Under the pieces are notes generated by a model. The model did no database searches, was not told the DNA's origin, and worked only from the letters and a program-made list of their open reading frames with translations. Positions 1-64,000 of a stretch of DNA of 64,000 nucleotides are shown here, one piece after another. Both the position numbers and the translations under genes were made by a program. Each line of letters begins with the position of its first letter. Position 1 is the first letter of the stretch. Source of the stretch: Thermoleptolyngbya sichuanensis A183 (GTDB lineage: Bacteria > Cyanobacteriota > Cyanobacteriia > Elainellales > Elainellaceae); contig NZ_CP053661.1 in assembly GCF_013177315.1 (NCBI RefSeq), forward strand, positions 3,720,001 to 3,784,000. Direction: 5' to 3'.

Positions 1-1340
1 AAGCCAAAGAAATCGACCGGGTGGCCCAGTCGCGGGCAGACCGAGTGACGAGCCACTGGTGGCAGGGCGTGATTTCGCTGGACGGCAAGATTTGCTACGA
101 CGAATATCGCCAGCCGCCTGTGACGACAGCGGTAACCACACCCCGACTCGGCTATCAGCAGCAGCTTGAAGGACGCATCCGGGCGACGGAGGCCCGCGGC
201 GTTTTGCTGGGGCTGCCGATGTTGTGCGATCGCCTCCAGCTTTCGCTGTTTGAAAAGCAGGTGGTTTTGTTGGCGATCGCCCCAGAGGTGAACCGCCGCT
301 ACGCCCGTCTATATCGCTTTTTGCAGGGTGAAGAGTCTGCCGTGTCTGACCTGCCCACGGTGAACCTGGCGCTGCAACTGCTGTGTCGCAATGACCAGGA
401 ATGGCGGGTCGGGCGATCGCGCCTGCTGGATGACGCACCCCTGCTAAAGTTGGGACTACTGGAGCGACACCCGCGCAACACCGACACCCTGCTCAACCAA
501 TCGCTGCGGCTGGTGGCTCCCCTGGTCAGCTTTTTGCTAGACGAACAGCCCCAGGCGGCGGTGCTGGACCGCCTGCTGCAACCTGCCGCCGTCGAGTCGT
601 TTTTGACCCTCCGCCGGACGGACGTGCCGTGGGATGCGCTGGTATTGCCAGAATCGCTGATCGGGCGGCTGCGATCGCTCTGTGATCTGGCCAGCGCCGC
701 TGCCGTCTCCCCGACCGCCAGCGGGCCCGTCGCTGTCCTGGCTGGGCCCTCAGGGGTCGGCAAAACCCTTGCTGCCGAGGCGATCGCCCACACGCTGGGG
801 CAGCCCTTGGCAATGGTCGATCTGTCCCAGGTCAACCCGGCCGACTTTCCTCTGCTGCTGCAAGACATCGAGTCTACCCGTCCGCCGCTGCTGCTGGTGA
901 AATCGGCCCAGCTTTGGCTGCGACGGTCAGCGGCGATCGCCCCTTCGGAAATCTCCCGCCTGCTCTCTCTCCGGCAAGAAGATGGAACGCTGACCCTATT
1001 CAGCCTGCCCCACGCCGAGGCGATCGCCCTGCCCTGGCAACGCCAGCTCCGTCCGGTTCTCTCGTTTGCCATGCCCGACGCGGCCCAGCGCTGGCAGCTT
1101 TGGCAGCAAACAGAACTGTTTCCGCAAAGCAGCCCCATCGACTGGGAGGCGCTGGCCAAGCAGCTTGCCGTATCCGGTGGCGAGATTCGGGCGATCGCCC
1201 AGACTGCCCGCCAGCTTCAGCTTGCCAAGGATGCGCCCCTGACCGAACACTTGCAGCGGGCGATCGCCCTGCGAGGACATTCTCTCTCACTGCCACTGCG
1301 GTCGCGCAGCCGGGGGCGCAAAGTGCAGAAAGAGTCTTAG
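1..1340 (+). CDS. AAA+ ATPase, contractile-injection-system type (5' end cut off)
   Basis: The reading frame is open to the left edge, so the gene starts outside the window; the GTG at 21 is internal or at best an alternative start. The N-terminal half has a helical/winged-helix region (around LSLFEKQVVLLAIAPEVN, then RYARLYRFLQG and PTVNLALQLLC) that resembles the domain preceding the AAA module in Pvc15-like ATPases of extracellular contractile injection systems. Walker A is GPSGVGKT near nt 748-771 and a sensor-2-like GGEIRAIA lies near the C-terminus. The expected acidic Walker B is missing: the hydrophobic strand LLLV is followed by Lys-Ser. Known eCIS ATPases are thought to help assembly or loading; that role here is inferred. 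The kinase gene follows after 54 bp. Family call is moderate, because the upstream neighbours are not visible. Confidence 0.65.
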   Translation, partial: AKEIDRVAQSRADRVTSHWWQGVISLDGKICYDEYRQPPVTTAVTTPRLGYQQQLEGRIRATEARGVLLGLPMLCDRLQLSLFEKQVVLLAIAPEVNRRYARLYRFLQGEESAVSDLPTVNLALQLLCRNDQEWRVGRSRLLDDAPLLKLGLLERHPRNTDTLLNQSLRLVAPLVSFLLDEQPQAAVLDRLLQPAAVESFLTLRRTDVPWDALVLPESLIGRLRSLCDLASAAAVSPTASGPVAVLAGPSGVGKTLAAEAIAHTLGQPLAMVDLSQVNPADFPLLLQDIESTRPPLLLVKSAQLWLRRSAAIAPSEISRLLSLRQEDGTLTLFSLPHAEAIALPWQRQLRPVLSFAMPDAAQRWQLWQQTELFPQSSPIDWEALAKQLAVSGGEIRAIAQTARQLQLAKDAPLTEHLQRAIALRGHSLSLPLRSRSRGRKVQKES

Positions 1341-1394
1341 CAGATTGGCAATCCAAAATCGTCAATACTAAAATCCAAAAGCGGTATTGCCCCC

Positions 1395-3317
1395 ATGTAT
1401 TGCCTCAACCCCCGCTGTCCCAAGCCCGCCAATCCCCAGAGCCATCGCTTTTGTCAGACCTGCGGGGCGCGGCTGCTGCTGGGCGATCGCTATCGAGCCT
1501 ATCAACCCCTGGGCAATGGCGAATCGAGCCGCACCTTTTTGGGGCTAGATACCCACCAAATTACCGACAACCGCTGCATTATCAAGCGCTTTCAAAACCA
1601 AACCGGCGAAGAACGATTTCGACAAGAAACCGCGCGACTCGACGAACTCAGCAGCCATCCGCAAATTCCCGATCTCTACGCCTACTTTGAGCGAGAAGAT
1701 GCCCAATTTCTGGTGCAGGAATTTGTCGAAGGGCGCAGCCTGTTTCAGGAAATGACCCAGGACGGCAGCTTCGACGAATCCCAAATTCGCGCCCTGCTGG
1801 CTGAGATCTTGCCCCTCCTGCAATTTCTCCACGACCACCAGATTATCCATCGAGACATCAAGCCCACAAACCTGATTCGCAAAGGGCAGCCCCCCAGCGG
1901 CGGGCAGCAGGCAGAACTCGATGTCACCAGTTGGGCGCTAACAGACGCACCAGAGCTAACGGGCTGGCTGCAACCCTCCAAAATCCAAAATCCAAAATCC
2001 AAAATCCAAAATCCAAAATCCCTCGTTTTGGTCGATTTTGGCGCAGCCAAACGCCTCACCCAATCCGCCCTGGCCCGCCCGGGAACCCTCATGGGCAGCG
2101 CCGAGTATGCCGCACCAGAGCAACTGATGGGCCATGCAACCTACGCCAGCGATTTATACAGCTTGGGCGTAACCTGCATTCAGCTTTTGACAGGGCTGAG
2201 TCCGTTTGAGCTATTTGACGGCGTGCGGGGGCTGTGGCACTGGCGGTCGGTAGCGGGTACTGTCAGCGACACCCTGGCACAGGTTTTGGACAAAATGCTG
2301 GCCACGAGCTTGGGCGATCGCTTTTCTTCGGCCGCTGCGGTGATGGACGTGCTTGGCATTCGGAATCAGGAATCGGGGGTCGGCAATCCGGGAACCAGGG
2401 TCAGCCTGAAACCCGAACCCGAAAGCCACTGGCGCTGTGTGGGGACGCTGGAGGCAGGGGCGGGGGTAAATGCGATCGCCCCCCTCCCTGGTCGAGATCT
2501 GCTGTTTAGCGGCGGCAATGACGGGCGGCTGGTGGTGTGGGACTGCGATCGCGGCGAGGCGCTGTGGATGTTTGAGGAGCCAGGGGTGGTCGTGACGACG
2601 GTGGCGGTGAGTCCCTTGGGCGATGCGCTGGCCAGCGGCGGCTTTGACCGCACCATCAAGCTCTGGGATTGGCAGTCCGGCACACTAACGCGGACGCTGG
2701 CGGGCCATACGGACGTAGTGACGGCGATCGCCTTTGCTCCCGATAGCACCCTCTACAGTGCCAGCCGCGACAAAACGATTCGCCAATGGCTGCCCCACAC
2801 CGGCGAGGCGATCGCCACCTTCAGCAGCCACAAAGCAGCAGTAGAGGCGATCGCCCTCCACCCGCAGCAGCCGATTCTGGTCAGCGGTGGCGCAGAGGGC
2901 GCGGTAAAAATTTGGCATACTGGCACGCGAGAACTGCTGCGAACCCTGTCGGGGCACGGGGCCCAAGTGAGTGCGATCGCCTTACCGCCAGAGTCGGCTA
3001 CGGCGCAAAGCAGCAGCGTCCTCAGCGGCAGTTGGGATATGTCGCTTAAGCTGCGGAACCTGCACGCGGGCGGGCTGCGCTACAACCTGACTGGCCATCT
3101 ATTGCCGATTACGGCCCTCTCTTGCAACCCATCCGCCCGCCTGCTGTCTACCGCCAGCCACGACACTACGGTTAAAATCTGGAATCTAGAAACAGGGGCG
3201 CTGCAAGCGACTCTCACAGGACACACGGCTGCGGTGGAGAGCGTCGCATTTTTGTCCAAGAAGCGTCTCGCCAGCGCTGGACGAGACGGCACAATCAGGC
3301 TCTGGCAGGTATCCTAA
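1395..3317 (+). CDS. Ser/Thr protein kinase with seven WD40 repeats
   Basis: The start ATG opens with a four-cysteine zinc ribbon (CLNPRCPKP...FCQTCGARL), common in cyanobacterial Hanks-type kinases. The kinase domain spans about residues 36-315: a modified Gly loop GNGESSRTFL, catalytic HRDIKPTNL near residue 152 and DFGAAK near 214. About residues 345-640 form seven WD40 units (ending in VVWD, IKLWD, IRQW, VKIW, LKLR, VKIW, IRLW), enough for one closed propeller that could serve as a protein docking platform. No transmembrane segment is visible, so it is probably cytosolic. Odd feature: between HRD and DFG, six copies of the heptamer CCAAAAT are translated in frame, extending the catalytic-to-activation-loop linker. 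Substrates are unknown. Confidence 0.9.
   Translation: MYCLNPRCPKPANPQSHRFCQTCGARLLLGDRYRAYQPLGNGESSRTFLGLDTHQITDNRCIIKRFQNQTGEERFRQETARLDELSSHPQIPDLYAYFEREDAQFLVQEFVEGRSLFQEMTQDGSFDESQIRALLAEILPLLQFLHDHQIIHRDIKPTNLIRKGQPPSGGQQAELDVTSWALTDAPELTGWLQPSKIQNPKSKIQNPKSLVLVDFGAAKRLTQSALARPGTLMGSAEYAAPEQLMGHATYASDLYSLGVTCIQLLTGLSPFELFDGVRGLWHWRSVAGTVSDTLAQVLDKMLATSLGDRFSSAAAVMDVLGIRNQESGVGNPGTRVSLKPEPESHWRCVGTLEAGAGVNAIAPLPGRDLLFSGGNDGRLVVWDCDRGEALWMFEEPGVVVTTVAVSPLGDALASGGFDRTIKLWDWQSGTLTRTLAGHTDVVTAIAFAPDSTLYSASRDKTIRQWLPHTGEAIATFSSHKAAVEAIALHPQQPILVSGGAEGAVKIWHTGTRELLRTLSGHGAQVSAIALPPESATAQSSSVLSGSWDMSLKLRNLHAGGLRYNLTGHLLPITALSCNPSARLLSTASHDTTVKIWNLETGALQATLTGHTAAVESVAFLSKKRLASAGRDGTIRLWQVS
1978..2019 (+). 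repeat. Heptamer tandem repeat (CCAAAAT x6) inside a kinase gene
   Basis: Six perfect units of CCAAAAT lie at residues about 195-209 of the kinase and encode a Ser/Lys/Ile/Gln/Asn/Pro-rich insert. Three heptamers make 21 bp, so six units preserve the reading frame. The same heptamer occurs in noncoding DNA here (about 1362-1380, 26490-26518, 32438-32482), matching the short tandemly repeated repetitive sequences known in filamentous cyanobacteria. Confidence 0.9.
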
Positions 3318-3732
3318 GCAAGTTTCAACCACTGAGTAAAAATGAGTAGAAAGACTCATTTAGCTAGGCCAGTAGCTGTGTGTTTCCGGATCAATAAACG
3401 ATGAATTTTTCAGGAAGCTGGCTGAATCGGCTAAAACCCTGATGTAGCAGGCATCTTAGATTGTTATATTTGAGGGAACTAAGGGGTTTCACCCCTCAAG
3501 GCTAACCGTATTTTCCGGACTGCTTAATCTGTGCTTTGTATTTTTTGAATCCAGTCTAAGTGTTTGCACGTAGAAAGCTGACTAATTGACGGATTCTCAA
3601 TAGTTACACCTGCTTTAGCTTTATGTTAGGCTTCACATAATTTCAGATTAAGTGAATCTAACGAGAAGATTCAGCAGAAACGTAGCTAGCCCCCAGTTCG
3701 CTAGCTGAAAATCATAAAAAGGATGTGCATTT
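3318..3732. other. Noncoding gap with two small inverted repeats
   Basis: This 415-bp A/T-richer stretch has no convincing gene. A hairpin AGGGG-TTTCA-CCCCT at 3482-3496 is not followed by a T-run, so it is a weak terminator candidate for the kinase gene. A second inverted repeat (AGCTAGC...GCTAGCT, 3684-3706) sits about 13 bp before the ribosome binding site of the next gene and could affect its translation or stability. Confidence 0.5.
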
Positions 3733-4113
3733 ATGATTTCAGGAGCTTTGTCATTCGTTGAATCTACCGGAATGAACACCCATACATCTGCCAAAGACAC
3801 GACTCATTCTCTCTTCAAAACGATTCCACCAGAGCGGGTTGGAATCGATGGTCAGTATGACTATAACGGACTTGCAAATCGCGTCACGCAAGCATTGGAA
3901 CAGCAGTTTAGCTACGAAGAGTTACAACATCTAACGGTGCGCCAGCGAGGAACCGTGGTGATGCTTTCGGGTAAGCTTTCCAGTCAGCACTTGCTTCAGA
4001 AAATTCGCTGTGCCTCTCTCAATGTTTCTGGTGCAACGGATGTTGAAATACATGGTGTAGATATCGTGCCACAGTCTGCTTACCAAGGCACTGCCCAAGC
4101 TAACTGTGCTTAG
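3733..4113 (+). CDS. Small conserved protein, BON-like fold
   Basis: 126 residues. An AAGGA motif about 9 bp upstream supports the ATG at 3733; an internal Met at residue 14 is the alternative. Residues about 45-115 follow a BON-type pattern: a helix (YNGLANRVTQALEQQF), a strand-turn-strand with RQRGTVVMLSGKLSSQ, a second helix, then a strand ending VEIHGVDIV. BON domains bind phospholipid or act as small interaction modules; function here is unknown. There is no signal peptide or membrane segment. It stands alone between a long leader and a repeat-rich gap, so it is probably monocistronic. Confidence 0.6.
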   Translation: MISGALSFVESTGMNTHTSAKDTTHSLFKTIPPERVGIDGQYDYNGLANRVTQALEQQFSYEELQHLTVRQRGTVVMLSGKLSSQHLLQKIRCASLNVSGATDVEIHGVDIVPQSAYQGTAQANCA

Positions 4114-4247
4114 AGCTTACCTCAATTCCGTCGTTCCAAGCAAATAGCCGTAATCAGATGGCTGCATTGTAGAACATAGCTGTAATTGGGTGGCTGAATG
4201 ACTAGGCACTGTTTTAAAACTTTCTAGGCCATTGATTGCTCTGAGTC

Positions 4248-4326
4248 GATCCTCCTCCTTAAAAAGGGGGACTTCCGGGGTGGCTCGGCTCGGTTCCCCC
4301 CTTGTTAAGGGGGGCTAGGGGGGATC
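4248..4326. repeat. Dispersed GGGGGATC-type palindromic repeat
   Basis: Begins GATCCTCC and ends GGGGGGATC, with two internal palindromes of the form CCTTAAAAAGG and CCCCCCTTGTTAAGGGGGG. Related copies lie at 52926-53072 and 53181-53257. All are intergenic. Such GC-clamped palindromes are widespread in cyanobacterial genomes and could fold in RNA as terminators or processing sites. Confidence 0.75.
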
Positions 4327-5197
4327 AAAGGGTTTTAAAACACGCCCTAGGATGCTGGTGGGTGCAGCCGTAACGTACTCCCTTTGAGGCTTTCGATGCA
4401 CTGCGCTAGCGCTCACGCATAGGAGCATCCCACTTTCGATGAAACAGTCAACTGGCGAGCTGTCCATTGAGGTAGGCACAGCGCAGACTCAACATGGCAT
4501 TAACGGAGGCCGTATTCCAGCGAGCACCCGAAATTTGGAGGCGTCGCCCAATCTGTTTGACAGCCGATTCTACGGCTCCTGATCCAATAGAACAGAGTTG
4601 CTCAGCCTGGTAGAACCCATAATTCACGATGCGAGAGCGATGGGTGCTCAGATAGGCTTCAAAATTGCGGGCTTGCTTGCGCCGACAGTCGGCAAAGAGG
4701 GCCCTGGCGGCTTCCACTTGACCTTGCCATAACAGCATTTCCGCCGCTGCTAAGCGCTTGAGCGACCCACCGACTTTGTAGAGGTTTTCTTTGAGATGGT
4801 ACCAATCGAGGATTTCCCAACGGGTCTCAACGGTAGTGAGTTGAGCAAACAGATTCCACACCCCAGCGTGACCATCGCCCAGACAGACCAGTGGGGAGAG
4901 CAAGCGTTGAGCGCTGAGATAATCAATCAAGCTGTCATTGTCTTGGAAGAAGGCGTTGTAATAAATCCCCTCCACCCGCACCGCTTTGTAGTCTCGCCAC
5001 GGGCTATCGGACTCTAGCAGGTCACGCAGACGGACTTTGCCGCCATCAATGCTGACCTCACTGACGCCTTGTTTAGCCTCGGCAGACTCGAACGACTGAC
5101 GCCCCACCAGACGTTGTTGGGTCGAGTGCCCGACCCGCATCCCGGTCAGGGCTACGATGTCATCCTCTGCATCTTGAAACGATTCGTTGGCACTTGA

Positions 5198-6714
5198 CTT
5201 TAGTTTGGACTAATGGTGAAGAGGAAGGCAGTCAATGAGAAGCACCGACTGCCGTAAGGTCAATGAAGTACAACCAACATTGACCCCATGATTTTCAACG
5301 AACTTCAGCAATTTCGCCAAACGTTGTATGCCAGCTTGGGAAACGCCAGAGATGCCCTGTTTGATCTGATGGATGCCGTGTTAGTGAGTGCGTGCATCGT
5401 GTCGTTTGTGAGGCTATCGCAGAGTCCTGTCTTTCGTCGCCAGTGGTCGAGCACCTATGAAGCGTTGCGCGATAGCCGCCTACCCCGATCAAAGGTGCTG
5501 AAGCTGTTGGTGCAGCAGATACCGACTCAGCAGCAACCGTTGTTGGCAAGTGATGCGAGTCGGTGGAACCGTCCTGCTGCCAGGCGTTTGAAAGACCGCA
5601 CCTTATCAGGCAGAACAGGACATGCCCCGATAGCCGGACAAAACTACAGTACCTTAGCCTGGATTGCTGAAGACAGGGGCAGTTGGGCATTACCATTGCG
5701 GCATGAGCGCATCACCAGCTTTGAAACACCCGCCAGTAAAGCGGCATTCCAACTCAAACAAGTGACTCGGCAGTTAGCGGTGCGTCCGTTGGCGATCTAC
5801 GACCGAGGGTACGGCAATGCCAGTTTTGTCAACCAAACGGCAGGGATTGAGGCAGACTTGCTGCTGCGGGTTACATCCAATCGATGTGTCTATGGCGCGC
5901 CCCCAGCGTATCGAGGGCGAGGCGCACCTGCCAAGCATGGACATAAGATGAAACTCAATGACCCTGACACTTGGAGTGTCCCGGTCGAAACCGTTGAAGT
6001 CGATGATCCCAACTGGGGACGAGTGCGGGTCAGTCGTTGGAGTGCATACCATTTCCGCAAATCCCCCAAACGGGCAATGGAAGTGTTGCGCGTGGAGGTG
6101 CTGGAGACACAGAGCAGCACGCGACGCTTGGCTCCTTTGTGGTTAGTTTGGCTGGGTGAGCAGATGCCTCCGTTAGAAACCCTGTGGTTGCACTACCTCC
6201 GTCGCTTTGCCATTGAACACTGGTATCGCTTTGCCAAGCAGAGGCTATATTGGACACATCCCCAGTTCAGTTCTGTATCGGCAACCGAACAGTGGAGCAG
6301 CCTGATGCCGTTGCTCAGTTGGCAGTTGTGGTTAGCGCGAAAGGACTGTACTGACCACCCCTTGCCCTGGCAGGCACCGCAAGAAACGTTGACTCCGGGT
6401 CGGGTCGCACAAGCGTTTGCAGGCATTTTGGCAGCGATTGGCACCCCTGCTCCTGCGCCTAAACCTCGTGGTAAATCGCCAGGACGAGGCAAGGGGCACA
6501 AGCCAACTCCTCGTCCCTGCTATCCGATGGTCAAAAAACGAGCCTCGAAACGCAAGACATCCGAACAATCCCTGAACAGTCCGGTTGCAACAGCAGCTTA
6601 ACTGCGAGCAGGATTGTATCCAATTCCTTAAGTTCAACTGTTATGAACGGTTGAGCAGATTCTTTATGGCATCCTGTTGAGCATTATTGTGATGCCAGTT
6701 AGTCCAAACTAAAG
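5198..6714 (+). mobile_element. DDE-type IS nested in ISKra4-like copy A
   Basis: The termini are perfect 16-bp inverted repeats, CTTTAGTTTGGACTAA and TTAGTCCAAACTAAAG. They are flanked by ACTTGA on both sides (5192-5197 and 6715-6720). The uninterrupted site in copy B reads ACTTAA at the same place, which confirms a 6-bp duplication and fixes the insertion point. The element is 1517 bp with one gene and looks intact. Confidence 0.9.
5288..6601 (+). CDS. IS transposase, DDE_5/IS701-like
   Basis: 437 residues, filling most of the element. Likely catalytic acids lie in LASDASRWNR, AIYDRGYGN and RFAIEHWYRFAKQRL, spacing typical of DDE transposases with a beta-strand insert before the Glu. The C-terminal 60 residues are Lys/Arg/Pro-rich (PRGKSPGRGKGHKP), probably DNA-contacting. 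I assign it to the DDE_5 / IS701-like group by these motifs only. Terminal repeats, reading frame and start are intact, so it may be active. Confidence 0.85.
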   Translation: MIFNELQQFRQTLYASLGNARDALFDLMDAVLVSACIVSFVRLSQSPVFRRQWSSTYEALRDSRLPRSKVLKLLVQQIPTQQQPLLASDASRWNRPAARRLKDRTLSGRTGHAPIAGQNYSTLAWIAEDRGSWALPLRHERITSFETPASKAAFQLKQVTRQLAVRPLAIYDRGYGNASFVNQTAGIEADLLLRVTSNRCVYGAPPAYRGRGAPAKHGHKMKLNDPDTWSVPVETVEVDDPNWGRVRVSRWSAYHFRKSPKRAMEVLRVEVLETQSSTRRLAPLWLVWLGEQMPPLETLWLHYLRRFAIEHWYRFAKQRLYWTHPQFSSVSATEQWSSLMPLLSWQLWLARKDCTDHPLPWQAPQETLTPGRVAQAFAGILAAIGTPAPAPKPRGKSPGRGKGHKPTPRPCYPMVKKRASKRKTSEQSLNSPVATAA

Positions 6715-7038
6715 ACTTGAGCGTAGGTTGGCTTTCTCTAGGCCACCACTGAGACGGCTGTAAGCCTTTACGCCTAACCGTTCTGCCTGACTTTGACGAA
6801 TCTCAAGGACCCCTACCAAACTCTTCAATCGGCGAACCCGGCCTCGGGCGGGGTAGGCTTTCTGGTTGACAAAAAAAGGGCAACTCGAGGGCTCACCTCC
6901 TCTAGCATTTGCCGTCGTACAGTCTGCTCGATGCCTTCTAGACTATCGAGCCCCTCTCGGTTGCTATTGCGATACAAAATCTCGGCGATCTCTGCTGTAC
7001 AAGCTTCCAATCGCTTTTGGTCTTCAGGTGTCATGGTG

Positions 7039-7199
7039 CTGACTGCCTGACACATCTCTGGAAACCCCTGATTTCTCGTAGGGGACGCTGGCCCAAAAGC
7101 TCCTCTGACCAAGCCCTCCGGCTCCAACTCAGGAGCTATGGGCTTCGATCCCAAGACAACGAATTTTCTGGGCTTTCGGGACTTGTGTCAGGCAACCAA
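7039..7199. mobile_element. 161-bp MITE related to the IS4-like element at 51.2 kb
   Basis: Its ends share the core TGCCTGACACA / TGTGTCAGGCA with the IS at 51248-52562. It is flanked by the 9-bp direct repeat GTCATGGTG (7030-7038 and 7200-7208), and copy B shows the empty site as GTCCTGGTG. It encodes no transposase, so it was probably mobilised by the IS4-like enzyme. On the minus strand the duplication recreates the ATG of the ISKra4 transposase. Confidence 0.8.
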
Positions 7200-7349
7200 G
7201 TCATGGTGAGTCATCCCTGGGGCTACCCTCCCATTCTCACCCTTCGCACTGTTTTCGCGAAAGTGGGATGCTCCCCTCACGCATCCTGTTGGTTAGTTAC
7301 GTGATTATGTCTACCGACTTAGGGACTTCAAGCTCTGCGGATAGGGCTA

Positions 7350-7778
7350 CTAGCTCCAGAATTGATCCAAATCAAAGCCTGAGATTTCTTCCTGAATTTC
7401 CTGAAAATAGTTGCTGCGGGTTATCATTTCTACTTCCGTTGCGCGGCGGCTTTGATCGATTTCAATTTGCAGTTCTTCTAGGTGCCGGCGGATCTCTTCT
7501 TCCCAGCGCTTTCGCTCGGTAATATCCTGCACAATGCCTTCGTAATAAAGGATGTTTCCTTGCGGATCTCGCACAGCTCTGGTGCTTTCCTCCACCCAGA
7601 TCATCGTCCCATCTTTTTGATAGCTCTGGTAAGTAAACGCTTCAATCTGGTCGGTGATTTCTAGCGCTGTTTTGAAGGCCTGGCGACGCTCTGGCTGGAC
7701 ATAGATTTGGGTCGAAATGTCTTTTACTGAATTCACCATATCTTCGGATGAATCATACCCATAGAGGCGGGCCATGGC
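7350..7778 (-). pseudogene. 3' fragment of the PAS signalling gene split by IS copy B
   Basis: Encodes the rest of the second PAS domain (LYGYDSSEDM..., with the PAC motif GIVQDITERKRWEEE) and a coiled-coil tail ending GFDLDQFWS. It joins in frame to the fragment at 8941-10677 when copy B and one 9-bp duplication are removed. No kinase, cyclase or GGDEF output module follows before the stop at 7350. An ATG lies in the duplicated target (ATGGCC), so an orphan PAS-tail peptide is conceivable. Confidence 0.85.
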
Positions 7779-7873
7779 GGGAGCATCCCACTTTCGCGAA
7801 AACAGTGCGAAGGGTGAGAATGGGAGGGTAGCCCCAGGGATGACTCACCAGGACACCTGAAGACCAAAAGCGA

Positions 7874-8913
7874 TTGGAAGCTTGTACAGCAGAGATCGCC
7901 GAGATTTTGTATCGCAATAGCAACCGAGAGGGGCTCGATAGTCTAGAAGGCATCGAGCAGACTGTACGACGGCAAATGCTAGAGGAGGTGAGCCCTCGAG
8001 TTGCCCTTTTTTTGTCAACCAGAAAGCCTACCCCGCCCGAGGCCGGGTTCGCCGATTGAAGAGTTTGGTAGGGGTCCTTGAGATTCGTCAAAGTCAGGCA
8101 GAACGGTTAGGCGTAAAGGCTTACAGCCGTCTCAGTGGTGGCCTAGAGAAAGCCAACCTACGCTTAAGTGCCAACGAATCGTTTCAAGATGCAGAGGATG
8201 ACATCGTAGCCCTGACCGGGATGCGGGTCGGGCACTCGACCCAACAACGTCTGGTGGGGCGTCAGTCGTTCGAGTCTGCCGAGGCTAAACAAGGCGTCAG
8301 TGAGGTCAGCATTGATGGCGGCAAAGTCCGTCTGCGTGACCTGCTAGAGTCCGATAGCCCGTGGCGAGACTACAAAGCGGTGCGGGTGGAGGGGATTGAT
8401 TACAACGCCTTCTTCCAAGACAATGACAGCTTGATTGATTATCTCAGCGCTCAACGCTTGCTCTCCCCACTGGTCTGTCTGGGCGATGGTCACGCTGGGG
8501 TGTGGAATCTGTTTGCTCAACTCACCACCGTTGAGACCCGTTGGGAAATCCTCGATTGGTACCATCTCAAAGAAAACCTCTACAAAGTCGGTGGGTCGCT
8601 CAAGCGCTTAGCAGCGGCGGAAATGCTGTTATGGCAAGGTCAAGTGGAAGCCGCCAGGGCCCTCTTTGCCGACTGTCGGCGCAAGCAAGCCCGCAATTTT
8701 GAAGCCTATCTGAGCACCCATCGCTCTCGCATCGTGAATTATGGGTTCTACCAGGCTGAGCAACTCTGTTCTATTGGATCAGGAGCCGTAGAATCGGCTG
8801 TCAAACAGATTGGGCGACGCCTCCAAATTTCGGGTGCTCGCTGGAATACGGCCTCCGTTAATGCCATGTTGAGTCTGCGCTGTGCCTACCTCAATGGACA
8901 GCTCGCCAGTTGA
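7874..8913 (+). CDS. ISKra4-family transposase, two frames joined by -1 shift
   Basis: The N-terminal frame (LEACTAEIAEILYRNSNREG...) ends at 8059. The C-terminal frame is open from the T7 tract at 8007-8013 and runs to 8913 with all three DDE-type motifs (SIDGGK, LGDGHAG, GAVESAVKQ). A -1 slip at T TTT TTG (8008-8014) would fuse them into about 350 residues. The equivalent of copy A's start codon, ATG ACA CCT, is AGG ACA CCT here, so initiation would need the TTG at 7874 or another weak codon. Copy B may therefore be poorly expressed. Confidence 0.75.
8008..8014 (+). other. Candidate -1 ribosomal frameshift site (T TTT TTG)
   Basis: The heptamer fits X XXY YYZ and lies exactly where the N-terminal frame must pass into the transposase frame. 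The same T7 is present in copy A (coding on the minus strand), so it is not a private mutation of one copy. Programmed frameshifting is established in several IS families; here it is inferred. Confidence 0.5.
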
Positions 8914-8940
8914 CTGTTTCATCGAAAGTGGGATGCTCCT

Positions 8941-10677
8941 GGCCATGGCTGGGTTGACGTTAATATATCGCCCATCGGTTGTGGACTGAAAAATGCCCTC
9001 GACGGCGTTTTCATAAATGCTGCGATATTTTTCTTCGGCAATGCGAAGCGATTCTTCTACTCGTTTACGAGCAGTGATATCGCGCACCATAATCAGCACT
9101 TCATCTTGTCCTAAGACGGCGATACGGACTTCTTCATCCTGCCGTTTGCCATTGACCTCGATTTGCTGTTCGTAGACCTGAAGGCGACCGGTCGTAAGGG
9201 CCTGCTGAATATACTTGAGGCGAGTTTCGGCGATCGCCCTCGGCAGCGAATCCGTCACGTTGGAACCCGGCACAAACTGCTCATTGCCGTAGACTTGCAG
9301 CAGGCGATCGCCCCCCACGATGTCGATGTAGGTTCCATCCCCACTGACTCGCATCAGCAAGTCGGGAATCGCCGTGACGATGGCGCGGTTGGTGGCTTCG
9401 CTCTGGCGCAGCGCCTCGAAGGAATCCTTGAGCTGGTGGCTCATGCGGGTAAACGTGTTAGCCAGGGTTTGAATTTCGGTAATCGAGCCGATGGGTTCAA
9501 CGGGCTGTCCCCAGTTGCCCTCGGCAATACCCGCTGTGGCCTGGGTGACGCGCAGGATCGGGCCGGTGATCCAGCGAGCCGTGAGGATGCTGCCCAGGAT
9601 CGATGCCCCCAATGCCCCCAGACAGAGCAGCGCGGTGTTGCGTGTGTTGGCATCGATCTGCGCCATAAAGTCTGACTCTGGCACGACAACAACAATCAGC
9701 CAGTCTAGCCCATAGCCATCGCGAAACGGCACCACTTCAAGAAACTGACGCTGCCCATCGAGCGAAAAATCTAGCCGCTGGGGCTGGGCGATCGCGCTGG
9801 CATCAAACCCGCCAAACCGCCGTGTCAGGTAAGTTGCCGTTTCGCGCACCAGCCGATCCTTACTTGCAGTTGCGGGCAATAGCTTGGCATCCTGCCCTTC
9901 GCCCTGCATAAGCGGCTCGTCGATGGAGTTGGAAATCAGGTTGCCGCTGCGATCCATGATGAAAGCCTGCCCCGTTTTGCCGATCTGGAGATTCCGCAAA
10001 AACATGCGAAACTCTTCTGGCAGCACCACATCCGTCGCGCAAACGCCGATCAGCTTGCGCCCCGCTTTGTCATATACAGGCTGGCTGGCGGTGACGTTGG
10101 GTAATCCGGTCGTAAATGCAATGTAGATATCTGTCCAGGTGGGCCGCTCTGCTAGCACTGCGGCCTTGTACCACGGGCGCTGGCGCGAGTCGAAGGGCCG
10201 ATCGAGCTGGCGCAGGCGGTAGGTGCGCTCGCCTCGCACGTCCAGGCTGTAATATTCCCGCAAAAAGTTATTGGAGGCATTGCCGTAGGACAGTTGCAGA
10301 GAGCCATCCTGGGGCGATCGCAGCACGCCAAAAAATTCCCCCGTCTGGGCGCTACCGCAATAGACAAACGCCACCGTCGGCGCAATCTTCATCTGCTGGT
10401 AAAACTGGCTCTCGCCCCGCGACGCATTTTCGACATCCAGATCGCCCAGGGAAAAGGCGCTGGCGTTCAGCCGATTGATTTCGTGGGGTACTGCAAAATA
10501 GCCCTGTAGCTCTCGCTCGATGCGGGCGGTCAGTTCTTGCCGGAGCTGGTTTGCCAGGTCATTCACCGCCTTTTGCCCGTTGCGAAACGAAAGGTAGCCC
10601 ACCAGCCCCACGACTCCAATAATTTGGGCAACCGAAGCCAAAATCAGCAGATTTCTGAGTGGCAAACTCTTGGGCAT
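8941..10677 (-). pseudogene. 5' fragment of a Cache-HAMP-PAS sensor gene split by IS copy B
   Basis: Starts at the ATG at 10677. The protein has an N-terminal transmembrane helix (LLILASVAQIIGVVGLVGYL), a periplasmic double-Cache-like domain to about residue 340, a second helix (ALLCLGALGASILGSIL), HAMP to about 415, a PAS domain ending in DITARKRVEE, and the first half of a second PAS domain ending at NPAMA where the IS enters. Joined to 7350-7769 it would give about 718 residues. Small-molecule sensing is the family role of Cache domains; no catalytic output is encoded. As it stands the frame runs into the IS and stops near 8779. Confidence 0.88.
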
Positions 10678-10975
10678 TGAACGGATGAGGGTAGGTCTGG
10701 AGGGGCTGAGGGATGGCGCTAGGGTACTGCCATGAAGGCAGGAGAGGGGGTTTTGGGTTTTGGATTTTGGGGCCGGGGGTGAGATATCTCCTGGTGGGGG
10801 GGTTCGCCTATCATAACCCTCGGAAAAGAGAATTAAAGCAGGTGTCGCTGGGCTGGCATGATGAAGCTGGAGGTTGACGGCAGGGCGACTGGTGAGCCTG
10901 CTTCAGGATTTGCTATGAGGTCTACTGTGAGGTCTGCTGTGGGAGCGAGTGGGCGATCGCCAAACGAATCATTTC

Positions 10976-11020
10976 CCTCTTCGTTCTTCCCTCTTCGTTC
11001 TTCCCTCTTCGTTCTTCGAA
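10976..11020. repeat. Tandem CT-rich repeat (CCCTCTTCGTTCTT)
   Basis: About three units of a 14-bp pyrimidine-rich sequence lie in the gap between the divergent PAS gene and the hydrolase. Related tracts occur at 20036-20110 and, on the other strand, at 38608-38765. Confidence 0.85.
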
Positions 11021-11098
11021 CCCTCCTTCAGCAAGGGTTCAATGTTGGGTGTTGAAATTTAGACTTTGAACCCAGACAAAAACAATGAAACGACAACC

Positions 11099-12010
11099 AT
11101 GAGACGACGGATGCAATCCAGCACGACCCCAAAATTGAGCATGAAAGACCGAATCACTGAACCAGAGGCGATCGCCCTGCTGGAACAAATGCGGCGAGAG
11201 CCGATCGTCACGTCGCTCTGTTCAGAGGCGATCGCCACCAACACCGTACAACTGGGCACTGGAGATCCGCCGATTTTGCTGCTGCACGGGTTCGACAGTT
11301 CCCTCCTAGAGTTTCGGCGGCTGATGCCGCTGCTGGCGGCCCATTTCAACACCTGGGCAATCGACCTGTGGGGATTTGGGTTTACCCAACGGCGACCCGA
11401 CCTAGACGTTCATACAACAGCACTCCGCACACACTTGCACTATGCCTGGAAAACCCTAATTGGGCAACCTGTAGTGCTAGTGGGGGTGTCGATGGGTGGT
11501 GCGGCGGCGATCGACTTTGCGCTGAGCTATCCCGATGCAGTGCGGCGACTGGTGCTGATCGACAGCGCGGGCTATCGCAGCGGCCCCGCCTTTGCCAAAC
11601 TGCTTCCGATGGCGATCGCCCGACAGGGAGCGCGGTTTTTGGCTCGTCCCACGGTGCGCCAAAACGTCATGCGGCGGGCATTTTACAAGTCTCAACTGGC
11701 CACCGACAGCGCCTACGCCTGCGGGGCATTGCACCTGGCAGAACCCCACTGGGAAACAGCCCTGGCCCAGTTCACTCGCAGCGGCGGCTACGGTTCATTT
11801 CGTTCCCAACTGTCCACGCTCCGCCCGCCCACGCTAATCCTCTGGGGCGACACAGACCGCATATTGGGAACCCGCGACGCGCTAGAACTGGCCCGCAGAA
11901 TTCCCCACAGCCAGTTGGTCTGGATTCCTCAATGCGGACACCTGCCCCATCTTGAACAACCCCAGGCGATCGCCGCTGCGATCTACCAGTTTTGTCAGCC
12001 CCGCGCCTGA
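11099..12010 (+). CDS. Alpha/beta hydrolase
   Basis: The fold signature is clear: oxyanion region LLLHGFDSS, nucleophile elbow GVSMGG, acid in LILWGDTDRI and catalytic His in CGHLPHLEQP. A typical cap domain lies between the Ser and Asp motifs. ATGs at 11099, 11111 and 11141 are all possible starts; I chose 11099 because it is the first ATG in frame, although no strong Shine-Dalgarno is seen. About 304 residues, no signal peptide. The substrate cannot be inferred. It is followed by glnB after 164 bp containing an NtcA-type promoter, so it is probably a separate unit. Confidence 0.85.
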   Translation: MRRRMQSSTTPKLSMKDRITEPEAIALLEQMRREPIVTSLCSEAIATNTVQLGTGDPPILLLHGFDSSLLEFRRLMPLLAAHFNTWAIDLWGFGFTQRRPDLDVHTTALRTHLHYAWKTLIGQPVVLVGVSMGGAAAIDFALSYPDAVRRLVLIDSAGYRSGPAFAKLLPMAIARQGARFLARPTVRQNVMRRAFYKSQLATDSAYACGALHLAEPHWETALAQFTRSGGYGSFRSQLSTLRPPTLILWGDTDRILGTRDALELARRIPHSQLVWIPQCGHLPHLEQPQAIAAAIYQFCQPRA

Positions 12011-12081
12011 CAACAGCCCTCCGTCTCAGGAAACTCGCATCACTTCTCACCCCAAAGCCTTAAACTAATCATGAAAACGAC

Positions 12082-12123
12082 GTATCACCAGCTACAAAAT
12101 GCTCCCCTAAGCGGTGATAGAAC
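12082..12123 (+). promoter_or_regulatory. NtcA-type promoter upstream of glnB
   Basis: GTA-TCACCAGC-TAC at 12082-12095 is a perfect GTAN8TAC box. Exactly 22 bp later TAGAAC (12118-12123) approximates the TAN3T -10 element, with one mismatch. This is the geometry of NtcA-activated promoters, and glnB is an established NtcA target in cyanobacteria, so nitrogen control is likely. Confidence 0.8.
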
Positions 12124-12174
12124 GAATCTGCTGGTGTGCGGACTGAATTTAAACTTTCAGGAGTGATCGATTAA

Positions 12175-12513
<339 letters not shown>

Positions 12514-12552
12514 TCTCGCTGCCTGTTCTGCTGTCCATTTTGCATTTCCTGT

Positions 12553-13134
12553 CTATCTTTCGTCAGCAAGGCGCTCTAGCTCTGGCAGCAGCGCCGCAAA
12601 GGCAAGCCCCCGGTGACTGATGCGATGCTTTAGGTCTGGGGGCATTTCTGCATAGGTCATGCTGTATTCCGGCACGTAGAAGATCGGGTCATAGCCGAAG
12701 CCGCCTGCGCCTGCGGGGGAGGTGGCAATTTCGCCAGGACAGATGCCCTCGGTCTGAAACGCAATGGAACCATTGGGCCGGGCGATCGCCACTGCACAGA
12801 CAAACTGGGCCCGCCGATCGGTCTGCCCCTCCATTTCCCGCAGCAACCGCGCAATCCGCTCAGCATCGCTCTTGCCGTATCGCGCTGAATATAGCCCCGG
12901 CGCACCGCCCAGCGCGTTGACCTGGAGTCCGCTGTCATCGGCGATCGCCCACTCTCCCGTTGCCGCCGCCACCTGCGAGGCCTTCAGCGCCGCATTCTCC
13001 AGAAACGTGCTGCCAGTTTCTTCGATCTCCAGCGACGCAGGCTTCAGCTTCAGTTCCCACGGCGTTTCTGCCAGATAGGCCGACATTTCCTGCACCTTGC
13101 CCGGATTGCCCGTCGCCACAATTAAGCAATGCAT
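12553..13134 (-). CDS. rdgB: dITP/XTP pyrophosphatase (RdgB/HAM1)
   Basis: Hydrolyses non-canonical purine triphosphates (ITP, dITP, XTP) to monophosphates, protecting DNA and RNA. Family motifs are present: N-terminal LIVATGNPGK, DDSGLQV, GAPGLYSARY, GFGYDPIF and C-terminal ISHRGLA. GGGAGG lies upstream of two candidate ATGs, at 13140 (MAMHC) and 13134 (MHC). I prefer 13134 for its 9-bp spacing. An upstream in-frame extension to 13485 is low complexity and lacks family similarity. Length about 193 residues is typical. Confidence 0.95.
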   Translation of the reverse strand: MHCLIVATGNPGKVQEMSAYLAETPWELKLKPASLEIEETGSTFLENAALKASQVAAATGEWAIADDSGLQVNALGGAPGLYSARYGKSDAERIARLLREMEGQTDRRAQFVCAVAIARPNGSIAFQTEGICPGEIATSPAGAGGFGYDPIFYVPEYSMTYAEMPPDLKHRISHRGLAFAALLPELERLADER

Positions 13135-13345
13135 GGCCATCAACCTCCCGCCATCTGGATTTTTCAGCGACTTGCTCGCATTTACTTTGTTAAGTCTAGG
13201 CAAATCTGGTATGGTATGCGGTGGATTCACTAAGACTGAACTGCAACCATTGCGGGTCGCAGCTTTTGGCCGGTTGCCCTTGCTGTGAGAACTCGTTCTG
13301 GGTGTTTTGTTTAATTTGCACTTTCTATTTAATAAGCGTTGGGTT

Positions 13346-13648
13346 ATGCGGGCAGGTCGCGTTTTTTCTCTCTGCTTGATTAGCTTTTTGATTGGGGGCG
13401 TTCTCGGCGGTATCTTAGGGGCGCTGGGGGGCGGCGTGACGGGCGGCTTTGTGGGCGTGGCTTCTGGCGCTTGCACGGCAGCCAAAGTCGCAATGGATCA
13501 GGGTCTAATTACAGAAGACCAGGCCAACCAAATCATCGGCACCACCGCAGACAGCTTTTTGGCACAAGGCCGGCTGGATCGGCGCGTGACGGAAGCCATG
13601 AAGGGCGGTGTGCAGGGCTGTTTGCAGCAGTCCAACCAGGGACAATAA
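13346..13648 (+). CDS. Small glycine-rich membrane protein, unknown function
   Basis: About 100 residues from the ATG at 13346. The first half is one hydrophobic segment with glycine spacing (FLIGGVLGGILGALGGGVTGGFVG), like a glycine zipper that packs in membranes. The second half is polar and contains GLITEDQANQIIGTTADSFLAQGRL, an amphipathic region. I do not recognise the family. A TTG-initiated form from 13307 is possible. The next gene begins 93 bp downstream. Confidence 0.6.
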   Translation: MRAGRVFSLCLISFLIGGVLGGILGALGGGVTGGFVGVASGACTAAKVAMDQGLITEDQANQIIGTTADSFLAQGRLDRRVTEAMKGGVQGCLQQSNQGQ

Positions 13649-13741
13649 AAACTTGAAAAAATTAAAGTTTCAAAAAGATTCAGACCAAAGATTCAGACCA
13701 TAAGACTCTTCAGCAACTCTTTAGCAAATTACTTCAGAACT

Positions 13742-14122
13742 ATGGAAGGCTGGATTATCGGACTGCTCATTTTTGCCTTGGTGACGGCAGTGAGCCTGGT
13801 GATTATTTCTAACTTGCCCCTTGGCATTGATATCGACGGTTTCCCCAAGGCGTTTCTCTCTGGGCTGGTGATTGGCGCACTCAATTCGCTGGTGTTGCCG
13901 CTGCTGAGTTCGCTGAGGCTGCTGAATCTGCTGACGCTGGGGCTGTTCGGTTTGGTTGCAACCGCGATTGTGTTTGGGCTGGCGGCCTTTTTGGTGCCAG
14001 GGTTTCGGCTGCGCTGGGGTTTTCTCAGTGCGCTGCTAGGGGCGATCGCCCTCAGTTTTATCAACAGCTTCCTATTCTGGCTGCTAGGCAGACTCGGCAT
14101 CTATACCCAGCTAGCAGGCTAG
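13742..14122 (+). CDS. Four-helix membrane protein, phage holin superfamily IV-like
   Basis: 126 residues with four predicted hydrophobic helices ([76 protein letters not shown]). The pattern, including the N-S-L-V-L-P motif and the GF.L.W.. turn, fits the YvlD / mycobacterial-phage-holin-IV family of bacterial membrane proteins of unknown role. It is not evidence of a prophage: no phage genes are nearby. It overlaps the end of miaB by 4 bp, tail to tail. Confidence 0.75.
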
Positions 14123-15474
14123 CATTCAGCGGCGACGAGGGCGCGACCTGTCAGGCTAAAGGCGCGAACTTCGGTGATTTTGACAGGAACGACCCGTCCG
14201 CGTAGCTCCTCTAGGTTGCCCTCAAAGTAGGTAAGGCGGTTGCCGCGAGTGCGCCCCATGACCTGAGTTGGGTCTTTGGGGTTTTGGTCTTCTACCAGCA
14301 CCTCTTCGACGCGGCCCAAATACCGCTGCGATCGCTCGGCTGCTTTAGCGGCAACGAGATGATTCAACCGCTGGAGGCGATCGCTCTTGACCTCCTCCGA
14401 AAGCTGATTGTCCCAGTTGGCAGCGGGCGTGCCCGGACGCGGTGAGTAGGCGGCCGTGTTGAGTTGGTCAAACCCAATGTCGCTCACCAGCTTCAGCGTA
14501 TTTTCAAACTGCGCCTCCGTCTCACCCGGAAAGCCCACAATTGCGTCAGCGCTAATCGACGCATCGGGCATATAGCGACGAATGGTGTCGATGATGCGGC
14601 GATACTTTTCGTGGGTATAGCCGCGAGACATGGCCTTTAGCACGTCGTTGTCTCCCGACTGAAAGGGAATGTGGAAATGCTCGCAGACCTTGGGCAACTC
14701 GGCGCAGGCGCGAATCAGCCGCTCCGTGAAATAGCGGGGATGGCTGGTGGCAAACCGGATGCGCTCAATTCCTGGCACATCGTGAATGAAATAGAGCAAG
14801 TCGGTGAGCGTGTGCAAGTGGCGGCCGTCCGGCGTGGCTCCGGGCAGGTCACGCCCATAAGCGTCGATATTTTGCCCCAGCAGCGTTATTTCTTTATAGC
14901 CCTGCTGCCCCAAGACTTCGATCTCAGCACGAATCGCCTCTGGCGTGCGCGACTGCTCCACCCCCCGCACATTGGGAACCACGCAATAGGTGCAGCGCTC
15001 GTTGCAGCCATAAATCACGTTGACCCAGGCGGTCACGGTGCTGTCGCGGCGCGGCTGGGTAATGTCTTCCATAATATGAACGGGTTCCGTCGCCACGACC
15101 TGACTGCCCTGAAACACTTGCTCCAGCAAGTCTTGCAGACGATTGGCGTGCTGCGGCCCCATCACCAAGTCCAACTCTGGTACGCGCCGCAGCAGGGCTT
15201 CTCCTTCTTGCTGAGCCACACAGCCCGCCACAATTAGCGTCAGGTCAGGCTGCTCGTGCTTGCGCTTGGCCTGCCGCCCCAGATAGGAATAGACCTTCTG
15301 CTCGGCATTGTCACGAATGGTGCAGGTATTGTAAAGAATCAGATCGGCAGCTTCGGGATCGTCTGACCAAATAAACCCCATGTCTTGCAGGATGCCAGCC
15401 ATCCGCTCGGAATCTGCCTTATTCATCTGGCAGCCGAAGGTGGTGATGTGAAAACGGCGAGGGGAGGCGGTCAT
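14119..15474 (-). CDS. miaB: tRNA-2-methylthio-N6-dimethylallyladenosine synthase
   Basis: 451 residues. Radical-SAM methylthiotransferase that adds the 2-methylthio group to i6A37 of tRNAs reading U-starting codons. The N-terminal UPF0004 domain holds the three cysteines ([31 protein letters not shown]). The radical-SAM motif is [13 protein letters not shown], and the C-terminal TRAM domain begins near [12 protein letters not shown]. All iron-sulfur ligands are present. The start ATG follows a 1-kb noncoding region, so it has its own promoter. Confidence 0.97.
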
Positions 15475-15528
15475 AGGTGAAGATAAACTTGCGGGTGGGT
15501 CAGGATTGATAAGGCATTAATCATTATA

Positions 15529-15630
15529 GGTGGGGACTGGATGGGTGGGGACTGGATGGGTGGGGCCGTATTGGTTTCGAGGCACTGGCTTCGAGGCACT
15601 GGCTTCGAGGCACTGGCTTCGAGGCACTGG
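15529..15630. repeat. Two adjacent tandem repeats (G-rich and 14-mer)
   Basis: At 15529-15565 the unit GGTGGGGACTGGAT occurs twice plus part. At 15576-15630 the unit TTCGAGGCACTGGC occurs four times, the last lacking one base. Both lie just upstream of miaB and contain no gene. Confidence 0.9.
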
Positions 15631-15700
15631 TACTAACCTTGCAGAGCCATATTGCTTAGTACGACACAGCGCACTCCCCTACGCCATTCCAACTCCTTGT

Positions 15701-15790
15701 AGGACTTACGCAGTTGGACAATTTCTCGCGGGCTGCGCCCGCGAGAAATTGTCCAAAACCCAGAATGCTTATTGAAAGTGCGTAAGTCCT
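15701..15790. repeat. MITE-like hairpin element, copy 1
   Basis: 90 bp bounded by AGGACTTACGCA and TGCGTAAGTCCT. Inside is a 20-bp-arm hairpin TTGGACAATTTCTCGCGGGC with a 3-base loop. Related copies are at 57327-57436 and 59037-59126. In one frame it reads through as a peptide containing FLAGCAREK, which explains apparent ORFs here. Confidence 0.88.
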
Positions 15791-16508
15791 GTCCTTGATT
15801 CAAAATTTACGGAATTTCCGCAAATTAATCGTCGTAACTTCACGTAGAAACCACACAGGTTTCGTGTCCTTGGTTACAATATCTTTATTCTTCGAGAGAT
15901 TTGGCAAGTTGTTTGACGCTCTTGCATAGGCTACGGGCGCGTAGGTTAGTGCGTAGGTTAGATAGTCAGGCTCACTCGGTGTTCCCTTCAAACTTTCCCT
16001 GTTGCCTCGGTTTCCAATTTTTAGGCTAACGATTTGGTTCTCGGTTAGAGGTTTGGTTCTTAGTTAAGAGCCTAATTTTCGTTTTATAACGAGCCAGTTT
16101 GCTAATTTTTCCCAAAGGCAGTACTCTACGTAGATACTGAATCGAGCTTTCGGTAAATTTACGTAACATCTACTGAGATTGCTGAAGTTGTTGCGATCGC
16201 GCTTGTAGCCAGCGCTCGTAATCAGCATTCCTCGTTCATCAGGTGCATCTATCGCAAGTCGTTGAGCATGAGTCGAGCATAGGCCCAGGTCGCTATGCGA
16301 CTGGCGTTCAGAGTTTGAAGAGGTTCAGGATTTAGAGTTAACGCGCTGAACGCCAATCGGCTCAACGTCAATCAGCGCAGCACCCATTGCGTAATCTTAC
16401 GATTTTCGACGCTGTAAGGTCAGAGACACCGATGCCTCTGGCATCAGTGTTTATAAGCTGTTTCTCCCGTAGAAAAAGCATTCTGGTAAATTTCAGTTAA
16501 GTCTAGCC
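15791..16508. other. Noncoding stretch upstream of the PEP-CTERM gene
   Basis: About 720 bp, A/T-rich in its first half, with no supported gene. The segment 16300-16380 contains repeated GCGCTGA/TCAACG-type words (GGCGTTCAG, GCTGAACGCC) that could form a weak stem. It probably contains the promoter of the next gene; no specific box is clear. Confidence 0.4.
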
Positions 16509-17582
16509 ATGTTTGCATCTCCCTCTTCCGCTGCATCGTCTGTAGTGGCGCATCGACCATTTGCAATCTGCCAGCAGCGCAGCTTAAGCCCGATTAAGTC
16601 GTTCATCTTCGCACTGGGCGGGTTGTGTCTGTCGATGGCGATCGCCCCGACGGCCAGTGCCGCCACATTCACTGAAGTCGGGGATGCGGGTCAAACCCTT
16701 GGCACGGCCCAGCTTGCCAACACTCGCGTTGCAGGAACTCAGCTCACTGCCATCTTGGGTACTTTGGGCGGCAACGCAGACCTGTTTGGCATTCAAATCA
16801 AGAACAGCGCTGGACAGTTTATGGCCAGCACAGGCAACCTTGGCAAAACCCTGTTTGAAGACACGCAGCTTTTCCTGTTCGACTCAGAAGGTAGAGCTTT
16901 ATTTGCCAACGACAACACGCCAGACGATGACCCCGGTCGCGCCAATCCGGGCACAAGGCGTTCTACACTCCGCCTACCTCGGAATACGATTCCCGACGGG
17001 CTTTATTTTCTAGCGATTTCTGGCTATAACTACGACCCGGTGGATTCTGCGGGCAATCTGCTGTTTTCCGATGCTAGAGCCGATCGCAACAAGCTGGTGA
17101 GTGCGCTTAACCCCGGCAGCAGGCTGGGCGGCTGGGTTGGCAGACCCGGCTATAGCGGCCCCATTTTGGATTATCAGATAGATTTGGTTGGCGCAGAATT
17201 TACCTCTCTGGTGTCGCCAGTTCCTCCACCGACTCCAACCCCGACCCCTACGCCCACGCCCACCCCGACTCCGACTCCAACCCCAACACCCACCCCGACT
17301 CCAACCCCGACACCCACTCCGACTCCAACCCCGACACCCACCCCGACTCCGACTCCAACCCCGACTCCGACTCCGACACCCACCCCGACTCCAACCCCAA
17401 CACCCACCCCGACTCCAACCCCAACACCCACGCCCACTCCGACTCCAACCCCAACACCCACGCCCACTCCGACTCCAACGCCCACTCCAACACCAGAACC
17501 CGTGCCCGAACCCTCAGCCGTTTTAGGGCTATTGGCGGTTTTGGGCGTGGGGTATCGCCTGCAAAAAGGGCGATCGCGCTAG
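16509..17582 (+). CDS. Secreted PEP-CTERM protein with a Thr-Pro tract
   Basis: 357 residues. The N-terminal signal peptide has a hydrophobic core [16 protein letters not shown] and a likely cut after TASAA. Residues about 60-235 form a beta-rich domain with [28 protein letters not shown] and [15 protein letters not shown], like pre-peptidase/DVUA0089-type bacterial domains. About 90 residues of alternating Thr-Pro follow (17226-17495). The C-terminus [26 protein letters not shown] is a PEP-CTERM sorting signal: PEP motif, hydrophobic helix, basic tail. The family is exported and processed by exosortase. The Thr-Pro stalk may be O-glycosylated and hold the domain away from the envelope. Confidence 0.9.
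17226..17495 (+). repeat. Coding microsatellite for (Thr-Pro)n
   Basis: About 270 bp of imperfect CCGACTCCAACC / CCCACGCCC hexamer arrays, in frame throughout. Repeat-length variation by slippage in multiples of 6 bp would lengthen or shorten the stalk without breaking the frame. Confidence 0.9.
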
Positions 17583-18056
17583 GAGACATTCCAACCCAAT
17601 ACTGACCAGAGGGCTGCGGCTGAAAGGTGTGCTGGTGGGCGATCGCTCGACTTTTAAGCGGGTTTATCCGAACCAGACGTGCGAACTTGTGTATAACTAA
17701 TAAGTAGGTGCATCTGAGATATCCCGGATAAGTTAGTACCGATCAGGTACTTGGCCTGTTTCGGGTGACCCGTTAGCTGGTCTTCCCGGTTGTTTTCTTT
17801 CCCACGGCGTGGGTCTGGCATTTTGTGGCGCATCTAACCTGCCGGTTGAGTCACTGGTCGAGTTGCTAGCCGAATTCCTGTCAGAAAGATAAGCGTTTGA
17901 CAAGCTGATCGAGCCATGTTGCTCTAGGCTGAGAATCGCGACGGGTTGAGGCTGCACCCGTTTGAAAGTCTGCCAGTTCCTAGCTGATCGGAGTATCTAT
18001 CATCGGGAGTGGTGACTCTGCGCTGCCGCCCGTCTATGCAAGATGAACCCTGCTGA
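17583..18056. other. Noncoding gap before the TPR kinase
   Basis: 474 bp without a supported gene. It holds a short palindrome GTACC-GATCA-GGTAC near 17737-17751. No promoter box is recognisable. Confidence 0.4.
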
Positions 18057-20033
18057 ATGAGCCGTTCGACTCCGCTTCTCAATTCGGATAAGCCCCTGGG
18101 TGGACGCTATCGTGTGCTGCGGCAACTGGGCACGGGTGGTTTCGGGCGCACCTACTTGGCAGAAGATCTGCACCTACCGGGACATCCTCGCTGTGCGCTG
18201 AAGCACCTGAAGCCCCAGATCAACAGCGACGACACGCTATCGATGGCGCGACGCTGTTTTGAGACGGAAGCCCAGGTGTTGTATCGGCTGGGCGATCACG
18301 ACCAGATTCCCCGGCTACTGGCCCACTTCGAGGAAGACCGTGAGTTTTACCTGGCGCAAGAGTTTATTGAAGGAGAGTCTATTGCCCGCGAGCTGGTAGA
18401 GGGGCAGGTTTGGTCTGAAGGACGGGCGATCGCCCTGCTCAAGGACGTGCTGCAAGTGCTGTCATTTGTCCACGGGCAGCAGGTAATTCACCGTGACCTC
18501 AAGCCCTCAAACCTGATTCGGCGGCGGGCCGACCAGCGGATTGTGCTGATCGACTTTGGCGCAGTGAAGCAGGTCAGCGCCCAGGCCGCAGAAGCCGGAA
18601 ACACCAACCTCACGATTTCCATTGGCACTCAGGGCTACATGCCCAACGAGCAAATTGCAGGCAAACCCCGCTTTAGCAGCGACATCTACGCAGTTGGGGT
18701 GCTGGGCGTGCAGGCGGTGACAGGAGTGCATCCGCGACGGCTAGGGGAAGACACACGGGGAGAACTGGAGTGGCAGCATCTTGCGCCCCAAGCCAGTCTA
18801 GCCTTCAAAGAGGTGCTGGATCGCATGGTGCGGTATGACTTTCGCGATCGCTATAGCACAGCCGACGAAGCGCTGGCGGCCCTGGAAACCATCCCAGTCG
18901 AAGCAGAAATACCCATGCCGCTGGAGTTTGTGCCCTCAGCATCATCCGCTCGAATCGCAGACACACCCACAGCATTGACAGAATCCCTGGTTTATCCCAA
19001 CAGTGCTGGCAGTAGCGGCGCGTCGGGATCGGTCGTGGCCCCAATGGAACTGCGGGAGGCGACGCAGGACGATATCGGCACGCAGATTCATCCGCCGCTG
19101 TCGCTGGATGAAACCATGATCAGGCCACAGGCTGATCCGACGCGAGTGACTCGCGTTGAGTGGGTGGAGTCATCGACCGAGGCAGCCGATCACACAAACG
19201 TCCTGACCGACGTGATTCCTCGGCGAGACGATTCAGGGGCCATTCCTGCACCTCCCTCTACGCCCAGTTCCTCCTGGCAGATGCTCCGGTGGACTCCACT
19301 GGTGCTGCTGTCGGCAGTGGTGGCGATCGCCACGGCTACGTCGCTTTCGTCCTGGCTGGTGGTGCGCTGGTTAGAAAACCGGCCGGCAACCCCCATCAGC
19401 AGCCCTAACAGTTCTAACAATAGTCCCAGTAATCCTCCTAGCCCCGGCGCAGTGGTCTCCCTCACGCCGACAGAACAGGCAGCAGCGCTGCTGACCCAGG
19501 CCCAGCAAAAAGCGCAGGACAATCGCCCGGACGAGGCGCTGTCGCTCTATAACGAGGCGATCGCCCTAGATCCCAAGCTGGTCGAAGCCTACGTGGGGCT
19601 ATGTCAAGCGCTCAACACCTTGCAGCGCCCCGAAGAGGCCATCGTATCTTGCAACGATGCCCTGGCCTATCGTCCAAACGACCCCGACGCGCAACTGGGC
19701 AAGGGAGACGCGCTGCTGCTGCAAAACCGCACCTATGAAGCACTTCAGGTATACGAGTCTGTTTCCAAACAGCATCCCGAAAACGCGAACGGCTGGGTCA
19801 AGCAGGGCGTGGCGCTGCAAAAGTTGGGGCGGTCTTCGGAAGCGCTGGTGGCGCTGGACAAAGGCATTGGACTCTTTCGCAATTCGCCCGAAGCCTGGAG
19901 GACGCGGGGTGCTGCACTGGTGACGCTGCGCCGCTATAGCGATGCAGTCATCGCGCTTGACAAGGCCCTCCAACTCGACCCCAACGACGCTGCTGCAAAG
20001 GCACTCCGTCAACAGGCCGCCCAATCTCGGTAA
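18057..20033 (+). CDS. Ser/Thr protein kinase with transmembrane helix and TPRs
   Basis: 658 residues. Kinase domain residues about 16-275: Gly loop GTGGFGRTYLAED, HRDLKPSNLIRR near 145, DFGAVKQ near 165 and an activation-loop GTQGYMPNEQ. A low-complexity linker leads to a single membrane helix near 411-435 (LVLLSAVVAIATATSLSSWLVV), then a Ser/Asn/Pro spacer and four to five TPRs from about 475 (LLTQAQQKAQDNRPDEALSLYNEAIALDP...). The topology puts the kinase in the cytosol and the TPRs outside, a receptor-like layout seen in cyanobacterial kinases. The ligand is unknown. Downstream is a CT-rich repeat, then the convergent gene. Confidence 0.92.
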   Translation: MSRSTPLLNSDKPLGGRYRVLRQLGTGGFGRTYLAEDLHLPGHPRCALKHLKPQINSDDTLSMARRCFETEAQVLYRLGDHDQIPRLLAHFEEDREFYLAQEFIEGESIARELVEGQVWSEGRAIALLKDVLQVLSFVHGQQVIHRDLKPSNLIRRRADQRIVLIDFGAVKQVSAQAAEAGNTNLTISIGTQGYMPNEQIAGKPRFSSDIYAVGVLGVQAVTGVHPRRLGEDTRGELEWQHLAPQASLAFKEVLDRMVRYDFRDRYSTADEALAALETIPVEAEIPMPLEFVPSASSARIADTPTALTESLVYPNSAGSSGASGSVVAPMELREATQDDIGTQIHPPLSLDETMIRPQADPTRVTRVEWVESSTEAADHTNVLTDVIPRRDDSGAIPAPPSTPSSSWQMLRWTPLVLLSAVVAIATATSLSSWLVVRWLENRPATPISSPNSSNNSPSNPPSPGAVVSLTPTEQAAALLTQAQQKAQDNRPDEALSLYNEAIALDPKLVEAYVGLCQALNTLQRPEEAIVSCNDALAYRPNDPDAQLGKGDALLLQNRTYEALQVYESVSKQHPENANGWVKQGVALQKLGRSSEALVALDKGIGLFRNSPEAWRTRGAALVTLRRYSDAVIALDKALQLDPNDAAAKALRQQAAQSR

Positions 20034-20035
20034 CC

Positions 20036-20110
20036 GTCCTCCCGCTCCGCTCTTCCCTCTTCTTTCTTCGTTCTTCCCTCTTCGTTCTTCCCTCCTCCCT
20101 CTTCGTTCTT
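20036..20110. repeat. CT-rich tandem repeat between convergent genes
   Basis: Imperfect units of TTCCCTCTTCGTTC follow the kinase stop codon directly. The sequence is the same family as 10976-11020 and the reverse complement of 38608-38765. Confidence 0.85.
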
Positions 20111-20153
20111 TCCATCAACACGCCACCCACTCTCAGCAACCGTCCTGCTGACC

Positions 20154-21080
20154 TCAGCGGGGACGGAGTTTGCCAGCCGGCGCGACTACCCAGCCCCGAT
20201 GGGGGAGTTTGCCGCCCTGAAGCGTGGGCAGATAGATCCCGGCCCAGGCGGCGAAAAGCATGGCGGCCAGCGAATCTATCGCTGATTCTGGAATTCCCCA
20301 CAGGGCGGCAACACTACCTGCCCGATGCGCCTGCCCGCGCCACGTAGCGGGCAGTCCGCTGCTGCCGTTCCTAGCCCCACAGAATGCGCCCACCAGTGCA
20401 CAGGTCAGCGGTGAGGGGCTGATTTGCGCGGTCCGTCGCAGGGCGATCGCCGCATCGTTCGGCGTAGACAAAAAGCAGTAAAGCGCCAGACAGAGCGGCA
20501 AATACTCTGCTGGCGTTTCGGCGAACAGGGTATGACGGGCGATCGCCGATGAGTCTTGCTGAGCCGCGATATGCACCCGCTGAAGCGCAGTCGTCAGATC
20601 CGGCGCAATGGGCATCAAATCTTGAGCAGCGATCGCCCGCTCGATCAGCACCTGGGGCGGCTGGTCGGCGTGCATCGCCTGCGACACCAGTTCCCCAACG
20701 GCCAGCGCCACCGACTGTGACGACGCAGGCGCATCCAGCCGCTGCAAGTGCGATCGCAATTGTTCGGGATGGTCATGCGTATAGAGCGCCAAGGGCAACG
20801 TGGCGATCGCCAGCGCGGCAGGATTACCCAGAATTGCCGACGGCAGCGCCACCGACTGCTGGGGCCGATGAATCAACCCTTCGCCCAGGCTTAGCATAGA
20901 TTTCCCCAGCCCTGCCGCTAGATCAGGTGGCGAGTCATGCGGCGCAGGCGGATCAAAACCCCAGCGCTCGACCTGCCGCCAGTCCGGCTGTCCCTGCGCC
21001 TGTGCGTTTGCCCCTAGCACCTGGCCCAGGGCCGCCCCCAGCAGCGCCCCCCGATACTGATTCAGCAGGCGATCGCCCAT
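20154..21080 (-). CDS. ADP-ribosylglycohydrolase-fold protein, probably non-catalytic
   Basis: 308 residues. The N-terminus YRGALLGAALGQVLGA and the C-terminal block ISPSPLTCALVGAFCGARNGSSGLPATW follow the DraG/ADP-ribosylglycohydrolase pattern. Real enzymes have a TDDT-type metal motif soon after the first helix; the corresponding segment reads GLGKSMLSLGE with no acidic pair. The fold is therefore recognisable while di-magnesium catalysis looks lost. Role unknown. The gene lies 45 bp downstream of dnaA on the same strand and may be cotranscribed with it. Confidence 0.65.
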   Translation of the reverse strand: MGDRLLNQYRGALLGAALGQVLGANAQAQGQPDWRQVERWGFDPPAPHDSPPDLAAGLGKSMLSLGEGLIHRPQQSVALPSAILGNPAALAIATLPLALYTHDHPEQLRSHLQRLDAPASSQSVALAVGELVSQAMHADQPPQVLIERAIAAQDLMPIAPDLTTALQRVHIAAQQDSSAIARHTLFAETPAEYLPLCLALYCFLSTPNDAAIALRRTAQISPSPLTCALVGAFCGARNGSSGLPATWRGQAHRAGSVAALWGIPESAIDSLAAMLFAAWAGIYLPTLQGGKLPHRGWVVAPAGKLRPR

Positions 21081-21125
21081 TCGCGTCTTTCCCCCACCGA
21101 TCCCACAGCCCTCATCGCATTTGGG

Positions 21126-22517
21126 CTAGCGGGCAGAACTCTTGGACGATCCCGACAACCCAATGCGATCGCTCAACTGGCGCAGCGTCCGCGACAGTTC
21201 CACATCGGTTTCCTTGAGCTGAGCAATTTTCTCACAGCTATAGAGGACGGTCGTATGATCCTTGCCGCCAAACACCTCGCCAATCTTGGGCAGGCTGAGG
21301 TCGGTGTGCTGCCGCATTAGGAACATGCCCACCTGACGCGCAATGCTGATTTCACGGCGACGGGAACTGCCCTTCAGGTCTTCGATGGGCACGTCAAAGG
21401 TTTCCGCCACAGCCATCATCACGGCCTCTGGAGAAGCCTCGATCTGTTCATTAGACGGGTTCAGCACGGGCGCAATGGTTTCCACAGTCATCGGCAAGCC
21501 CGAAATCGACACATAGGCCACCGCCCGAATCAGGGCCCCCTCCAGTTCGCGAATGTTGGACGTGTAGCTAGCGGCGATGTACTCGATCACCTCGCGGGGC
21601 AGGCGCATATTTTCGTATTCCGCCTTCTTTTGCAAAATGGCCATGCGCGTTTCCAAATCCGGCGGCTGGATATCGGAAATTAGCCCCATCGAGAAGCGAG
21701 AGCAAAGTCGCTCTTGCAGGCGGGGAATCTGACTGGGGGGGCGATCGCTCGCCAGCACCACCTGCTTCCCCGCTTCATACAGCGTATTGAACGTGTGGAA
21801 AAACTCTTCCTGCGTGTACTCCTTGCCCTCAATAAACTGGATGTCGTCAATCAGCAGCACATCCACCAGACGATATTGCTCCCGAAAGCTCTGCATGTTG
21901 TCTTTGCGAATCGCCGTAATCAGGTCGTTGGTGAATTGCTCCGTAGACACATAAAACACCCGCGAGTCGGGGTCGATTTCCTGGCGATAGTGCCCGATTG
22001 CCTGCATCAGGTGCGACTTGCCCAGCCCCACCCCGCCACAGAGAAACAGCGGGTTAAACTCGCGCCCCGGCGACTCGGCCACCGCCAGCGAGGCCGCATG
22101 GGCCATGCGATTGTTTGCCCCCACCACAAATCGAGAAAAGACATAGCGCGGGTTGAGGTCTGAGGGCTTGGGGCGCTGCTTAGGCGTGGTCGATGGCTCG
22201 GTCAGCGCCTCCGTAGGCATGGGCCACAGCATGTCTCCCGGATCGGCCATGCCTTCCCCGTCTTCTCCGTGGCGCACGGTGATCTGAATCTCGACCGGAT
22301 GCCCCAGCAGTTCTTCAACAACCTCGTGAATGATTTTTAAGTAATGCTTTTGCAGCCAGTTGCGGGCAAAGGGGTTGGGCGTGCAGATGACGAGAGTGTT
22401 TTCGTCCAGTTGCTCTGCGGTGGCAGACTTGATCCAGGTTTCAAACGTGGGGCGGCTCAGCTTCAGCTGGAGCTGCTCCAATACTTCTGTCCAAAAGGTT
22501 TCTAGCACGACTTCCAC
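21126..22517 (-). CDS. dnaA: Chromosomal replication initiator DnaA
   Basis: 463 residues from the GTG at 22517, preceded by GGGAGAAGAG; the resulting N-terminus (M)[15 protein letters not shown] matches cyanobacterial DnaA, whereas a TTG at 22547 would add ten unlike residues. Domain I 1-80, a Pro-rich linker about 90-120, AAA+ with Walker A GGVGLGKS at 161-168 and Walker [10 protein letters not shown], then DNA-binding domain IV with the signature [15 protein letters not shown]. DnaA opens the origin in most bacteria, but is dispensable in some cyanobacteria. The gene diverges from holA. Confidence 0.98.
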
Positions 22518-23121
22518 GTTTGCTCTTCTCCCAGGTGAATTGCCCAAAATGCAGCGACCCTACCCTGACGGTTGCAGACTGACACATTGCAGCCTGAGAT
22601 GTTGCAGGTCTAGACGATTCCAGACTGAACAACACCCAGCGCTCCCTCAGCAGTTCGGACTTGGCAGATGGCAGCTAGCGAGGTATCAGGTCTCTGGGTC
22701 TCCATAGGATCTCTCAGGCTCTCTCTAGAGCGACAGCTCTAGACAGGGCAACAGCCCCAAACAGGGCAACAGCCCCAGAACAGCCCCAGAGACAGCAGCA
22801 CTGGCCGCAGGCAGTTCGCCCAAAGCCAGCCCCTCTTTTTTACCAGCTTAACTAGACTACTAGATGTGCTGTGAGATTGTTATATAAATTCCATATATAG
22901 GGATTGGTGAATAAACGTAAAAAGCTGTATGCCTTCATCAAGAACTGTAGCCTGTGTTTTCTTGACACGCCGCTTCTGGAAAAATCTTGTAACGCTGCCG
23001 ATCGACCCGTGAGGTCGTGCCCTATGGTACGCGGCCCGTCCTTGACCTGAAATCCCTGGCTGGCAGGACTCCGCTTAACACGTTTGAAAATTAATTAAAT
23101 TATTAAAAACCCATTGACCCA
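22518..23121. other. Divergent intergenic region between dnaA and holA
   Basis: About 600 bp without a gene. It has short direct repeats of ACAGGGCAACAGCCCCA (about 22743-22785), then an A/T-rich segment (TTATATAAATTCCATATATA near 22878-22900). I found no cluster of TTATCCACA-type DnaA boxes, so the data do not support calling an origin here. It must contain both promoters. Confidence 0.5.
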
Positions 23122-24117
23122 ATGCCCATCTATCTGTTCTGGGGGGATGACGAATACGCCATGCAGCAGGCCGTGAAAGATCTGCGCGATCGCACGCTTG
23201 ATCCGAACTGGGCCAGCTTTAACTATGACAAGATTCCCCCAGAGCAGCCCGACGGCGTGATCCAGGCGCTCAACCAGGCCATGACTCCCCCCTTCGGCAT
23301 GGGGCAACGGCTGGTCTGGCTAGCGGAAACGACCCTCTGCCAGCGCTGCTCAGAAGACCTGCTGGCGGAGCTATCGCGGACGCTGCCAGACATCCCCGAC
23401 AGCACCGTGCTATTGCTGACCAGCAGCAGCAAGCCCGACGGCCGCGCCAAATCCACCAAGCTGCTGCAAAAACATGCCGAGATTCGCGAATTTGCGGCGA
23501 TCGCCCCCTGGCAGACCGACCAGATCGTACAGCGCGTGCGCCAGGTGGCCCAGTCCACAGGCGTAAAGCTCACCCCTGGCGCGGCCCAACTGCTGGCCGA
23601 GGCGATTGGCAATGATACTCGCCGACTGCACAACGAGCTAGAAAAGCTGCACCTCTTTGCAGGCAGCAACAAGCCCATCGACGAAGGGGCGATCGCCCTA
23701 TTGGTCAGCGCCTCTGCCCAAAACAGCCTGAAGCTGGCCGAGGCGATTCGCCTGGGCGATACGGGTCGCGCCATTGCTTTGGTTGCCGACCTGTTTGCCC
23801 GCAATGAACCTGCGCTGCGAATCGTGGCGACGCTGGTGGGGCAGTTTCGCACTTGGCTGTGGGTCAAGCTCATGACCGAATCGGGTGAACGAGACAACGC
23901 GGCGATCGCCCGTGCCGCCGACATCGCCAACCCCAAGCGCATTTACTTTTTGCAGCAAGACGTGCGGGCGATCGCCCTCTATCGATTGCAGCAAAGCCTG
24001 CCGCTGCTGCTCCAGCTCGAAGCCGGGCTAAAACACGGTGCAGATGAGCGCGTGCTGATGCAAAGCAAAGTCATTGAACTCTGTCAGGTGTTTAGCGGCA
24101 CCGGCCAGCGCAGCTAG
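23122..24117 (+). CDS. holA: DNA polymerase III delta subunit
   Basis: 331 residues. The delta subunit opens the sliding clamp as part of the clamp loader. N-terminal MPIYLFWGDDEYAMQQAVKDL matches the family start (Y-L-x-G-D-[DE]-x). The middle contains LLLTSSSKPDGRAKSTKLL, EIREFAAI and GNDTRRLHNELEKLHLFAG, and the C-terminal collar is helical (AIALVADLFARNEPALRIVATLVGQFR). No Walker A is expected in delta. Start ATG is the first in frame after an A/T-rich leader. Confidence 0.95.
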   Translation: MPIYLFWGDDEYAMQQAVKDLRDRTLDPNWASFNYDKIPPEQPDGVIQALNQAMTPPFGMGQRLVWLAETTLCQRCSEDLLAELSRTLPDIPDSTVLLLTSSSKPDGRAKSTKLLQKHAEIREFAAIAPWQTDQIVQRVRQVAQSTGVKLTPGAAQLLAEAIGNDTRRLHNELEKLHLFAGSNKPIDEGAIALLVSASAQNSLKLAEAIRLGDTGRAIALVADLFARNEPALRIVATLVGQFRTWLWVKLMTESGERDNAAIARAADIANPKRIYFLQQDVRAIALYRLQQSLPLLLQLEAGLKHGADERVLMQSKVIELCQVFSGTGQRS

Positions 24118-24311
24118 GGCCTCGTCGGGCAACCGGCCAAAAACCTACTCGCATCAAAAAATATGGAGCATCCTTCTAAAACTTGGGCGAACTTGGGCGA
24201 TCGCAGGAACAACCCTCGCATAAAATAATTCAGAATAAGCGGATGGCTAAAACAGGCCACGCCTAACATTAACCATTCTTCCTTGTGTTTACAGGCTTGT
24301 TCAAAACTCCT

Positions 24312-24791
24312 ATGACTCACTCTTTGATTCCTTCTCGACCAAAGCGCCGCCTCACTATGCCGCTGCTGGCGGGTGCGCTGTCTCTGGCGGGGCTGCTGCT
24401 GGGCTGGGTTCCCGATGTTCAGGTCTCGACGGGTTCTGTCAAACTGAGCAACGCAGCCCTGGCGCAGGCAGCCGTTTCTACTGGCGAAATTCGCAGCTAT
24501 GCGGCCTCCGTGCTAGAAATCGAACCTTATCGACAGCAGGCAGTGCAGGCCATTCAAAGCGCAGGCGCACCCCTACCCTCGCTGATGTGTACCCAATCCA
24601 ACGACCTCCGCAGTTTGCCCCGCAATATCCGCCAAATTGTGGCAGACTTTTGCACCCAGTCTGTTACGGTGGTGCAAGGCAATGGCATGACCATTGGACG
24701 GTTCAACGAGATTACGGCAATGCAGCAGAGCAATCCCAACCTCGCCGCCCAGATTCGTCAGGCCATCGTTGAGATTCGTCGTCAGCGCTAA
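24312..24791 (+). CDS. Secreted DUF4168-type protein
   Basis: About 159 residues from the ATG at 24312. The signal peptide core is LLAGALSLAGLLLGW, with a plausible cleavage near AALAQA. The mature part (SYAASVLEIEPYRQQAVQAIQ... IGRFNEITAMQQSNPNLAAQIRQAI) is helical and matches the DUF4168 pattern, including the conserved RFNEIT. It has two cysteines (MCTQ and DFCTQ) that might form a disulfide outside the cytoplasm. Function unknown. An earlier ATG at 24285 would only lengthen the N-terminus. Confidence 0.75.
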   Translation: MTHSLIPSRPKRRLTMPLLAGALSLAGLLLGWVPDVQVSTGSVKLSNAALAQAAVSTGEIRSYAASVLEIEPYRQQAVQAIQSAGAPLPSLMCTQSNDLRSLPRNIRQIVADFCTQSVTVVQGNGMTIGRFNEITAMQQSNPNLAAQIRQAIVEIRRQR

Positions 24792-24821
24792 ACCTCGTCA
24801 TCAAAAGGGACGTTAGAGCCA

Positions 24822-25082
24822 ATGCCACGCTTCCAGCCTTACACCTTGCAAATGCAGATTAGCCGCATGTTCCAGGATGGACAGGGCTTTTTTGCCACCA
24901 CCAAAGTGCAAGACTGGCTGCGAGAGCGCAACGAAAACCCGGATGATTACGAGATCTCCTTCCGCCAGTATCCGGCCCCCCCGGAGTCTGGCCTGGTGAT
25001 GATGACTGATGTAGAACTGCGCCGCAAAGACGGCCAGCCTGTGGACGAGTGGCTGCAACAGGAAGTGAATCGACACGGCTGA
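24822..25082 (+). CDS. Conserved cyanobacterial small protein, unknown function
   Basis: 86 residues, starting 30 bp after the DUF4168 gene and probably in the same transcript. The sequence is soluble, with helices around QMQISRMFQDGQ and TTKVQDWLRERN and a two-strand segment YEISFRQYPAP...VMMTDVELR. There is no signal peptide and no catalytic motif that I recognise. GGGACG upstream is a weak ribosome site. Confidence 0.65.
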   Translation: MPRFQPYTLQMQISRMFQDGQGFFATTKVQDWLRERNENPDDYEISFRQYPAPPESGLVMMTDVELRRKDGQPVDEWLQQEVNRHG

Positions 25083-25325
25083 GCGAACGCTCCAAAGCCA
25101 GGGCAGCAGCGCCAAGGACTGTCAAACCTGGAGCCTGCGCCAACGTGTCGTTAAATGGTTGTGAAATGGTCGTGATGATCCGTGATGGTCATTAACGTGA
25201 TGATCGTTATCGTCGTTACCGTCGTCAAACAATTGTGAAATAGTTGTGAACTAGTTGTGGGGCAAACGCCCCAGCCCCCACGACCGCCCGACGGCCACCC
25301 GATCGCCCCTTCTCTGGTTTGCGCC

Positions 25326-26333
25326 ATGCGTCTTGTGTTTTTTGGTACGCCGCAGTTTGCAGTGCCCTCGCTAGAGCGACTGCTCGGTCAGCCCGGCGTT
25401 GAGGTGCTAGCAGTGGTGACTCAGCCCGACAAGCGACGGGGGCGCGGCAGTGACCTAGTTCCATCTCCCGTCAAGGCGATCGCCCTCCAGCACGACCTGC
25501 CCATCTGGCAGCCAGCCCGCATCAAAAAAGATGCCGAAACCCTGGAAAACCTGCACCGCACCCAGGCCGACGCGTTCATCGTCGTCGCCTACGGACAAAT
25601 CCTGTCCCTCGAAATTCTTGACATGCCCCGCCTCGGCTGCATCAACGCCCACGGGTCACTGTTGCCCAAATATCGCGGGGCTGCGCCAATCCAGTGGAGC
25701 CTGTATCATGGCGAAACCGAAACGGGGATCACCACCATGCTGATGGATGCAGGCATGGACACTGGGCCTATGCTGCTGAAGGCCACCACGCCCATCGGCT
25801 GGTTTGACCATGCCCACGATCTCGCCACGGTGCTGGCAAAGCAGGCAGCCGACCTGCTCATCGACACGCTGCTAGGGCTAGACCAGGGCAAGGTTCAGCC
25901 CATCCCGCAGGACGACGCGCAGGCCACCTACGCGCCGCTGATCCAAAAGCAAGACTATTGGCTGGACTGGAACCGGGGGGCGATCGCCCTCCACAACCAA
26001 GTGCGCGGCTTCTACCCAAACTGCCTCACCCACTTCCGCGGGCAGCCGCTCAAGGTACTCTCCACGGTTCCTCTCACCACAGCCCCAGACTTGCCCATCC
26101 CCGACTCAGTTCAGTCCCTCCGGGCAGACTGGCAGCCCCACCTCGCCGCCCCCGAAGCCCCCGGCACAATCGTCGGACTGCTCAAACATCACGGCGTTTT
26201 GGTGAACACATCGGATGGGCTGCTGCTGCTGCTGATTGTGCAGCCGTCTGGGAAACGCCCCCAAAGCGGCTGGGACTGGGCCAATGGAACCAGACTGGCG
26301 ATCGGCGATTCTTTCACCTCTTCACCTACCTGA
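25326..26333 (+). CDS. fmt: Methionyl-tRNA formyltransferase
   Basis: 335 residues from the ATG at 25326; the frame is open further upstream but [13 protein letters not shown] is the canonical start. It formylates initiator Met-tRNA with 10-formyl-THF. The family signatures are present: [19 protein letters not shown] (with catalytic N-H-D-type residues), [15 protein letters not shown] and the C-terminal OB-like domain with [13 protein letters not shown] and RGFYPNC. The end is slightly extended with a Trp/Ser-rich tail. Confidence 0.96.
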
Positions 26334-26487
26334 TCCCCAGCGCTGACCCCGACGATCCGACTATCTATCCGACCACCTACCTATCCGACCGCGCAGACTC
26401 CTCAAACAGGGCCACCTGCAAAATCGCTGAACCCTCTGCGCTGAAGGCTTTGCAAGGTCTTTGAATTGCCTATCCAAGAATTGGCTA

Positions 26488-26518
26488 TCTAAAATCGCCA
26501 ATCCAAAATCCAAAATCC
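26488..26518. repeat. Short CCAAAAT-type heptamer repeat downstream of fmt
   Basis: Two to three imperfect AATCCAAAATC units between the convergent fmt and TPR genes. It is the noncoding counterpart of the array inside the kinase at 1978-2019. Confidence 0.7.
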
Positions 26519-26531
26519 CGATCCCGCTGTC

Positions 26532-27002
26532 CTAACTCAGCCTTGCCGTACATTCCAGGATCATCTTTTGATTTTCCAGCGCGTAGGGCTGAATCTCCAG
26601 CGCTTGCCGGAAGGCGTGAATAGCTGCCATATATTGTTTCAGCGCCATGTGGCAGAGTCCTTGCCCATGCATTGCGCCAAAGTGAATCGGGTTTAGCGCC
26701 AGCACTTGCTCACAATCGGCCAGAGACTTTTGATACTGTCCACAGATGTAGTGCAGCACGGCCCGACGGTTCCAGGCTTCGGCAAAATCGGGCAGGTCAG
26801 CAATTACATCCGTCAAGACTTGCTCTGCATGGCCATATTCGCCTGCATCGATGAGCGTCTGGCTGCGCTCTAGCAGTTCTAACCCTCTTGCACCCTTTTG
26901 CGTAAACCAGAGCCGCCAAAGCTCATGCGTAGCAGCATCGCGAATTGATTCATCAGGATCTTTCAAATTCTCCAATAAAGATTGAATCAAGGTGTTGTCC
27001 AT
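26532..27002 (-). CDS. TPR protein
   Basis: About 156 residues from the ATG at 27002 (MDNTLIQSLLENLKDPDESIRDAATHELWRLWF). The start resembles a single HEAT-like helix pair, followed by about three TPRs (GEYGHAEQVLTDVIADLPDFAEAWNRRAVLHYICGQYQKSLADCEQVLALNP...). Cytosolic; probably a protein-protein adaptor. An upstream extension to 27089 has no family support. Confidence 0.8.
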   Translation of the reverse strand: MDNTLIQSLLENLKDPDESIRDAATHELWRLWFTQKGARGLELLERSQTLIDAGEYGHAEQVLTDVIADLPDFAEAWNRRAVLHYICGQYQKSLADCEQVLALNPIHFGAMHGQGLCHMALKQYMAAIHAFRQALEIQPYALENQKMILECTARLS

Positions 27003-27635
27003 GACTAAACAGGGATTAAAGGTCTTGATTGAGATCAACATCCGCAGTCGAGGAAGCTTGCAGACGGCCAGGCAGTCAACCTTTAGCATCGGTGCAGCGG
27101 GACTGCATTAAGGGAAATTGCATCAAAGGAGCTGAATTAAGATCGGCTTTGCCGAGAGCAACGAGGATTCTTCGGAGCAGATTGCCAGTCTGGTCTGTGA
27201 GTCAGGCTTAGTCAGGCTTCGTATCTCAAGCCTCTGGATCAGGCTTCTGTATCCGTTATCCTGCATCTTTAAACTTTTGTCTGCCTTAAAATACGCTAGA
27301 TGCACCTGCGGATGCTTGAAAAGCATTGACCTGCAAGGGATGCAGGACTCAGATTAACTTTCACTAAACAGTTCTTTACAAATGGGCTGTACTTGACTTT
27401 TCGGCTTGCAGTGTAGCCTTTCGTGAGGGCGATCGCCCTGACCAAACAGGTAGAAGACCGAGAATATCGCCCCACTCTAGAGATAGAATCCTCGCAAAAT
27501 CCTTGCAATGGAGCAGGGCGAGTGGGGAAATTCCTTAAAGTTGCTCACTCTTCACTTTGACAAACGTCCACTCGATTTGACGTATATCTCTGGTTAGAAA
27601 TTTCGTCCTAGCTGTACTAGCTGTACCTTCAGCGT
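27003..27635. other. Noncoding region between TPR and YIP1-like genes
   Basis: About 630 bp. Several short frames occur, but none has a ribosome site or recognisable product. Repeated GTCAGGCTT words (about 27200-27245) are the only local pattern. One HIP1 site is present near 27429. Confidence 0.4.
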
Positions 27636-28271
27636 CTACCTCGACCGCAGCACTTGTCGCTGAAACTCTTGCAGGTTTTGCATCAGGGGCGTTCCAGCAG
27701 CGACGGTCTGCATCCAGCGCCCCACATTGTTAATCGGACGGCCGATGGTGCGCTGAAGTACCTGCACCACCAGCCAGCCCAGCGCCCCGCACCAGAATGC
27801 CTGCCAGGTGTCGATGCCCAGCACGGTGGTCATACCCGTCAAAAACGCCAGAAACGTCCAGATTGACAGCAGGATGTAGATGGGCACGCCGAAATAGGGC
27901 AGCGCCACCCAGAGGCTGAGCAGTTGCGGCGCGTAGGCAAGGCTGAGCGTTAGCCCGACCTGTCGCCAACTGGCATCTGAAGTAAACAAAAGATGCTGGA
28001 CGACCAGCGTACTGGCTCCCCAAAACAGCCAGCCAAAGGCAAACAGCAGCGTGCTGATTAGCAGGCTAATGACAAATCGCAAGGGGCTGACTCGGTTGAT
28101 AAACAGGATGATGCTCTGGGCTAGGGACTGCGAGAAGGCAGCCAGCAGGATGACGCAGAGGGCGATCGCTTCGCCATCGGGTGAGGCTTGTAGGCGTAGG
28201 AAGCTCTGGGGATCAAGGGCGATCGCCCCTCTAACCAGGTCCAGAAATAGCGAAAACCAGGATGGCATCAT
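27636..28271 (-). CDS. YIP1-family-like membrane protein
   Basis: About 211 residues from the ATG at 28271 (MMPSWFSLFLDLVRGAIALDPQSF). It has five hydrophobic segments in the Yip1 arrangement: IALCVILLAAFSQSLAQSII, FVISLLISTLLFAFGWLFWGA, VGLTLSLAYAPQLL, FGVPIYILLSIWTFLAFLTGM and AFWCGALGWLVVQVL. YIP1-type proteins are bacterial integral membrane proteins of unclear role. Monocistronic. Confidence 0.7.
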   Translation of the reverse strand: MMPSWFSLFLDLVRGAIALDPQSFLRLQASPDGEAIALCVILLAAFSQSLAQSIILFINRVSPLRFVISLLISTLLFAFGWLFWGASTLVVQHLLFTSDASWRQVGLTLSLAYAPQLLSLWVALPYFGVPIYILLSIWTFLAFLTGMTTVLGIDTWQAFWCGALGWLVVQVLQRTIGRPINNVGRWMQTVAAGTPLMQNLQEFQRQVLRSR

Positions 28272-28313
28272 GCGATCTACCGATCTCGATCTACCGAATC
28301 TATAGAAACCCAA

Positions 28314-28668
28314 AAGAAACCCGAATTTTGAAGAAGTCTAAAGCTTTAGAGACATACTCTCAGGTTTTGGCAATTCCTAAGCAATTCCTAAATTTCTACA
28401 AAGCCTTGTTGTAACAATACTTTGGCGTGATGAGGAATACATGCTCCACTCATTTCACATTGCATAATACTCTCAAAAACGTAGCCTGTTGTTACGAATT
28501 GGTATGCGAGTCTAGCAACAGGATAAGCAATGTGGGCTGTCGGGATAATCCAGAAGTTCTGAAAATTCTGACGCATTTGAGCAGTTGGCTTGGCTGTCGG
28601 TTCTTTGAGTTAGTTTGCTGTTCGGGCACGAGCATCATCAGGTCTTTAGGCAGCTCCTCTAGGATTTT
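28314..28668. other. Noncoding leader upstream of NDH-2
   Basis: A 355-bp A/T-rich gap. Short frames on either strand lack ribosome sites and family resemblance. It presumably holds the promoter of the respiratory block. Confidence 0.4.
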
Positions 28669-30057
<1,389 letters not shown>

Positions 30058-30228
30058 ATCCTGAAACTGCAAGCCGTGGGAACCGACCGGTTGAAACCGC
30101 AAGTTAAAACCACAGGTTGAAACTACAAGTGGGTTTACGATCTTCTTTCAATTTTCTTGACTGTTCTTTCATTTACTGTTTTTCCAACGGTCTGCCCCCG
30201 ATCCTGGTTTACATGTCTGGAGAACGCA

Positions 30229-30792
30229 ATGGATTTGATATTTGCGATGCTTAAAATACCTCCACTGCTGACACTCAGCTGGTTTCCGCCAGTCATGCAG
30301 TTCAGCTTGCCTCCACTGAATGACCACAACCTGCCCTATCCCGACACCATGCATCCCATCGTGGTTCACTTTGTGATTGCGATGGCGCTGTTTGCAGTGT
30401 TGTGCGATGCGATCGCCTTTTTCACCAAAAACACCCGCCTCTATGAAGTGAGCTGGTGGAACCTGTTTTTTGCCACGCTCTCAATCTTTATCGCCATTAT
30501 CTTTGGACAAGTCGAGGCAGGGCTGGCAGAACCCTACGATGCCGTAGTGCCCGTGCTAAATGCCCACACAGTTCTGGGCTGGTCGCTGTCGGCAATTCTG
30601 GCAGGCATGACAGCGTGGCGTTTCATCCTGCGATCGCGCGATCCCGGAAAACTGCCAATGCCCTACCTGGGCGCGGGGCTGGTGCTGGCGGCGCTGGTGT
30701 TTGTGCAGGTCTACCTGGGCGACAAGCTGGTATGGGTCTACGGACTGCATACCGTGCCCGTAGTTGAGGCAATTCGCGAGGGAGTGCTGTAA
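30229..30792 (+). CDS. DUF2231 membrane protein, first of two
   Basis: About 187 residues from the ATG at 30229, preceded by GGAG with 6-bp spacing. Four membrane helices follow the family motif MHPIVVHFVIAMALFAVLCD; later segments are FFATLSIFIAIIFGQ, LGWSLSAILAGMTAWRF and YLGAGLVLAALVFVQVYLG. Histidines in HPIVVHF and AHTVLGW could bind haem or metal, but this is inference. The next gene starts directly after its stop (TAAATG), so translation is likely coupled. Confidence 0.82.
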   Translation: MDLIFAMLKIPPLLTLSWFPPVMQFSLPPLNDHNLPYPDTMHPIVVHFVIAMALFAVLCDAIAFFTKNTRLYEVSWWNLFFATLSIFIAIIFGQVEAGLAEPYDAVVPVLNAHTVLGWSLSAILAGMTAWRFILRSRDPGKLPMPYLGAGLVLAALVFVQVYLGDKLVWVYGLHTVPVVEAIREGVL

Positions 30793-31398
30793 ATGAATCC
30801 AGAACTCCTCGAGCAGCTTGGGTCACAGCTTGGCCCCAACGGATTGCCCTACAGCATTCCAATCCACCCCAACCTGGTTCACATCACCCTAGGTCTGTTC
30901 ATCATCGGCATCGCCTTTGACTTCGCCGGAGCCTTCTTCCCGCTAGAAAAGTCCATCCTCAAGATGCTGTCGCTGACGGCAGTGCGCTCCAACTTTTTCG
31001 ACGTGGGTTGGTACAACGTGCTGGCCTCAGCGATTGTTACCTTCTTCACCGTGGCAGCCGGCTTCTACGAAATCATGCTGGCAACGCCAGAAGCAGGCGT
31101 GAAAAGCGCCTGGGGTCTGGAAGCGATGCCCACCATGCTACTGCACGGGGTGGGCGGCGTGTTTTTGCTGGCGATTATTGTCGGCATGGCGGTGTGGCGC
31201 GGATTCCAGCGCTTTGCTTGGCGCAAGGACATGGGTCGCCAGGTGCAATGGAGCTACCTACTCGCAGGCGTTGCAGTGCTGGGCATTATGTTTGTCCACG
31301 GCACGCTAGGCGCACAGCTAGCCGCCGAGTTTGGGGTTCACATTACCGCCAGCGAGCTGCTGCGGGCAGGACAGGATCCCAACCTATTGCTGAAGTAG
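30793..31398 (+). CDS. DUF2231 membrane protein, second of two
   Basis: 201 residues. It has the paired His pattern IHPNLVHITLGLFIIG matching HPIVVHF of its neighbour, and helices VLASAIVTFFTVAAGFYEI, LHGVGGVFLLAIIVGMAVWRG and YLLAGVAVLGIMFVHGTLGAQL. The two genes form a tandem, diverged pair that precedes the oxidase subunits in the same orientation. A role in assembly or quinone access of this oxidase is a guess from context only. Confidence 0.82.
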   Translation: MNPELLEQLGSQLGPNGLPYSIPIHPNLVHITLGLFIIGIAFDFAGAFFPLEKSILKMLSLTAVRSNFFDVGWYNVLASAIVTFFTVAAGFYEIMLATPEAGVKSAWGLEAMPTMLLHGVGGVFLLAIIVGMAVWRGFQRFAWRKDMGRQVQWSYLLAGVAVLGIMFVHGTLGAQLAAEFGVHITASELLRAGQDPNLLLK

Positions 31399-31454
31399 TA
31401 GCTAAAGTTAAGCTGCTGAAGTTAAGCTGCTGAGACAAGCGCGAAGGAGACACG

Positions 31455-32360
31455 ATGAACCTGAAAACCATTGCCGGAATCGGAGTGTATATCGCGATTC
31501 TGGTGGCAACCAGCATTTGGGTTGGGCAGCAGGCCTATGGCTGGTTGCCGCCCCAAGCCTCGGCCGAATCCATGCTGATCGACGACCTATTTAGCCTGTT
31601 CTCTGCCATTGGCGCATTCATTCTGCTGGGCATCACAGGGCTGGTGCTTTATACCGTCTTCACCCAGAGCGTCAGCCGCTTCGACACCAGCGACGGCCCC
31701 CACATGGAGGGCAACGTCAAATTAGAAATCTTCTGGACGGCAGTGCCGCTGCTGCTGGTGTTTTTTCTAGCGGCCTACAGCTACCAGACCTATCAGCAGA
31801 TGGCCGTGCGCGGGCCGATGGATCTGGTTCACCTGCACCACATGCCAGGCACCACGCCTACAGCCTACGCTGCAGATCTAGAACCCGAACCCGTCGAGGA
31901 GGTAGAGGTCTACGCCAAGCAGTGGGCCTGGTCATTCCGCTATCCCAGTGCGGGCGTAGTCAGCGCCGACCTGCATCTGCCCGTCAACAAGCGCGTGCGC
32001 TTGCGGATGACCGCAGATGAAGTGATTCATGGCTTCTACGTGCCCGCCTTTCGACTGAAGCAAGACATCATGCCCAAGCGCACGACGGAGTTTGAGTTTA
32101 CGCCTGTGCGCGAAGGCACCTATCGGCTCAACGACTCCCAGTTCAGCGGCACCTATTTCGCCATCATGACGGCTAATGTAGTAGTGGAGTCGCCCGATTC
32201 CTATCGCCAGTGGCTCGCCAGCGCCGCCGCTCAGCCTGCTGTCCCCGCCGAAAACCCCGCCTACTCGGAATACACCAATAAGCGGCTGAAGCGCTTTGGC
32301 GGATGGAAAACGATCGCCCCCGCACCGCCGCCACTGGTCAATGCACTGGCAGAAGGCTAA
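31455..32360 (+). CDS. ctaC2: Alternative respiratory terminal oxidase subunit II (CuA site lost)
   Basis: 301 residues. Two N-terminal membrane helices (TIAGIGVYIAILVATSIW; LFSAIGAFILLGITGLVLY), then a cupredoxin domain. In CuA-containing subunit II the motif is C-x3-C-x3-H-x2-M. Here the aligned segment is D227-SQF-S231-GTY-F235-AI-M238: both Cys and the His are replaced. His192 in DEVIHGFYVP and Met238 remain. Loss of CuA is the mark of cyanobacterial ARTO-type oxidases, which are thought to take electrons from quinol rather than cytochrome c. A clear GGAG ribosome site precedes the ATG. Subunits I and III follow. Confidence 0.93.
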   Translation: MNLKTIAGIGVYIAILVATSIWVGQQAYGWLPPQASAESMLIDDLFSLFSAIGAFILLGITGLVLYTVFTQSVSRFDTSDGPHMEGNVKLEIFWTAVPLLLVFFLAAYSYQTYQQMAVRGPMDLVHLHHMPGTTPTAYAADLEPEPVEEVEVYAKQWAWSFRYPSAGVVSADLHLPVNKRVRLRMTADEVIHGFYVPAFRLKQDIMPKRTTEFEFTPVREGTYRLNDSQFSGTYFAIMTANVVVESPDSYRQWLASAAAQPAVPAENPAYSEYTNKRLKRFGGWKTIAPAPPPLVNALAEG

Positions 32361-32437
32361 CTGGAAGAGTCGGGGAGAGAAGAGAGCGATATAGCCCCGC
32401 AAGGCCAGTCCCCAAACCCGTCTCCAGACTCTTACCC

Positions 32438-32482
32438 TTCCAAAATCTGAAATCTAAGATCCAAAACCCAAAATCTAAAATC
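32438..32482. repeat. Degenerate CCAAAATCT heptamer-type repeat between ctaC2 and ctaD2
   Basis: Several imperfect AAATCT/CCAAAAT words lie in the 157-bp spacer inside the oxidase operon. They could affect the relative expression of subunits II and I, but no structure is evident. Confidence 0.65.
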
Positions 32483-32517
32483 CTCCACTCGCCCCCACAG
32501 TTACCCCAGGCAGATTC

Positions 32518-34188
32518 ATGACAAACGTCCCCGTTGAAGGAATTGCAATTCCCGACATTGCCCATCCCGAACCGCAAAACAACTGGCGGAAATATTTCAG
32601 CTTCAGCACCGACCATAAGGTCATCGGCATTCAATACTTGGTCACGTCCTTCGTCTTTTTTCTCATCGGTGGCTTGCTGTCGATGGTGATTCGAGCCGAA
32701 CTGATTACGCCCCAGGCAGATCTGATCGATCGCACGCTGTATAACAGCATGTTCACCATGCACGGCACGATCATGATCTTTTTGTGGATCTTTCCGTCGC
32801 TGGTGGGGCTGGCAAACTATCTTGTGCCGCTGATGATCGGGGCGCGAGATATGGCCTTTCCCCGGCTGAACGCAGCCGCCTTCTGGATGGTGCCCATCTT
32901 CGGCATCCTGCTGATGACCAGCTATTTCTTGCCCGCAGGCACGGCACAGGCCGGCTGGTGGTCCTATCCCCCCGTCAGCACTCAAAACCCAACCGATAGC
33001 ATCATCACGGGTGAATTTGTCTGGATTCTCGCCGTGGCGATTTCCGGTGTGTCTTCCATCATGGGCGCGGTTAATTTCGTGACAACAATTGTGCGGATGC
33101 GGGCACCAGGAATGACTTTTTTTCGGATGCCTGCCTATGTGTGGACGGTGTTCAGCGCCCAGATCATTCAGCTTGCTGCATTGCCTGCACTGACGGCGGG
33201 TGCAATCATGTTGCTGTTTGACGCAGCGGCGGGTACGGCCTTTTTCAATCCCGATAAAGGCGGCAACCCAGTGCTGTTCCAACACTTCTTCTGGTTCTAT
33301 TCGCACCCAGCGGTTTACGTAATGGTGTTGCCCATCTTCGGTGTGTTCTCAGAAATATTTCCGGTCTATTCGCGTAAGCCGCTGTTTGGCTACAAGGTGG
33401 TGGCTGTGTCGTCGCTGCTGATTACAACAGTCAGCGTGCTGGTTTGGGTTCACCATATGTATGCCAGTAACACACCGGGCTGGATGCGGATGCTGTTTAT
33501 GGCAACGACAATGCTGGTGGCAGTGCCAACCGGGATTAAGGTGTTTGCCTGGGTTGCCACTATCTGGAAGGGTAAGCTGCGGCTAGACACACCCATGCTC
33601 TTTTGCCTGGGAGCGCTCATCATGTTTGTGTTCGCAGGAATTACAGGCGTAATGCTGGCTTCTGTACCGATTGATATTCATGTGAATAATACCTACTTTG
33701 TGGTAGGTCACTTTCACTACATTGTGTACGGCACGATTACGATGGGCATGTTTGCTGCCATCTATCACTGGTTCCCCAAGATGACCGGACGCATGTATTA
33801 CGAGGGACTGGGTAAGCTGCATTTTGCCCTGGCATTTATTGGGGTAAATCTGAACTTTTTCCCAATGCATCCGCTGGGCCTTCAGGGGATGTTGCGGCGT
33901 GTCTCCTCCTATGAGCCGGAGTATGCTTTTTGGAATGTGGTCGCTAGTATCGGGGCGTTCCTGCTGGGGATGTCTACGATTCCGTTCATTTTGAATATGG
34001 TGGGTGCTTGGGTGCAGGGCAAGCCTGCGCCAGACAACCCCTGGCGGGCGATCGGGCTGGAATGGCTGGTGTCGTCGCCGCCCCCGGTTGAGAACTTTGA
34101 AGAACTGCCCATTGTTGTGTCTGGGCCCTACGGCTATGGCAAGTCTGATCCGCTCGTGGAGAACGCCGCTGCTCTCAAAGAGGGCTAG
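32518..34188 (+). CDS. ctaD2: Alternative respiratory terminal oxidase subunit I
   Basis: 556 residues, twelve membrane helices. All haem-copper ligands are present: low-spin haem His82 (MFTMHGT) and His400, high-spin haem His398 (VGHFHY), and CuB His263 (YSHPAVY, with Tyr267 for the His-Tyr crosslink), His312 and His313 (VHHMY). It should reduce O2 to water and pump protons in the cytoplasmic or thylakoid membrane. Paired with a CuA-less subunit II, so a quinol oxidase is likely. The start ATG directly follows a short repeat-containing spacer. Confidence 0.96.
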   Translation: MTNVPVEGIAIPDIAHPEPQNNWRKYFSFSTDHKVIGIQYLVTSFVFFLIGGLLSMVIRAELITPQADLIDRTLYNSMFTMHGTIMIFLWIFPSLVGLANYLVPLMIGARDMAFPRLNAAAFWMVPIFGILLMTSYFLPAGTAQAGWWSYPPVSTQNPTDSIITGEFVWILAVAISGVSSIMGAVNFVTTIVRMRAPGMTFFRMPAYVWTVFSAQIIQLAALPALTAGAIMLLFDAAAGTAFFNPDKGGNPVLFQHFFWFYSHPAVYVMVLPIFGVFSEIFPVYSRKPLFGYKVVAVSSLLITTVSVLVWVHHMYASNTPGWMRMLFMATTMLVAVPTGIKVFAWVATIWKGKLRLDTPMLFCLGALIMFVFAGITGVMLASVPIDIHVNNTYFVVGHFHYIVYGTITMGMFAAIYHWFPKMTGRMYYEGLGKLHFALAFIGVNLNFFPMHPLGLQGMLRRVSSYEPEYAFWNVVASIGAFLLGMSTIPFILNMVGAWVQGKPAPDNPWRAIGLEWLVSSPPPVENFEELPIVVSGPYGYGKSDPLVENAAALKEG

Positions 34189-34270
34189 GCTGGGCTGCGT
34201 GGACTAGCCTATTTACTGGCTCATACTGGCTCATTCGCCGATTGTTCATTCTCTAACCCCTTACCCGCCT

Positions 34271-34888
34271 ATGGATAGCTCTATCTCAACCGAAAAACTG
34301 GATGGGGCGATCGCCCCCCACACTGCCCACGCCCACGAGGAAGACCACGCGGGCAATAGTATGTTTGGCTTCATCATCTTTCTGCTGTCGGAAAGCGTGA
34401 TTTTCCTCAGCTTTTTTGCGGGCTACATCCTGGTGAAAACAACCACCCCCAACTGGCTTCCCGAAGGCGTTTCGGGGCTGGAGGTCTCAAAGCCTGCCAT
34501 CAATACCATCGTGCTGGTGTCCAGCAGCTTTGTCGCCTACTTCGCCGAGCGAGCGCTGAAAAAAGAGAATCTGCTGGTGTTTCGGCTGCTGTGGCTGCTG
34601 ACGATGGCGATGGGTGCATACTTCCTGGTGGGGCAGGCGATCGAGTGGAGCGAACTGGAGTTTGGCTTTTCCGATGGCGTGTTTGGCGGGCTGTTTTATC
34701 TGCTGACGGGCTTCCACGGGCTGCACGTCTTCACGGGCATTTTGCTGATGGGCATTATGCTGTTCAAATCCTTTGTGCCTGGAAACTACGCGGGTGGACA
34801 CACGGGTGTCGATGCGACCTCGCTGTTCTGGCATTTTGTGGATGTTATTTGGATTATTCTGTTCATTCTGATCTACGTCTGGCAGTGA
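34271..34888 (+). CDS. ctaE2: Alternative respiratory terminal oxidase subunit III
   Basis: 205 residues with five membrane helices. Typical subunit III features are GFIIFLLSESVIFLSFFAGYI, the FSDGVFGGLFYLLTGFHGLHVFTGI block with the conserved G-x-H-x-x-H, and the C-terminal FWHFVDVIWIILFILIYVWQ. Short for the family, as usual for the two-helix-less bacterial form. 82 bp after ctaD2, the same operon. Confidence 0.95.
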   Translation: MDSSISTEKLDGAIAPHTAHAHEEDHAGNSMFGFIIFLLSESVIFLSFFAGYILVKTTTPNWLPEGVSGLEVSKPAINTIVLVSSSFVAYFAERALKKENLLVFRLLWLLTMAMGAYFLVGQAIEWSELEFGFSDGVFGGLFYLLTGFHGLHVFTGILLMGIMLFKSFVPGNYAGGHTGVDATSLFWHFVDVIWIILFILIYVWQ

Positions 34889-34995
34889 TGCTTTGGCGAT
34901 GTCCGAAGGAACGGATATCGCATCCATTAAGACCCATATTCGGGAACGGGTCGAGCAGTCAATTCCGAAATCAATGGGGCGACGAGGAGTAACGC

Positions 34996-36510
34996 ATGAT
35001 TATCGACGACGCGCATTATGACGTGATTATTGTGGGAACGGGGGCAGGCGGTGGCACGCTGGCCCGAAAACTCGCGCCCACAGGCAAGAAAATTCTGATT
35101 CTGGAACGCGGCGACGTGATGCCGCTGGAGGAACAGAACCGCAGCAACGTCGATATTTTCAAAAAGGAACTCTATCACGCGCCGGAGCAGTGGTTTGACA
35201 TTGCGGGTGAACCCTTTGCGCCCCAGACAAAGTATGCCGTCGGCGGCAACACCAAAATCTACGGTGCGGCGCTGCTGCGAATGCGAGAGCGTGACTTTGA
35301 AATGGTGACGCATCACGAGGGCGTGTCGCCAGAATGGTGCGTGAAATACGCTGACTTTGAGCCGTACTACACCGAAGCGGAGAACCTCTATCAGGTGCAT
35401 GGGGCTGTGGGAGCCGACCCCACCGAGCCGCCCCACAGCGCCGACTATCCCTATCCCGCCGTAGGGCACGATCCGCAGATTGAGGAAGTGATTGGGGCGA
35501 TCGCCGCTCAGTCCCTTCATCCTGCCTCGCTGCCAATGGCGCTGACCCACCAGACCGACGACCCCACCAATGATTCCGAAGTCAGCGGCATCAATCCTGC
35601 CCTTCAGCATCCCAACGTCACCCTGAAAACGAGCGCAACGGTCACCTCGCTGCACACCAACCCCTCTGGCAGAGAAGTAAAAGCGGTTGAAGCCGAAATC
35701 GGCGGGCAGCCCTATCTATTTTTGGGCGACATCATTGTGCTGGCCTGCGGTGCGATTAATACAGCGGCAGTGCTGCTGCGGTCATGCAGCGAAGCCTGTT
35801 CGCAAGGGCTGGCCAATAGCTCTGGGCTGGTGGGACGCAACCTAATGAAGCATCGGCTATCGTCAGTGGTGCAGCTTTCCAAGCCCAACAGCGGCAAGTT
35901 TCAGCGCAGCGTCTACGTCAACGATTTTTACTGGGGCGAAGAAGGATTTGACTACCCAATGGGGCACATTTATAACACGGGCGGCCTGCTGCAAGACATT
36001 ATCTTCGCAGAGTCGCCGCCTGTGCTGTCGGTGCTGGCCAAGATGATGCCGGGGTTTGGGCTACAACAGATGGCGACCCGCTCCATTGGCTGGTGGGTGC
36101 AGAGCGAAGACCTGCCCAGCGCCGACAACCGCGTGCGCGTAGACAGCAAAAAGCTTTACGTCGAGTATACGCCGAACAATACCGAACCCCATGAGCGTTT
36201 GGTTTATCGCTGGACAGAGGTGCTGAAAACGGCGGAAAAAGGCATGGACAAATCGCTACTCCAGATGAGCGGTCGCCATCCCAGCGGGGAAATGCCGCTG
36301 TCAGTGGTGGCTAACGCCTGCGGCACCTGTCGCTTTGGGGAAGATCCGGCGACCTCGGTTCTCAATCCCGACTGTCGCGCCCACGATGTCGATAATCTCT
36401 ACATTGTAGACGGCAGCTTCTTCCCGTCGATTTCCGCCACCAGTCCGGCGCTGACGATTATGGCCAACGCGCTGCGGGTGGGCGATCGCCTGATCGAGCG
36501 CCTAAAATAA
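34996..36510 (+). CDS. GMC-family flavin oxidoreductase
   Basis: 504 residues. N-terminal FAD motif DVIIVGTGAGGGTLARKL, the YAVGGNTKIYGAALLRMRERDFE segment, and the C-terminal signature CGTCRFGEDPATSVLNPDCRAHDVDNLYIVDGSFFPSISATSPALTIMANALR. GMC enzymes oxidise alcohols, sugars or choline-like compounds; the substrate is not deducible. The usual active-site His pair position near SPALTIMA lacks the common N-P-x-x-T-I-M-A form. It begins 107 bp after ctaE2 on the same strand, so it may feed the oxidase chain. Confidence 0.88.
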   Translation: MIIDDAHYDVIIVGTGAGGGTLARKLAPTGKKILILERGDVMPLEEQNRSNVDIFKKELYHAPEQWFDIAGEPFAPQTKYAVGGNTKIYGAALLRMRERDFEMVTHHEGVSPEWCVKYADFEPYYTEAENLYQVHGAVGADPTEPPHSADYPYPAVGHDPQIEEVIGAIAAQSLHPASLPMALTHQTDDPTNDSEVSGINPALQHPNVTLKTSATVTSLHTNPSGREVKAVEAEIGGQPYLFLGDIIVLACGAINTAAVLLRSCSEACSQGLANSSGLVGRNLMKHRLSSVVQLSKPNSGKFQRSVYVNDFYWGEEGFDYPMGHIYNTGGLLQDIIFAESPPVLSVLAKMMPGFGLQQMATRSIGWWVQSEDLPSADNRVRVDSKKLYVEYTPNNTEPHERLVYRWTEVLKTAEKGMDKSLLQMSGRHPSGEMPLSVVANACGTCRFGEDPATSVLNPDCRAHDVDNLYIVDGSFFPSISATSPALTIMANALRVGDRLIERLK

Positions 36511-36552
36511 GCACCTGAAATAATCGAGTGATTAGAGTGACTTCAGACCAAA

Positions 36553-36624
36553 GCTGGTGACAGGACTCGAACCTGCGACCGGCTGATTACAAATCAGCAG
36601 CTCTACCAACTGAGCTACACCAGC
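36553..36624 (-). tRNA. tRNA-Thr (anticodon TGT)
   Basis: 72 nt on the minus strand. Seven-base acceptor stem GCTGGTG pairs with CACCAGC; D-loop AGCTCAGTTGGTAGAGCT; anticodon stem-loop CTGATTTGTAATCAG with TGT; T-loop GGTTCGAGTCC. No CCA is encoded. Confidence 0.96.
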
Positions 36625-36685
36625 GATCGCCCTACATCATAACATTGCCGTTTGGCAGTTGGGGCAGATTTTTGGGCGGGAACCA

Positions 36686-37336
36686 TCAGGTCAGCCAGTC
36701 GAGAAACGTGTTAGCTAGGATGGCAGCTTGCGTGCGATCGCGCAATTCCAGGCGGTTCAGAATATTGGTGACGTGGTTTTTGACCGTGCCCTCCGAAATG
36801 TAAAGCGCCTTGGCAATTTCGCGGTTGCTGGCTCCCTGAGCAACGAGAACTAGCACCTCGCGCTCGCGGGGAGTGAGGCTGGAGAATCCGTCGGGCGGGG
36901 CAAGGGCGGGCGCGGGCGACGGCGCAACCCGGGCCAGCAGTTTCGGCAAAATGCCAGGACTAATCTGGGTGTAGCCCTTGTGGGCAGCGCGGATGGCTTC
37001 GGCTAGATCTTCTGAGGGCGTGTCTTTGAGTAAGTAACCCGTCGCGCCGTTTTGCAGGGCAGCGGTGACATATTCCTGATCGTCAAATGTGGTGAGAATC
37101 AGGACTTTGGTGCTGGGAAACTGACGGGCGATCGCCTCTGTCGCAGCCACGCCATCCATCACAGGCATCCGAATGTCCATCAGCACCAAGTCAGGATGCA
37201 GTTGTTCAACCTGCTGCACTGCAACCTGACCATTTTCTGCCTCGCCAATGATCTGCAAATCAGCTTCCAGTTCAAGCAGTGCTTTCATGCCCTGACGAAT
37301 CAAATGCTGATCATCTACCAGAACGATCCGAATCAT
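36686..37336 (-). CDS. NarL/FixJ-type response regulator
   Basis: 216 residues. Receiver domain with acidic pair VDDQ, phospho-acceptor Asp54 in VLMDIRMP and Lys in GYLLKDTPSED. After a Pro/Ala linker comes the LuxR-type helix-turn-helix LTPREREVLVLVAQGASNREIAKALYISEGTVKNHVTNIL. It overlaps the kinase stop by 4 bp, showing translational coupling and a cognate pair. Targets unknown. Confidence 0.95.
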   Translation of the reverse strand: MIRIVLVDDQHLIRQGMKALLELEADLQIIGEAENGQVAVQQVEQLHPDLVLMDIRMPVMDGVAATEAIARQFPSTKVLILTTFDDQEYVTAALQNGATGYLLKDTPSEDLAEAIRAAHKGYTQISPGILPKLLARVAPSPAPALAPPDGFSSLTPREREVLVLVAQGASNREIAKALYISEGTVKNHVTNILNRLELRDRTQAAILANTFLDWLT

Positions 37337-38607
37337 GGAACGATCCTCTCTAGCGGAATGTGAACCGTAATGGTGCAGCCCTGTCCTGGAGAGGTTTGCA
37401 GGTCAAAGATGCCACCCAGCGACTCGGCCCGTTCGCGCATACTCTGTAGCCCAAAGCCCGTGCGATTTTGAGCTGGGTCAAAACCCACGCCATCATCCTG
37501 AATCAGCAGGTGCAGCGTCGCAGCCGTATCCTGCAAATCCAGCAAAATTTGCGAGGGCCGGGCGTATTTGCAGATATTGGTAAACGCCTCTTGCACAATG
37601 CGATAGAGGCTGGTGGAGAGATCTGGGGGCAGGGGGGCATCGAGGTGAATTTGGCAGATTGGTGCGACCCCTGTGACCTGTTCGACATTGCGGGCAAGGA
37701 GGGCGATCGCCGCTTCTAGGGACTGCTCCTGCAAGGGATCGGCCCGCATCGTCGCCACAGACTGCCGCACGTCCTGAAGCGCCGTAGAACCCAGCACTTT
37801 CGCCTCTTTCAAAAACTGATGCGCCCGCTGCGGGTCGCTCTGCCACAGTTTTAGTGCGCCTTCCACTTGCAGGTTCAGTGCCGTCAGCGAGTGCCCCAGC
37901 GAGTCATGGATTTCGCGGGCGATACGGCTGCGCTCTTGGGCCATGGCCAGCTTTTCCACCCGCAGCGCATAGTTTTGCAATTGGGCATTGGCGGCCGTCA
38001 GCTTTTCGCGGCTTTGGCGCTCCGTCAGCAGCGCATCCACCAGCAGCAGCAAAAAGACCAGCGTCAGCCCCAGCAGCAGCGCCGAGCTATAGGCAAAGCT
38101 CCAGGCAGGCAGCCCCCGTGGGCGATCGCGCCAGTTGATCGGAATTCGATCCGCCAGTTCCCGCAAGCGCTGCGTCAAAATCGCCAGAAACAGCCCGTAG
38201 GCAATGCCCGTCGTCATCAGGCGGCCCGGCAGCGCAAAGATGAGGCAACTCCTCAGCGCAAACACCACAACGAGAAATGAAAACAGCCGCATTTCCCGCA
38301 AATCGCCCGCCGTTGCCAGCAAAATCAGCACTCCCTCTAGCAGCACAAACCCGATGCGCGTAGCCATCTGCCCCGTAGGCAGCCGCAGCCCCATCAGCCC
38401 AAAGCCTACGATGCAGGCAATATCCAGCGGCGACACCCAGCTAAAGGGCGGCTCTGGGCTAACCCCCCGTGGCATCCTTGGCCCCGGAAACAGCGGCCCC
38501 ACCAGTTCGCTCAAAAAGGCGATCGCCAGTAGGCTCCATTCCAGGTACAGCAGCAGTCGCAGGGGGTGGTTGGCAGGGTGGATCGGGCGGGGTTCGGCGG
38601 GAGACAT
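37333..38607 (-). CDS. Membrane histidine kinase, HisKA_3 type
   Basis: 424 residues. Several N-terminal membrane helices (LLYLEWSLLAIAFLSELVG, ...LLLGLTLVFLLLLVDALL), then a coiled coil, a HisKA_3 dimerisation block with phospho-His in AREIHDSLGHSLTALNLQVEGA, and a NarX/DesK-type ATPase with DDGVGFDP and GFGLQSMRERAESLGG. No extracytoplasmic sensor domain is obvious, so sensing may be within the membrane, as in DesK-like proteins. It is divergent from menD across a GA-rich repeat. Confidence 0.92.
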   Translation of the reverse strand: MSPAEPRPIHPANHPLRLLLYLEWSLLAIAFLSELVGPLFPGPRMPRGVSPEPPFSWVSPLDIACIVGFGLMGLRLPTGQMATRIGFVLLEGVLILLATAGDLREMRLFSFLVVVFALRSCLIFALPGRLMTTGIAYGLFLAILTQRLRELADRIPINWRDRPRGLPAWSFAYSSALLLGLTLVFLLLLVDALLTERQSREKLTAANAQLQNYALRVEKLAMAQERSRIAREIHDSLGHSLTALNLQVEGALKLWQSDPQRAHQFLKEAKVLGSTALQDVRQSVATMRADPLQEQSLEAAIALLARNVEQVTGVAPICQIHLDAPLPPDLSTSLYRIVQEAFTNICKYARPSQILLDLQDTAATLHLLIQDDGVGFDPAQNRTGFGLQSMRERAESLGGIFDLQTSPGQGCTITVHIPLERIVP

Positions 38608-38765
38608 GGGGGAAGAGGGAAGAACGAAGAGGGGAGAAGGAAGAACGAAGAGGGGAGAAGGAAGAACGAAGAGGGGAGAACGAAGAGGGAAGAACGAAGA
38701 ATGAAGAGGGAAGAATGAAGAATGAAGAGGGGAGAGCGAAAGGGGAAGGAATGAAGAGGGGAGGG
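38608..38765. repeat. GA-rich tandem repeat between kinase and menD
   Basis: About 155 bp of nearly pure purine on the plus strand, built from GAAGAACGAAGAGG-type units, then AATGAAGAG variants. It occupies the divergent promoter region. It is the reverse complement of the repeats at 10976-11020 and 20036-20110. Long mirror-like purine tracts can form triplex DNA; no function is shown. Confidence 0.88.
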
Positions 38766-38850
38766 GGATGATGGGATGATGGGATGGTCTGGTTGGACAT
38801 CTCTACTCTACTCTTCCCATTGCGCTAACGCCCTCTCTTCCTCTCGCTGC

Positions 38851-40593
38851 ATGGACTTCCGCAATCTCAACACCCTCTGGGCTTCTGTGCTAACTGAAAC
38901 GCTGGTGCGACTAGGATTGCGGGTGGCGGTGGTGTGTCCGGGGTCGCGGTCGGCTCCGCTGGCGATCGCCCTTGCTCAGCAGTCGGGTCTGGAGGCGATT
39001 CCGGCGCTAGACGAGCGATCGGCTGCCTTTTTTGCCCTGGGCCTGGCAAAGCAAACCGGACGACCGGTGGCCCTGGTCTGCACGTCGGGCACGGCGGGCG
39101 CAAACTTTTATCCAGCGGTGATCGAAGCCCGCGAAAGCCGCGTGCCGCTGCTGGTGTTGACGGCAGATCGTCCGCCGGAACTGCGCGACTGCAACGCGGG
39201 ACAGACGGTTGATCAGCAAAAGCTTTTCGGCAGCTTTGTGAACTGGTATCACGAAGTCGCCACACCCACGGCGGAGTTTTCCCAACTGGCCTACCTGCGC
39301 CAAACTGTGATTCACGCGTGGGAGCGTACCCAGCGACCTGTTGCAGGGGTGGTGCATCTCAATCTGCCTTTCCGCGACCCGCTGGCCCCCGTGCCCCAGC
39401 CAGCGGTATTGGCGCTCAGGGAATCCCTAGATGAAGCCCGTTTCTTTGCCAATGTCGGCTGGGATGACGGAACGCCGGAGCCGTGGCGTAGCCCAGACTG
39501 GGGGCGATCGCTCTCTTCTATTCCCTCTCGCGGCATTATCATCGCAGGCATTGCCCAATTTCCCAATGCGGCTGCGGCCCGGGCCCACTGTCGGGCGATC
39601 GCCCAGCTTTCCTCCTGTCTGGGGTTTCCGGTGCTGGCGGAGGGGCTGTCGCCGCTGCGAAACTATGCCCGCCTCAACCCGTATCTGGTATCGAGCTATG
39701 ACACGCTGCTGCGCGATCCTGACTTGGCGACGGAGCTGGCGCCGGAGGGGGTGCTTCGGATTGGCGAGATGCCCACCAGCAAGGAGTTGCGAAGCTGGCT
39801 GGAGCGCACTCAGCCGCAGCAGTGGGTGGTAGACGGGGGCGATCGCAATCTTGATCCGCTGCACCTGCGGACGGTTCATCTGCGCTGCGCTGTTCAGCAC
39901 CTCGTTCAACACCTGGCCGCGTCGCTGCCCAGCCCCCCCGCGCCGCCGACGGATTACCTGAAGCGCTGGTTGCAGGCAGAGACGGACTGCTGGCAGCAGC
40001 AGCGGCACACCCTGCGATCGCTCGACTCGCTGATCGAAGCCAAGACCGCCTGGGTACTGTCGCAATGCTTGCCGCCGGAAACGCCGCTGATCATCGCCAA
40101 CAGCACGGCCGTTCGCTATGTAGAATGGTTTTGGGAACCGGGCGATCGCGCCATTCAGCCCTTCTGCAATCGCGGCGCAAACGGCATCGACGGCACGCTT
40201 TCGACCGCTCTTGGCATCGCCCACGGCAACCAGCCCAGCGTTTTGCTAACGGGCGACTTGGCGCTGCTGCACGACACCAACGGTTTTTTGCTGCGGCCCC
40301 GCCTGCGGGGCCACCTCACCATCGTCCTGATCAACAATCGCGGCGGCGGCATTTTCGAGAACCTGCCCATCGCCCAGTTCGAGCCGCCATTCGAGGAATT
40401 TTTTGCCACACCGCAGCCCGTGGAATTTGCCCCACTCTGCGCCACCTATGGCATCGCCCACGAACTCGTCCACACCTGGGAGCAGCTTGCCCAGGCGCTA
40501 AAGGTGCTACCTAGCGAGGGGATACGGGTGCTGGAACTCCAGTGCGATCGCAAGCTCAATGCCCGCTGGCTGGCTCAGCGTACCCCGCGCTAG
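38851..40593 (+). CDS. menD: SEPHCHC synthase MenD (phylloquinone pathway)
   Basis: 580 residues from the ATG at 38851; MDFRNLNTLWASVLTETLVRLGLRVAVVCPGSRSAPLA is the conserved start. ThDP-dependent enzyme joining isochorismate and 2-oxoglutarate. The catalytic Glu lies in IPALDERSAAFFALG, the isochorismate pocket in SRSAPL and TADRPPELRDCNAGQTVDQ, and the ThDP motif in LTGDLALLHDTNG...LINNRGGGIF. In cyanobacteria it serves phylloquinone, the photosystem I quinone. It cooperates with the DHNA-CoA thioesterase at 53.4 kb. Confidence 0.95.
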   Translation: MDFRNLNTLWASVLTETLVRLGLRVAVVCPGSRSAPLAIALAQQSGLEAIPALDERSAAFFALGLAKQTGRPVALVCTSGTAGANFYPAVIEARESRVPLLVLTADRPPELRDCNAGQTVDQQKLFGSFVNWYHEVATPTAEFSQLAYLRQTVIHAWERTQRPVAGVVHLNLPFRDPLAPVPQPAVLALRESLDEARFFANVGWDDGTPEPWRSPDWGRSLSSIPSRGIIIAGIAQFPNAAAARAHCRAIAQLSSCLGFPVLAEGLSPLRNYARLNPYLVSSYDTLLRDPDLATELAPEGVLRIGEMPTSKELRSWLERTQPQQWVVDGGDRNLDPLHLRTVHLRCAVQHLVQHLAASLPSPPAPPTDYLKRWLQAETDCWQQQRHTLRSLDSLIEAKTAWVLSQCLPPETPLIIANSTAVRYVEWFWEPGDRAIQPFCNRGANGIDGTLSTALGIAHGNQPSVLLTGDLALLHDTNGFLLRPRLRGHLTIVLINNRGGGIFENLPIAQFEPPFEEFFATPQPVEFAPLCATYGIAHELVHTWEQLAQALKVLPSEGIRVLELQCDRKLNARWLAQRTPR

Positions 40594-40659
40594 GCAGATC
40601 GGGCGTTAAAACGCTTCTCCTAAGCGCCTCTTCTAAACGCCTTTCCTAAAGCACCCTCA

Positions 40660-41298
40660 TCAAGGCTTTGCCTGACTCAGCATCTTGCGAATTTCGTCGT
40701 TTAGCTCACGAAAGACGTGCCGTGGACTCACTTCATCCAGCATTTCCACAATGCGCTGCGTCTGTGCATCAGTCAGTGATGGGTTACCCGTCAGCGATTC
40801 TAGCTTGACCTTCAGAATGCGATCGCGAATCTCGCTTTCCGAAGCCCCATTTGCTACCATATCCGCCACAATCTTGCTGGACTTGGCAAACTGAATGAAG
40901 TCCTTGTTCAGCAGGTCATAGGACAGTTCGCCCTTCTTATTTGTGTAGGCCTTGACGATGGCTTCATACTCGGCGCTGTCTACCGTTGCCACTTCTTCGG
41001 GCGAGGCCTCTTCGTCTTCAGGCGCTTCTCGCACGCCGCTCAGCTTGACCGGGCCCCGACGAGAGTAGGGCATTCCTGCCGTCAGTTCCATCGCCTCCCG
41101 AAAGGCTTCCATCGGAAAGGTTTCGAGGTTAATATTGGCGGCCGGTTCTGGCTCGGCAGTGCGGCGGTTGATGGTTGCCAGACCAGGCTGGGCATTGTCA
41201 TAGCGCAAAATCACAATGCCTGCCTTGCCATCTCTCAACTTTTGGCGATAGGCAGCGGCTTCAATCGTGGAAAGTTCAACAATTTTTGTTCTGATCAT
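40660..41298 (-). CDS. Conserved cyanobacterial protein, unknown function
   Basis: 212 residues, starting MIRTKIVELSTIEAAAYRQKLRDGKAGIVILRYDN. The middle is acidic and loop-rich (APEDEEASPEEVAT); the last 100 residues are helical (EYEAIVKAYTNKKGELSYDLLNKDFIQFAKSSKIVADMV... TQRIVEMLDEVSPRHVFRELNDEIRKML). No signal peptide, membrane helix or catalytic motif is visible. I do not recognise the family. It is flanked by menD (convergent) and tRNA-Gln. Confidence 0.75.
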   Translation of the reverse strand: MIRTKIVELSTIEAAAYRQKLRDGKAGIVILRYDNAQPGLATINRRTAEPEPAANINLETFPMEAFREAMELTAGMPYSRRGPVKLSGVREAPEDEEASPEEVATVDSAEYEAIVKAYTNKKGELSYDLLNKDFIQFAKSSKIVADMVANGASESEIRDRILKVKLESLTGNPSLTDAQTQRIVEMLDEVSPRHVFRELNDEIRKMLSQAKP

Positions 41299-41498
41299 GA
41301 GTCAGACCTTGTACTGGATGACCAAACGGAATCTGGAGTCACCTTACCACTCAATTGACAAGGCTCTGGAAGTGCGCCCCGACACATTCTGCAAAAGTAG
41401 AACAGTTGCAGATGCCGATTCACCGCGCAAATTCACAGTACCGCACTCAGCCCTAGCTTCTAAGGCTTGATGAAGCTAACCACAAAAATTAGAAAAAC

Positions 41499-41569
41499 TG
41501 GGGCGCTAGGATTCGAACCTAGGAATGGCGGGACCAAAACCCGCTGCCTTACCGCTTGGCGACGCCCCA
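41499..41569 (-). tRNA. tRNA-Gln (anticodon TTG)
   Basis: 71 nt on the minus strand. Acceptor TGGGGCG pairs with CGCCCCA; anticodon stem-loop GCGGGTTTTGGTCCCGC has TTG; T-loop GGTTCGAATCC. The first-base T opposite final A is typical of bacterial tRNA-Gln. Confidence 0.95.
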
Positions 41570-41865
41570 ATGGGGATGGCAGGACGCAGACGCTCTTTCG
41601 TTTCCGTCACAGCTTCATTATTCTAACCAATGGTTCTGCAATTTCGCAAGATTTTTGGAAGCAGACTTTTGGCAGAGCTTGAAACCCTGTGGCCCGCAGC
41701 CCCAAAGTCCCCACCTCCTGTCCCTACCTCTTGTCCCCAAATCTGCGCGATTCAGTGTTGCGTTTTGGGGCGGGCGCATTATCGTTATGAATACTACCCG
41801 CAACAAAAATCCGTCCGCGTCCACCATCCATCTGGCTCTAGGGTGAACCTTGCTTTCGTATCGTC

Positions 41866-44800
41866 ATGTCGCAAACCTACGAACATTTGCTGGCTGAAAA
41901 GAACCTGTTAGACCAAGCGCGGCAGGGAAGTGCGGAGGCGATCGCCACCTTGCTCAACCGCAGCCTCAATCCCAGAGGCATCACGGCAATGGCCCGGCTG
42001 GAGCAAGACACGCTGCATGTTCTCGTGGAAGCCGTGCCCGCGCCGCCGCCAGATCTTGCGTCATTTGTTCATCAGGGCATTGCGGGGCTAGGCATGGCCA
42101 CCGCCAAGACGCTCAAAGTTTACGGCCGGCAGCGCGGCATCAGCCAGATCGGATGGCAGCAGGCGTTTAGTCTGGCGACCCCTTCTGGCTTGGGCGGCGT
42201 GTCTACGGTGATGCAGGGAACCCAGGCGGGAAATGGGTTGCCCGTGACCGAGTTTGAACTGGGGGCGGGCGGACAGCAGGTGATTGCGGGCGATCGCCGC
42301 TTGCAGATGACTCCGCATGGTGCGGTGGTGACGCTCTTGCCGCAGCCCTCAGCGCCCTCGCTGCGATCGCGCACCCTGCCCAGCCCCGAAGCGGCCTGCC
42401 CGCCAATGCCCTACCTGGTGGGGCGCGAAAAGGAATTGGACGGGGCGATCGCCGCGCTGGAACAATCCGTGCCCGTCGAGTTTTATGGCGAATCGGGGCT
42501 GGGCAAAAGCGCCCTGGCCCGCGCCCTGGCCCACCAGCCCTCGGTTTTGGGGCTGGCTGCTGAGGGGCTAGTCTACCGGGTCGTCGGCGAGCAGCCCGTC
42601 GAGGATCTCTACCAGAGCCTATTTGAAGATTTTTTTGAAATTGACGAAGGCATTCCCCACAAGCTGAGCGAGGAAGAGGTGCAGTATGCCCTGCGCCAGA
42701 AGCGGGCGCTGGTGGTGCTAGATGACGTGCGCCTGCCGCCCAACGTGCTGGAACGAATGACGCGCAACCTGACTACGCTGGGCCTAATTGTCACGGCTTC
42801 AGAGCGCCATCTGTGGAACAATAGCCACAGTCTGCCGCTGAGCGGATTGCCCCAGAGCGAAGCGGTGAATCTGCTAGAGCGCTATCTAAACGATCCCCTC
42901 ACGCCGGAGCAGCGATCCAGCGCAGAACAGCTTTGCACGTTGTTGTATGGGCATCCGCAGCGGATTTTGCAGGCGGCAATGCTGGTGCGCGATGGACATT
43001 TGTCCCTGCTGGCCATGATCGAGCAGTTGCAGTCAGGGGCGACGCTAGAAGTGCTGGTGCTGCGGGCGTGCGCCACCTTCCCGGATGCCGAGCGGCGCTG
43101 TCTGGCGGCGCTGGCGGTGTTGGGGGAAGTCCCCGTGCAGACGCACCACCTGGCCGGACTGACGGGCACGACCAATCCCCAGCCAATTGTGGCAACCCTG
43201 GTCAGCCGGGGCTTTTTGAGCAGTGACGGGGTGCGCCACACGCTGGCAGGAAATTTGCTGGCTCCCCTGCGGCAGTTCTGGAACCTGGAACAGTGGGTGC
43301 AGCCGGTGGTGCGCCATTTTCTGCACTGGGTCCAGCAGCAGGCTCCCATCAAAGGGGCGCTGTTGCCAGATTTGCCGCTGCTGATGCGGGTGGTAAACCT
43401 GGCTGCTGAAGCAGAACAGTGGAAAGAAGTCGTGCAGTTTGCCCGTGTGATGGACGGCCCGCTAGCGCTGGGGCGACGTTGGGGCGCGTGGGAGCAGGTG
43501 TGGGATGCGGGGCTGCGGGCGGCAGAACATTTGGGCAATTCCCAGGCGATCGCCCTGGCCCACCACCAGCTAGGCACCCGCGCCCTCTGCCTGGGCGACA
43601 GCTTTGCCGCGATTAACTATCTCAACCAGGCGCTGCGCCTGCGGGAAGCCGGGGGCAACGAAACCGCCGCCGCCGCCTCGCGCCACAACCTCAGCCTGCT
43701 GGTGGCTCCGATGCAGCACCTCCAGCCCCAGCCCCAGCAGCCGCCCCAGTATCAGCCCCCGCCGCAATATCCGCCGCAATCCCCACCCCAATATCCAGGG
43801 CCCCAATATCCCTCGCAGATCCAGCCGCCCCAGCCCCAACCGCCCCAATACCCAGCCCCAGAGCCGCAGCCCCAACTGCCGCCGCTGCCAGCCCAGCCTA
43901 CGCCCGCGCCCCATCCGCCCTACCAGCCGCCGCCGCCCATGCCGGGAACCTCCGACCCCGAAGCAGAGGCAGCCTCCTCGCGCTTTTCGCCGCTGCTGTT
44001 GGGGGGACTGGTGGCCTCGCTGCTGCTGGGGGCGCTGGCGGCCTGGCTGATGGTGCGCGATCGCCCGTCCTTCAGTGTCAATCCCAGCAGTCTCACCTTT
44101 TCCAACCAAACGGTTCACACCAGCAGCCAGCCCCAAACCGTGACCCTGCAAAATACAGGCAGTCAGGCGCTACGGCTGGGACGGATTACACCCGTCGGGG
44201 CCAATCCAACGGATTTTCAAGTTGCGGAGCAATGCACCCGCGCTCCACTGCCGCCGGCCCAGTCCTGTACGATCCAGGTCACGTTTACGCCCCAGGGCCA
44301 GGGCGATCGCATTGCGGATCTGGCCTTCAATGACATTACGGGCGTGACCCGCTACACCATTCCCCTGCGCGGCAATAGCCCCAGTGCCATTGGCGGCAGC
44401 CCCAGCCCCGGCAGTCCGTCGCCTACGCCCCCGGTCAATCCTGATGTGGCGCTGCGGTTCAACCCCGGCACGCTGGACTTTGGCGAGTGGCAGGTCAATG
44501 CTCAAACCGGCCAGCGGACGATCGCCCTAGTCAACAACAGCGCCGTTCCCGTGACGATTCAACTGGTGCGGGCCGATGGGCAGGCCCGCAGCGACTTTTT
44601 AGTAAGCGAGCAGTGTACAGGCGGGCCCCTGGCCCCCGGACAAAGCTGCCCGATTTTTGTCGCCTTTCGCCCCACGGCCCCGGGCCAGCGCACGGCGAAT
44701 ATCAATGTGATCGACACCAGCAATCGCCCGTGGAACGTGCCGCTGACGGGCTACGGCGTGGCCACTGCGCCCCAAACGCCCACCCTCAGCATTACGCCCG

Positions 44801-45894
44801 GCCGGGTAGATTTTGGCTCTGTCACGGTTCGCAATACTAGCCGCGAAGAGCGCTTCTTTTTGCAAAGCACGGGGGGCGTGCCCATCCAGCTTCGCAATAT
44901 CAGCATCGAAAGCCGGACGAGTGATTTTCGACTGACGCGCAACACCTGCCCCAGTGACTTGCCGCCGGGGGGCCGCTGCGAGGTGGGCGTGGTGTTTAGC
45001 CCAGAGGGGGAGGGCGATCGCCGCGCTGCCCTGCGGTTCGACAGCAACGACTTTCGGGGCACAGCCCGCGTCATGCTCATGGGTCAGGGTGTGCCGCCTG
45101 CGGTGCCTGCGCTGCGGGTCAACCCGCTATCCATTGACTTTGGCAGCATCGAGCTAGAGCGGGCCAGCGCCCCCCGTGCCGTCACCATTAGCAATATGGG
45201 CACCGCGCCGCTGCTATTGGGCGATATCCGGGTCAATGGCAACCCAGACTTTGTGAGCGATCGCAACTCCTCCATCGGCGCGGAGTGTTCCAACCTCTCG
45301 CTGCGGCCGGGGCAAAGCTGCGGCTTTAACGTCGTCTTTATTCCGCAGGTAGAAGGGTCGCGCAACGCCAATATCGTGATTCCGACAAACACTGGCTCCA
45401 CCTCTGTCGCGCTGCGGGGCAACGGCTCGGTGCAGCGCTTCCCCACCCTCAGCATCCAGCCCACCAGCATCGATTTTGACAATCAGACCATCGGCAACAT
45501 GAGTGCGCCCCGCTCTGTGACCCTGCGAAACAACGGCAATGCGCCCCTGATCCTGGGAAATCTGGGGCTGAGCGGGGAAAACCCGTTTGACTTTGCCACC
45601 TCGAACGACAGCAACTTTGCGATTAGCTGCACCAACGTAACGCTGGCTCCGGGTGAGGTTTGCACCGTCCAGATAATGTTCAACCCAACGGAGCCGGGAT
45701 ATCGCACGGCCCAGTTGGTGATTCCCCACAACGCCCCCAACAGCCCTGGACGGGTCAGGGTCGGCGGCGTGGGGCAGGCCGCGATTACGCCGCTCCCGGA
45801 ACCGCTCCCCGATCCACAGCCTGAACCACCTGGCCCGCCCCTCCGACCGCTGCCTGTGCCCCTACCACAGCCCTTCAACCCGCTGTCGCGCTAG
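41866..45894 (+). CDS. STAND/NB-ARC-like ATPase fused to five ASH domains through a membrane helix
   Basis: 1342 residues, unusual architecture. Residues 1-105 form a domain seen at the start of several cyanobacterial proteins (LLDQARQGSAEAIATLLNRSLNPRGITAMARLEQDTLHV). A P-loop ATPase of STAND type follows: Walker A GESGLGKS at 208-215 and Walker B ALVVLDDV near 282. Winged-helix and TPR-like helices run to about 610. A Pro/Gln-rich stretch (619-699) leads to one transmembrane helix (about 711-729). Then come five repeats of about 100 residues of ASH / choice-of-anchor-D type, each with a strand ending in LxFxxQTVxxxSxPRxVTLxNxG-like motifs, a C-x(8-10)-C pair and GDR/ NPTEPGYR. A short Pro-rich tail ends the protein. 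STAND proteins are molecular switches; the outward ASH domains may sense or bind something in the periplasm. Function is unknown. Confidence 0.85.
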   Translation: MSQTYEHLLAEKNLLDQARQGSAEAIATLLNRSLNPRGITAMARLEQDTLHVLVEAVPAPPPDLASFVHQGIAGLGMATAKTLKVYGRQRGISQIGWQQAFSLATPSGLGGVSTVMQGTQAGNGLPVTEFELGAGGQQVIAGDRRLQMTPHGAVVTLLPQPSAPSLRSRTLPSPEAACPPMPYLVGREKELDGAIAALEQSVPVEFYGESGLGKSALARALAHQPSVLGLAAEGLVYRVVGEQPVEDLYQSLFEDFFEIDEGIPHKLSEEEVQYALRQKRALVVLDDVRLPPNVLERMTRNLTTLGLIVTASERHLWNNSHSLPLSGLPQSEAVNLLERYLNDPLTPEQRSSAEQLCTLLYGHPQRILQAAMLVRDGHLSLLAMIEQLQSGATLEVLVLRACATFPDAERRCLAALAVLGEVPVQTHHLAGLTGTTNPQPIVATLVSRGFLSSDGVRHTLAGNLLAPLRQFWNLEQWVQPVVRHFLHWVQQQAPIKGALLPDLPLLMRVVNLAAEAEQWKEVVQFARVMDGPLALGRRWGAWEQVWDAGLRAAEHLGNSQAIALAHHQLGTRALCLGDSFAAINYLNQALRLREAGGNETAAAASRHNLSLLVAPMQHLQPQPQQPPQYQPPPQYPPQSPPQYPGPQYPSQIQPPQPQPPQYPAPEPQPQLPPLPAQPTPAPHPPYQPPPPMPGTSDPEAEAASSRFSPLLLGGLVASLLLGALAAWLMVRDRPSFSVNPSSLTFSNQTVHTSSQPQTVTLQNTGSQALRLGRITPVGANPTDFQVAEQCTRAPLPPAQSCTIQVTFTPQGQGDRIADLAFNDITGVTRYTIPLRGNSPSAIGGSPSPGSPSPTPPVNPDVALRFNPGTLDFGEWQVNAQTGQRTIALVNNSAVPVTIQLVRADGQARSDFLVSEQCTGGPLAPGQSCPIFVAFRPTAPGQRTANINVIDTSNRPWNVPLTGYGVATAPQTPTLSITPGRVDFGSVTVRNTSREERFFLQSTGGVPIQLRNISIESRTSDFRLTRNTCPSDLPPGGRCEVGVVFSPEGEGDRRAALRFDSNDFRGTARVMLMGQGVPPAVPALRVNPLSIDFGSIELERASAPRAVTISNMGTAPLLLGDIRVNGNPDFVSDRNSSIGAECSNLSLRPGQSCGFNVVFIPQVEGSRNANIVIPTNTGSTSVALRGNGSVQRFPTLSIQPTSIDFDNQTIGNMSAPRSVTLRNNGNAPLILGNLGLSGENPFDFATSNDSNFAISCTNVTLAPGEVCTVQIMFNPTEPGYRTAQLVIPHNAPNSPGRVRVGGVGQAAITPLPEPLPDPQPEPPGPPLRPLPVPLPQPFNPLSR

Positions 45895-46022
45895 TTCGAT
45901 TGCGTGCTGGGAGATGATCTGACCGAGTATTCGAGTCTACCTTTAACCCACTGTCGCGGTAGTTCAATCGCGTGACCACTGGGCGATCGCCCCAAGCAGA
46001 ACTGCGATCGCCCCAATCCGGA

Positions 46023-47672
<1,650 letters not shown>

Positions 47673-47682
47673 TTAAGCAAGT

Positions 47683-48693
47683 TCATGCGCTGACCAGCGG
47701 TTGGGTGATCTCGTTTGGACAGGGCCGCCCCTGCTCAAAGTCGTCTAGGTTGTCCAGGGTGGTTTCGGCAATATCCCTAAGCGCATCTTCAGTGAAAAAG
47801 GCCTGGTGTCCGGTCACGATGACGTTGGGAAACGTAACCAGCCGCTCGAAAACATCATCTTGAATAATCTCATTGGACAAATCTTCAAAAAACAGATCCG
47901 CCTCCTGTTCGTACACATCGAGGCCCAGTGCCCCAATGATTTTACCCTTGAGTGCATCAATTACCGCTTCCGTGTCGATTAGCCCGCCCCGACTGGTGTT
48001 GATCAGCATCACCCCGCGCTTCATCTGGTCGATGGTGTCGGCGTTAATCAGGTGGCGGGTTTCGGGTGTGAGGGGGCAGTGCAGCGAGATAATGTCGGCG
48101 TTTTCAAATAGCTCTGGCAGTTCCACATACTGAGCCGCGCCCAGCGCCGTAAACTGGGGATTTATCCGGTGGTCATAGCCCAAAAGCTGACAGCCAAAGC
48201 CATGCATGATCTGGGCAAAGATCAGACCGATTTTGCCCGTGCCGATGATGCCAACGGTGCGGCCGCGCAGGTCAAACCCCATCAGTCCTTCCAGGCTGAA
48301 ATTTCCGTCGCGGGTGCGGTTGTAGGCTCGGTGAATCTTGCGGTTGAGCGCCAGCACCAGCCCCACAGCAAACTCTGCCACCGAAAAGGGCGAATAGGCA
48401 GCGACGCGGGCAGCCCTGATCCCCAGTTCCGCTGCGGTTTTGAGGTCTACGCCGTTATAGCCTGTGCAGCGCAGCGCGATGAAGCGAGTGCCTCCAGCGG
48501 CGATCGCCCTCAGCGTGGTCGCATCCAACTGGTCGTTCACAAATACACACACCGCTGGAAACCCCGCCGCCAGCACCGCCGTACGGGCATTCAGCGATTC
48601 TTCAATGAACACCAGCTCATGGCCCCGGGTTGCGCCGAGGCTTTCCAGAATTTCGCGGTCGTACGCCTTGGCGCTAAACACTGCCACTCTCAT
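47683..48693 (-). CDS. D-2-hydroxyacid dehydrogenase, D-lactate type
   Basis: About 336 residues from the ATG at 48693 (MRVAVFSAKAYDREILE). Family D-isomer-specific 2-hydroxyacid dehydrogenases. NAD motif is VGIIGTGKIGLIFAQI; catalytic residues lie in NTSRGGLIDTEAV (Arg), LGLDVYEQEADLFFED (Glu) and VTGHQAFFTEDAL (His). The Y-x-x-H-x-x-x-E-type ends and FFTEDAL match D-lactate dehydrogenases that reduce pyruvate in fermentation. Placed between gpmA and pgm, downstream of pyk, which supports a pyruvate-to-lactate role. Confidence 0.9.
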   Translation of the reverse strand: MRVAVFSAKAYDREILESLGATRGHELVFIEESLNARTAVLAAGFPAVCVFVNDQLDATTLRAIAAGGTRFIALRCTGYNGVDLKTAAELGIRAARVAAYSPFSVAEFAVGLVLALNRKIHRAYNRTRDGNFSLEGLMGFDLRGRTVGIIGTGKIGLIFAQIMHGFGCQLLGYDHRINPQFTALGAAQYVELPELFENADIISLHCPLTPETRHLINADTIDQMKRGVMLINTSRGGLIDTEAVIDALKGKIIGALGLDVYEQEADLFFEDLSNEIIQDDVFERLVTFPNVIVTGHQAFFTEDALRDIAETTLDNLDDFEQGRPCPNEITQPLVSA

Positions 48694-48723
48694 GCCAGAT
48701 CCTCGCAAATACCCAGCAATCGC

Positions 48724-49419
48724 CTACAGATCCAGCACCACTTTGTGAGTCACTTCGCCGTGTTCATCAATGTCGTACACAATCGGCACGGCAGTTCCCA
48801 GTTCCAGCTTGGCCACTTCTTCGCCCGACAGCTTATCCAGCTTCATAATGATGGAGCGCAGCGAGTTGCCGTGGGCGGCGATCATCACGTTTTTGCCTTG
48901 CAGCAGGTAGGGCAGAATGGTTTCGTTGAAATAGGGCAAGACGCGGGCCTGCGTGTCTTCCAGGCTCTCGCCACCGGGGGGCGCGATATCGTAGGAACGT
49001 CGCCAGATTTGCACCTGATCGGCTCCGTATTCTGCTGCGGTCTGGGCCTTGTTCAGCCCTTGCAGGTTGCCATAGTAGCGCTCGTCTAGGGCTGCGTTGG
49101 TGAAAATGGGCAGCACTTCGTCTGGATTGTCGTAGTTATCCAGACCTTTCCAGTCGGGGTCGTCGTCGTCGTGCTGAATGATGGGAATCTTGCCGCCGCA
49201 GATGTCGTCGCACTCGGTCAAAATGCAGACTGCGGTTTCAATCGCCCGAATCAGCTTGCTGGTAAACACCACATCTACGCGATATTCCCGCAGCTTGGTC
49301 GAGGCAATCGTTGCTTCGGCGCGGCCCCGTTCGCTCAGCGGCACGTCTACCCAGCCAGTGAACTTATTGACCGCATTCCAGAGGCTTTGTCCATGCCGGG
49401 TCAGGATTAATTTTGCCAT
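48724..49419 (-). CDS. gpmA: 2,3-bisphosphoglycerate-dependent phosphoglycerate mutase
   Basis: About 231 residues from the ATG at 49419 (MAKLILTRHGQSLWN). Interconverts 3- and 2-phosphoglycerate. The phosphohistidine lies in TRHGQS, the second catalytic His in AAHGNSLRS and the acid in DERYYGNLQGL. An upstream in-frame extension to 49512 is not conserved. Separated from the dehydrogenase by 30 bp. Confidence 0.95.
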   Translation of the reverse strand: MAKLILTRHGQSLWNAVNKFTGWVDVPLSERGRAEATIASTKLREYRVDVVFTSKLIRAIETAVCILTECDDICGGKIPIIQHDDDDPDWKGLDNYDNPDEVLPIFTNAALDERYYGNLQGLNKAQTAAEYGADQVQIWRRSYDIAPPGGESLEDTQARVLPYFNETILPYLLQGKNVMIAAHGNSLRSIIMKLDKLSGEEVAKLELGTAVPIVYDIDEHGEVTHKVVLDL

Positions 49420-49521
49420 AGGGTTTAGAGAAGCGTTATACGCTCTGAAATCAGGTGAAGTTAACGGTGAAATTAAAGATGAAACCAAAGGTTTTTTGCA
49501 GCTTGAAACCAAAAGCTAGTG

Positions 49522-50958
49522 CTACCCAGCAGCAAAGGTGCCGATGGTGTGAATTTTGAGGAAATTTGTGCCGCCCGTCACCTTCATCGGGATGCCGCCG
49601 ACCACCAAGATGCGATCGCCCACCGAGGCCAACCCCCGCTCCAGCAGGTATTCCTCCGCCTGCCGCAGCACCGCCTCAAACTCGGTTGTTTCCTCTTGCA
49701 GCAGCACCGGCCTCACGCCCCACACCAAGTTCAGCCGATGGTACACGTCGATATTTGGGGTCAGCGCCACCACAGGAGCCGTCGGCCGCTCCTTCGAGGC
49801 CAGCTTTGCCGTATAGCCTGTATTGGTAAACGCCACAATGCACTGGAGCGGCAAAAACTGGTCGATGGCGTTTAGCGCTTCGCTAATGGCGTGGGCTTCG
49901 TCTTCTTTGGAGGGGGGGTAGTTGACGAAGTGATAGTCGCGCTCCACCTCGCGGGCAATGCGCGTCATCATCTGCACCGCCTCCACCGGATAGGCCCCCA
50001 TCGCCGACTCACCCGACAGCATCACTGCGTCTGTGCCGTCGAGAATGGCGTTGGCCACATCGCTGGCCTCGGCGCGAGTCGGGCGCGGGTTTTGGATCAT
50101 GCTCTCCAGCATTTGCGTTGCCGTGATCACCGGAATCCCTAACTCGTTGCAGCGGCGAATGATGCGCTTCTGTGTCAGGGGCACTTGTTCTGGCGGCAGT
50201 TCCACGCCCATGTCGCCCCGCGCCACCATAATCGCGTCGCAGGCGCAGAGAATGTCTTCCAGATTTTCAATAGCCTGGGGCTTTTCTAGCTTGGCCAGCA
50301 CGGGCACATCGGCATGGCCCTTAGAAGCCAGCAAATCCTTGAGCGATCGCACGTCGTCACCCCGCCGCACAAAGCTCAGCGAAATCCAGTGGACATTTTG
50401 CGACAGCCCAAACTCCACATCCTGAATGTCCTTGTCCGTCATCGATGGCAACTTCAGGTTCAGGCTGGGCAGGTTCACGCCCTTGCGGCTTTTCAGCAGC
50501 CCGCCCTTGACCACACGGCAGCGCACCTCGCGGCCCACCACTTCCTCCACCTGCAATTCCAGCAAGCCATCATCCATCAGCACTTGCGTCCCTGGCGTTG
50601 CTTCTTCCCACAGGTGCGGATAGTCAATCGAGACGGTATTGGGCTGCCCGTCGAGGGCATCGTCTGGCACCAGAATCAGCGGTGCACCCTCCTCCAGGGG
50701 AATGCCCCCATTCGGCATTTGCCCAACGCGAATTTTCGGCCCTTGCAGGTCTTGCAGCAGCGTAATCGGCGTATCGAGTTCTGCCTCGACCACCCGAATC
50801 ATTTCAATTGTCTTGGCGTGATCTTCGTAGGAACCGTGAGAAAAATTGAGGCGGGCTACGCTCATGCCCGCATTCACCATTTTTTTGAGAATTTCGGGTG
50901 ATCTGCTGGCAGGGCCGATTGTAGCGACAACTTTGGTGCGGGGGGTGAGGAGTTTCAT
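49522..50958 (-). CDS. pyk: Pyruvate kinase
   Basis: 478 residues, the short bacterial form without a C-terminal PEP-utiliser domain. N-terminal [17 protein letters not shown] and [11 protein letters not shown], catalytic block [16 protein letters not shown] with the Lys, [12 protein letters not shown], and [29 protein letters not shown]. First gene of the cluster pyk-gpmA-dehydrogenase-pgm, so it probably sets the promoter; the spacer to gpmA is 102 bp. Confidence 0.97.
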
Positions 50959-51247
50959 AGCGGCAGTGGCGGGGTGAAGGTTGCTAAAGGTTGCTGACAG
51001 AATCCAACAAGCGAACCATCGACGAATTAGCGCACCGAGTCATCTGGGAATTTGGCTATGACCCTACCGCACAATCCTGAATGCTGTTTGATAACTGGAT
51101 AACAGCAGCCCAAAAATCCCTAAATTGGTGTTGAGCGCAACAGTTCTTGTAATTACTCAACCCAATAGCCAATCGAACTGATGTGAGGTAAGGGCACGAG
51201 AAATGGCATCAAAGGCAGAAATGCCCTGACGCTTTGCAGTATTGACC
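50959..51247. other. Gap with a possible transposase remnant
   Basis: About 290 bp upstream of pyk. On the minus strand 51157-51245 reads VNTAKRQGISAFDAISRALTSHQFDWLLG before a stop, which looks like the C-terminal tail of an older transposase into which the IS4-like element inserted. On the plus strand a short open stretch encodes [22 protein letters not shown]; it may be another fragment. Both identifications are weak. Confidence 0.3.
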
Positions 51248-52562
51248 CTGACTGCCTGACACATCTTTTTATGCGGACTGCCCGGGTGTCGGCTGGCAGC
51301 ACAAGGATTGAATTCTAGAAAACCAAATGCGGTCATAATAGTGGGCTTCAGCTTTTTTAGAGGCAAAACAGGGTTCAGGGTCAACGGTAAATAGGGCAAT
51401 CAGCTGAAGCAGTGTTCGCCCTTTATTGACGGCACCCTTGAGCCAGCGCAAACCTATGTTGAGATAGCTAATCCCTCGCCTCCAGTGCGGGTCAACCTGG
51501 CAGCGTAGCCCATCGAGTTGCACCGCCATGCCCTGGGTCGTGCCATCAAGGATAGCGATCGCCGCGACCAGATAGAGGCGTTCGAGAGCCGGAGCGGAGC
51601 GGATGCCGGAAGCTTCTAACTCAAAGACACCAGATTTAGAATCGAGGAAAAGCTCCTCGACTCGAAAGCGGAGAGCATATTGCCACAGGGTATTGAGGGA
51701 GGGAGACTCATCAGTGATGACCGCCCAGGGTTCCTCGACGCCTTTGACATGAGCCAGCACCAAATTGCAGCGCCAGCGCCCCTCGCTCCAGATTCCCACC
51801 CCTTCATAGAGTCGAGCTTCACCTTTGGGAGGCCACAGATAGCCTACCTTAACAGGATGACGGCGCGGACCCTGCACCACTACGTCACTGGGCAAGCGTA
51901 AACAATAGTGCCAGCGACTTTGGCTTAGCCACTCCAGCAGGTCATGGTTAGCAAACCCGCGGTCGGCTAACACCATCACATCGGGGTACGACTGCAACAG
52001 CCGATGGGCTAACCGCAGCATGGGGAGGTATCGCTTCGTGCTGACGGTGGCACTGGGATGCTCCAAAACCCGCCACAGCAGCGGCACCGCTCGTCCGCAA
52101 CAGGTAACCGTCAGGTGAATCCTGCAGTAGCGATTCCACAACACCGTCGTATCGAGCGCCAGGTAAAGCCGCCGACCTTGCCAGCGATGGATGGCGGCTA
52201 GCACCAGCGGCACGTACAGACTTTTGACCCGCACCCGGCGATTGCCTAGGAAGCGCTGCCACCGGCGTTCGGTGCTTTGCGCCTGACGGGCCCGACTGGG
52301 CACATAGGCTTCCCACTGCGGCAGGCTCAACCGACCGCTGCACACCAGGGCCGTCACCATCCACGCCAGCGCTTTGAGGTGGCGCAGGTCGCGGGCATTA
52401 CTGGATTGACGCAATAACGACAGCACTTGATCATAGAGGCAGGTGGTGGCTGGCATGATACAGACCCTGAGATGACGCAAATTTCAGCGTCTCATGTCAG
52501 CTCACCTTTTCCCTCTGTTGACGAGGTCTCAACTCTTTCAACCACTTGTGTCAGGCAGTCAG
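51248..52562 (-). mobile_element. IS4-like insertion sequence
   Basis: 1315 bp with perfect 16-bp inverted ends CTGACTGCCTGACACA / TGTGTCAGGCAGTCAG. The flanks (GTATTGACC and GTGTACACC) are not a clean duplication, so recombination or decay at one end is possible. The 161-bp MITE at 7039-7199 shares its end core. Confidence 0.85.
51269..52456 (-). CDS. IS4-family-like transposase
   Basis: About 395 residues from the ATG at 52456 (MPATTCLYDQVLSLL). DDE residues: YLALDTTVLWN, VMVLADRGFANHDLL and, after a long beta insert, RFRVEELFLDSKSGVFELEASG, which resembles the Y-R-E-K region of IS4 families. It has no internal stops and the terminal repeats are intact, so it may be active. A TTG 24 bp upstream is an alternative start. 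Confidence 0.85.
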   Translation of the reverse strand: MPATTCLYDQVLSLLRQSSNARDLRHLKALAWMVTALVCSGRLSLPQWEAYVPSRARQAQSTERRWQRFLGNRRVRVKSLYVPLVLAAIHRWQGRRLYLALDTTVLWNRYCRIHLTVTCCGRAVPLLWRVLEHPSATVSTKRYLPMLRLAHRLLQSYPDVMVLADRGFANHDLLEWLSQSRWHYCLRLPSDVVVQGPRRHPVKVGYLWPPKGEARLYEGVGIWSEGRWRCNLVLAHVKGVEEPWAVITDESPSLNTLWQYALRFRVEELFLDSKSGVFELEASGIRSAPALERLYLVAAIAILDGTTQGMAVQLDGLRCQVDPHWRRGISYLNIGLRWLKGAVNKGRTLLQLIALFTVDPEPCFASKKAEAHYYDRIWFSRIQSLCCQPTPGQSA

Positions 52563-52925
52563 GTGTACACCCATTTCGATTACTTGCGTAAGGCTCTGAG
52601 CAGAAGTGTTGAATCTTGATGGTAAAACTTTACAAAAAGCACTCTCAAGAGGCGGATTATTGAGAATGGAAGCAATAAGTAGGTCATTACAGGCAGAATT
52701 ATAGATCTTTTGTACTGGATTCAGCTATGAACTTGCCCTGCTAACATTGCGTTCAACACTTCTGGGCTCTGAGATATCCCCCTAAGAGCTAATTTATGAA
52801 GCAAATCTTAAGAAGCCTGAAACTCTTGGCATGTGTGGCTTTGAGGTCATGTTTGCCCAGGAAAAGCGGTTTCTCGGAAATCCTTGATTAACAAGGCTTT
52901 CAGGCTCCTTTACAAATTAGCTCTA

Positions 52926-53072
52926 AATCCCCCTTGATTAAGGGGGACTTCCGATCCGGTTCTCCCTGCTTCGGGTTTCGGTTCCCCCCTTACTGAAGGG
53001 GGGCTAGGAGGGATCAAAGCACCGCCGCTTGAGTTCGGTTCCTGCTTATTTAAAGGGGGCTGGGGGGGATCA
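52926..53072. repeat. Dispersed GGGGGATC palindromic repeats, compound
   Basis: Two related units in tandem: one from ATCCCCCTTGATTAAGGGGGA to GCTAGGAGGGATC, and a truncated second ending GGGGCTGGGGGGGATC. Same family as 4248-4326. Confidence 0.8.
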
Positions 53073-53180
53073 AGGCATCGCTGCTCAAGCCTGAGAACTT
53101 GTGTGTACAAAGTAGGTTCTCTAAGAGAGTTGTCTAAGAGGATGTTTGAAAAGTCCTACTGTTTGTAGCAAAGCGTGCAA

Positions 53181-53257
53181 GATCCCCCTTAAATCCCCCT
53201 TAAAAAGGGGGGCTTTAAGGCGGTTTCCCCCCTTTTTAAGGGGGGCTAGGGGGGATC
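53181..53257. repeat. Dispersed GGGGGATC palindromic repeat
   Basis: GATCCCCCTTAAATCCCCC ... CTTTTTAAGGGGGGCTAGGGGGGATC, with a near-perfect outer inverted repeat. It lies 105 bp before the DHNA-CoA thioesterase. Confidence 0.85.
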
Positions 53258-53361
53258 TCTGAGTGCTTAACATTACAGGCGATACCTTTTCAAACACCCT
53301 CTAAGAGAATTGATAGGATTTTCATCAAAGACTAAATCTGTCCCTAAGCCGTTATTTGGGT

Positions 53362-53838
53362 ATGCCCTTCACTTACTCTCGCACTGTCCGCTTTCAAGAC
53401 ACCGACGCGGCCGGCGTTGTGTATTTTGCCAACGTGCTGGCTATGTGCCACGAAGCCTATGAAGCCTCCCTCGCCGCTTCAGGGATTAATCTCAATGCCT
53501 TTTTTTGCTACCCGCGTATTGCGATTCCCATCACCCACGCCACAGTAGATTTTATGCGGCCGTCTTTTTGTGGGGACGAGCAGAAGATTTACGTCACGCC
53601 CAAAAAGCTGAAGGACAGCGAGTTTGAGATCGAGTACGAAGTGTTTACGGTGGAGCGAGTAGGCAAGGAGATCCCCGAAATCCAGGAAACCTGCGTTGCC
53701 CGCGCCTTTACCAAGCACGTGTGCATTGACAGCGCCCAGCGCGCGCGATCGCCCCTACCGCTAGAGGTGATGAAGTGGCTCAGCCAGTGGAGCCGCGAAG
53801 GAGAAAAGGTGTTTGACGATCTGGAAACCTTGCTCTAG
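53362..53838 (+). CDS. 1,4-dihydroxy-2-naphthoyl-CoA thioesterase
   Basis: 158 residues from the ATG at 53362 (MPFTYSRTVRFQDTDAAGVVYFANVLAMCHEAYE). Single hot-dog domain; Asp in FQDTDAAGVVYFAN is the catalytic signature of the 4-hydroxybenzoyl-CoA thioesterase family, and the length and sequence match the cyanobacterial DHNA-CoA hydrolase of the phylloquinone pathway. Cleaves DHNA-CoA to DHNA before prenylation. Not clustered with other men genes except menD, 13 kb away. Confidence 0.9.
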   Translation: MPFTYSRTVRFQDTDAAGVVYFANVLAMCHEAYEASLAASGINLNAFFCYPRIAIPITHATVDFMRPSFCGDEQKIYVTPKKLKDSEFEIEYEVFTVERVGKEIPEIQETCVARAFTKHVCIDSAQRARSPLPLEVMKWLSQWSREGEKVFDDLETLL

Positions 53839-53926
53839 AACCGACTCTTCGTAGAGGGCGTAGTAGGGGGCGGATGGGCGATCGCTCGTCCAGGGCAGAC
53901 ATTCAGAAGTGGCAATCAGGCGGCGA

Positions 53927-54496
53927 TCAGAACGCATTGCCGGGCCAGGGTGGCGGCGAGGTCGGCGGACTCTTTGGGGTCGGAGTGGGAGGATAGGTCA
54001 GGTTGCCCAGCGGCAGATCGCCCCGGCCCATCGAGGTAAAGCTGCTGATCTGCACAAAGCTGGGAGTGAATAGGAAAATGTGGTCGCCCAGCCGCTCTTG
54101 GTGTCCATCCACCGCATAGGCTCCACCTGCTACATAGTCGGCCGCCCGCTGGGCCTGGTCTGGCTCCATTAGCCCTAGATTCAGAATGACTGACTTGCGC
54201 TCTCGCAGCGCTCGCACCGCCTGGGGAATTTCTTCAAAGGAGCGTGGCTCCATCAACACCACTTCGGGCTGATGTCCAGCAGCACGCGGCAAGCCTACGA
54301 CATTATTAGGGGCGTTATTTGGCGCAGCCCCCCCACGGCGGCGAGAGGGGGGCGACGAGGGCGGAACTCGCTCAGGGTAGGCATCAGCATAGCCGTAGGA
54401 CTCATCTTCGGCGGTGTATCCTAGATCCTCATACTCGGCATCGTCGTAGGGTTCGCCCAAACCAAACACGTCTTGAATTCGCTGGAAGAAGCTCAT
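53927..54496 (-). CDS. sepF: Cell division protein SepF
   Basis: 189 residues. The N-terminal [14 protein letters not shown] is the membrane-targeting helix, followed by an acidic, Tyr-rich linker. The SepF core is [73 protein letters not shown]. SepF links FtsZ to the membrane; cyanobacteria use it with ZipN and Cdv proteins. A proline-rich tail ends the protein. Confidence 0.96.
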
Positions 54497-54944
54497 GGCT
54501 GTGTGAGGGTAGAGAGGACGGAGGGGCTAGCTATGGCGGTGCAGGAATCGTTACGAACAGTATAGGAATCAAAATATAGAACCTAAAAGCTTAGAACTAA
54601 AAATTACACAAAACATCAAATCAAGCCTGAATTTAGTTCGCTTGTTCTATTTTAACCTGTGTGCCTAAAATCCTAAAGTGGTTCTGCTCAAGTTTTGTGA
54701 CGGGTCAAGTTTTATAACGAAGGCGCGAGTCCAAGCGTTTCACTGTCTACTCCGGACTGCAAATCCGACCTGCCCAATCCTTGTGATGCTCATCACATTG
54801 TCCAGGGCACTCCATCACCATGCAGGGGCCCTGGCAGTCACCCGATTCTCAGAGAATTATCACCCCCCCGGATTTGTGGAATCACTCGGCTGGAGCGTGA
54901 AACAGGAGATAGTAGTCACAGCTAACCCAGAGAGTGTTCCAGCC

Positions 54945-55196
54945 ATGAATGAGACTCGGCCAGCGCTACCTCGACGCAATCTGACTCGCGAAATCAAACC
55001 CACCTATTGGCGCAAGCTGATCGAGGCGGGAGTGCCCATTGATGCCGCCGATGCCATTGCCTGGGCGATCGCCCGATACGACACAGTCCGGCGGTTGCCG
55101 CCCTCTAGCCAGCAAGCGCTGATTCGGCAATATTGCGCGTTTGTGTGTCGGGCAGGGTTGTGGCGATCGCAGCTTTTGGTCAACCCTGGGCTGTAG
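54945..55196 (+). CDS. Small conserved protein, unknown function
   Basis: 83 residues from the ATG at 54945 (MNETRPALPRRNLTREIKPTYWRKLIEAGVP). The frame is open upstream to 54678 but that part is low quality and lacks a ribosome site. It contains IDAADAIAWAIARYDTVRRL and ends in QQALIRQYCAFVCRAGLWRSQLLVNPGL, a helical region. No known motif. The next small gene starts 80 bp downstream. Confidence 0.55.
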   Translation: MNETRPALPRRNLTREIKPTYWRKLIEAGVPIDAADAIAWAIARYDTVRRLPPSSQQALIRQYCAFVCRAGLWRSQLLVNPGL

Positions 55197-55276
55197 TTGC
55201 GGGTAGAGTCAGCGCCCTGCGGCACTTCACGACCTCCGCCACGCCGACACCTCCATTGTGACTGATGTGACTAACC

Positions 55277-55480
55277 ATGAACGTTATGCAATCACCGATT
55301 ACGCGACAGTATGCGATCGCCCAGGCGGCGTTGGAACACGCCGTTTATTTCCTGGAACTCGGAGCCGATACCAAAGCCGCCACCTACTTCCAATTTGCCG
55401 CACAAAACTTCCAGGGCATTGCCAAAATGCTGATCGAGCAGGAGACTCGGCGATCGCACCTGGATTCCAGGGAGGGGTAG
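55277..55480 (+). CDS. Small helical protein, unknown function
   Basis: 67 residues, MNVMQSPITRQYAIAQAALEHAVYFLELGADTKAATYFQFAAQNFQGIAKML... It looks like two amphipathic helices similar to one TPR unit. No signal peptide. The second ATG, nine bases later, is an equal start candidate. The genomic context is only that of the neighbouring small gene. Confidence 0.55.
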   Translation: MNVMQSPITRQYAIAQAALEHAVYFLELGADTKAATYFQFAAQNFQGIAKMLIEQETRRSHLDSREG

Positions 55481-55569
55481 TGATCGGGTTTTGGGAAGGC
55501 AGGCGGGTTCGGTGATCGCGCCTATGATTGCGCCTATGATCGCGCCTATAAGCGTGCTTATGACAGCGC

Positions 55570-57156
55570 TTATGACAGTGGCAAAAGAATTTCAAATTCG
55601 GTGCCGATGCCAGCGGGCGCGTCGGCTGGGAAAAGGGCGGGAGATTTGAGGCGAAACTGGCCGCCGTGTTTGGCGGTGACAATTTGATAGCTGACGGATA
55701 GGCTGGTTTCTTTGGCAGCACGACGCTCGACGGTGAACGACTCTAGAATACGCTGCTGGACTTCGGGCGAGAGTCCGGGGCCGTTGTCCGTAATGCGGAC
55801 AGACACCCAGCGGCGTTCGTTTCGCGCTGCTGCCCCTGAGGGCGATTGGGCTGTTTTAGCGGTTGCTTGGATGGGGTCTGAGTCGGCTGGCGCGATCGCC
55901 CCCGATGGGTTGGCCCATGTCCCGCCGCTGGGTGATGGGTCCGACAGTCCCCGGACAGATGTAGTGATGACTATCTGGGGTTTGCTGAGAGAACCGGCCG
56001 CCGTGTGGGTGGGGCGATCGCTCATCCCCTCAACCCAGTTCTGGTAAGTGGCCGAGTCCAGCAGCGCCTCGACGGCGTTGATCAAAATATTCATAAACAC
56101 CTGACTCAGTTGCCCAATAAAGCAGGGCACGGGCGGCAGATGCCCATATTCACACACGATGTCGATTTCTCCAGTCAGGCGGCTTTTTAGCAGCAGCACC
56201 ATGCTGTCAAGGCATTCATGCAGGTTGGCAGGCTTGGGATAGACCTCATCCACATGGCAAAAGTTTTGCAGGCTGGTGGCCAGGTTCTTGAGCCGCTCGG
56301 CTCCGGCGCGGATGCTGGCGATCGCCTGGGGCAGATCCCGTTTTACGTAATCTAGCTCAATAGCTTGCTGAAGCTGCTGCACCGCAGGCGGTACCGACGG
56401 CAGGCTGGCTTCGTAGGCGGCGATTAGATTCAGCAGGTCGGCGGCATAGCTCGACACATGGCTGAGGTTTCCCCAGATAAAGCCCACCGGGTCGAGGATT
56501 TCATGGGCTACGCCGTCCACCAGTCTCCCCAGCCCAGCCATTTTTTCGCTCTGAATCAGTTGCACCTGGGTTCGCTCATAGCGCACCTGGGTTTCGATGC
56601 CGCGAATCTGCCAATGGGCCCGGTTCAGATCATGGGGGCTGAGCAGATAATACGCCCCGTCTGCCTGCACCACGATTGGCTCGTTGAACTGGTCGGGCGA
56701 TCGCCGTAAGACCTGCTGCGCCGCTGCCAGAATCGGCGTGTGCCCTGGTAGCATTAGCGGCGGCTGGGCGGCGTAGCTGTGCAAGACTTTCAGCGGGCGA
56801 CCGAGAAATAACTCCGCCCCATGCGGCCGCAGCAGATATTCCAGAAAGCGCTGACGCGACAGCATCCCCACAAACCGCGCCGCATCCCACAGCACCACGC
56901 CCGGCAGCGCTGGATGCTCCTCGAACACCGCCGCAACTTGCAGCCCCGTCTGTCCACAATCTGCCCGAAAGTCGTGCAGCGGCAGTTCTTCCAGCGTAGA
57001 CTCTGAGCTAAGCACTTGAATGTTGGCTTCGCGCAATCGCGGCATCAAAAAATTCTCAGTTAGCGCCTCAGGTGGTTCCCCAGTCAGCACCCCAGTTAGC
57101 ATTTCTGATAGCGGAGATTCTGCGGAACAATCGGTCGGGAAGTCGCTCGATATCAT
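55570..57156 (-). CDS. CBS-like sensor histidine kinase with degenerate ATP lid
   Basis: 528 residues. An N-terminal region (about 70-180: VVLWDAARFVGMLSRQRFLEYLLRPHG... PIVVQADGAYYLLSPHDL) resembles CBS-type modules used in cyanobacterial kinases. The H box is VDGVAHEILDPVGFIWGNL with His218; most homologues have HEINNP. The N box QVFMNILINAVEAL and G1 DNGPGL are intact, but the G2 segment reads KETSLSVS (482-489), lacking the Gly residues of GTGLGLS. It may bind ATP weakly, or be a signal-receiving pseudokinase. A long variable insert lies between the N and G1 boxes. No cognate regulator is adjacent. Confidence 0.85.
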   Translation of the reverse strand: MISSDFPTDCSAESPLSEMLTGVLTGEPPEALTENFLMPRLREANIQVLSSESTLEELPLHDFRADCGQTGLQVAAVFEEHPALPGVVLWDAARFVGMLSRQRFLEYLLRPHGAELFLGRPLKVLHSYAAQPPLMLPGHTPILAAAQQVLRRSPDQFNEPIVVQADGAYYLLSPHDLNRAHWQIRGIETQVRYERTQVQLIQSEKMAGLGRLVDGVAHEILDPVGFIWGNLSHVSSYAADLLNLIAAYEASLPSVPPAVQQLQQAIELDYVKRDLPQAIASIRAGAERLKNLATSLQNFCHVDEVYPKPANLHECLDSMVLLLKSRLTGEIDIVCEYGHLPPVPCFIGQLSQVFMNILINAVEALLDSATYQNWVEGMSDRPTHTAAGSLSKPQIVITTSVRGLSDPSPSGGTWANPSGAIAPADSDPIQATAKTAQSPSGAAARNERRWVSVRITDNGPGLSPEVQQRILESFTVERRAAKETSLSVSYQIVTAKHGGQFRLKSPALFPADAPAGIGTEFEILLPLS

Positions 57157-57326
57157 GAACAGGTTATCTAGAACAGGTTATCTATCGGTCGGAAACAGTC
57201 TCAGCGCAGACAGACCGAGCCAATCCCGGCCGGGAAAGCTTCCAAACTCGAAAGTCTCCAAAACCGGGCGATCGCTGTCAAGATTGCTGTCAATTGGGAA
57301 ACCGTTCAGACAAAATTACACCGTGT

Positions 57327-57436
57327 AGGACTTACGCAGTTGAACGATTTCTCGCGGGCGCAGCCTGCGAGAAATCGTTCAGAATCGCGAGAAATCGTTC
57401 AGAATCTAGAAAACTTATCGCAAGTGCGTAAGTCCT
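57327..57436. repeat. MITE-like hairpin element, copy 2
   Basis: 110 bp, AGGACTTACGCA...TGCGTAAGTCCT. Arms read TGAACGATTTCTCGCGGGC and GCCTGCGAGAAATCGTTCA, with two paired changes relative to copies 1 and 3 that keep base pairing. A partial second copy of the right arm (CGCGAGAAATCGTTCAGAAT) makes it 20 bp longer. Confidence 0.88.
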
Positions 57437-57637
57437 GAACGTGATTAGATGAAATTATTTGTTTAGAATGCCCAGAAATCAAAAAACAGCATCTATTCTT
57501 TAGGAGTAGGCAGGCGGCAGGATTCAGCATTCAGGTCAAAAGTCTGGCTACACAACCGTTTCCTGTACTGCCGCAAACATCCCCATCCCTTCGTCTTTCC
57601 AAACCTTAATTTCCAACCCCTCATCCCCCAAATCCCT

Positions 57638-58633
57638 ATGACTACTGATTCCACTGCTGCGGCAATTCCCGTTATGTTGCAAAGTGAGGTGATCGGCAAA
57701 GTTGTCATCAAGCCGGACACGGCTGAGGAAGTCGGGCGCGTCAGTCGGCTCTGGCTCGATCCCAAAGCGCATCAAATTGTGGGGCTGGAATGCACAGCGG
57801 GCGCATTGGGGATTAAGCGCCATGCCTATAATTGGCTACAAATTGCCAGCATTGGCTCTGAAGGAGTTATTCTCAAGGCCCACATTGGCCCAGAACCGAC
57901 CAAGCCCGATACGGTTGTGTTCGTGCTGGGTGATGAGGTGTGGACGGATAGCGGCAGCCGCGCTGGGCTGGTGGTGGATTATCGCCTTGACCCGACGAGC
58001 GGGCGCGTGCTGGATTACCTGTTTACAACCGACGGCTGGGGCGGACTGACGAAGGGACTGCATCGGCTGCATCCGGCGGGCGTGATTGGCGTGAGCGATC
58101 GCCGCTTGGTTTGCACTGTGTCTTCGGTCGAGGCGGCGGAGTTGGAAAGCCCCGGCGTGGTGCAGAAGGTGCAGCAGGCGCGGGATTTCCTCAAAAATGA
58201 TTATTCTCAAACCAAAGCAGATGTCAGCAACCTCAAGCAAAAGCTGACGGGCTTCGTTGGGCAGGCGCAAAGCAGTGCCCAATCGCTAACCGAGCAAACC
58301 AAAGCCACCCTTGCAGAGAAAGCTGAGCAGCTTCAGCAAACGACCGAAAAGGCAAAAGAAACCCTTGCGGATAAAGCTGGCCAGCTTCAGCAAACAGCTG
58401 AGAACGCTGCTGCACAGGCAAAAGAGAAGCTGGCCGACGCGACAACCCAGATGCAAGCAACGGGGGAAAAAGCCAAAGAGTCTATGGCTAATCTCACGGC
58501 CCAGGCACAGGACAAGGCACAGCAGCTTTCGGAACAGGCTCAGGGGGCGATCGCCGATGCAACCCAGCGCCTCCAGCCGCCTGAGCCGCCTGCTGCCAGC
58601 CCAGAAGACCTGCCTGATTCCTCTAATTCCTAA
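57638..58633 (+). CDS. PRC-barrel protein with long amphipathic helical tail
   Basis: 331 residues. Two PRC-barrel-like units occupy residues about 10-170 (GKVVIKPDTAEEVGRVSRLWLDPKAHQIVGLEC...; AGLVVDYRLDPTSGRVLDYLF). From about 175 the sequence is a continuous 11-residue-pattern helix rich in Ala, Lys, Glu and Gln (TLAEKAEQLQQTTEKAKETLADKAG...), like LEA or apolipoprotein helices, ending in a Pro-rich tail. PRC-barrels bind small partners (first seen in photosynthetic reaction centre H subunits); the tail may coat membranes or protect under stress. Both roles are inferred. A pyrimidine-rich leader precedes the ATG. Confidence 0.82.
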   Translation: MTTDSTAAAIPVMLQSEVIGKVVIKPDTAEEVGRVSRLWLDPKAHQIVGLECTAGALGIKRHAYNWLQIASIGSEGVILKAHIGPEPTKPDTVVFVLGDEVWTDSGSRAGLVVDYRLDPTSGRVLDYLFTTDGWGGLTKGLHRLHPAGVIGVSDRRLVCTVSSVEAAELESPGVVQKVQQARDFLKNDYSQTKADVSNLKQKLTGFVGQAQSSAQSLTEQTKATLAEKAEQLQQTTEKAKETLADKAGQLQQTAENAAAQAKEKLADATTQMQATGEKAKESMANLTAQAQDKAQQLSEQAQGAIADATQRLQPPEPPAASPEDLPDSSNS

Positions 58634-58727
58634 TCCACTTCCTAATCAACACCTCCCGCTTCCCGCCACAGGTTTGAGCTTGTTTGAGGTCATAACGCTG
58701 AAACCACTGGGAAATGGTTCTGGTGTC

Positions 58728-58792
58728 AAGGGCGATCGCACAATCCACCTCTTTTTCGATGGAGAAGGACGGGTTTTGCGATCGCCCTTTTT
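58728..58792 (+). terminator. Long-loop inverted repeat with T-run downstream of the PRC gene
   Basis: AAGGGCGATCGCA at 58728-58740 pairs with TGCGATCGCCCTT (58777-58789), followed by TTT. The stem contains two HIP1 octamers. The 36-bp loop is long for a standard terminator, so confidence is moderate. Confidence 0.45.
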
Positions 58793-59036
58793 GCAACAAA
58801 CCAAGAGGTTCATGCTAGCGGGTGATCAGAGTGGGTGATCTGGGTCTACACCGCAGCATGAAGAATTATTTTGAGCCTTTGCCTATCTTGATACTAGAGA
58901 GCGATTCAGGATTGTATCTCGACTTGGTGAACGAACCTTCTGCAAGTGGGGGTGTTCCCATTGCACCCCCGCCCTTCCTTCCAGACGGTTTTCAGTGCAA
59001 GGTTCCACCATCAAGCCTTCAGGATTAAATAGCAGA

Positions 59037-59126
59037 ATGACTTACGCAGTTGGACAATTTCTCGCGGGCTGCGCCCGCGAGAAATTGTCCAAAACCCAAA
59101 GAGCTTATCGCAAGTGCGTAAGTCCT
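59037..59126. repeat. MITE-like hairpin element, copy 3
   Basis: Ends ...TGACTTACGCA and TGCGTAAGTCCT; hairpin arms identical to copy 1 (GGACAATTTCTCGCGGGC). It sits in the noncoding gap 58634-59230, which holds no supported gene. Confidence 0.88.
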
Positions 59127-59230
59127 GAACAGTTTCAGAGTTTTAGCAAGGTTACTGTGCGGGGAGCTAGTCTAACCCTTGCAGCACACCTAGCGCCCGA
59201 CCCCCCGACCAAACTTCAGGATTCGTGACC

Positions 59231-59710
59231 ATGAAAACGGTTTATTCTTTGCAACAATTCATCGCCGTGCTATCGGGGCTGGGATATTTCGCAAATTCGG
59301 ACGCAAACTCGGACAGCCTGCAAAACAACCCGCAGCCAGAGCAGCGCAAAGGACAAAGCCAGCGGGCGAGGGATGACCTGCAACTGGCAATTTGTACCTT
59401 TCAGGCACACTACGGGCTGCCGCTGACGGGCGAAGCAGACCAGCCCACCCAGGAAAAAGCACGCCAGCTTATTCGCAACTTGCACCACGGACTGAAACAA
59501 ACCGTGAGTCCGGATCTGTCCATCAGCGAGTTTTATGGGCCGCGCACGGTTAGCGCCGTTCAGCAGTTTCAAGCGCAACACAGACTGCCTGCGACTGGCG
59601 TTGCCACGGCTAGCGTCCGCAGCGCTATTGAAGAAGACCTCAAACAGCAACTCCGGCAAGCCCTCGGCCGTGCTGGCAATCGGCGTACCCCTTGTCCCTG
59701 TGCAAATTAG
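59231..59710 (+). CDS. Peptidoglycan-binding-domain protein
   Basis: 159 residues from the ATG at 59231 (MKTVYSLQQFIAVL). Two PG_binding_1-like segments: DDLQLAICTFQAHYGLPLTGEADQPTQ and GPRTVSAVQQFQAQHRLPATGVATASVRSAI, each with the F/Q-x-x-x-GL/RLP-x-TG motif. No clear signal peptide is seen, although the N-terminus is mildly hydrophobic. No catalytic domain is attached. It ends in a Cys/Pro tail (RTPCPCAN). Confidence 0.8.
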   Translation: MKTVYSLQQFIAVLSGLGYFANSDANSDSLQNNPQPEQRKGQSQRARDDLQLAICTFQAHYGLPLTGEADQPTQEKARQLIRNLHHGLKQTVSPDLSISEFYGPRTVSAVQQFQAQHRLPATGVATASVRSAIEEDLKQQLRQALGRAGNRRTPCPCAN

Positions 59711-60835
59711 TGGGCTGGAATCGACCCAAAAGCCAGGGCACGTAATCAACGTTGTCCCAAAGCCGTCATCCGCATCCTCATCATCCGCATCCTAAAGACT
59801 CAAAATTTTGCAAGGTCCTGGACAATATCTATATAAACTATTAACAAAGTAGATTACACAGCAGCGCGATCGCCCCATTTTATTCACGCTGCCTGCACCT
59901 AACTCGATTCATGCAGCCCTTAAATCCCTCGTCTAAAGGCGCGAGATGTGCCTGAAATCAGCTATTTGTGCAACTCGGCGGTCACGCTGTCTGGCAGCCA
60001 TAGAGCCAGCAGAAAATATAGTCTGAAAAAGGGAAAGGGGCGATCGCCCACCCAAATCTCACGCGCCGCCGGAATTTGAGTTTCAAATTTGTATTCTTTG
60101 AAACCAGACTCCGCCTTTTTGCGGACAAAATACCCGCCGAATATGGGTTCTTTTGATGTAGGAAGTGTGAACTTCAGAGGCCCCCTCGGGAATTTTCGGA
60201 GGGCAGCTTGTAGAACTTTATGTAAGAGCTTTGTGCAAACTGCCTCCATCGACCTGTTTGTGACTCGCTTGAGTCTGCGTCTTGCATCAAGACTGCTTTG
60301 TGACAACAGGCATTGAGCCGTTTGCCGCCGAAACCGGGTGCGTCTAGACCATTAGCATCAACACTGCGTCATCACAAGACCTACGCAGAACCTAACGTAA
60401 AACCTGCGTAAGCCCATTGGCTAAAGCCGATAGATGTTTATAGACCGAATCCTCAGGACTGGCCTAGCGTTTGGATTCTTATTGAGTTGTCAAATTGAGT
60501 TGTCAATAAGAGTTGTCACCGACCAAAACCGCATCCCGGTGTGGACTGTTGACTGAATCCATTGCCTTAGCCCAAGCGCCTGCCGCGATCTGCCACCCGT
60601 CCACTCCTCCGCAAGTTTCCCCCTTTCGGATGTGGCACTCGACTCTAGTCGCAGGGTTAGTTGGCATCGCTTTGTGCAGAGGACTGGAAGTCTTTGCTAG
60701 CCGCGACGCTCAAACGCTTGGATGGAACCTGAATATTCTTTTTCAGTCCTGATGAATTAGTCCTGAATACCGGGAACACTATCGGTAAGCAGTGAAAGAA
60801 GCCCCTTGTTACCTGGAGCAACTGAGACGAGTACT
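59711..60835. other. Noncoding region upstream of sigC
   Basis: 1.1 kb. An open stretch on the minus strand (59962-60306) and one on the plus strand (60513-60752) lack ribosome sites and recognisable motifs, so I did not call them. The last 400 bp probably hold sigC control sequences; no box is clear. Short direct repeats TTGAGTTGTCAA / AGTTGTCA lie near 60484-60515. Confidence 0.45.
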
Positions 60836-62098
60836 ATGCCAGCAAGATCTTTCTCCGCTGAGGCGGACTACAACGACTCCTCGAATAGCTTTGAGCTTCA
60901 AACTGGCGCTGTCAACGCTCAAGATGACGATTTAGAAGCGCAACTGAGCGAGGATTTGGCAAGCCTGGAAATGGAGTATGGGGCGGGTGCAATCGGCAAA
61001 AACGCCACCGCGCGGCGCACGACTGACTTGGTGCGACTCTACCTCCAGGAAATTGGGCGGGTGCGGCTCCTGGGGCGCGATGAAGAAGTCTCGGAAGCTC
61101 AAAAGGTGCAGCGCTATATGTCTTTGCTAGAGGCTTGCCACAAAGCAGCCGAACAGGGCGACCAAGCGCTCCAGCACTACCTGCAAATTATGGAAACTCA
61201 GGATCGGCTGGCATCCATGCTGGGGCATCGTCCCTCGCTAGAGCGCTGGGCCGAGGCGGCGGGGATCGCCGTGACAGAACTGAAGCCGCTGCTGGCACAG
61301 GGCAAGCGCCGCTGGGCAGAACTGGTGCAGCGTCCGGTGGAGGAATTGGAACTGGTGCAATCGGAAGGGCTGGCTGCCAAGGATCACATGATCAAGGCCA
61401 ACCTGCGCCTAGTGGTGTCGGTGGCCAAGAAGTATCAGAATCGCGGGCTGGAATTGCTGGATCTGATTCAAGAGGGCACGCTGGGTCTGGAGCGAGCAGT
61501 GGAGAAATTTGACCCGACGAAGGGTTATCGCTTCAGCACCTATGCCTACTGGTGGATTCGGCAGGGCATCACGCGGGCGATCGCCACCCAAAGCCGAATT
61601 ATCCGCCTGCCCGTCCACATCACCGAAAAGCTCAACAAAATCAAGAAAGCGCAGCGCAAAGTCTCTCAGGAGAAGGGCCGCACCGCCACCTACGAAGACA
61701 TCGCTGCCGAACTCGACATGACCGCGCCCCAGGTACGCGAGGTGTTGCAGCGTGTTCCCCGCGCTGTGTCTCTGGAAACCAAAGTGGGCAAGGAGCGCGA
61801 CACGGAACTGGGCGACCTGCTGGAAACCGAAGGCGCATCGCCAGAGGAACTGCTGATGCGGGAATCTCTGATCCGCGATTTGCAGCAGTTGCTCACCGAC
61901 CTTACCAGCCGCGAGCGCGACGTAATTCAGATGCGCTTTGGACTGGGCGACGGACAGCCCTATTCTCTGGCGGAAATTGGCCGGGCGCTGGATCTGTCTC
62001 GTGAGCGGGTGCGCCAGATCGAGGCGAAGGCGTTGCAAAAGCTGCGTCAGCCCAAGCGTCGCAACCGCGTCCGCGACTATCTGGAAGCGCTGTCGTAG
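60836..62098 (+). CDS. sigC: Group 2 sigma factor SigC
   Basis: 420 residues from the ATG at 60836 ([19 protein letters not shown]), the start that matches SigC orthologues; an upstream ATG at 60806 is possible. Region 1.2 [24 protein letters not shown] is followed by a SigC-type insert ([14 protein letters not shown]...). Region 2 is [33 protein letters not shown]...[19 protein letters not shown], region 3 [15 protein letters not shown], region 4.2 [25 protein letters not shown]. Non-essential sigma factors of this group act in stationary phase, carbon or nitrogen stress. Confidence 0.92.
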
Positions 62099-62509
62099 CG
62101 CGATCAGCTAGTTCAACAGCTAGTCCAACCGTCAGTCCAAACCATTGAACAGTGCATCTGACCTAGTTGGATGCACTTTCGCGTTTTATAGTCCGCATTT
62201 TGTAGAGAATGTGACTGGATTTGGAGAAGGTATCTAAAGCGCTTGTCAGTCCGTCTTCTACGGCAGCTTGGGAAATCGCTAGGATTAGACATAGAGCAGG
62301 ATATCGGGCAAGACATCGAGCAGGCGCGATGAGGCGCTTCGTAACCCAATTCCATGCCCCTTGCTGTGCCAACTTGTGGCTAACTTGTGTGCCAACTTGT
62401 GGCTACTTGTAGCTAACTTGTAAAGCTGCTGTTTGAGGCGGATCTGAGAGGGCAATGGGGCTGGGTCATAGTCTTGAATTGTTGGCTGGATCATTGCAGG
62501 AGTTTGAGA
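62099..62509. other. Noncoding gap with ACTTGTGGCTA-type short repeats
   Basis: About 410 bp after sigC. Between 62363 and 62425 the words GCCAACTTGTGGCTA, CTAACTTGTG and GCTACTTGTAGCTAACTTGT repeat with local inverted pairs (CCACAAG/CTTGTGG). No gene is supported. Confidence 0.5.
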
Positions 62510-64000
62510 TTGGCAGATCGTAAGGACAGGTCAGACCGTTCAGGCAGTCCCCATCCTAGAACCCTTCCTACAAACCCGGCTCAGGACGCTGCCGAGCGAT
62601 CGCCCTTTGACCCCGCCCTGGATCAAGAACTGGACGAGGCGATCGCCAGTTTTCGCGAGATCCAGGCAGATCTAACCTACTGTCAGGCGCAGGACGCGCT
62701 GCGGGATCTGGTGAATGGGCTAGATCTGACCCCGCGAGAGCGATCGGGTTTGGAAACAGAGCTAACCAGCCTGCAAACCCTGCTGCAAAAGCTCGACCGC
62801 ATGGTGGTGCAAATTGCGGTGTTTGGCATGGTGGGGCGGGGCAAGTCGTCGCTGCTGAATGCGCTGCTGGGGCAGTCGGTGTTTGAAACGGGGCCGGTGC
62901 ATGGCATCACGCAGGCGGTGCAGGCGGCGAACTGGGAAATTCGGCAGGAGGCGATCGCCGGAAGCGCTCAGGAGGTTCTGCGGGTGTCGCTGCCGGGAAC
63001 GGGCCAGTCGCAGGTAGAGCTGATCGACACACCGGGCATCGACGAAGTAGACGGCGAGGGGCGCGAACAACTGGCACAGCAGATTGCCAAACAGGCGGAT
63101 CTAATCCTGTTCGTTGTATCGGGCGATATTACCCGCGTGGAATATGAGGCGTTGTCGGCGCTGCGGCAGGCGGCTAAGCCGATGCTGCTGGTGTTCAACA
63201 AGGTGGATCAGTATCCCGATGCCGATCGTCAAGCAATTTATCAGACCATCCGCGACCAGCGCGTGCGAGAACTGCTGTCGCCGGACGAAATCGTCATGGC
63301 GGCGGCTTCGCCGATGACGACGACGGCCGTGCGTCAGCCTGATGGCCAGCTTGTGGTGCGCCGAGAAGCCGGAAAGCCCCAGATAGACGACCTGAAGCTG
63401 AAAATTTTGGAGATTTTGCACCGCGAGGGCAAGTCGCTGGTGGCGCTGAATACGATGCTCTATGCCGACGATGTGAGCGATCGCCTGTTGCAGCGCAAGC
63501 TCGAAATCCGCGATCGCAGCGCCGATGACCTGATCTGGCAGGGCGTGATGACCAAGGCCGTGGCGATCGCCCTGAACCCGATTACCGTGCTGGATCTGCT
63601 GGGCGGCGCAGTGATTGAAATTGCCCTGATTGTCACCCTGTCACGGCTCTACGGCATCCCCATGACCCAGCAAAACGCCCTCATGCTGCTGCAAAAAATG
63701 GCAATTGGGCTAGGCGGCGTGACGGCCAGCGACCTGCTGCTGACGCTGGGACTGGGTTCGCTGAAAAGCCTGCTGGGTGCCGCGGCTCCAGCTACTGGGG
63801 GCGCGTCGGTGTTGCCCTATGCCTCCGTGGCGATCGCCCAGGCAGGGGTCGCAGGAGTGTCTACCTACGTCATTGGCCAGCTCACCAAAACCTACCTCGC
63901 CAACGGCGCATCCTGGGGGCCCACCGGGCTAAAAACCGTCGTCAGCGAAATTCTTGACTCTCTTGACGAAGCCTCCATTCTGAGCCGAATTAAGGACGAA
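62510..64000 (+). CDS. GTPase with C-terminal DUF697 membrane region (3' end cut off)
   Basis: At least 497 residues, running off the right edge. Start is probably TTG at 62510 because AGGAG ends 7 bp before it; other in-frame TTGs lie upstream. Translation gives an N-terminal helical region, then a G domain: G1 AVFGMVGRGKSSLLNALLG (about residues 100-120), G3 LIDTPGIDE, G4 FNKVDQ. After it come LYADDVSDRLLQRKLEIRDRSADDLIWQGVM and hydrophobic segments (AVAIALNPITVLDLLGGAVIEIALIVTL; MAIGLGGVTASDLLLTLGLGSLKSLLG), the DUF697/YcjF-like portion. Likely membrane-attached dynamin-like or Era-like GTPase. Function unknown. Confidence 0.88.
   Translation, partial: MADRKDRSDRSGSPHPRTLPTNPAQDAAERSPFDPALDQELDEAIASFREIQADLTYCQAQDALRDLVNGLDLTPRERSGLETELTSLQTLLQKLDRMVVQIAVFGMVGRGKSSLLNALLGQSVFETGPVHGITQAVQAANWEIRQEAIAGSAQEVLRVSLPGTGQSQVELIDTPGIDEVDGEGREQLAQQIAKQADLILFVVSGDITRVEYEALSALRQAAKPMLLVFNKVDQYPDADRQAIYQTIRDQRVRELLSPDEIVMAAASPMTTTAVRQPDGQLVVRREAGKPQIDDLKLKILEILHREGKSLVALNTMLYADDVSDRLLQRKLEIRDRSADDLIWQGVMTKAVAIALNPITVLDLLGGAVIEIALIVTLSRLYGIPMTQQNALMLLQKMAIGLGGVTASDLLLTLGLGSLKSLLGAAAPATGGASVLPYASVAIAQAGVAGVSTYVIGQLTKTYLANGASWGPTGLKTVVSEILDSLDEASILSRIKDE

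Follow-up and report, generated by a model that had tools for sequence, protein, structure and literature searches.

Within the window analysed here, a stretch of 64,000 nucleotides from the cyanobacterium Thermoleptolyngbya sichuanensis A183, one gene on the + strand (41866..45894, 1342 amino acids) encodes what we consider, on balance, to be a single-pass STAND membrane receptor, whose periplasmic array of ASH domains would sense an envelope component and switch an ATPase ring. Reading from the N terminus, a first domain and a GQ-motif element precede the STAND ATPase, which is followed by a TPR-like solenoid, a linker, a membrane helix and five ASH domains. This architecture, defined by an ORF call, is confirmed as real and more than chance, because the order is repeated in eight complete homologues from other genomes and because dN/dS against the sister gene is 0.13 (665 codons; the sister contig holds the inner half only), a codon comparison indicating that the inner half is under purifying selection. 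The receptor reading is grounded in the domain order, the predicted folds, the membrane helix, conservation, the varied ectodomains and, in relatives, linkage to a small adjoining gene (working label HPD) and co-variation of a motif with it. The general view of STAND/NLR switches is that they sense within the cell; a family conserved in bacteria that places a variable domain across the membrane would unite cell-surface receptor and apoptosome logic, and the co-varying partner gene opens the signalling interface to direct tests in two-gene systems of several phyla. The initial annotation had considered the arrangement undescribed, and this agrees with the literature on membrane-bound or ectodomain-bearing STAND/NLR proteins, in which no STAND-helix-ASH or STAND-helix-PASTA protein appears among the matches listed, a weak absence given their partial coverage.

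The STAND core (nucleotide-binding domain, ARC helices and winged helix; residues ~180-475, 42403..43290; this and all features below on the + strand) was delimited by Pfam, a structural model and fold matches. The P-loop ATPase recognized at the outset is borne out by Walker A (GESGLGKS, residues 208-215, 42487..42510), Walker B (LVVLDD, residues 282-287, 42709..42726, fitting the hhhhDD pattern) and a Pfam NB-ARC match (E 8e-6 with the full-length protein and 1.9e-6 with the core by itself). An AlphaFold2 model of residues 1-840 (mean pLDDT 83.4), the structure prediction by which the annotation had proposed that its STAND assignment be checked, is confident for the STAND core and helical solenoid up to residue 613 and contains the STAND helical domains, with ARC-type helices at 347-402 and a winged-helix region at 407-471. 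In sequence and model the protein has the features of the STAND NB-ARC/AP-ATPases, namely Walker A/B motifs, ARC and winged-helix domains and C-terminal repeats. The TPR-like helical solenoid (residues 476-613, 43291..43704), which carries an HQLGTRAL signature, was placed by alignment and model; its TPR_12 match is weak (E 0.02, below the family cut-off). Both the TPR-like helices and the Pro/Gln linker of the annotation are seen in the model, as a solenoid at 475-613 and disorder at ~616-719. When the window protein was compared with five of the eight complete homologues (L037, L038 and L041 left out), the solenoid was the best conserved part, at 54.3% identity, with 46.0% for the ATPase and 25.6% for the linker.

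The nearest solved structures of the model are apoptosis and immunity switches. The best VIA match is 6mfv (Z 23.9 over 342 residues), by its title a STAND followed by TPR, of which only the STAND-TPR part aligns with the window protein; Apaf-1 (3sfz) matches with Z 22.3 over 408 residues (rmsd 4.0). The Apaf-1/CED-4/plant NLR class (3sfz, 1z6t, 8rfh) has the same NBD-ARC-winged helix order and fold, but its STAND ATPases are soluble or peripheral, whereas the window protein adds a membrane helix and an outer ASH array past the solenoid and has an N-terminal domain without a Pfam match to any CARD, CC or TIR family.

Between the solenoid and the ASH array lie a Pro/Gln-rich disordered linker (residues ~616-708, 43711..43989; pLDDT <50 nearly throughout) and a single membrane helix (residues ~710-731, 43993..44058). 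Hydropathy identifies a helix at 710 (mean 2.25) with no other segment above 1.6, in agreement with the single membrane helix first annotated, and the model contains a lone helix at 713-731, with pLDDT as low as in the linker (block means of 43 and 56), that is packed into no domain rather than forming part of a globular one. One hydrophobic peak after the solenoid is found in 9/9 complete proteins (the window protein and the eight homologues), the weakest (1.64, L035) having been missed at the 1.7 cut-off as L054. Lysine and arginine residues flanking the helix number 16 before and 16 after, summed over the nine proteins, and the positive-inside count gives no orientation. Cyanobacteria possess an outer membrane, so the ASH domains would be exposed to the periplasm or thylakoid lumen and not at the open surface of the cell; the annotation's placing of the ASH domains beyond the helix is supported.

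The five tandem ASH domains of the annotation were recovered by Pfam and NCBIfam as five stretches, at approximately 44068..44379 (ASH1, Cys pair 790/801), 44443..44760 (ASH2, 917/928), 44779..45090 (ASH3, 1028/1038), 45109..45432 (ASH4, 1141/1152) and 45445..45774 (ASH5, 1255/1266), followed in the translation by a Pro-rich C-terminal tail (45775..45891). Over this region (residues ~734-1303) the matches were Cep192_D4 (5e-44), HYDIN-like Ig (4e-37) and ASH (3e-27) in Pfam and choice_anch_D (2e-87) in NCBIfam. The fold test covered ASH1, which is a confident beta sandwich in the model (residues 736-838) and matches the SPD-2 domain of CEP192 (7ptb; Z 13.8, rmsd 2.2, 103 residues); ASH2-5 were assigned by profile matches. 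The units resemble CEP192/HYDIN ASH and choice-of-anchor D domains in fold (ASH1) and in profile matches, and differ from them in each bearing a Cys pair and in being linked through a membrane helix to a STAND switch. All 10 ectodomain cysteines fall into the five pairs, with a spacing of 10 or 11 residues, so the reported Cys pair per unit holds; the oxidising exterior with which it was said to be consistent is not proved by pairing alone, because two of the five cysteines of the inner half (402 and 412) are likewise ten apart.

Relatives in Chloroflexota, one armatimonadete and two actinomycetes keep the STAND-solenoid-helix part, and their outer part varies: it consists of eight PASTA domains plus ASH in a Geodermatophilus relative, of PAN domains in two Chloroflexota relatives, and of ASH plus cadherin-like repeats in a relative from G188. 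PASTA, PAN and cadherin-like domains are extracellular modules, and their substitution for the outer part supports an outer ligand-binding role, as anticipated by the annotation, which had placed the likely sensor beyond the helix. Conversely, the ASH array might be a tether or adhesin that positions the protein, and sensing might really fall to the TPR solenoid in the cytoplasm, as it does in soluble STAND proteins. We regard this as distinctly improbable: each ASH unit is kept in place, at 43-52% identity across the orthologues compared, and the relatives replace the outer part with other binding modules, although conservation is highest in the solenoid, TPR solenoids are a usual STAND sensor (PMC10907252), and some relatives have no ectodomain. 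Four of these (L148, L150, L151 and L156) end shortly past the helix; in the Scytonema/Fischerella group (L063-L071) no helix is called at the 1.7 cut-off, and a hydrophobic stretch is nonetheless visible in L063, L064 and L067.

On the inner side, a cyanobacterial alpha/beta domain (residues ~9-105, 41890..42180) and a conserved GQ-motif beta element preceding the ATPase (residues ~136-170, 42271..42375) had, like the non-cyanobacterial family with its partner gene, been absent from the annotation. The N-terminal domain belongs to no Pfam family, its fold search yielded nothing in the PDB at or below E 0.001, and its best VIA match reached only Z 7.5; TRADD-N and effector-associated domains, drawn from PMC8195603 and PMC7159879, were considered as possible identities. 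In 34 proteins with this domain, most of the domains that can be recognised are envelope or membrane types and none is a clear signalling output; they include PGA_cap (capsule-synthesis) in 4/34 and Pilin_GH (pilin-like) in 4/34. The last two associations would suit a non-signalling assembly platform, whose ATPase helps to build or export an envelope structure that includes the ASH domains, but the model most resembles signalling switches and the N-terminal sides of relatives are protease, caspase-linked or HPD-linked, which makes such a platform very unlikely. The N-terminal slot is occupied by a trypsin-like protease in L072, by zinc ribbons in L059, whose adjoining caspase gene also has a zinc ribbon, and in other relatives by the motif common with HPD; judged from these domain assignments, such occupants are as expected for an output side, and the members of the family look like membrane-spanning relatives of NLR immune receptors whose outer domains can be exchanged.

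The HPD gene adjoins several STAND relatives, and its N-terminal motif, which precedes the HPD domain, co-varies with the pre-ATPase motif of the adjoining receptor: 5 of 40320 permutations were as good, in a test on 8 of the 11 strong HPD cases that left out G013 (no motif, short HPD ORF), G022 (its contig stops before the STAND part) and G390 (its motif falls outside the search pattern). The HPD proteins beside these relatives carry a hydrophobic stretch, with 19-residue maxima of 1.2-2.1. Of ten genomes with named STAND relatives, three have a strong HPD (G388, G390 and G397), G396 has a partial match, G391 has a fragment near a contig start and five, including G389, the genome of the zinc-ribbon receptor L059, have none; nor was an HPD found in a search of the window genome. 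Partial matches (within positions 3-84) account for 13/18 of the cyanobacterial HPD matches, 12 of which fall in ORFs of 643-716 aa, and all 13 were excluded from the strong set; the two inspected (L165 and L166) are ATPase-like by eye, and Pfam found only TPR matches above noise in L165.

This pairing resembles the bacterial NLR-associated amyloid signalling pairs, in which BASS motifs occur with BELL effectors (PMC7889193, in the part available): likewise, adjacent STAND and small-protein genes of the relatives have a common motif that co-varies within pairs. The motif lies at the C terminus of BELL, according to the same part of that source, but at the N terminus of HPD, and the relatives' receptor spans the membrane by a helix and bears outer domains. 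The window genome differs further in having neither a partner gene nor a second locus that matches its GQ motif well (best E elsewhere 0.8). The GQ element forms ordered, high-pLDDT strands in the AlphaFold2 model, which weighs neither for nor against an amyloid reading. GAP1-N2 conflict systems (TM, cadherin) also combine an NTPase, membrane segments and outer domains, but their NTPase is a GTPase of a different family, as far as the available part of PMC7159879 describes them.

From these data we infer how the receptor may be oriented, what it may bind, how it may rest, and how it may assemble into a ring and give an output, as follows. The five ASH domains in the periplasm would bind or clamp a conserved envelope component, and the TPR solenoid and flexible linker would couple them to the ATPase, which may rest closed and ADP-like at the inner face. 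A change outside would cluster receptors, allow nucleotide exchange and form an ATPase ring, and the N-terminal modules gathered by the ring would be the output. Where a relative has an HPD gene, clustered GQ motifs may recruit HPD through its matching motif; in the window lineage, without HPD, the N-terminal cyanobacterial domain would be the likeliest output or adaptor. More tentatively, and with some doubt, we speculate that the family is a transmembrane NLR-like class, in which a STAND ring on the inner face of the membrane is driven by exchangeable ASH, PASTA, PAN and cadherin-like outer domains, homotypic and possibly amyloid-like templating passes from the GQ motif to a dedicated small HPD acting on the membrane, and the cyanobacterial branch of the window kept the receptor and replaced HPD with another output.

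The annotation had also suggested phage sensing, and an immune receptor proper, with ASH domains detecting phage, a predator or non-self contact and the STAND ring leading to growth arrest or death, would be consistent with the apoptosis and immunity switches nearest the model, with the caspase gene adjoining L059 and with HPD neighbours whose hydrophobic stretch and co-varying motif recall NLR-effector pairs (PMC7889193, in part). For the window member, however, the PADLOC search matched 0 families at E up to 1, the surrounding ORFs look by eye like housekeeping genes, HPD is absent from the genome, and the ectodomain, at 46.7% identity in the six-protein comparison, diverges no faster than the ATPase, so that phage sensing is unsupported and the immune reading seems unlikely to us. 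Among seven proteins of relatives, the only strong PADLOC match was the caspase gene of L059 (1e-14); the matches of the two HPD proteins to PDC-M14B (2e-4 and 1e-3) were weak, as were those of three receptors to TPR or mad8 (2e-3 to 8e-3). When the window was set against 13 loci, no neighbour recurred in more than two of them, barring a mixed cluster (kinases, TPR proteins and HPD) that was split by eye. In L033 and L056, a small Cys-containing protein of ~94 aa is encoded downstream of the receptor, and this pair may be real.

The initial annotation described the open reading frame at 41866-45894 on the forward strand as a STAND ATPase joined across a single membrane helix to five tandem ASH domains, and this reading stands in its main elements: the frame encodes 1342 amino acids, Pfam identifies an NB-ARC core, Pfam and NCBIfam identify five ASH/choice-of-anchor D domains, and hydropathy gives one helix. 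Residues 1-840 were modelled with AlphaFold2 from 38 aligned sequences (mean pLDDT 83.4). The model opens with an alpha/beta domain at the N-terminus, followed by a beta element at residues 138-168, a STAND core of Apaf-1-like fold and a helical solenoid that reaches residue 613; beyond a disordered linker come a lone helix of low confidence (713-731) and then a beta sandwich (736-838). Its top Foldseek matches were Apaf-1 (E 6e-14), the STAND-TPR protein 6mfv, CED-4 and plant NLRs, and its ASH part matched CEP192 and HYDIN; the VIA Z-scores were 23.9 for 6mfv, 22.3 for Apaf-1 (3sfz) and 13.8 for CEP192 SPD-2. Nearby, a tRNA-Gln (ttg) lies at 41497-41570 on the reverse strand, about 300 bp upstream of the receptor gene, a tRNA-Thr at 36552-36624, a short-period tandem array at 38612-38760, just ahead of an ORF at 38776, and a 403-aa ORF, transposase-like by eye, at 51269-52480 on the reverse strand.

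The same domain order, whose occurrence elsewhere the initial annotation had proposed to check, is repeated in eight complete homologues from other genomes. The outer cysteines of six of these are all paired at a spacing of 11 or 12, giving five or six units; in loci L037 and L038 three and two pairs, respectively, keep this spacing, and the more widely spaced cysteines after them we take to belong to other repeats. Across the 15 pairs formed by the window protein and five homologues (L037, L038 and L041 excluded), mean identity was highest in the solenoid (54.3%), nearly equal in the ASH region (46.7%) and the ATPase (46.0%), and lowest in the linker (25.6%), and each ASH unit was conserved in place at 43-52%. 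Comparison with the sister protein J069 gave a dN/dS of 0.13 over 665 codons, from the inner half present on the J069 contig. These comparisons show the window protein to be conserved and under selection, with an outer part that evolves no faster than the core. The receptor gene of genome G032 is present as two overlapping ORFs (locus L040, 3348-5732 and 5657-7792) with the break just past the membrane helix, due either to sequencing error or to a real split; it is also in pieces in G026, of the same genus, and intact in G017.

The order of STAND core, solenoid and helix extends to relatives in Thermoflexia (L058), Anaerolineae (L059), Anaerolineales (L060), an armatimonadete (L062) and Geodermatophilus (L074), and the segment beyond the helix differs among them. 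It consists of ASH in L060 and L062, and of two or three ASH stretches and eight PASTA domains in L074; in L058 nothing beyond weak Ig/Fn3-like matches below threshold was seen, and L059 gave a single borderline match. Genomes G710 and G939 have PAN above the cut-off and a sub-threshold match to the 3-keto-disaccharide hydrolase family, which we take for a lectin-like domain, the cyanobacterium G188 has ASH and cadherin-like repeats, and in a few relatives next to nothing follows the helix. No helix was detected in the Scytonema/Fischerella group (L063-L071) at the hydropathy cut-off used. PASTA and PAN are extracellular binding modules, and their presence at the same end in relatives is the best evidence that the ASH side lies on the outside, as initially annotated, because the Lys/Arg count was uninformative. 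The N-terminal part differs too: L072 (627-3644) has a trypsin-like protease by Pfam, the STAND-helix protein L073 (9278-12406) has an N-terminus that looks similar to it by eye, and L059 (8189-13622) has zinc ribbons, with a caspase bearing a zinc ribbon as its downstream neighbour and a kinase-FHA-like gene, by eye, on the other flank. Related small proteins, each about 94 aa long and containing several cysteines, are encoded downstream of the receptor gene in L033 (4160-4444) and L056 (14553-14834).

We propose that the periplasmic ASH array of the window protein would sense a conserved feature of the envelope and thereby switch the STAND ATPase; in this lineage its output would probably run through the N-terminal domain, and in some others through a small partner, labelled HPD here. 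The initial annotation had suggested that the protein could sense phage; an immune function is possible, and is unsupported for this member. Since cyanobacteria possess an outer membrane, the ligand is more probably periplasmic than a phage met directly at the cell surface. A literature search aimed at the architecture returned no published description of a STAND-helix-ASH family among the matches listed. Among related papers, PMC7159879 refers to conflict-system GTPases that carry membrane and cadherin domains, PMC10907252 predicts a periplasmic location for one NACHT-lectin target, and PMC8699970 concerns an NLRC4 of echinoderms in which Ig and NACHT domains occur.

The N-terminal domain (window 41890-42180) matched no family in a Pfam search, and recurs in numerous membrane and envelope proteins of cyanobacteria. 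Whole-protein searches gave matches in 56 of 60 relatives, mostly, among the matches listed, to this domain, and the aligned inner half matched 226 of 388 cyanobacterial genomes (E <= 1e-20), often through it alone; the best match reached E <= 1e-40 in 35 of the 388, some spanning just part of the STAND core. Among 34 other proteins with the domain, chosen from 68 ORFs, were PGA_cap (4), Pilin_GH (4), PrsW (3) and EcsC (3). A model from 69 sequences (pLDDT 85.1) has the helix/strand order aabbabb and no significant match in the PDB.

HPD is a short conserved domain (about 100 aa) found near three receptors in three phyla, adjoining the receptor in L033 and L074 and lying one gene further, fused to kinases, in L060; these cases were spotted as neighbours and are therefore no evidence of linkage. 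A profile of the three matched 2 of 60 relatives, one of which (G013) had itself contributed to the profile, and 18 of 388 cyanobacteria (5 strongly, 13 partially). A seven-sequence profile had matches in 2 of the 296 genomes from the class to which G397 belongs and in 4 of the 301 from the phylum that includes G390. Eight strong matches were made by profiles that did not include them (G022, G176, G188, G349, G388, G498, G710 and G939), and six of the eight directly adjoin a STAND-helix gene; in G022, HPD adjoins a helix-ASH ORF truncated at the contig end, and in G176 it lies some 430 kb from the receptor. All five strong cyanobacterial HPD genomes fall within the 35 with a receptor match at E <= 1e-40, and among the 301 genomes the receptor core (E <= 1e-40) occurs in exactly the four with HPD (chance 3e-9 assuming independent genomes), figures that overstate independence because the genomes are related. 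The association is not a rule: strong HPD is missing from 30 of those 35 cyanobacterial genomes, 5 of the 10 genomes with named STAND relatives have no HPD match, among them G389 (Anaerolineae, outside the 301-genome sample) with its receptor L059, and profile searches found none in the window genome or the sister genome (85% complete). In L165, L166 and eleven further cyanobacterial genomes a match to the first part of HPD lies inside another protein family, near the C-terminus of an ATPase-like family in the two inspected.

Complete HPD proteins start with a GQxAxG-type motif resembling that ahead of the receptor ATPase. Where both proteins carry the motif (eight cases), true pairs gave a BLOSUM sum of 465 against a shuffled mean of 329 (5 of 40320 permutations as high) and an identity sum of 91 against 72 (21 of 40320); within phyla, values as high arose in 1 of 72 permutations (the observed order) for BLOSUM and in 4 of 72 for identity. 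Matching within true pairs recalls the bacterial NLR-effector pairs with a common amyloid motif described in PMC7889193, where, however, the motif follows the helical domain of the effector, whereas here it precedes HPD. We infer that HPD pairs may form amyloid and act at the membrane. HPD has a moderately hydrophobic stretch, with 19-residue maxima of 1.2-2.1.
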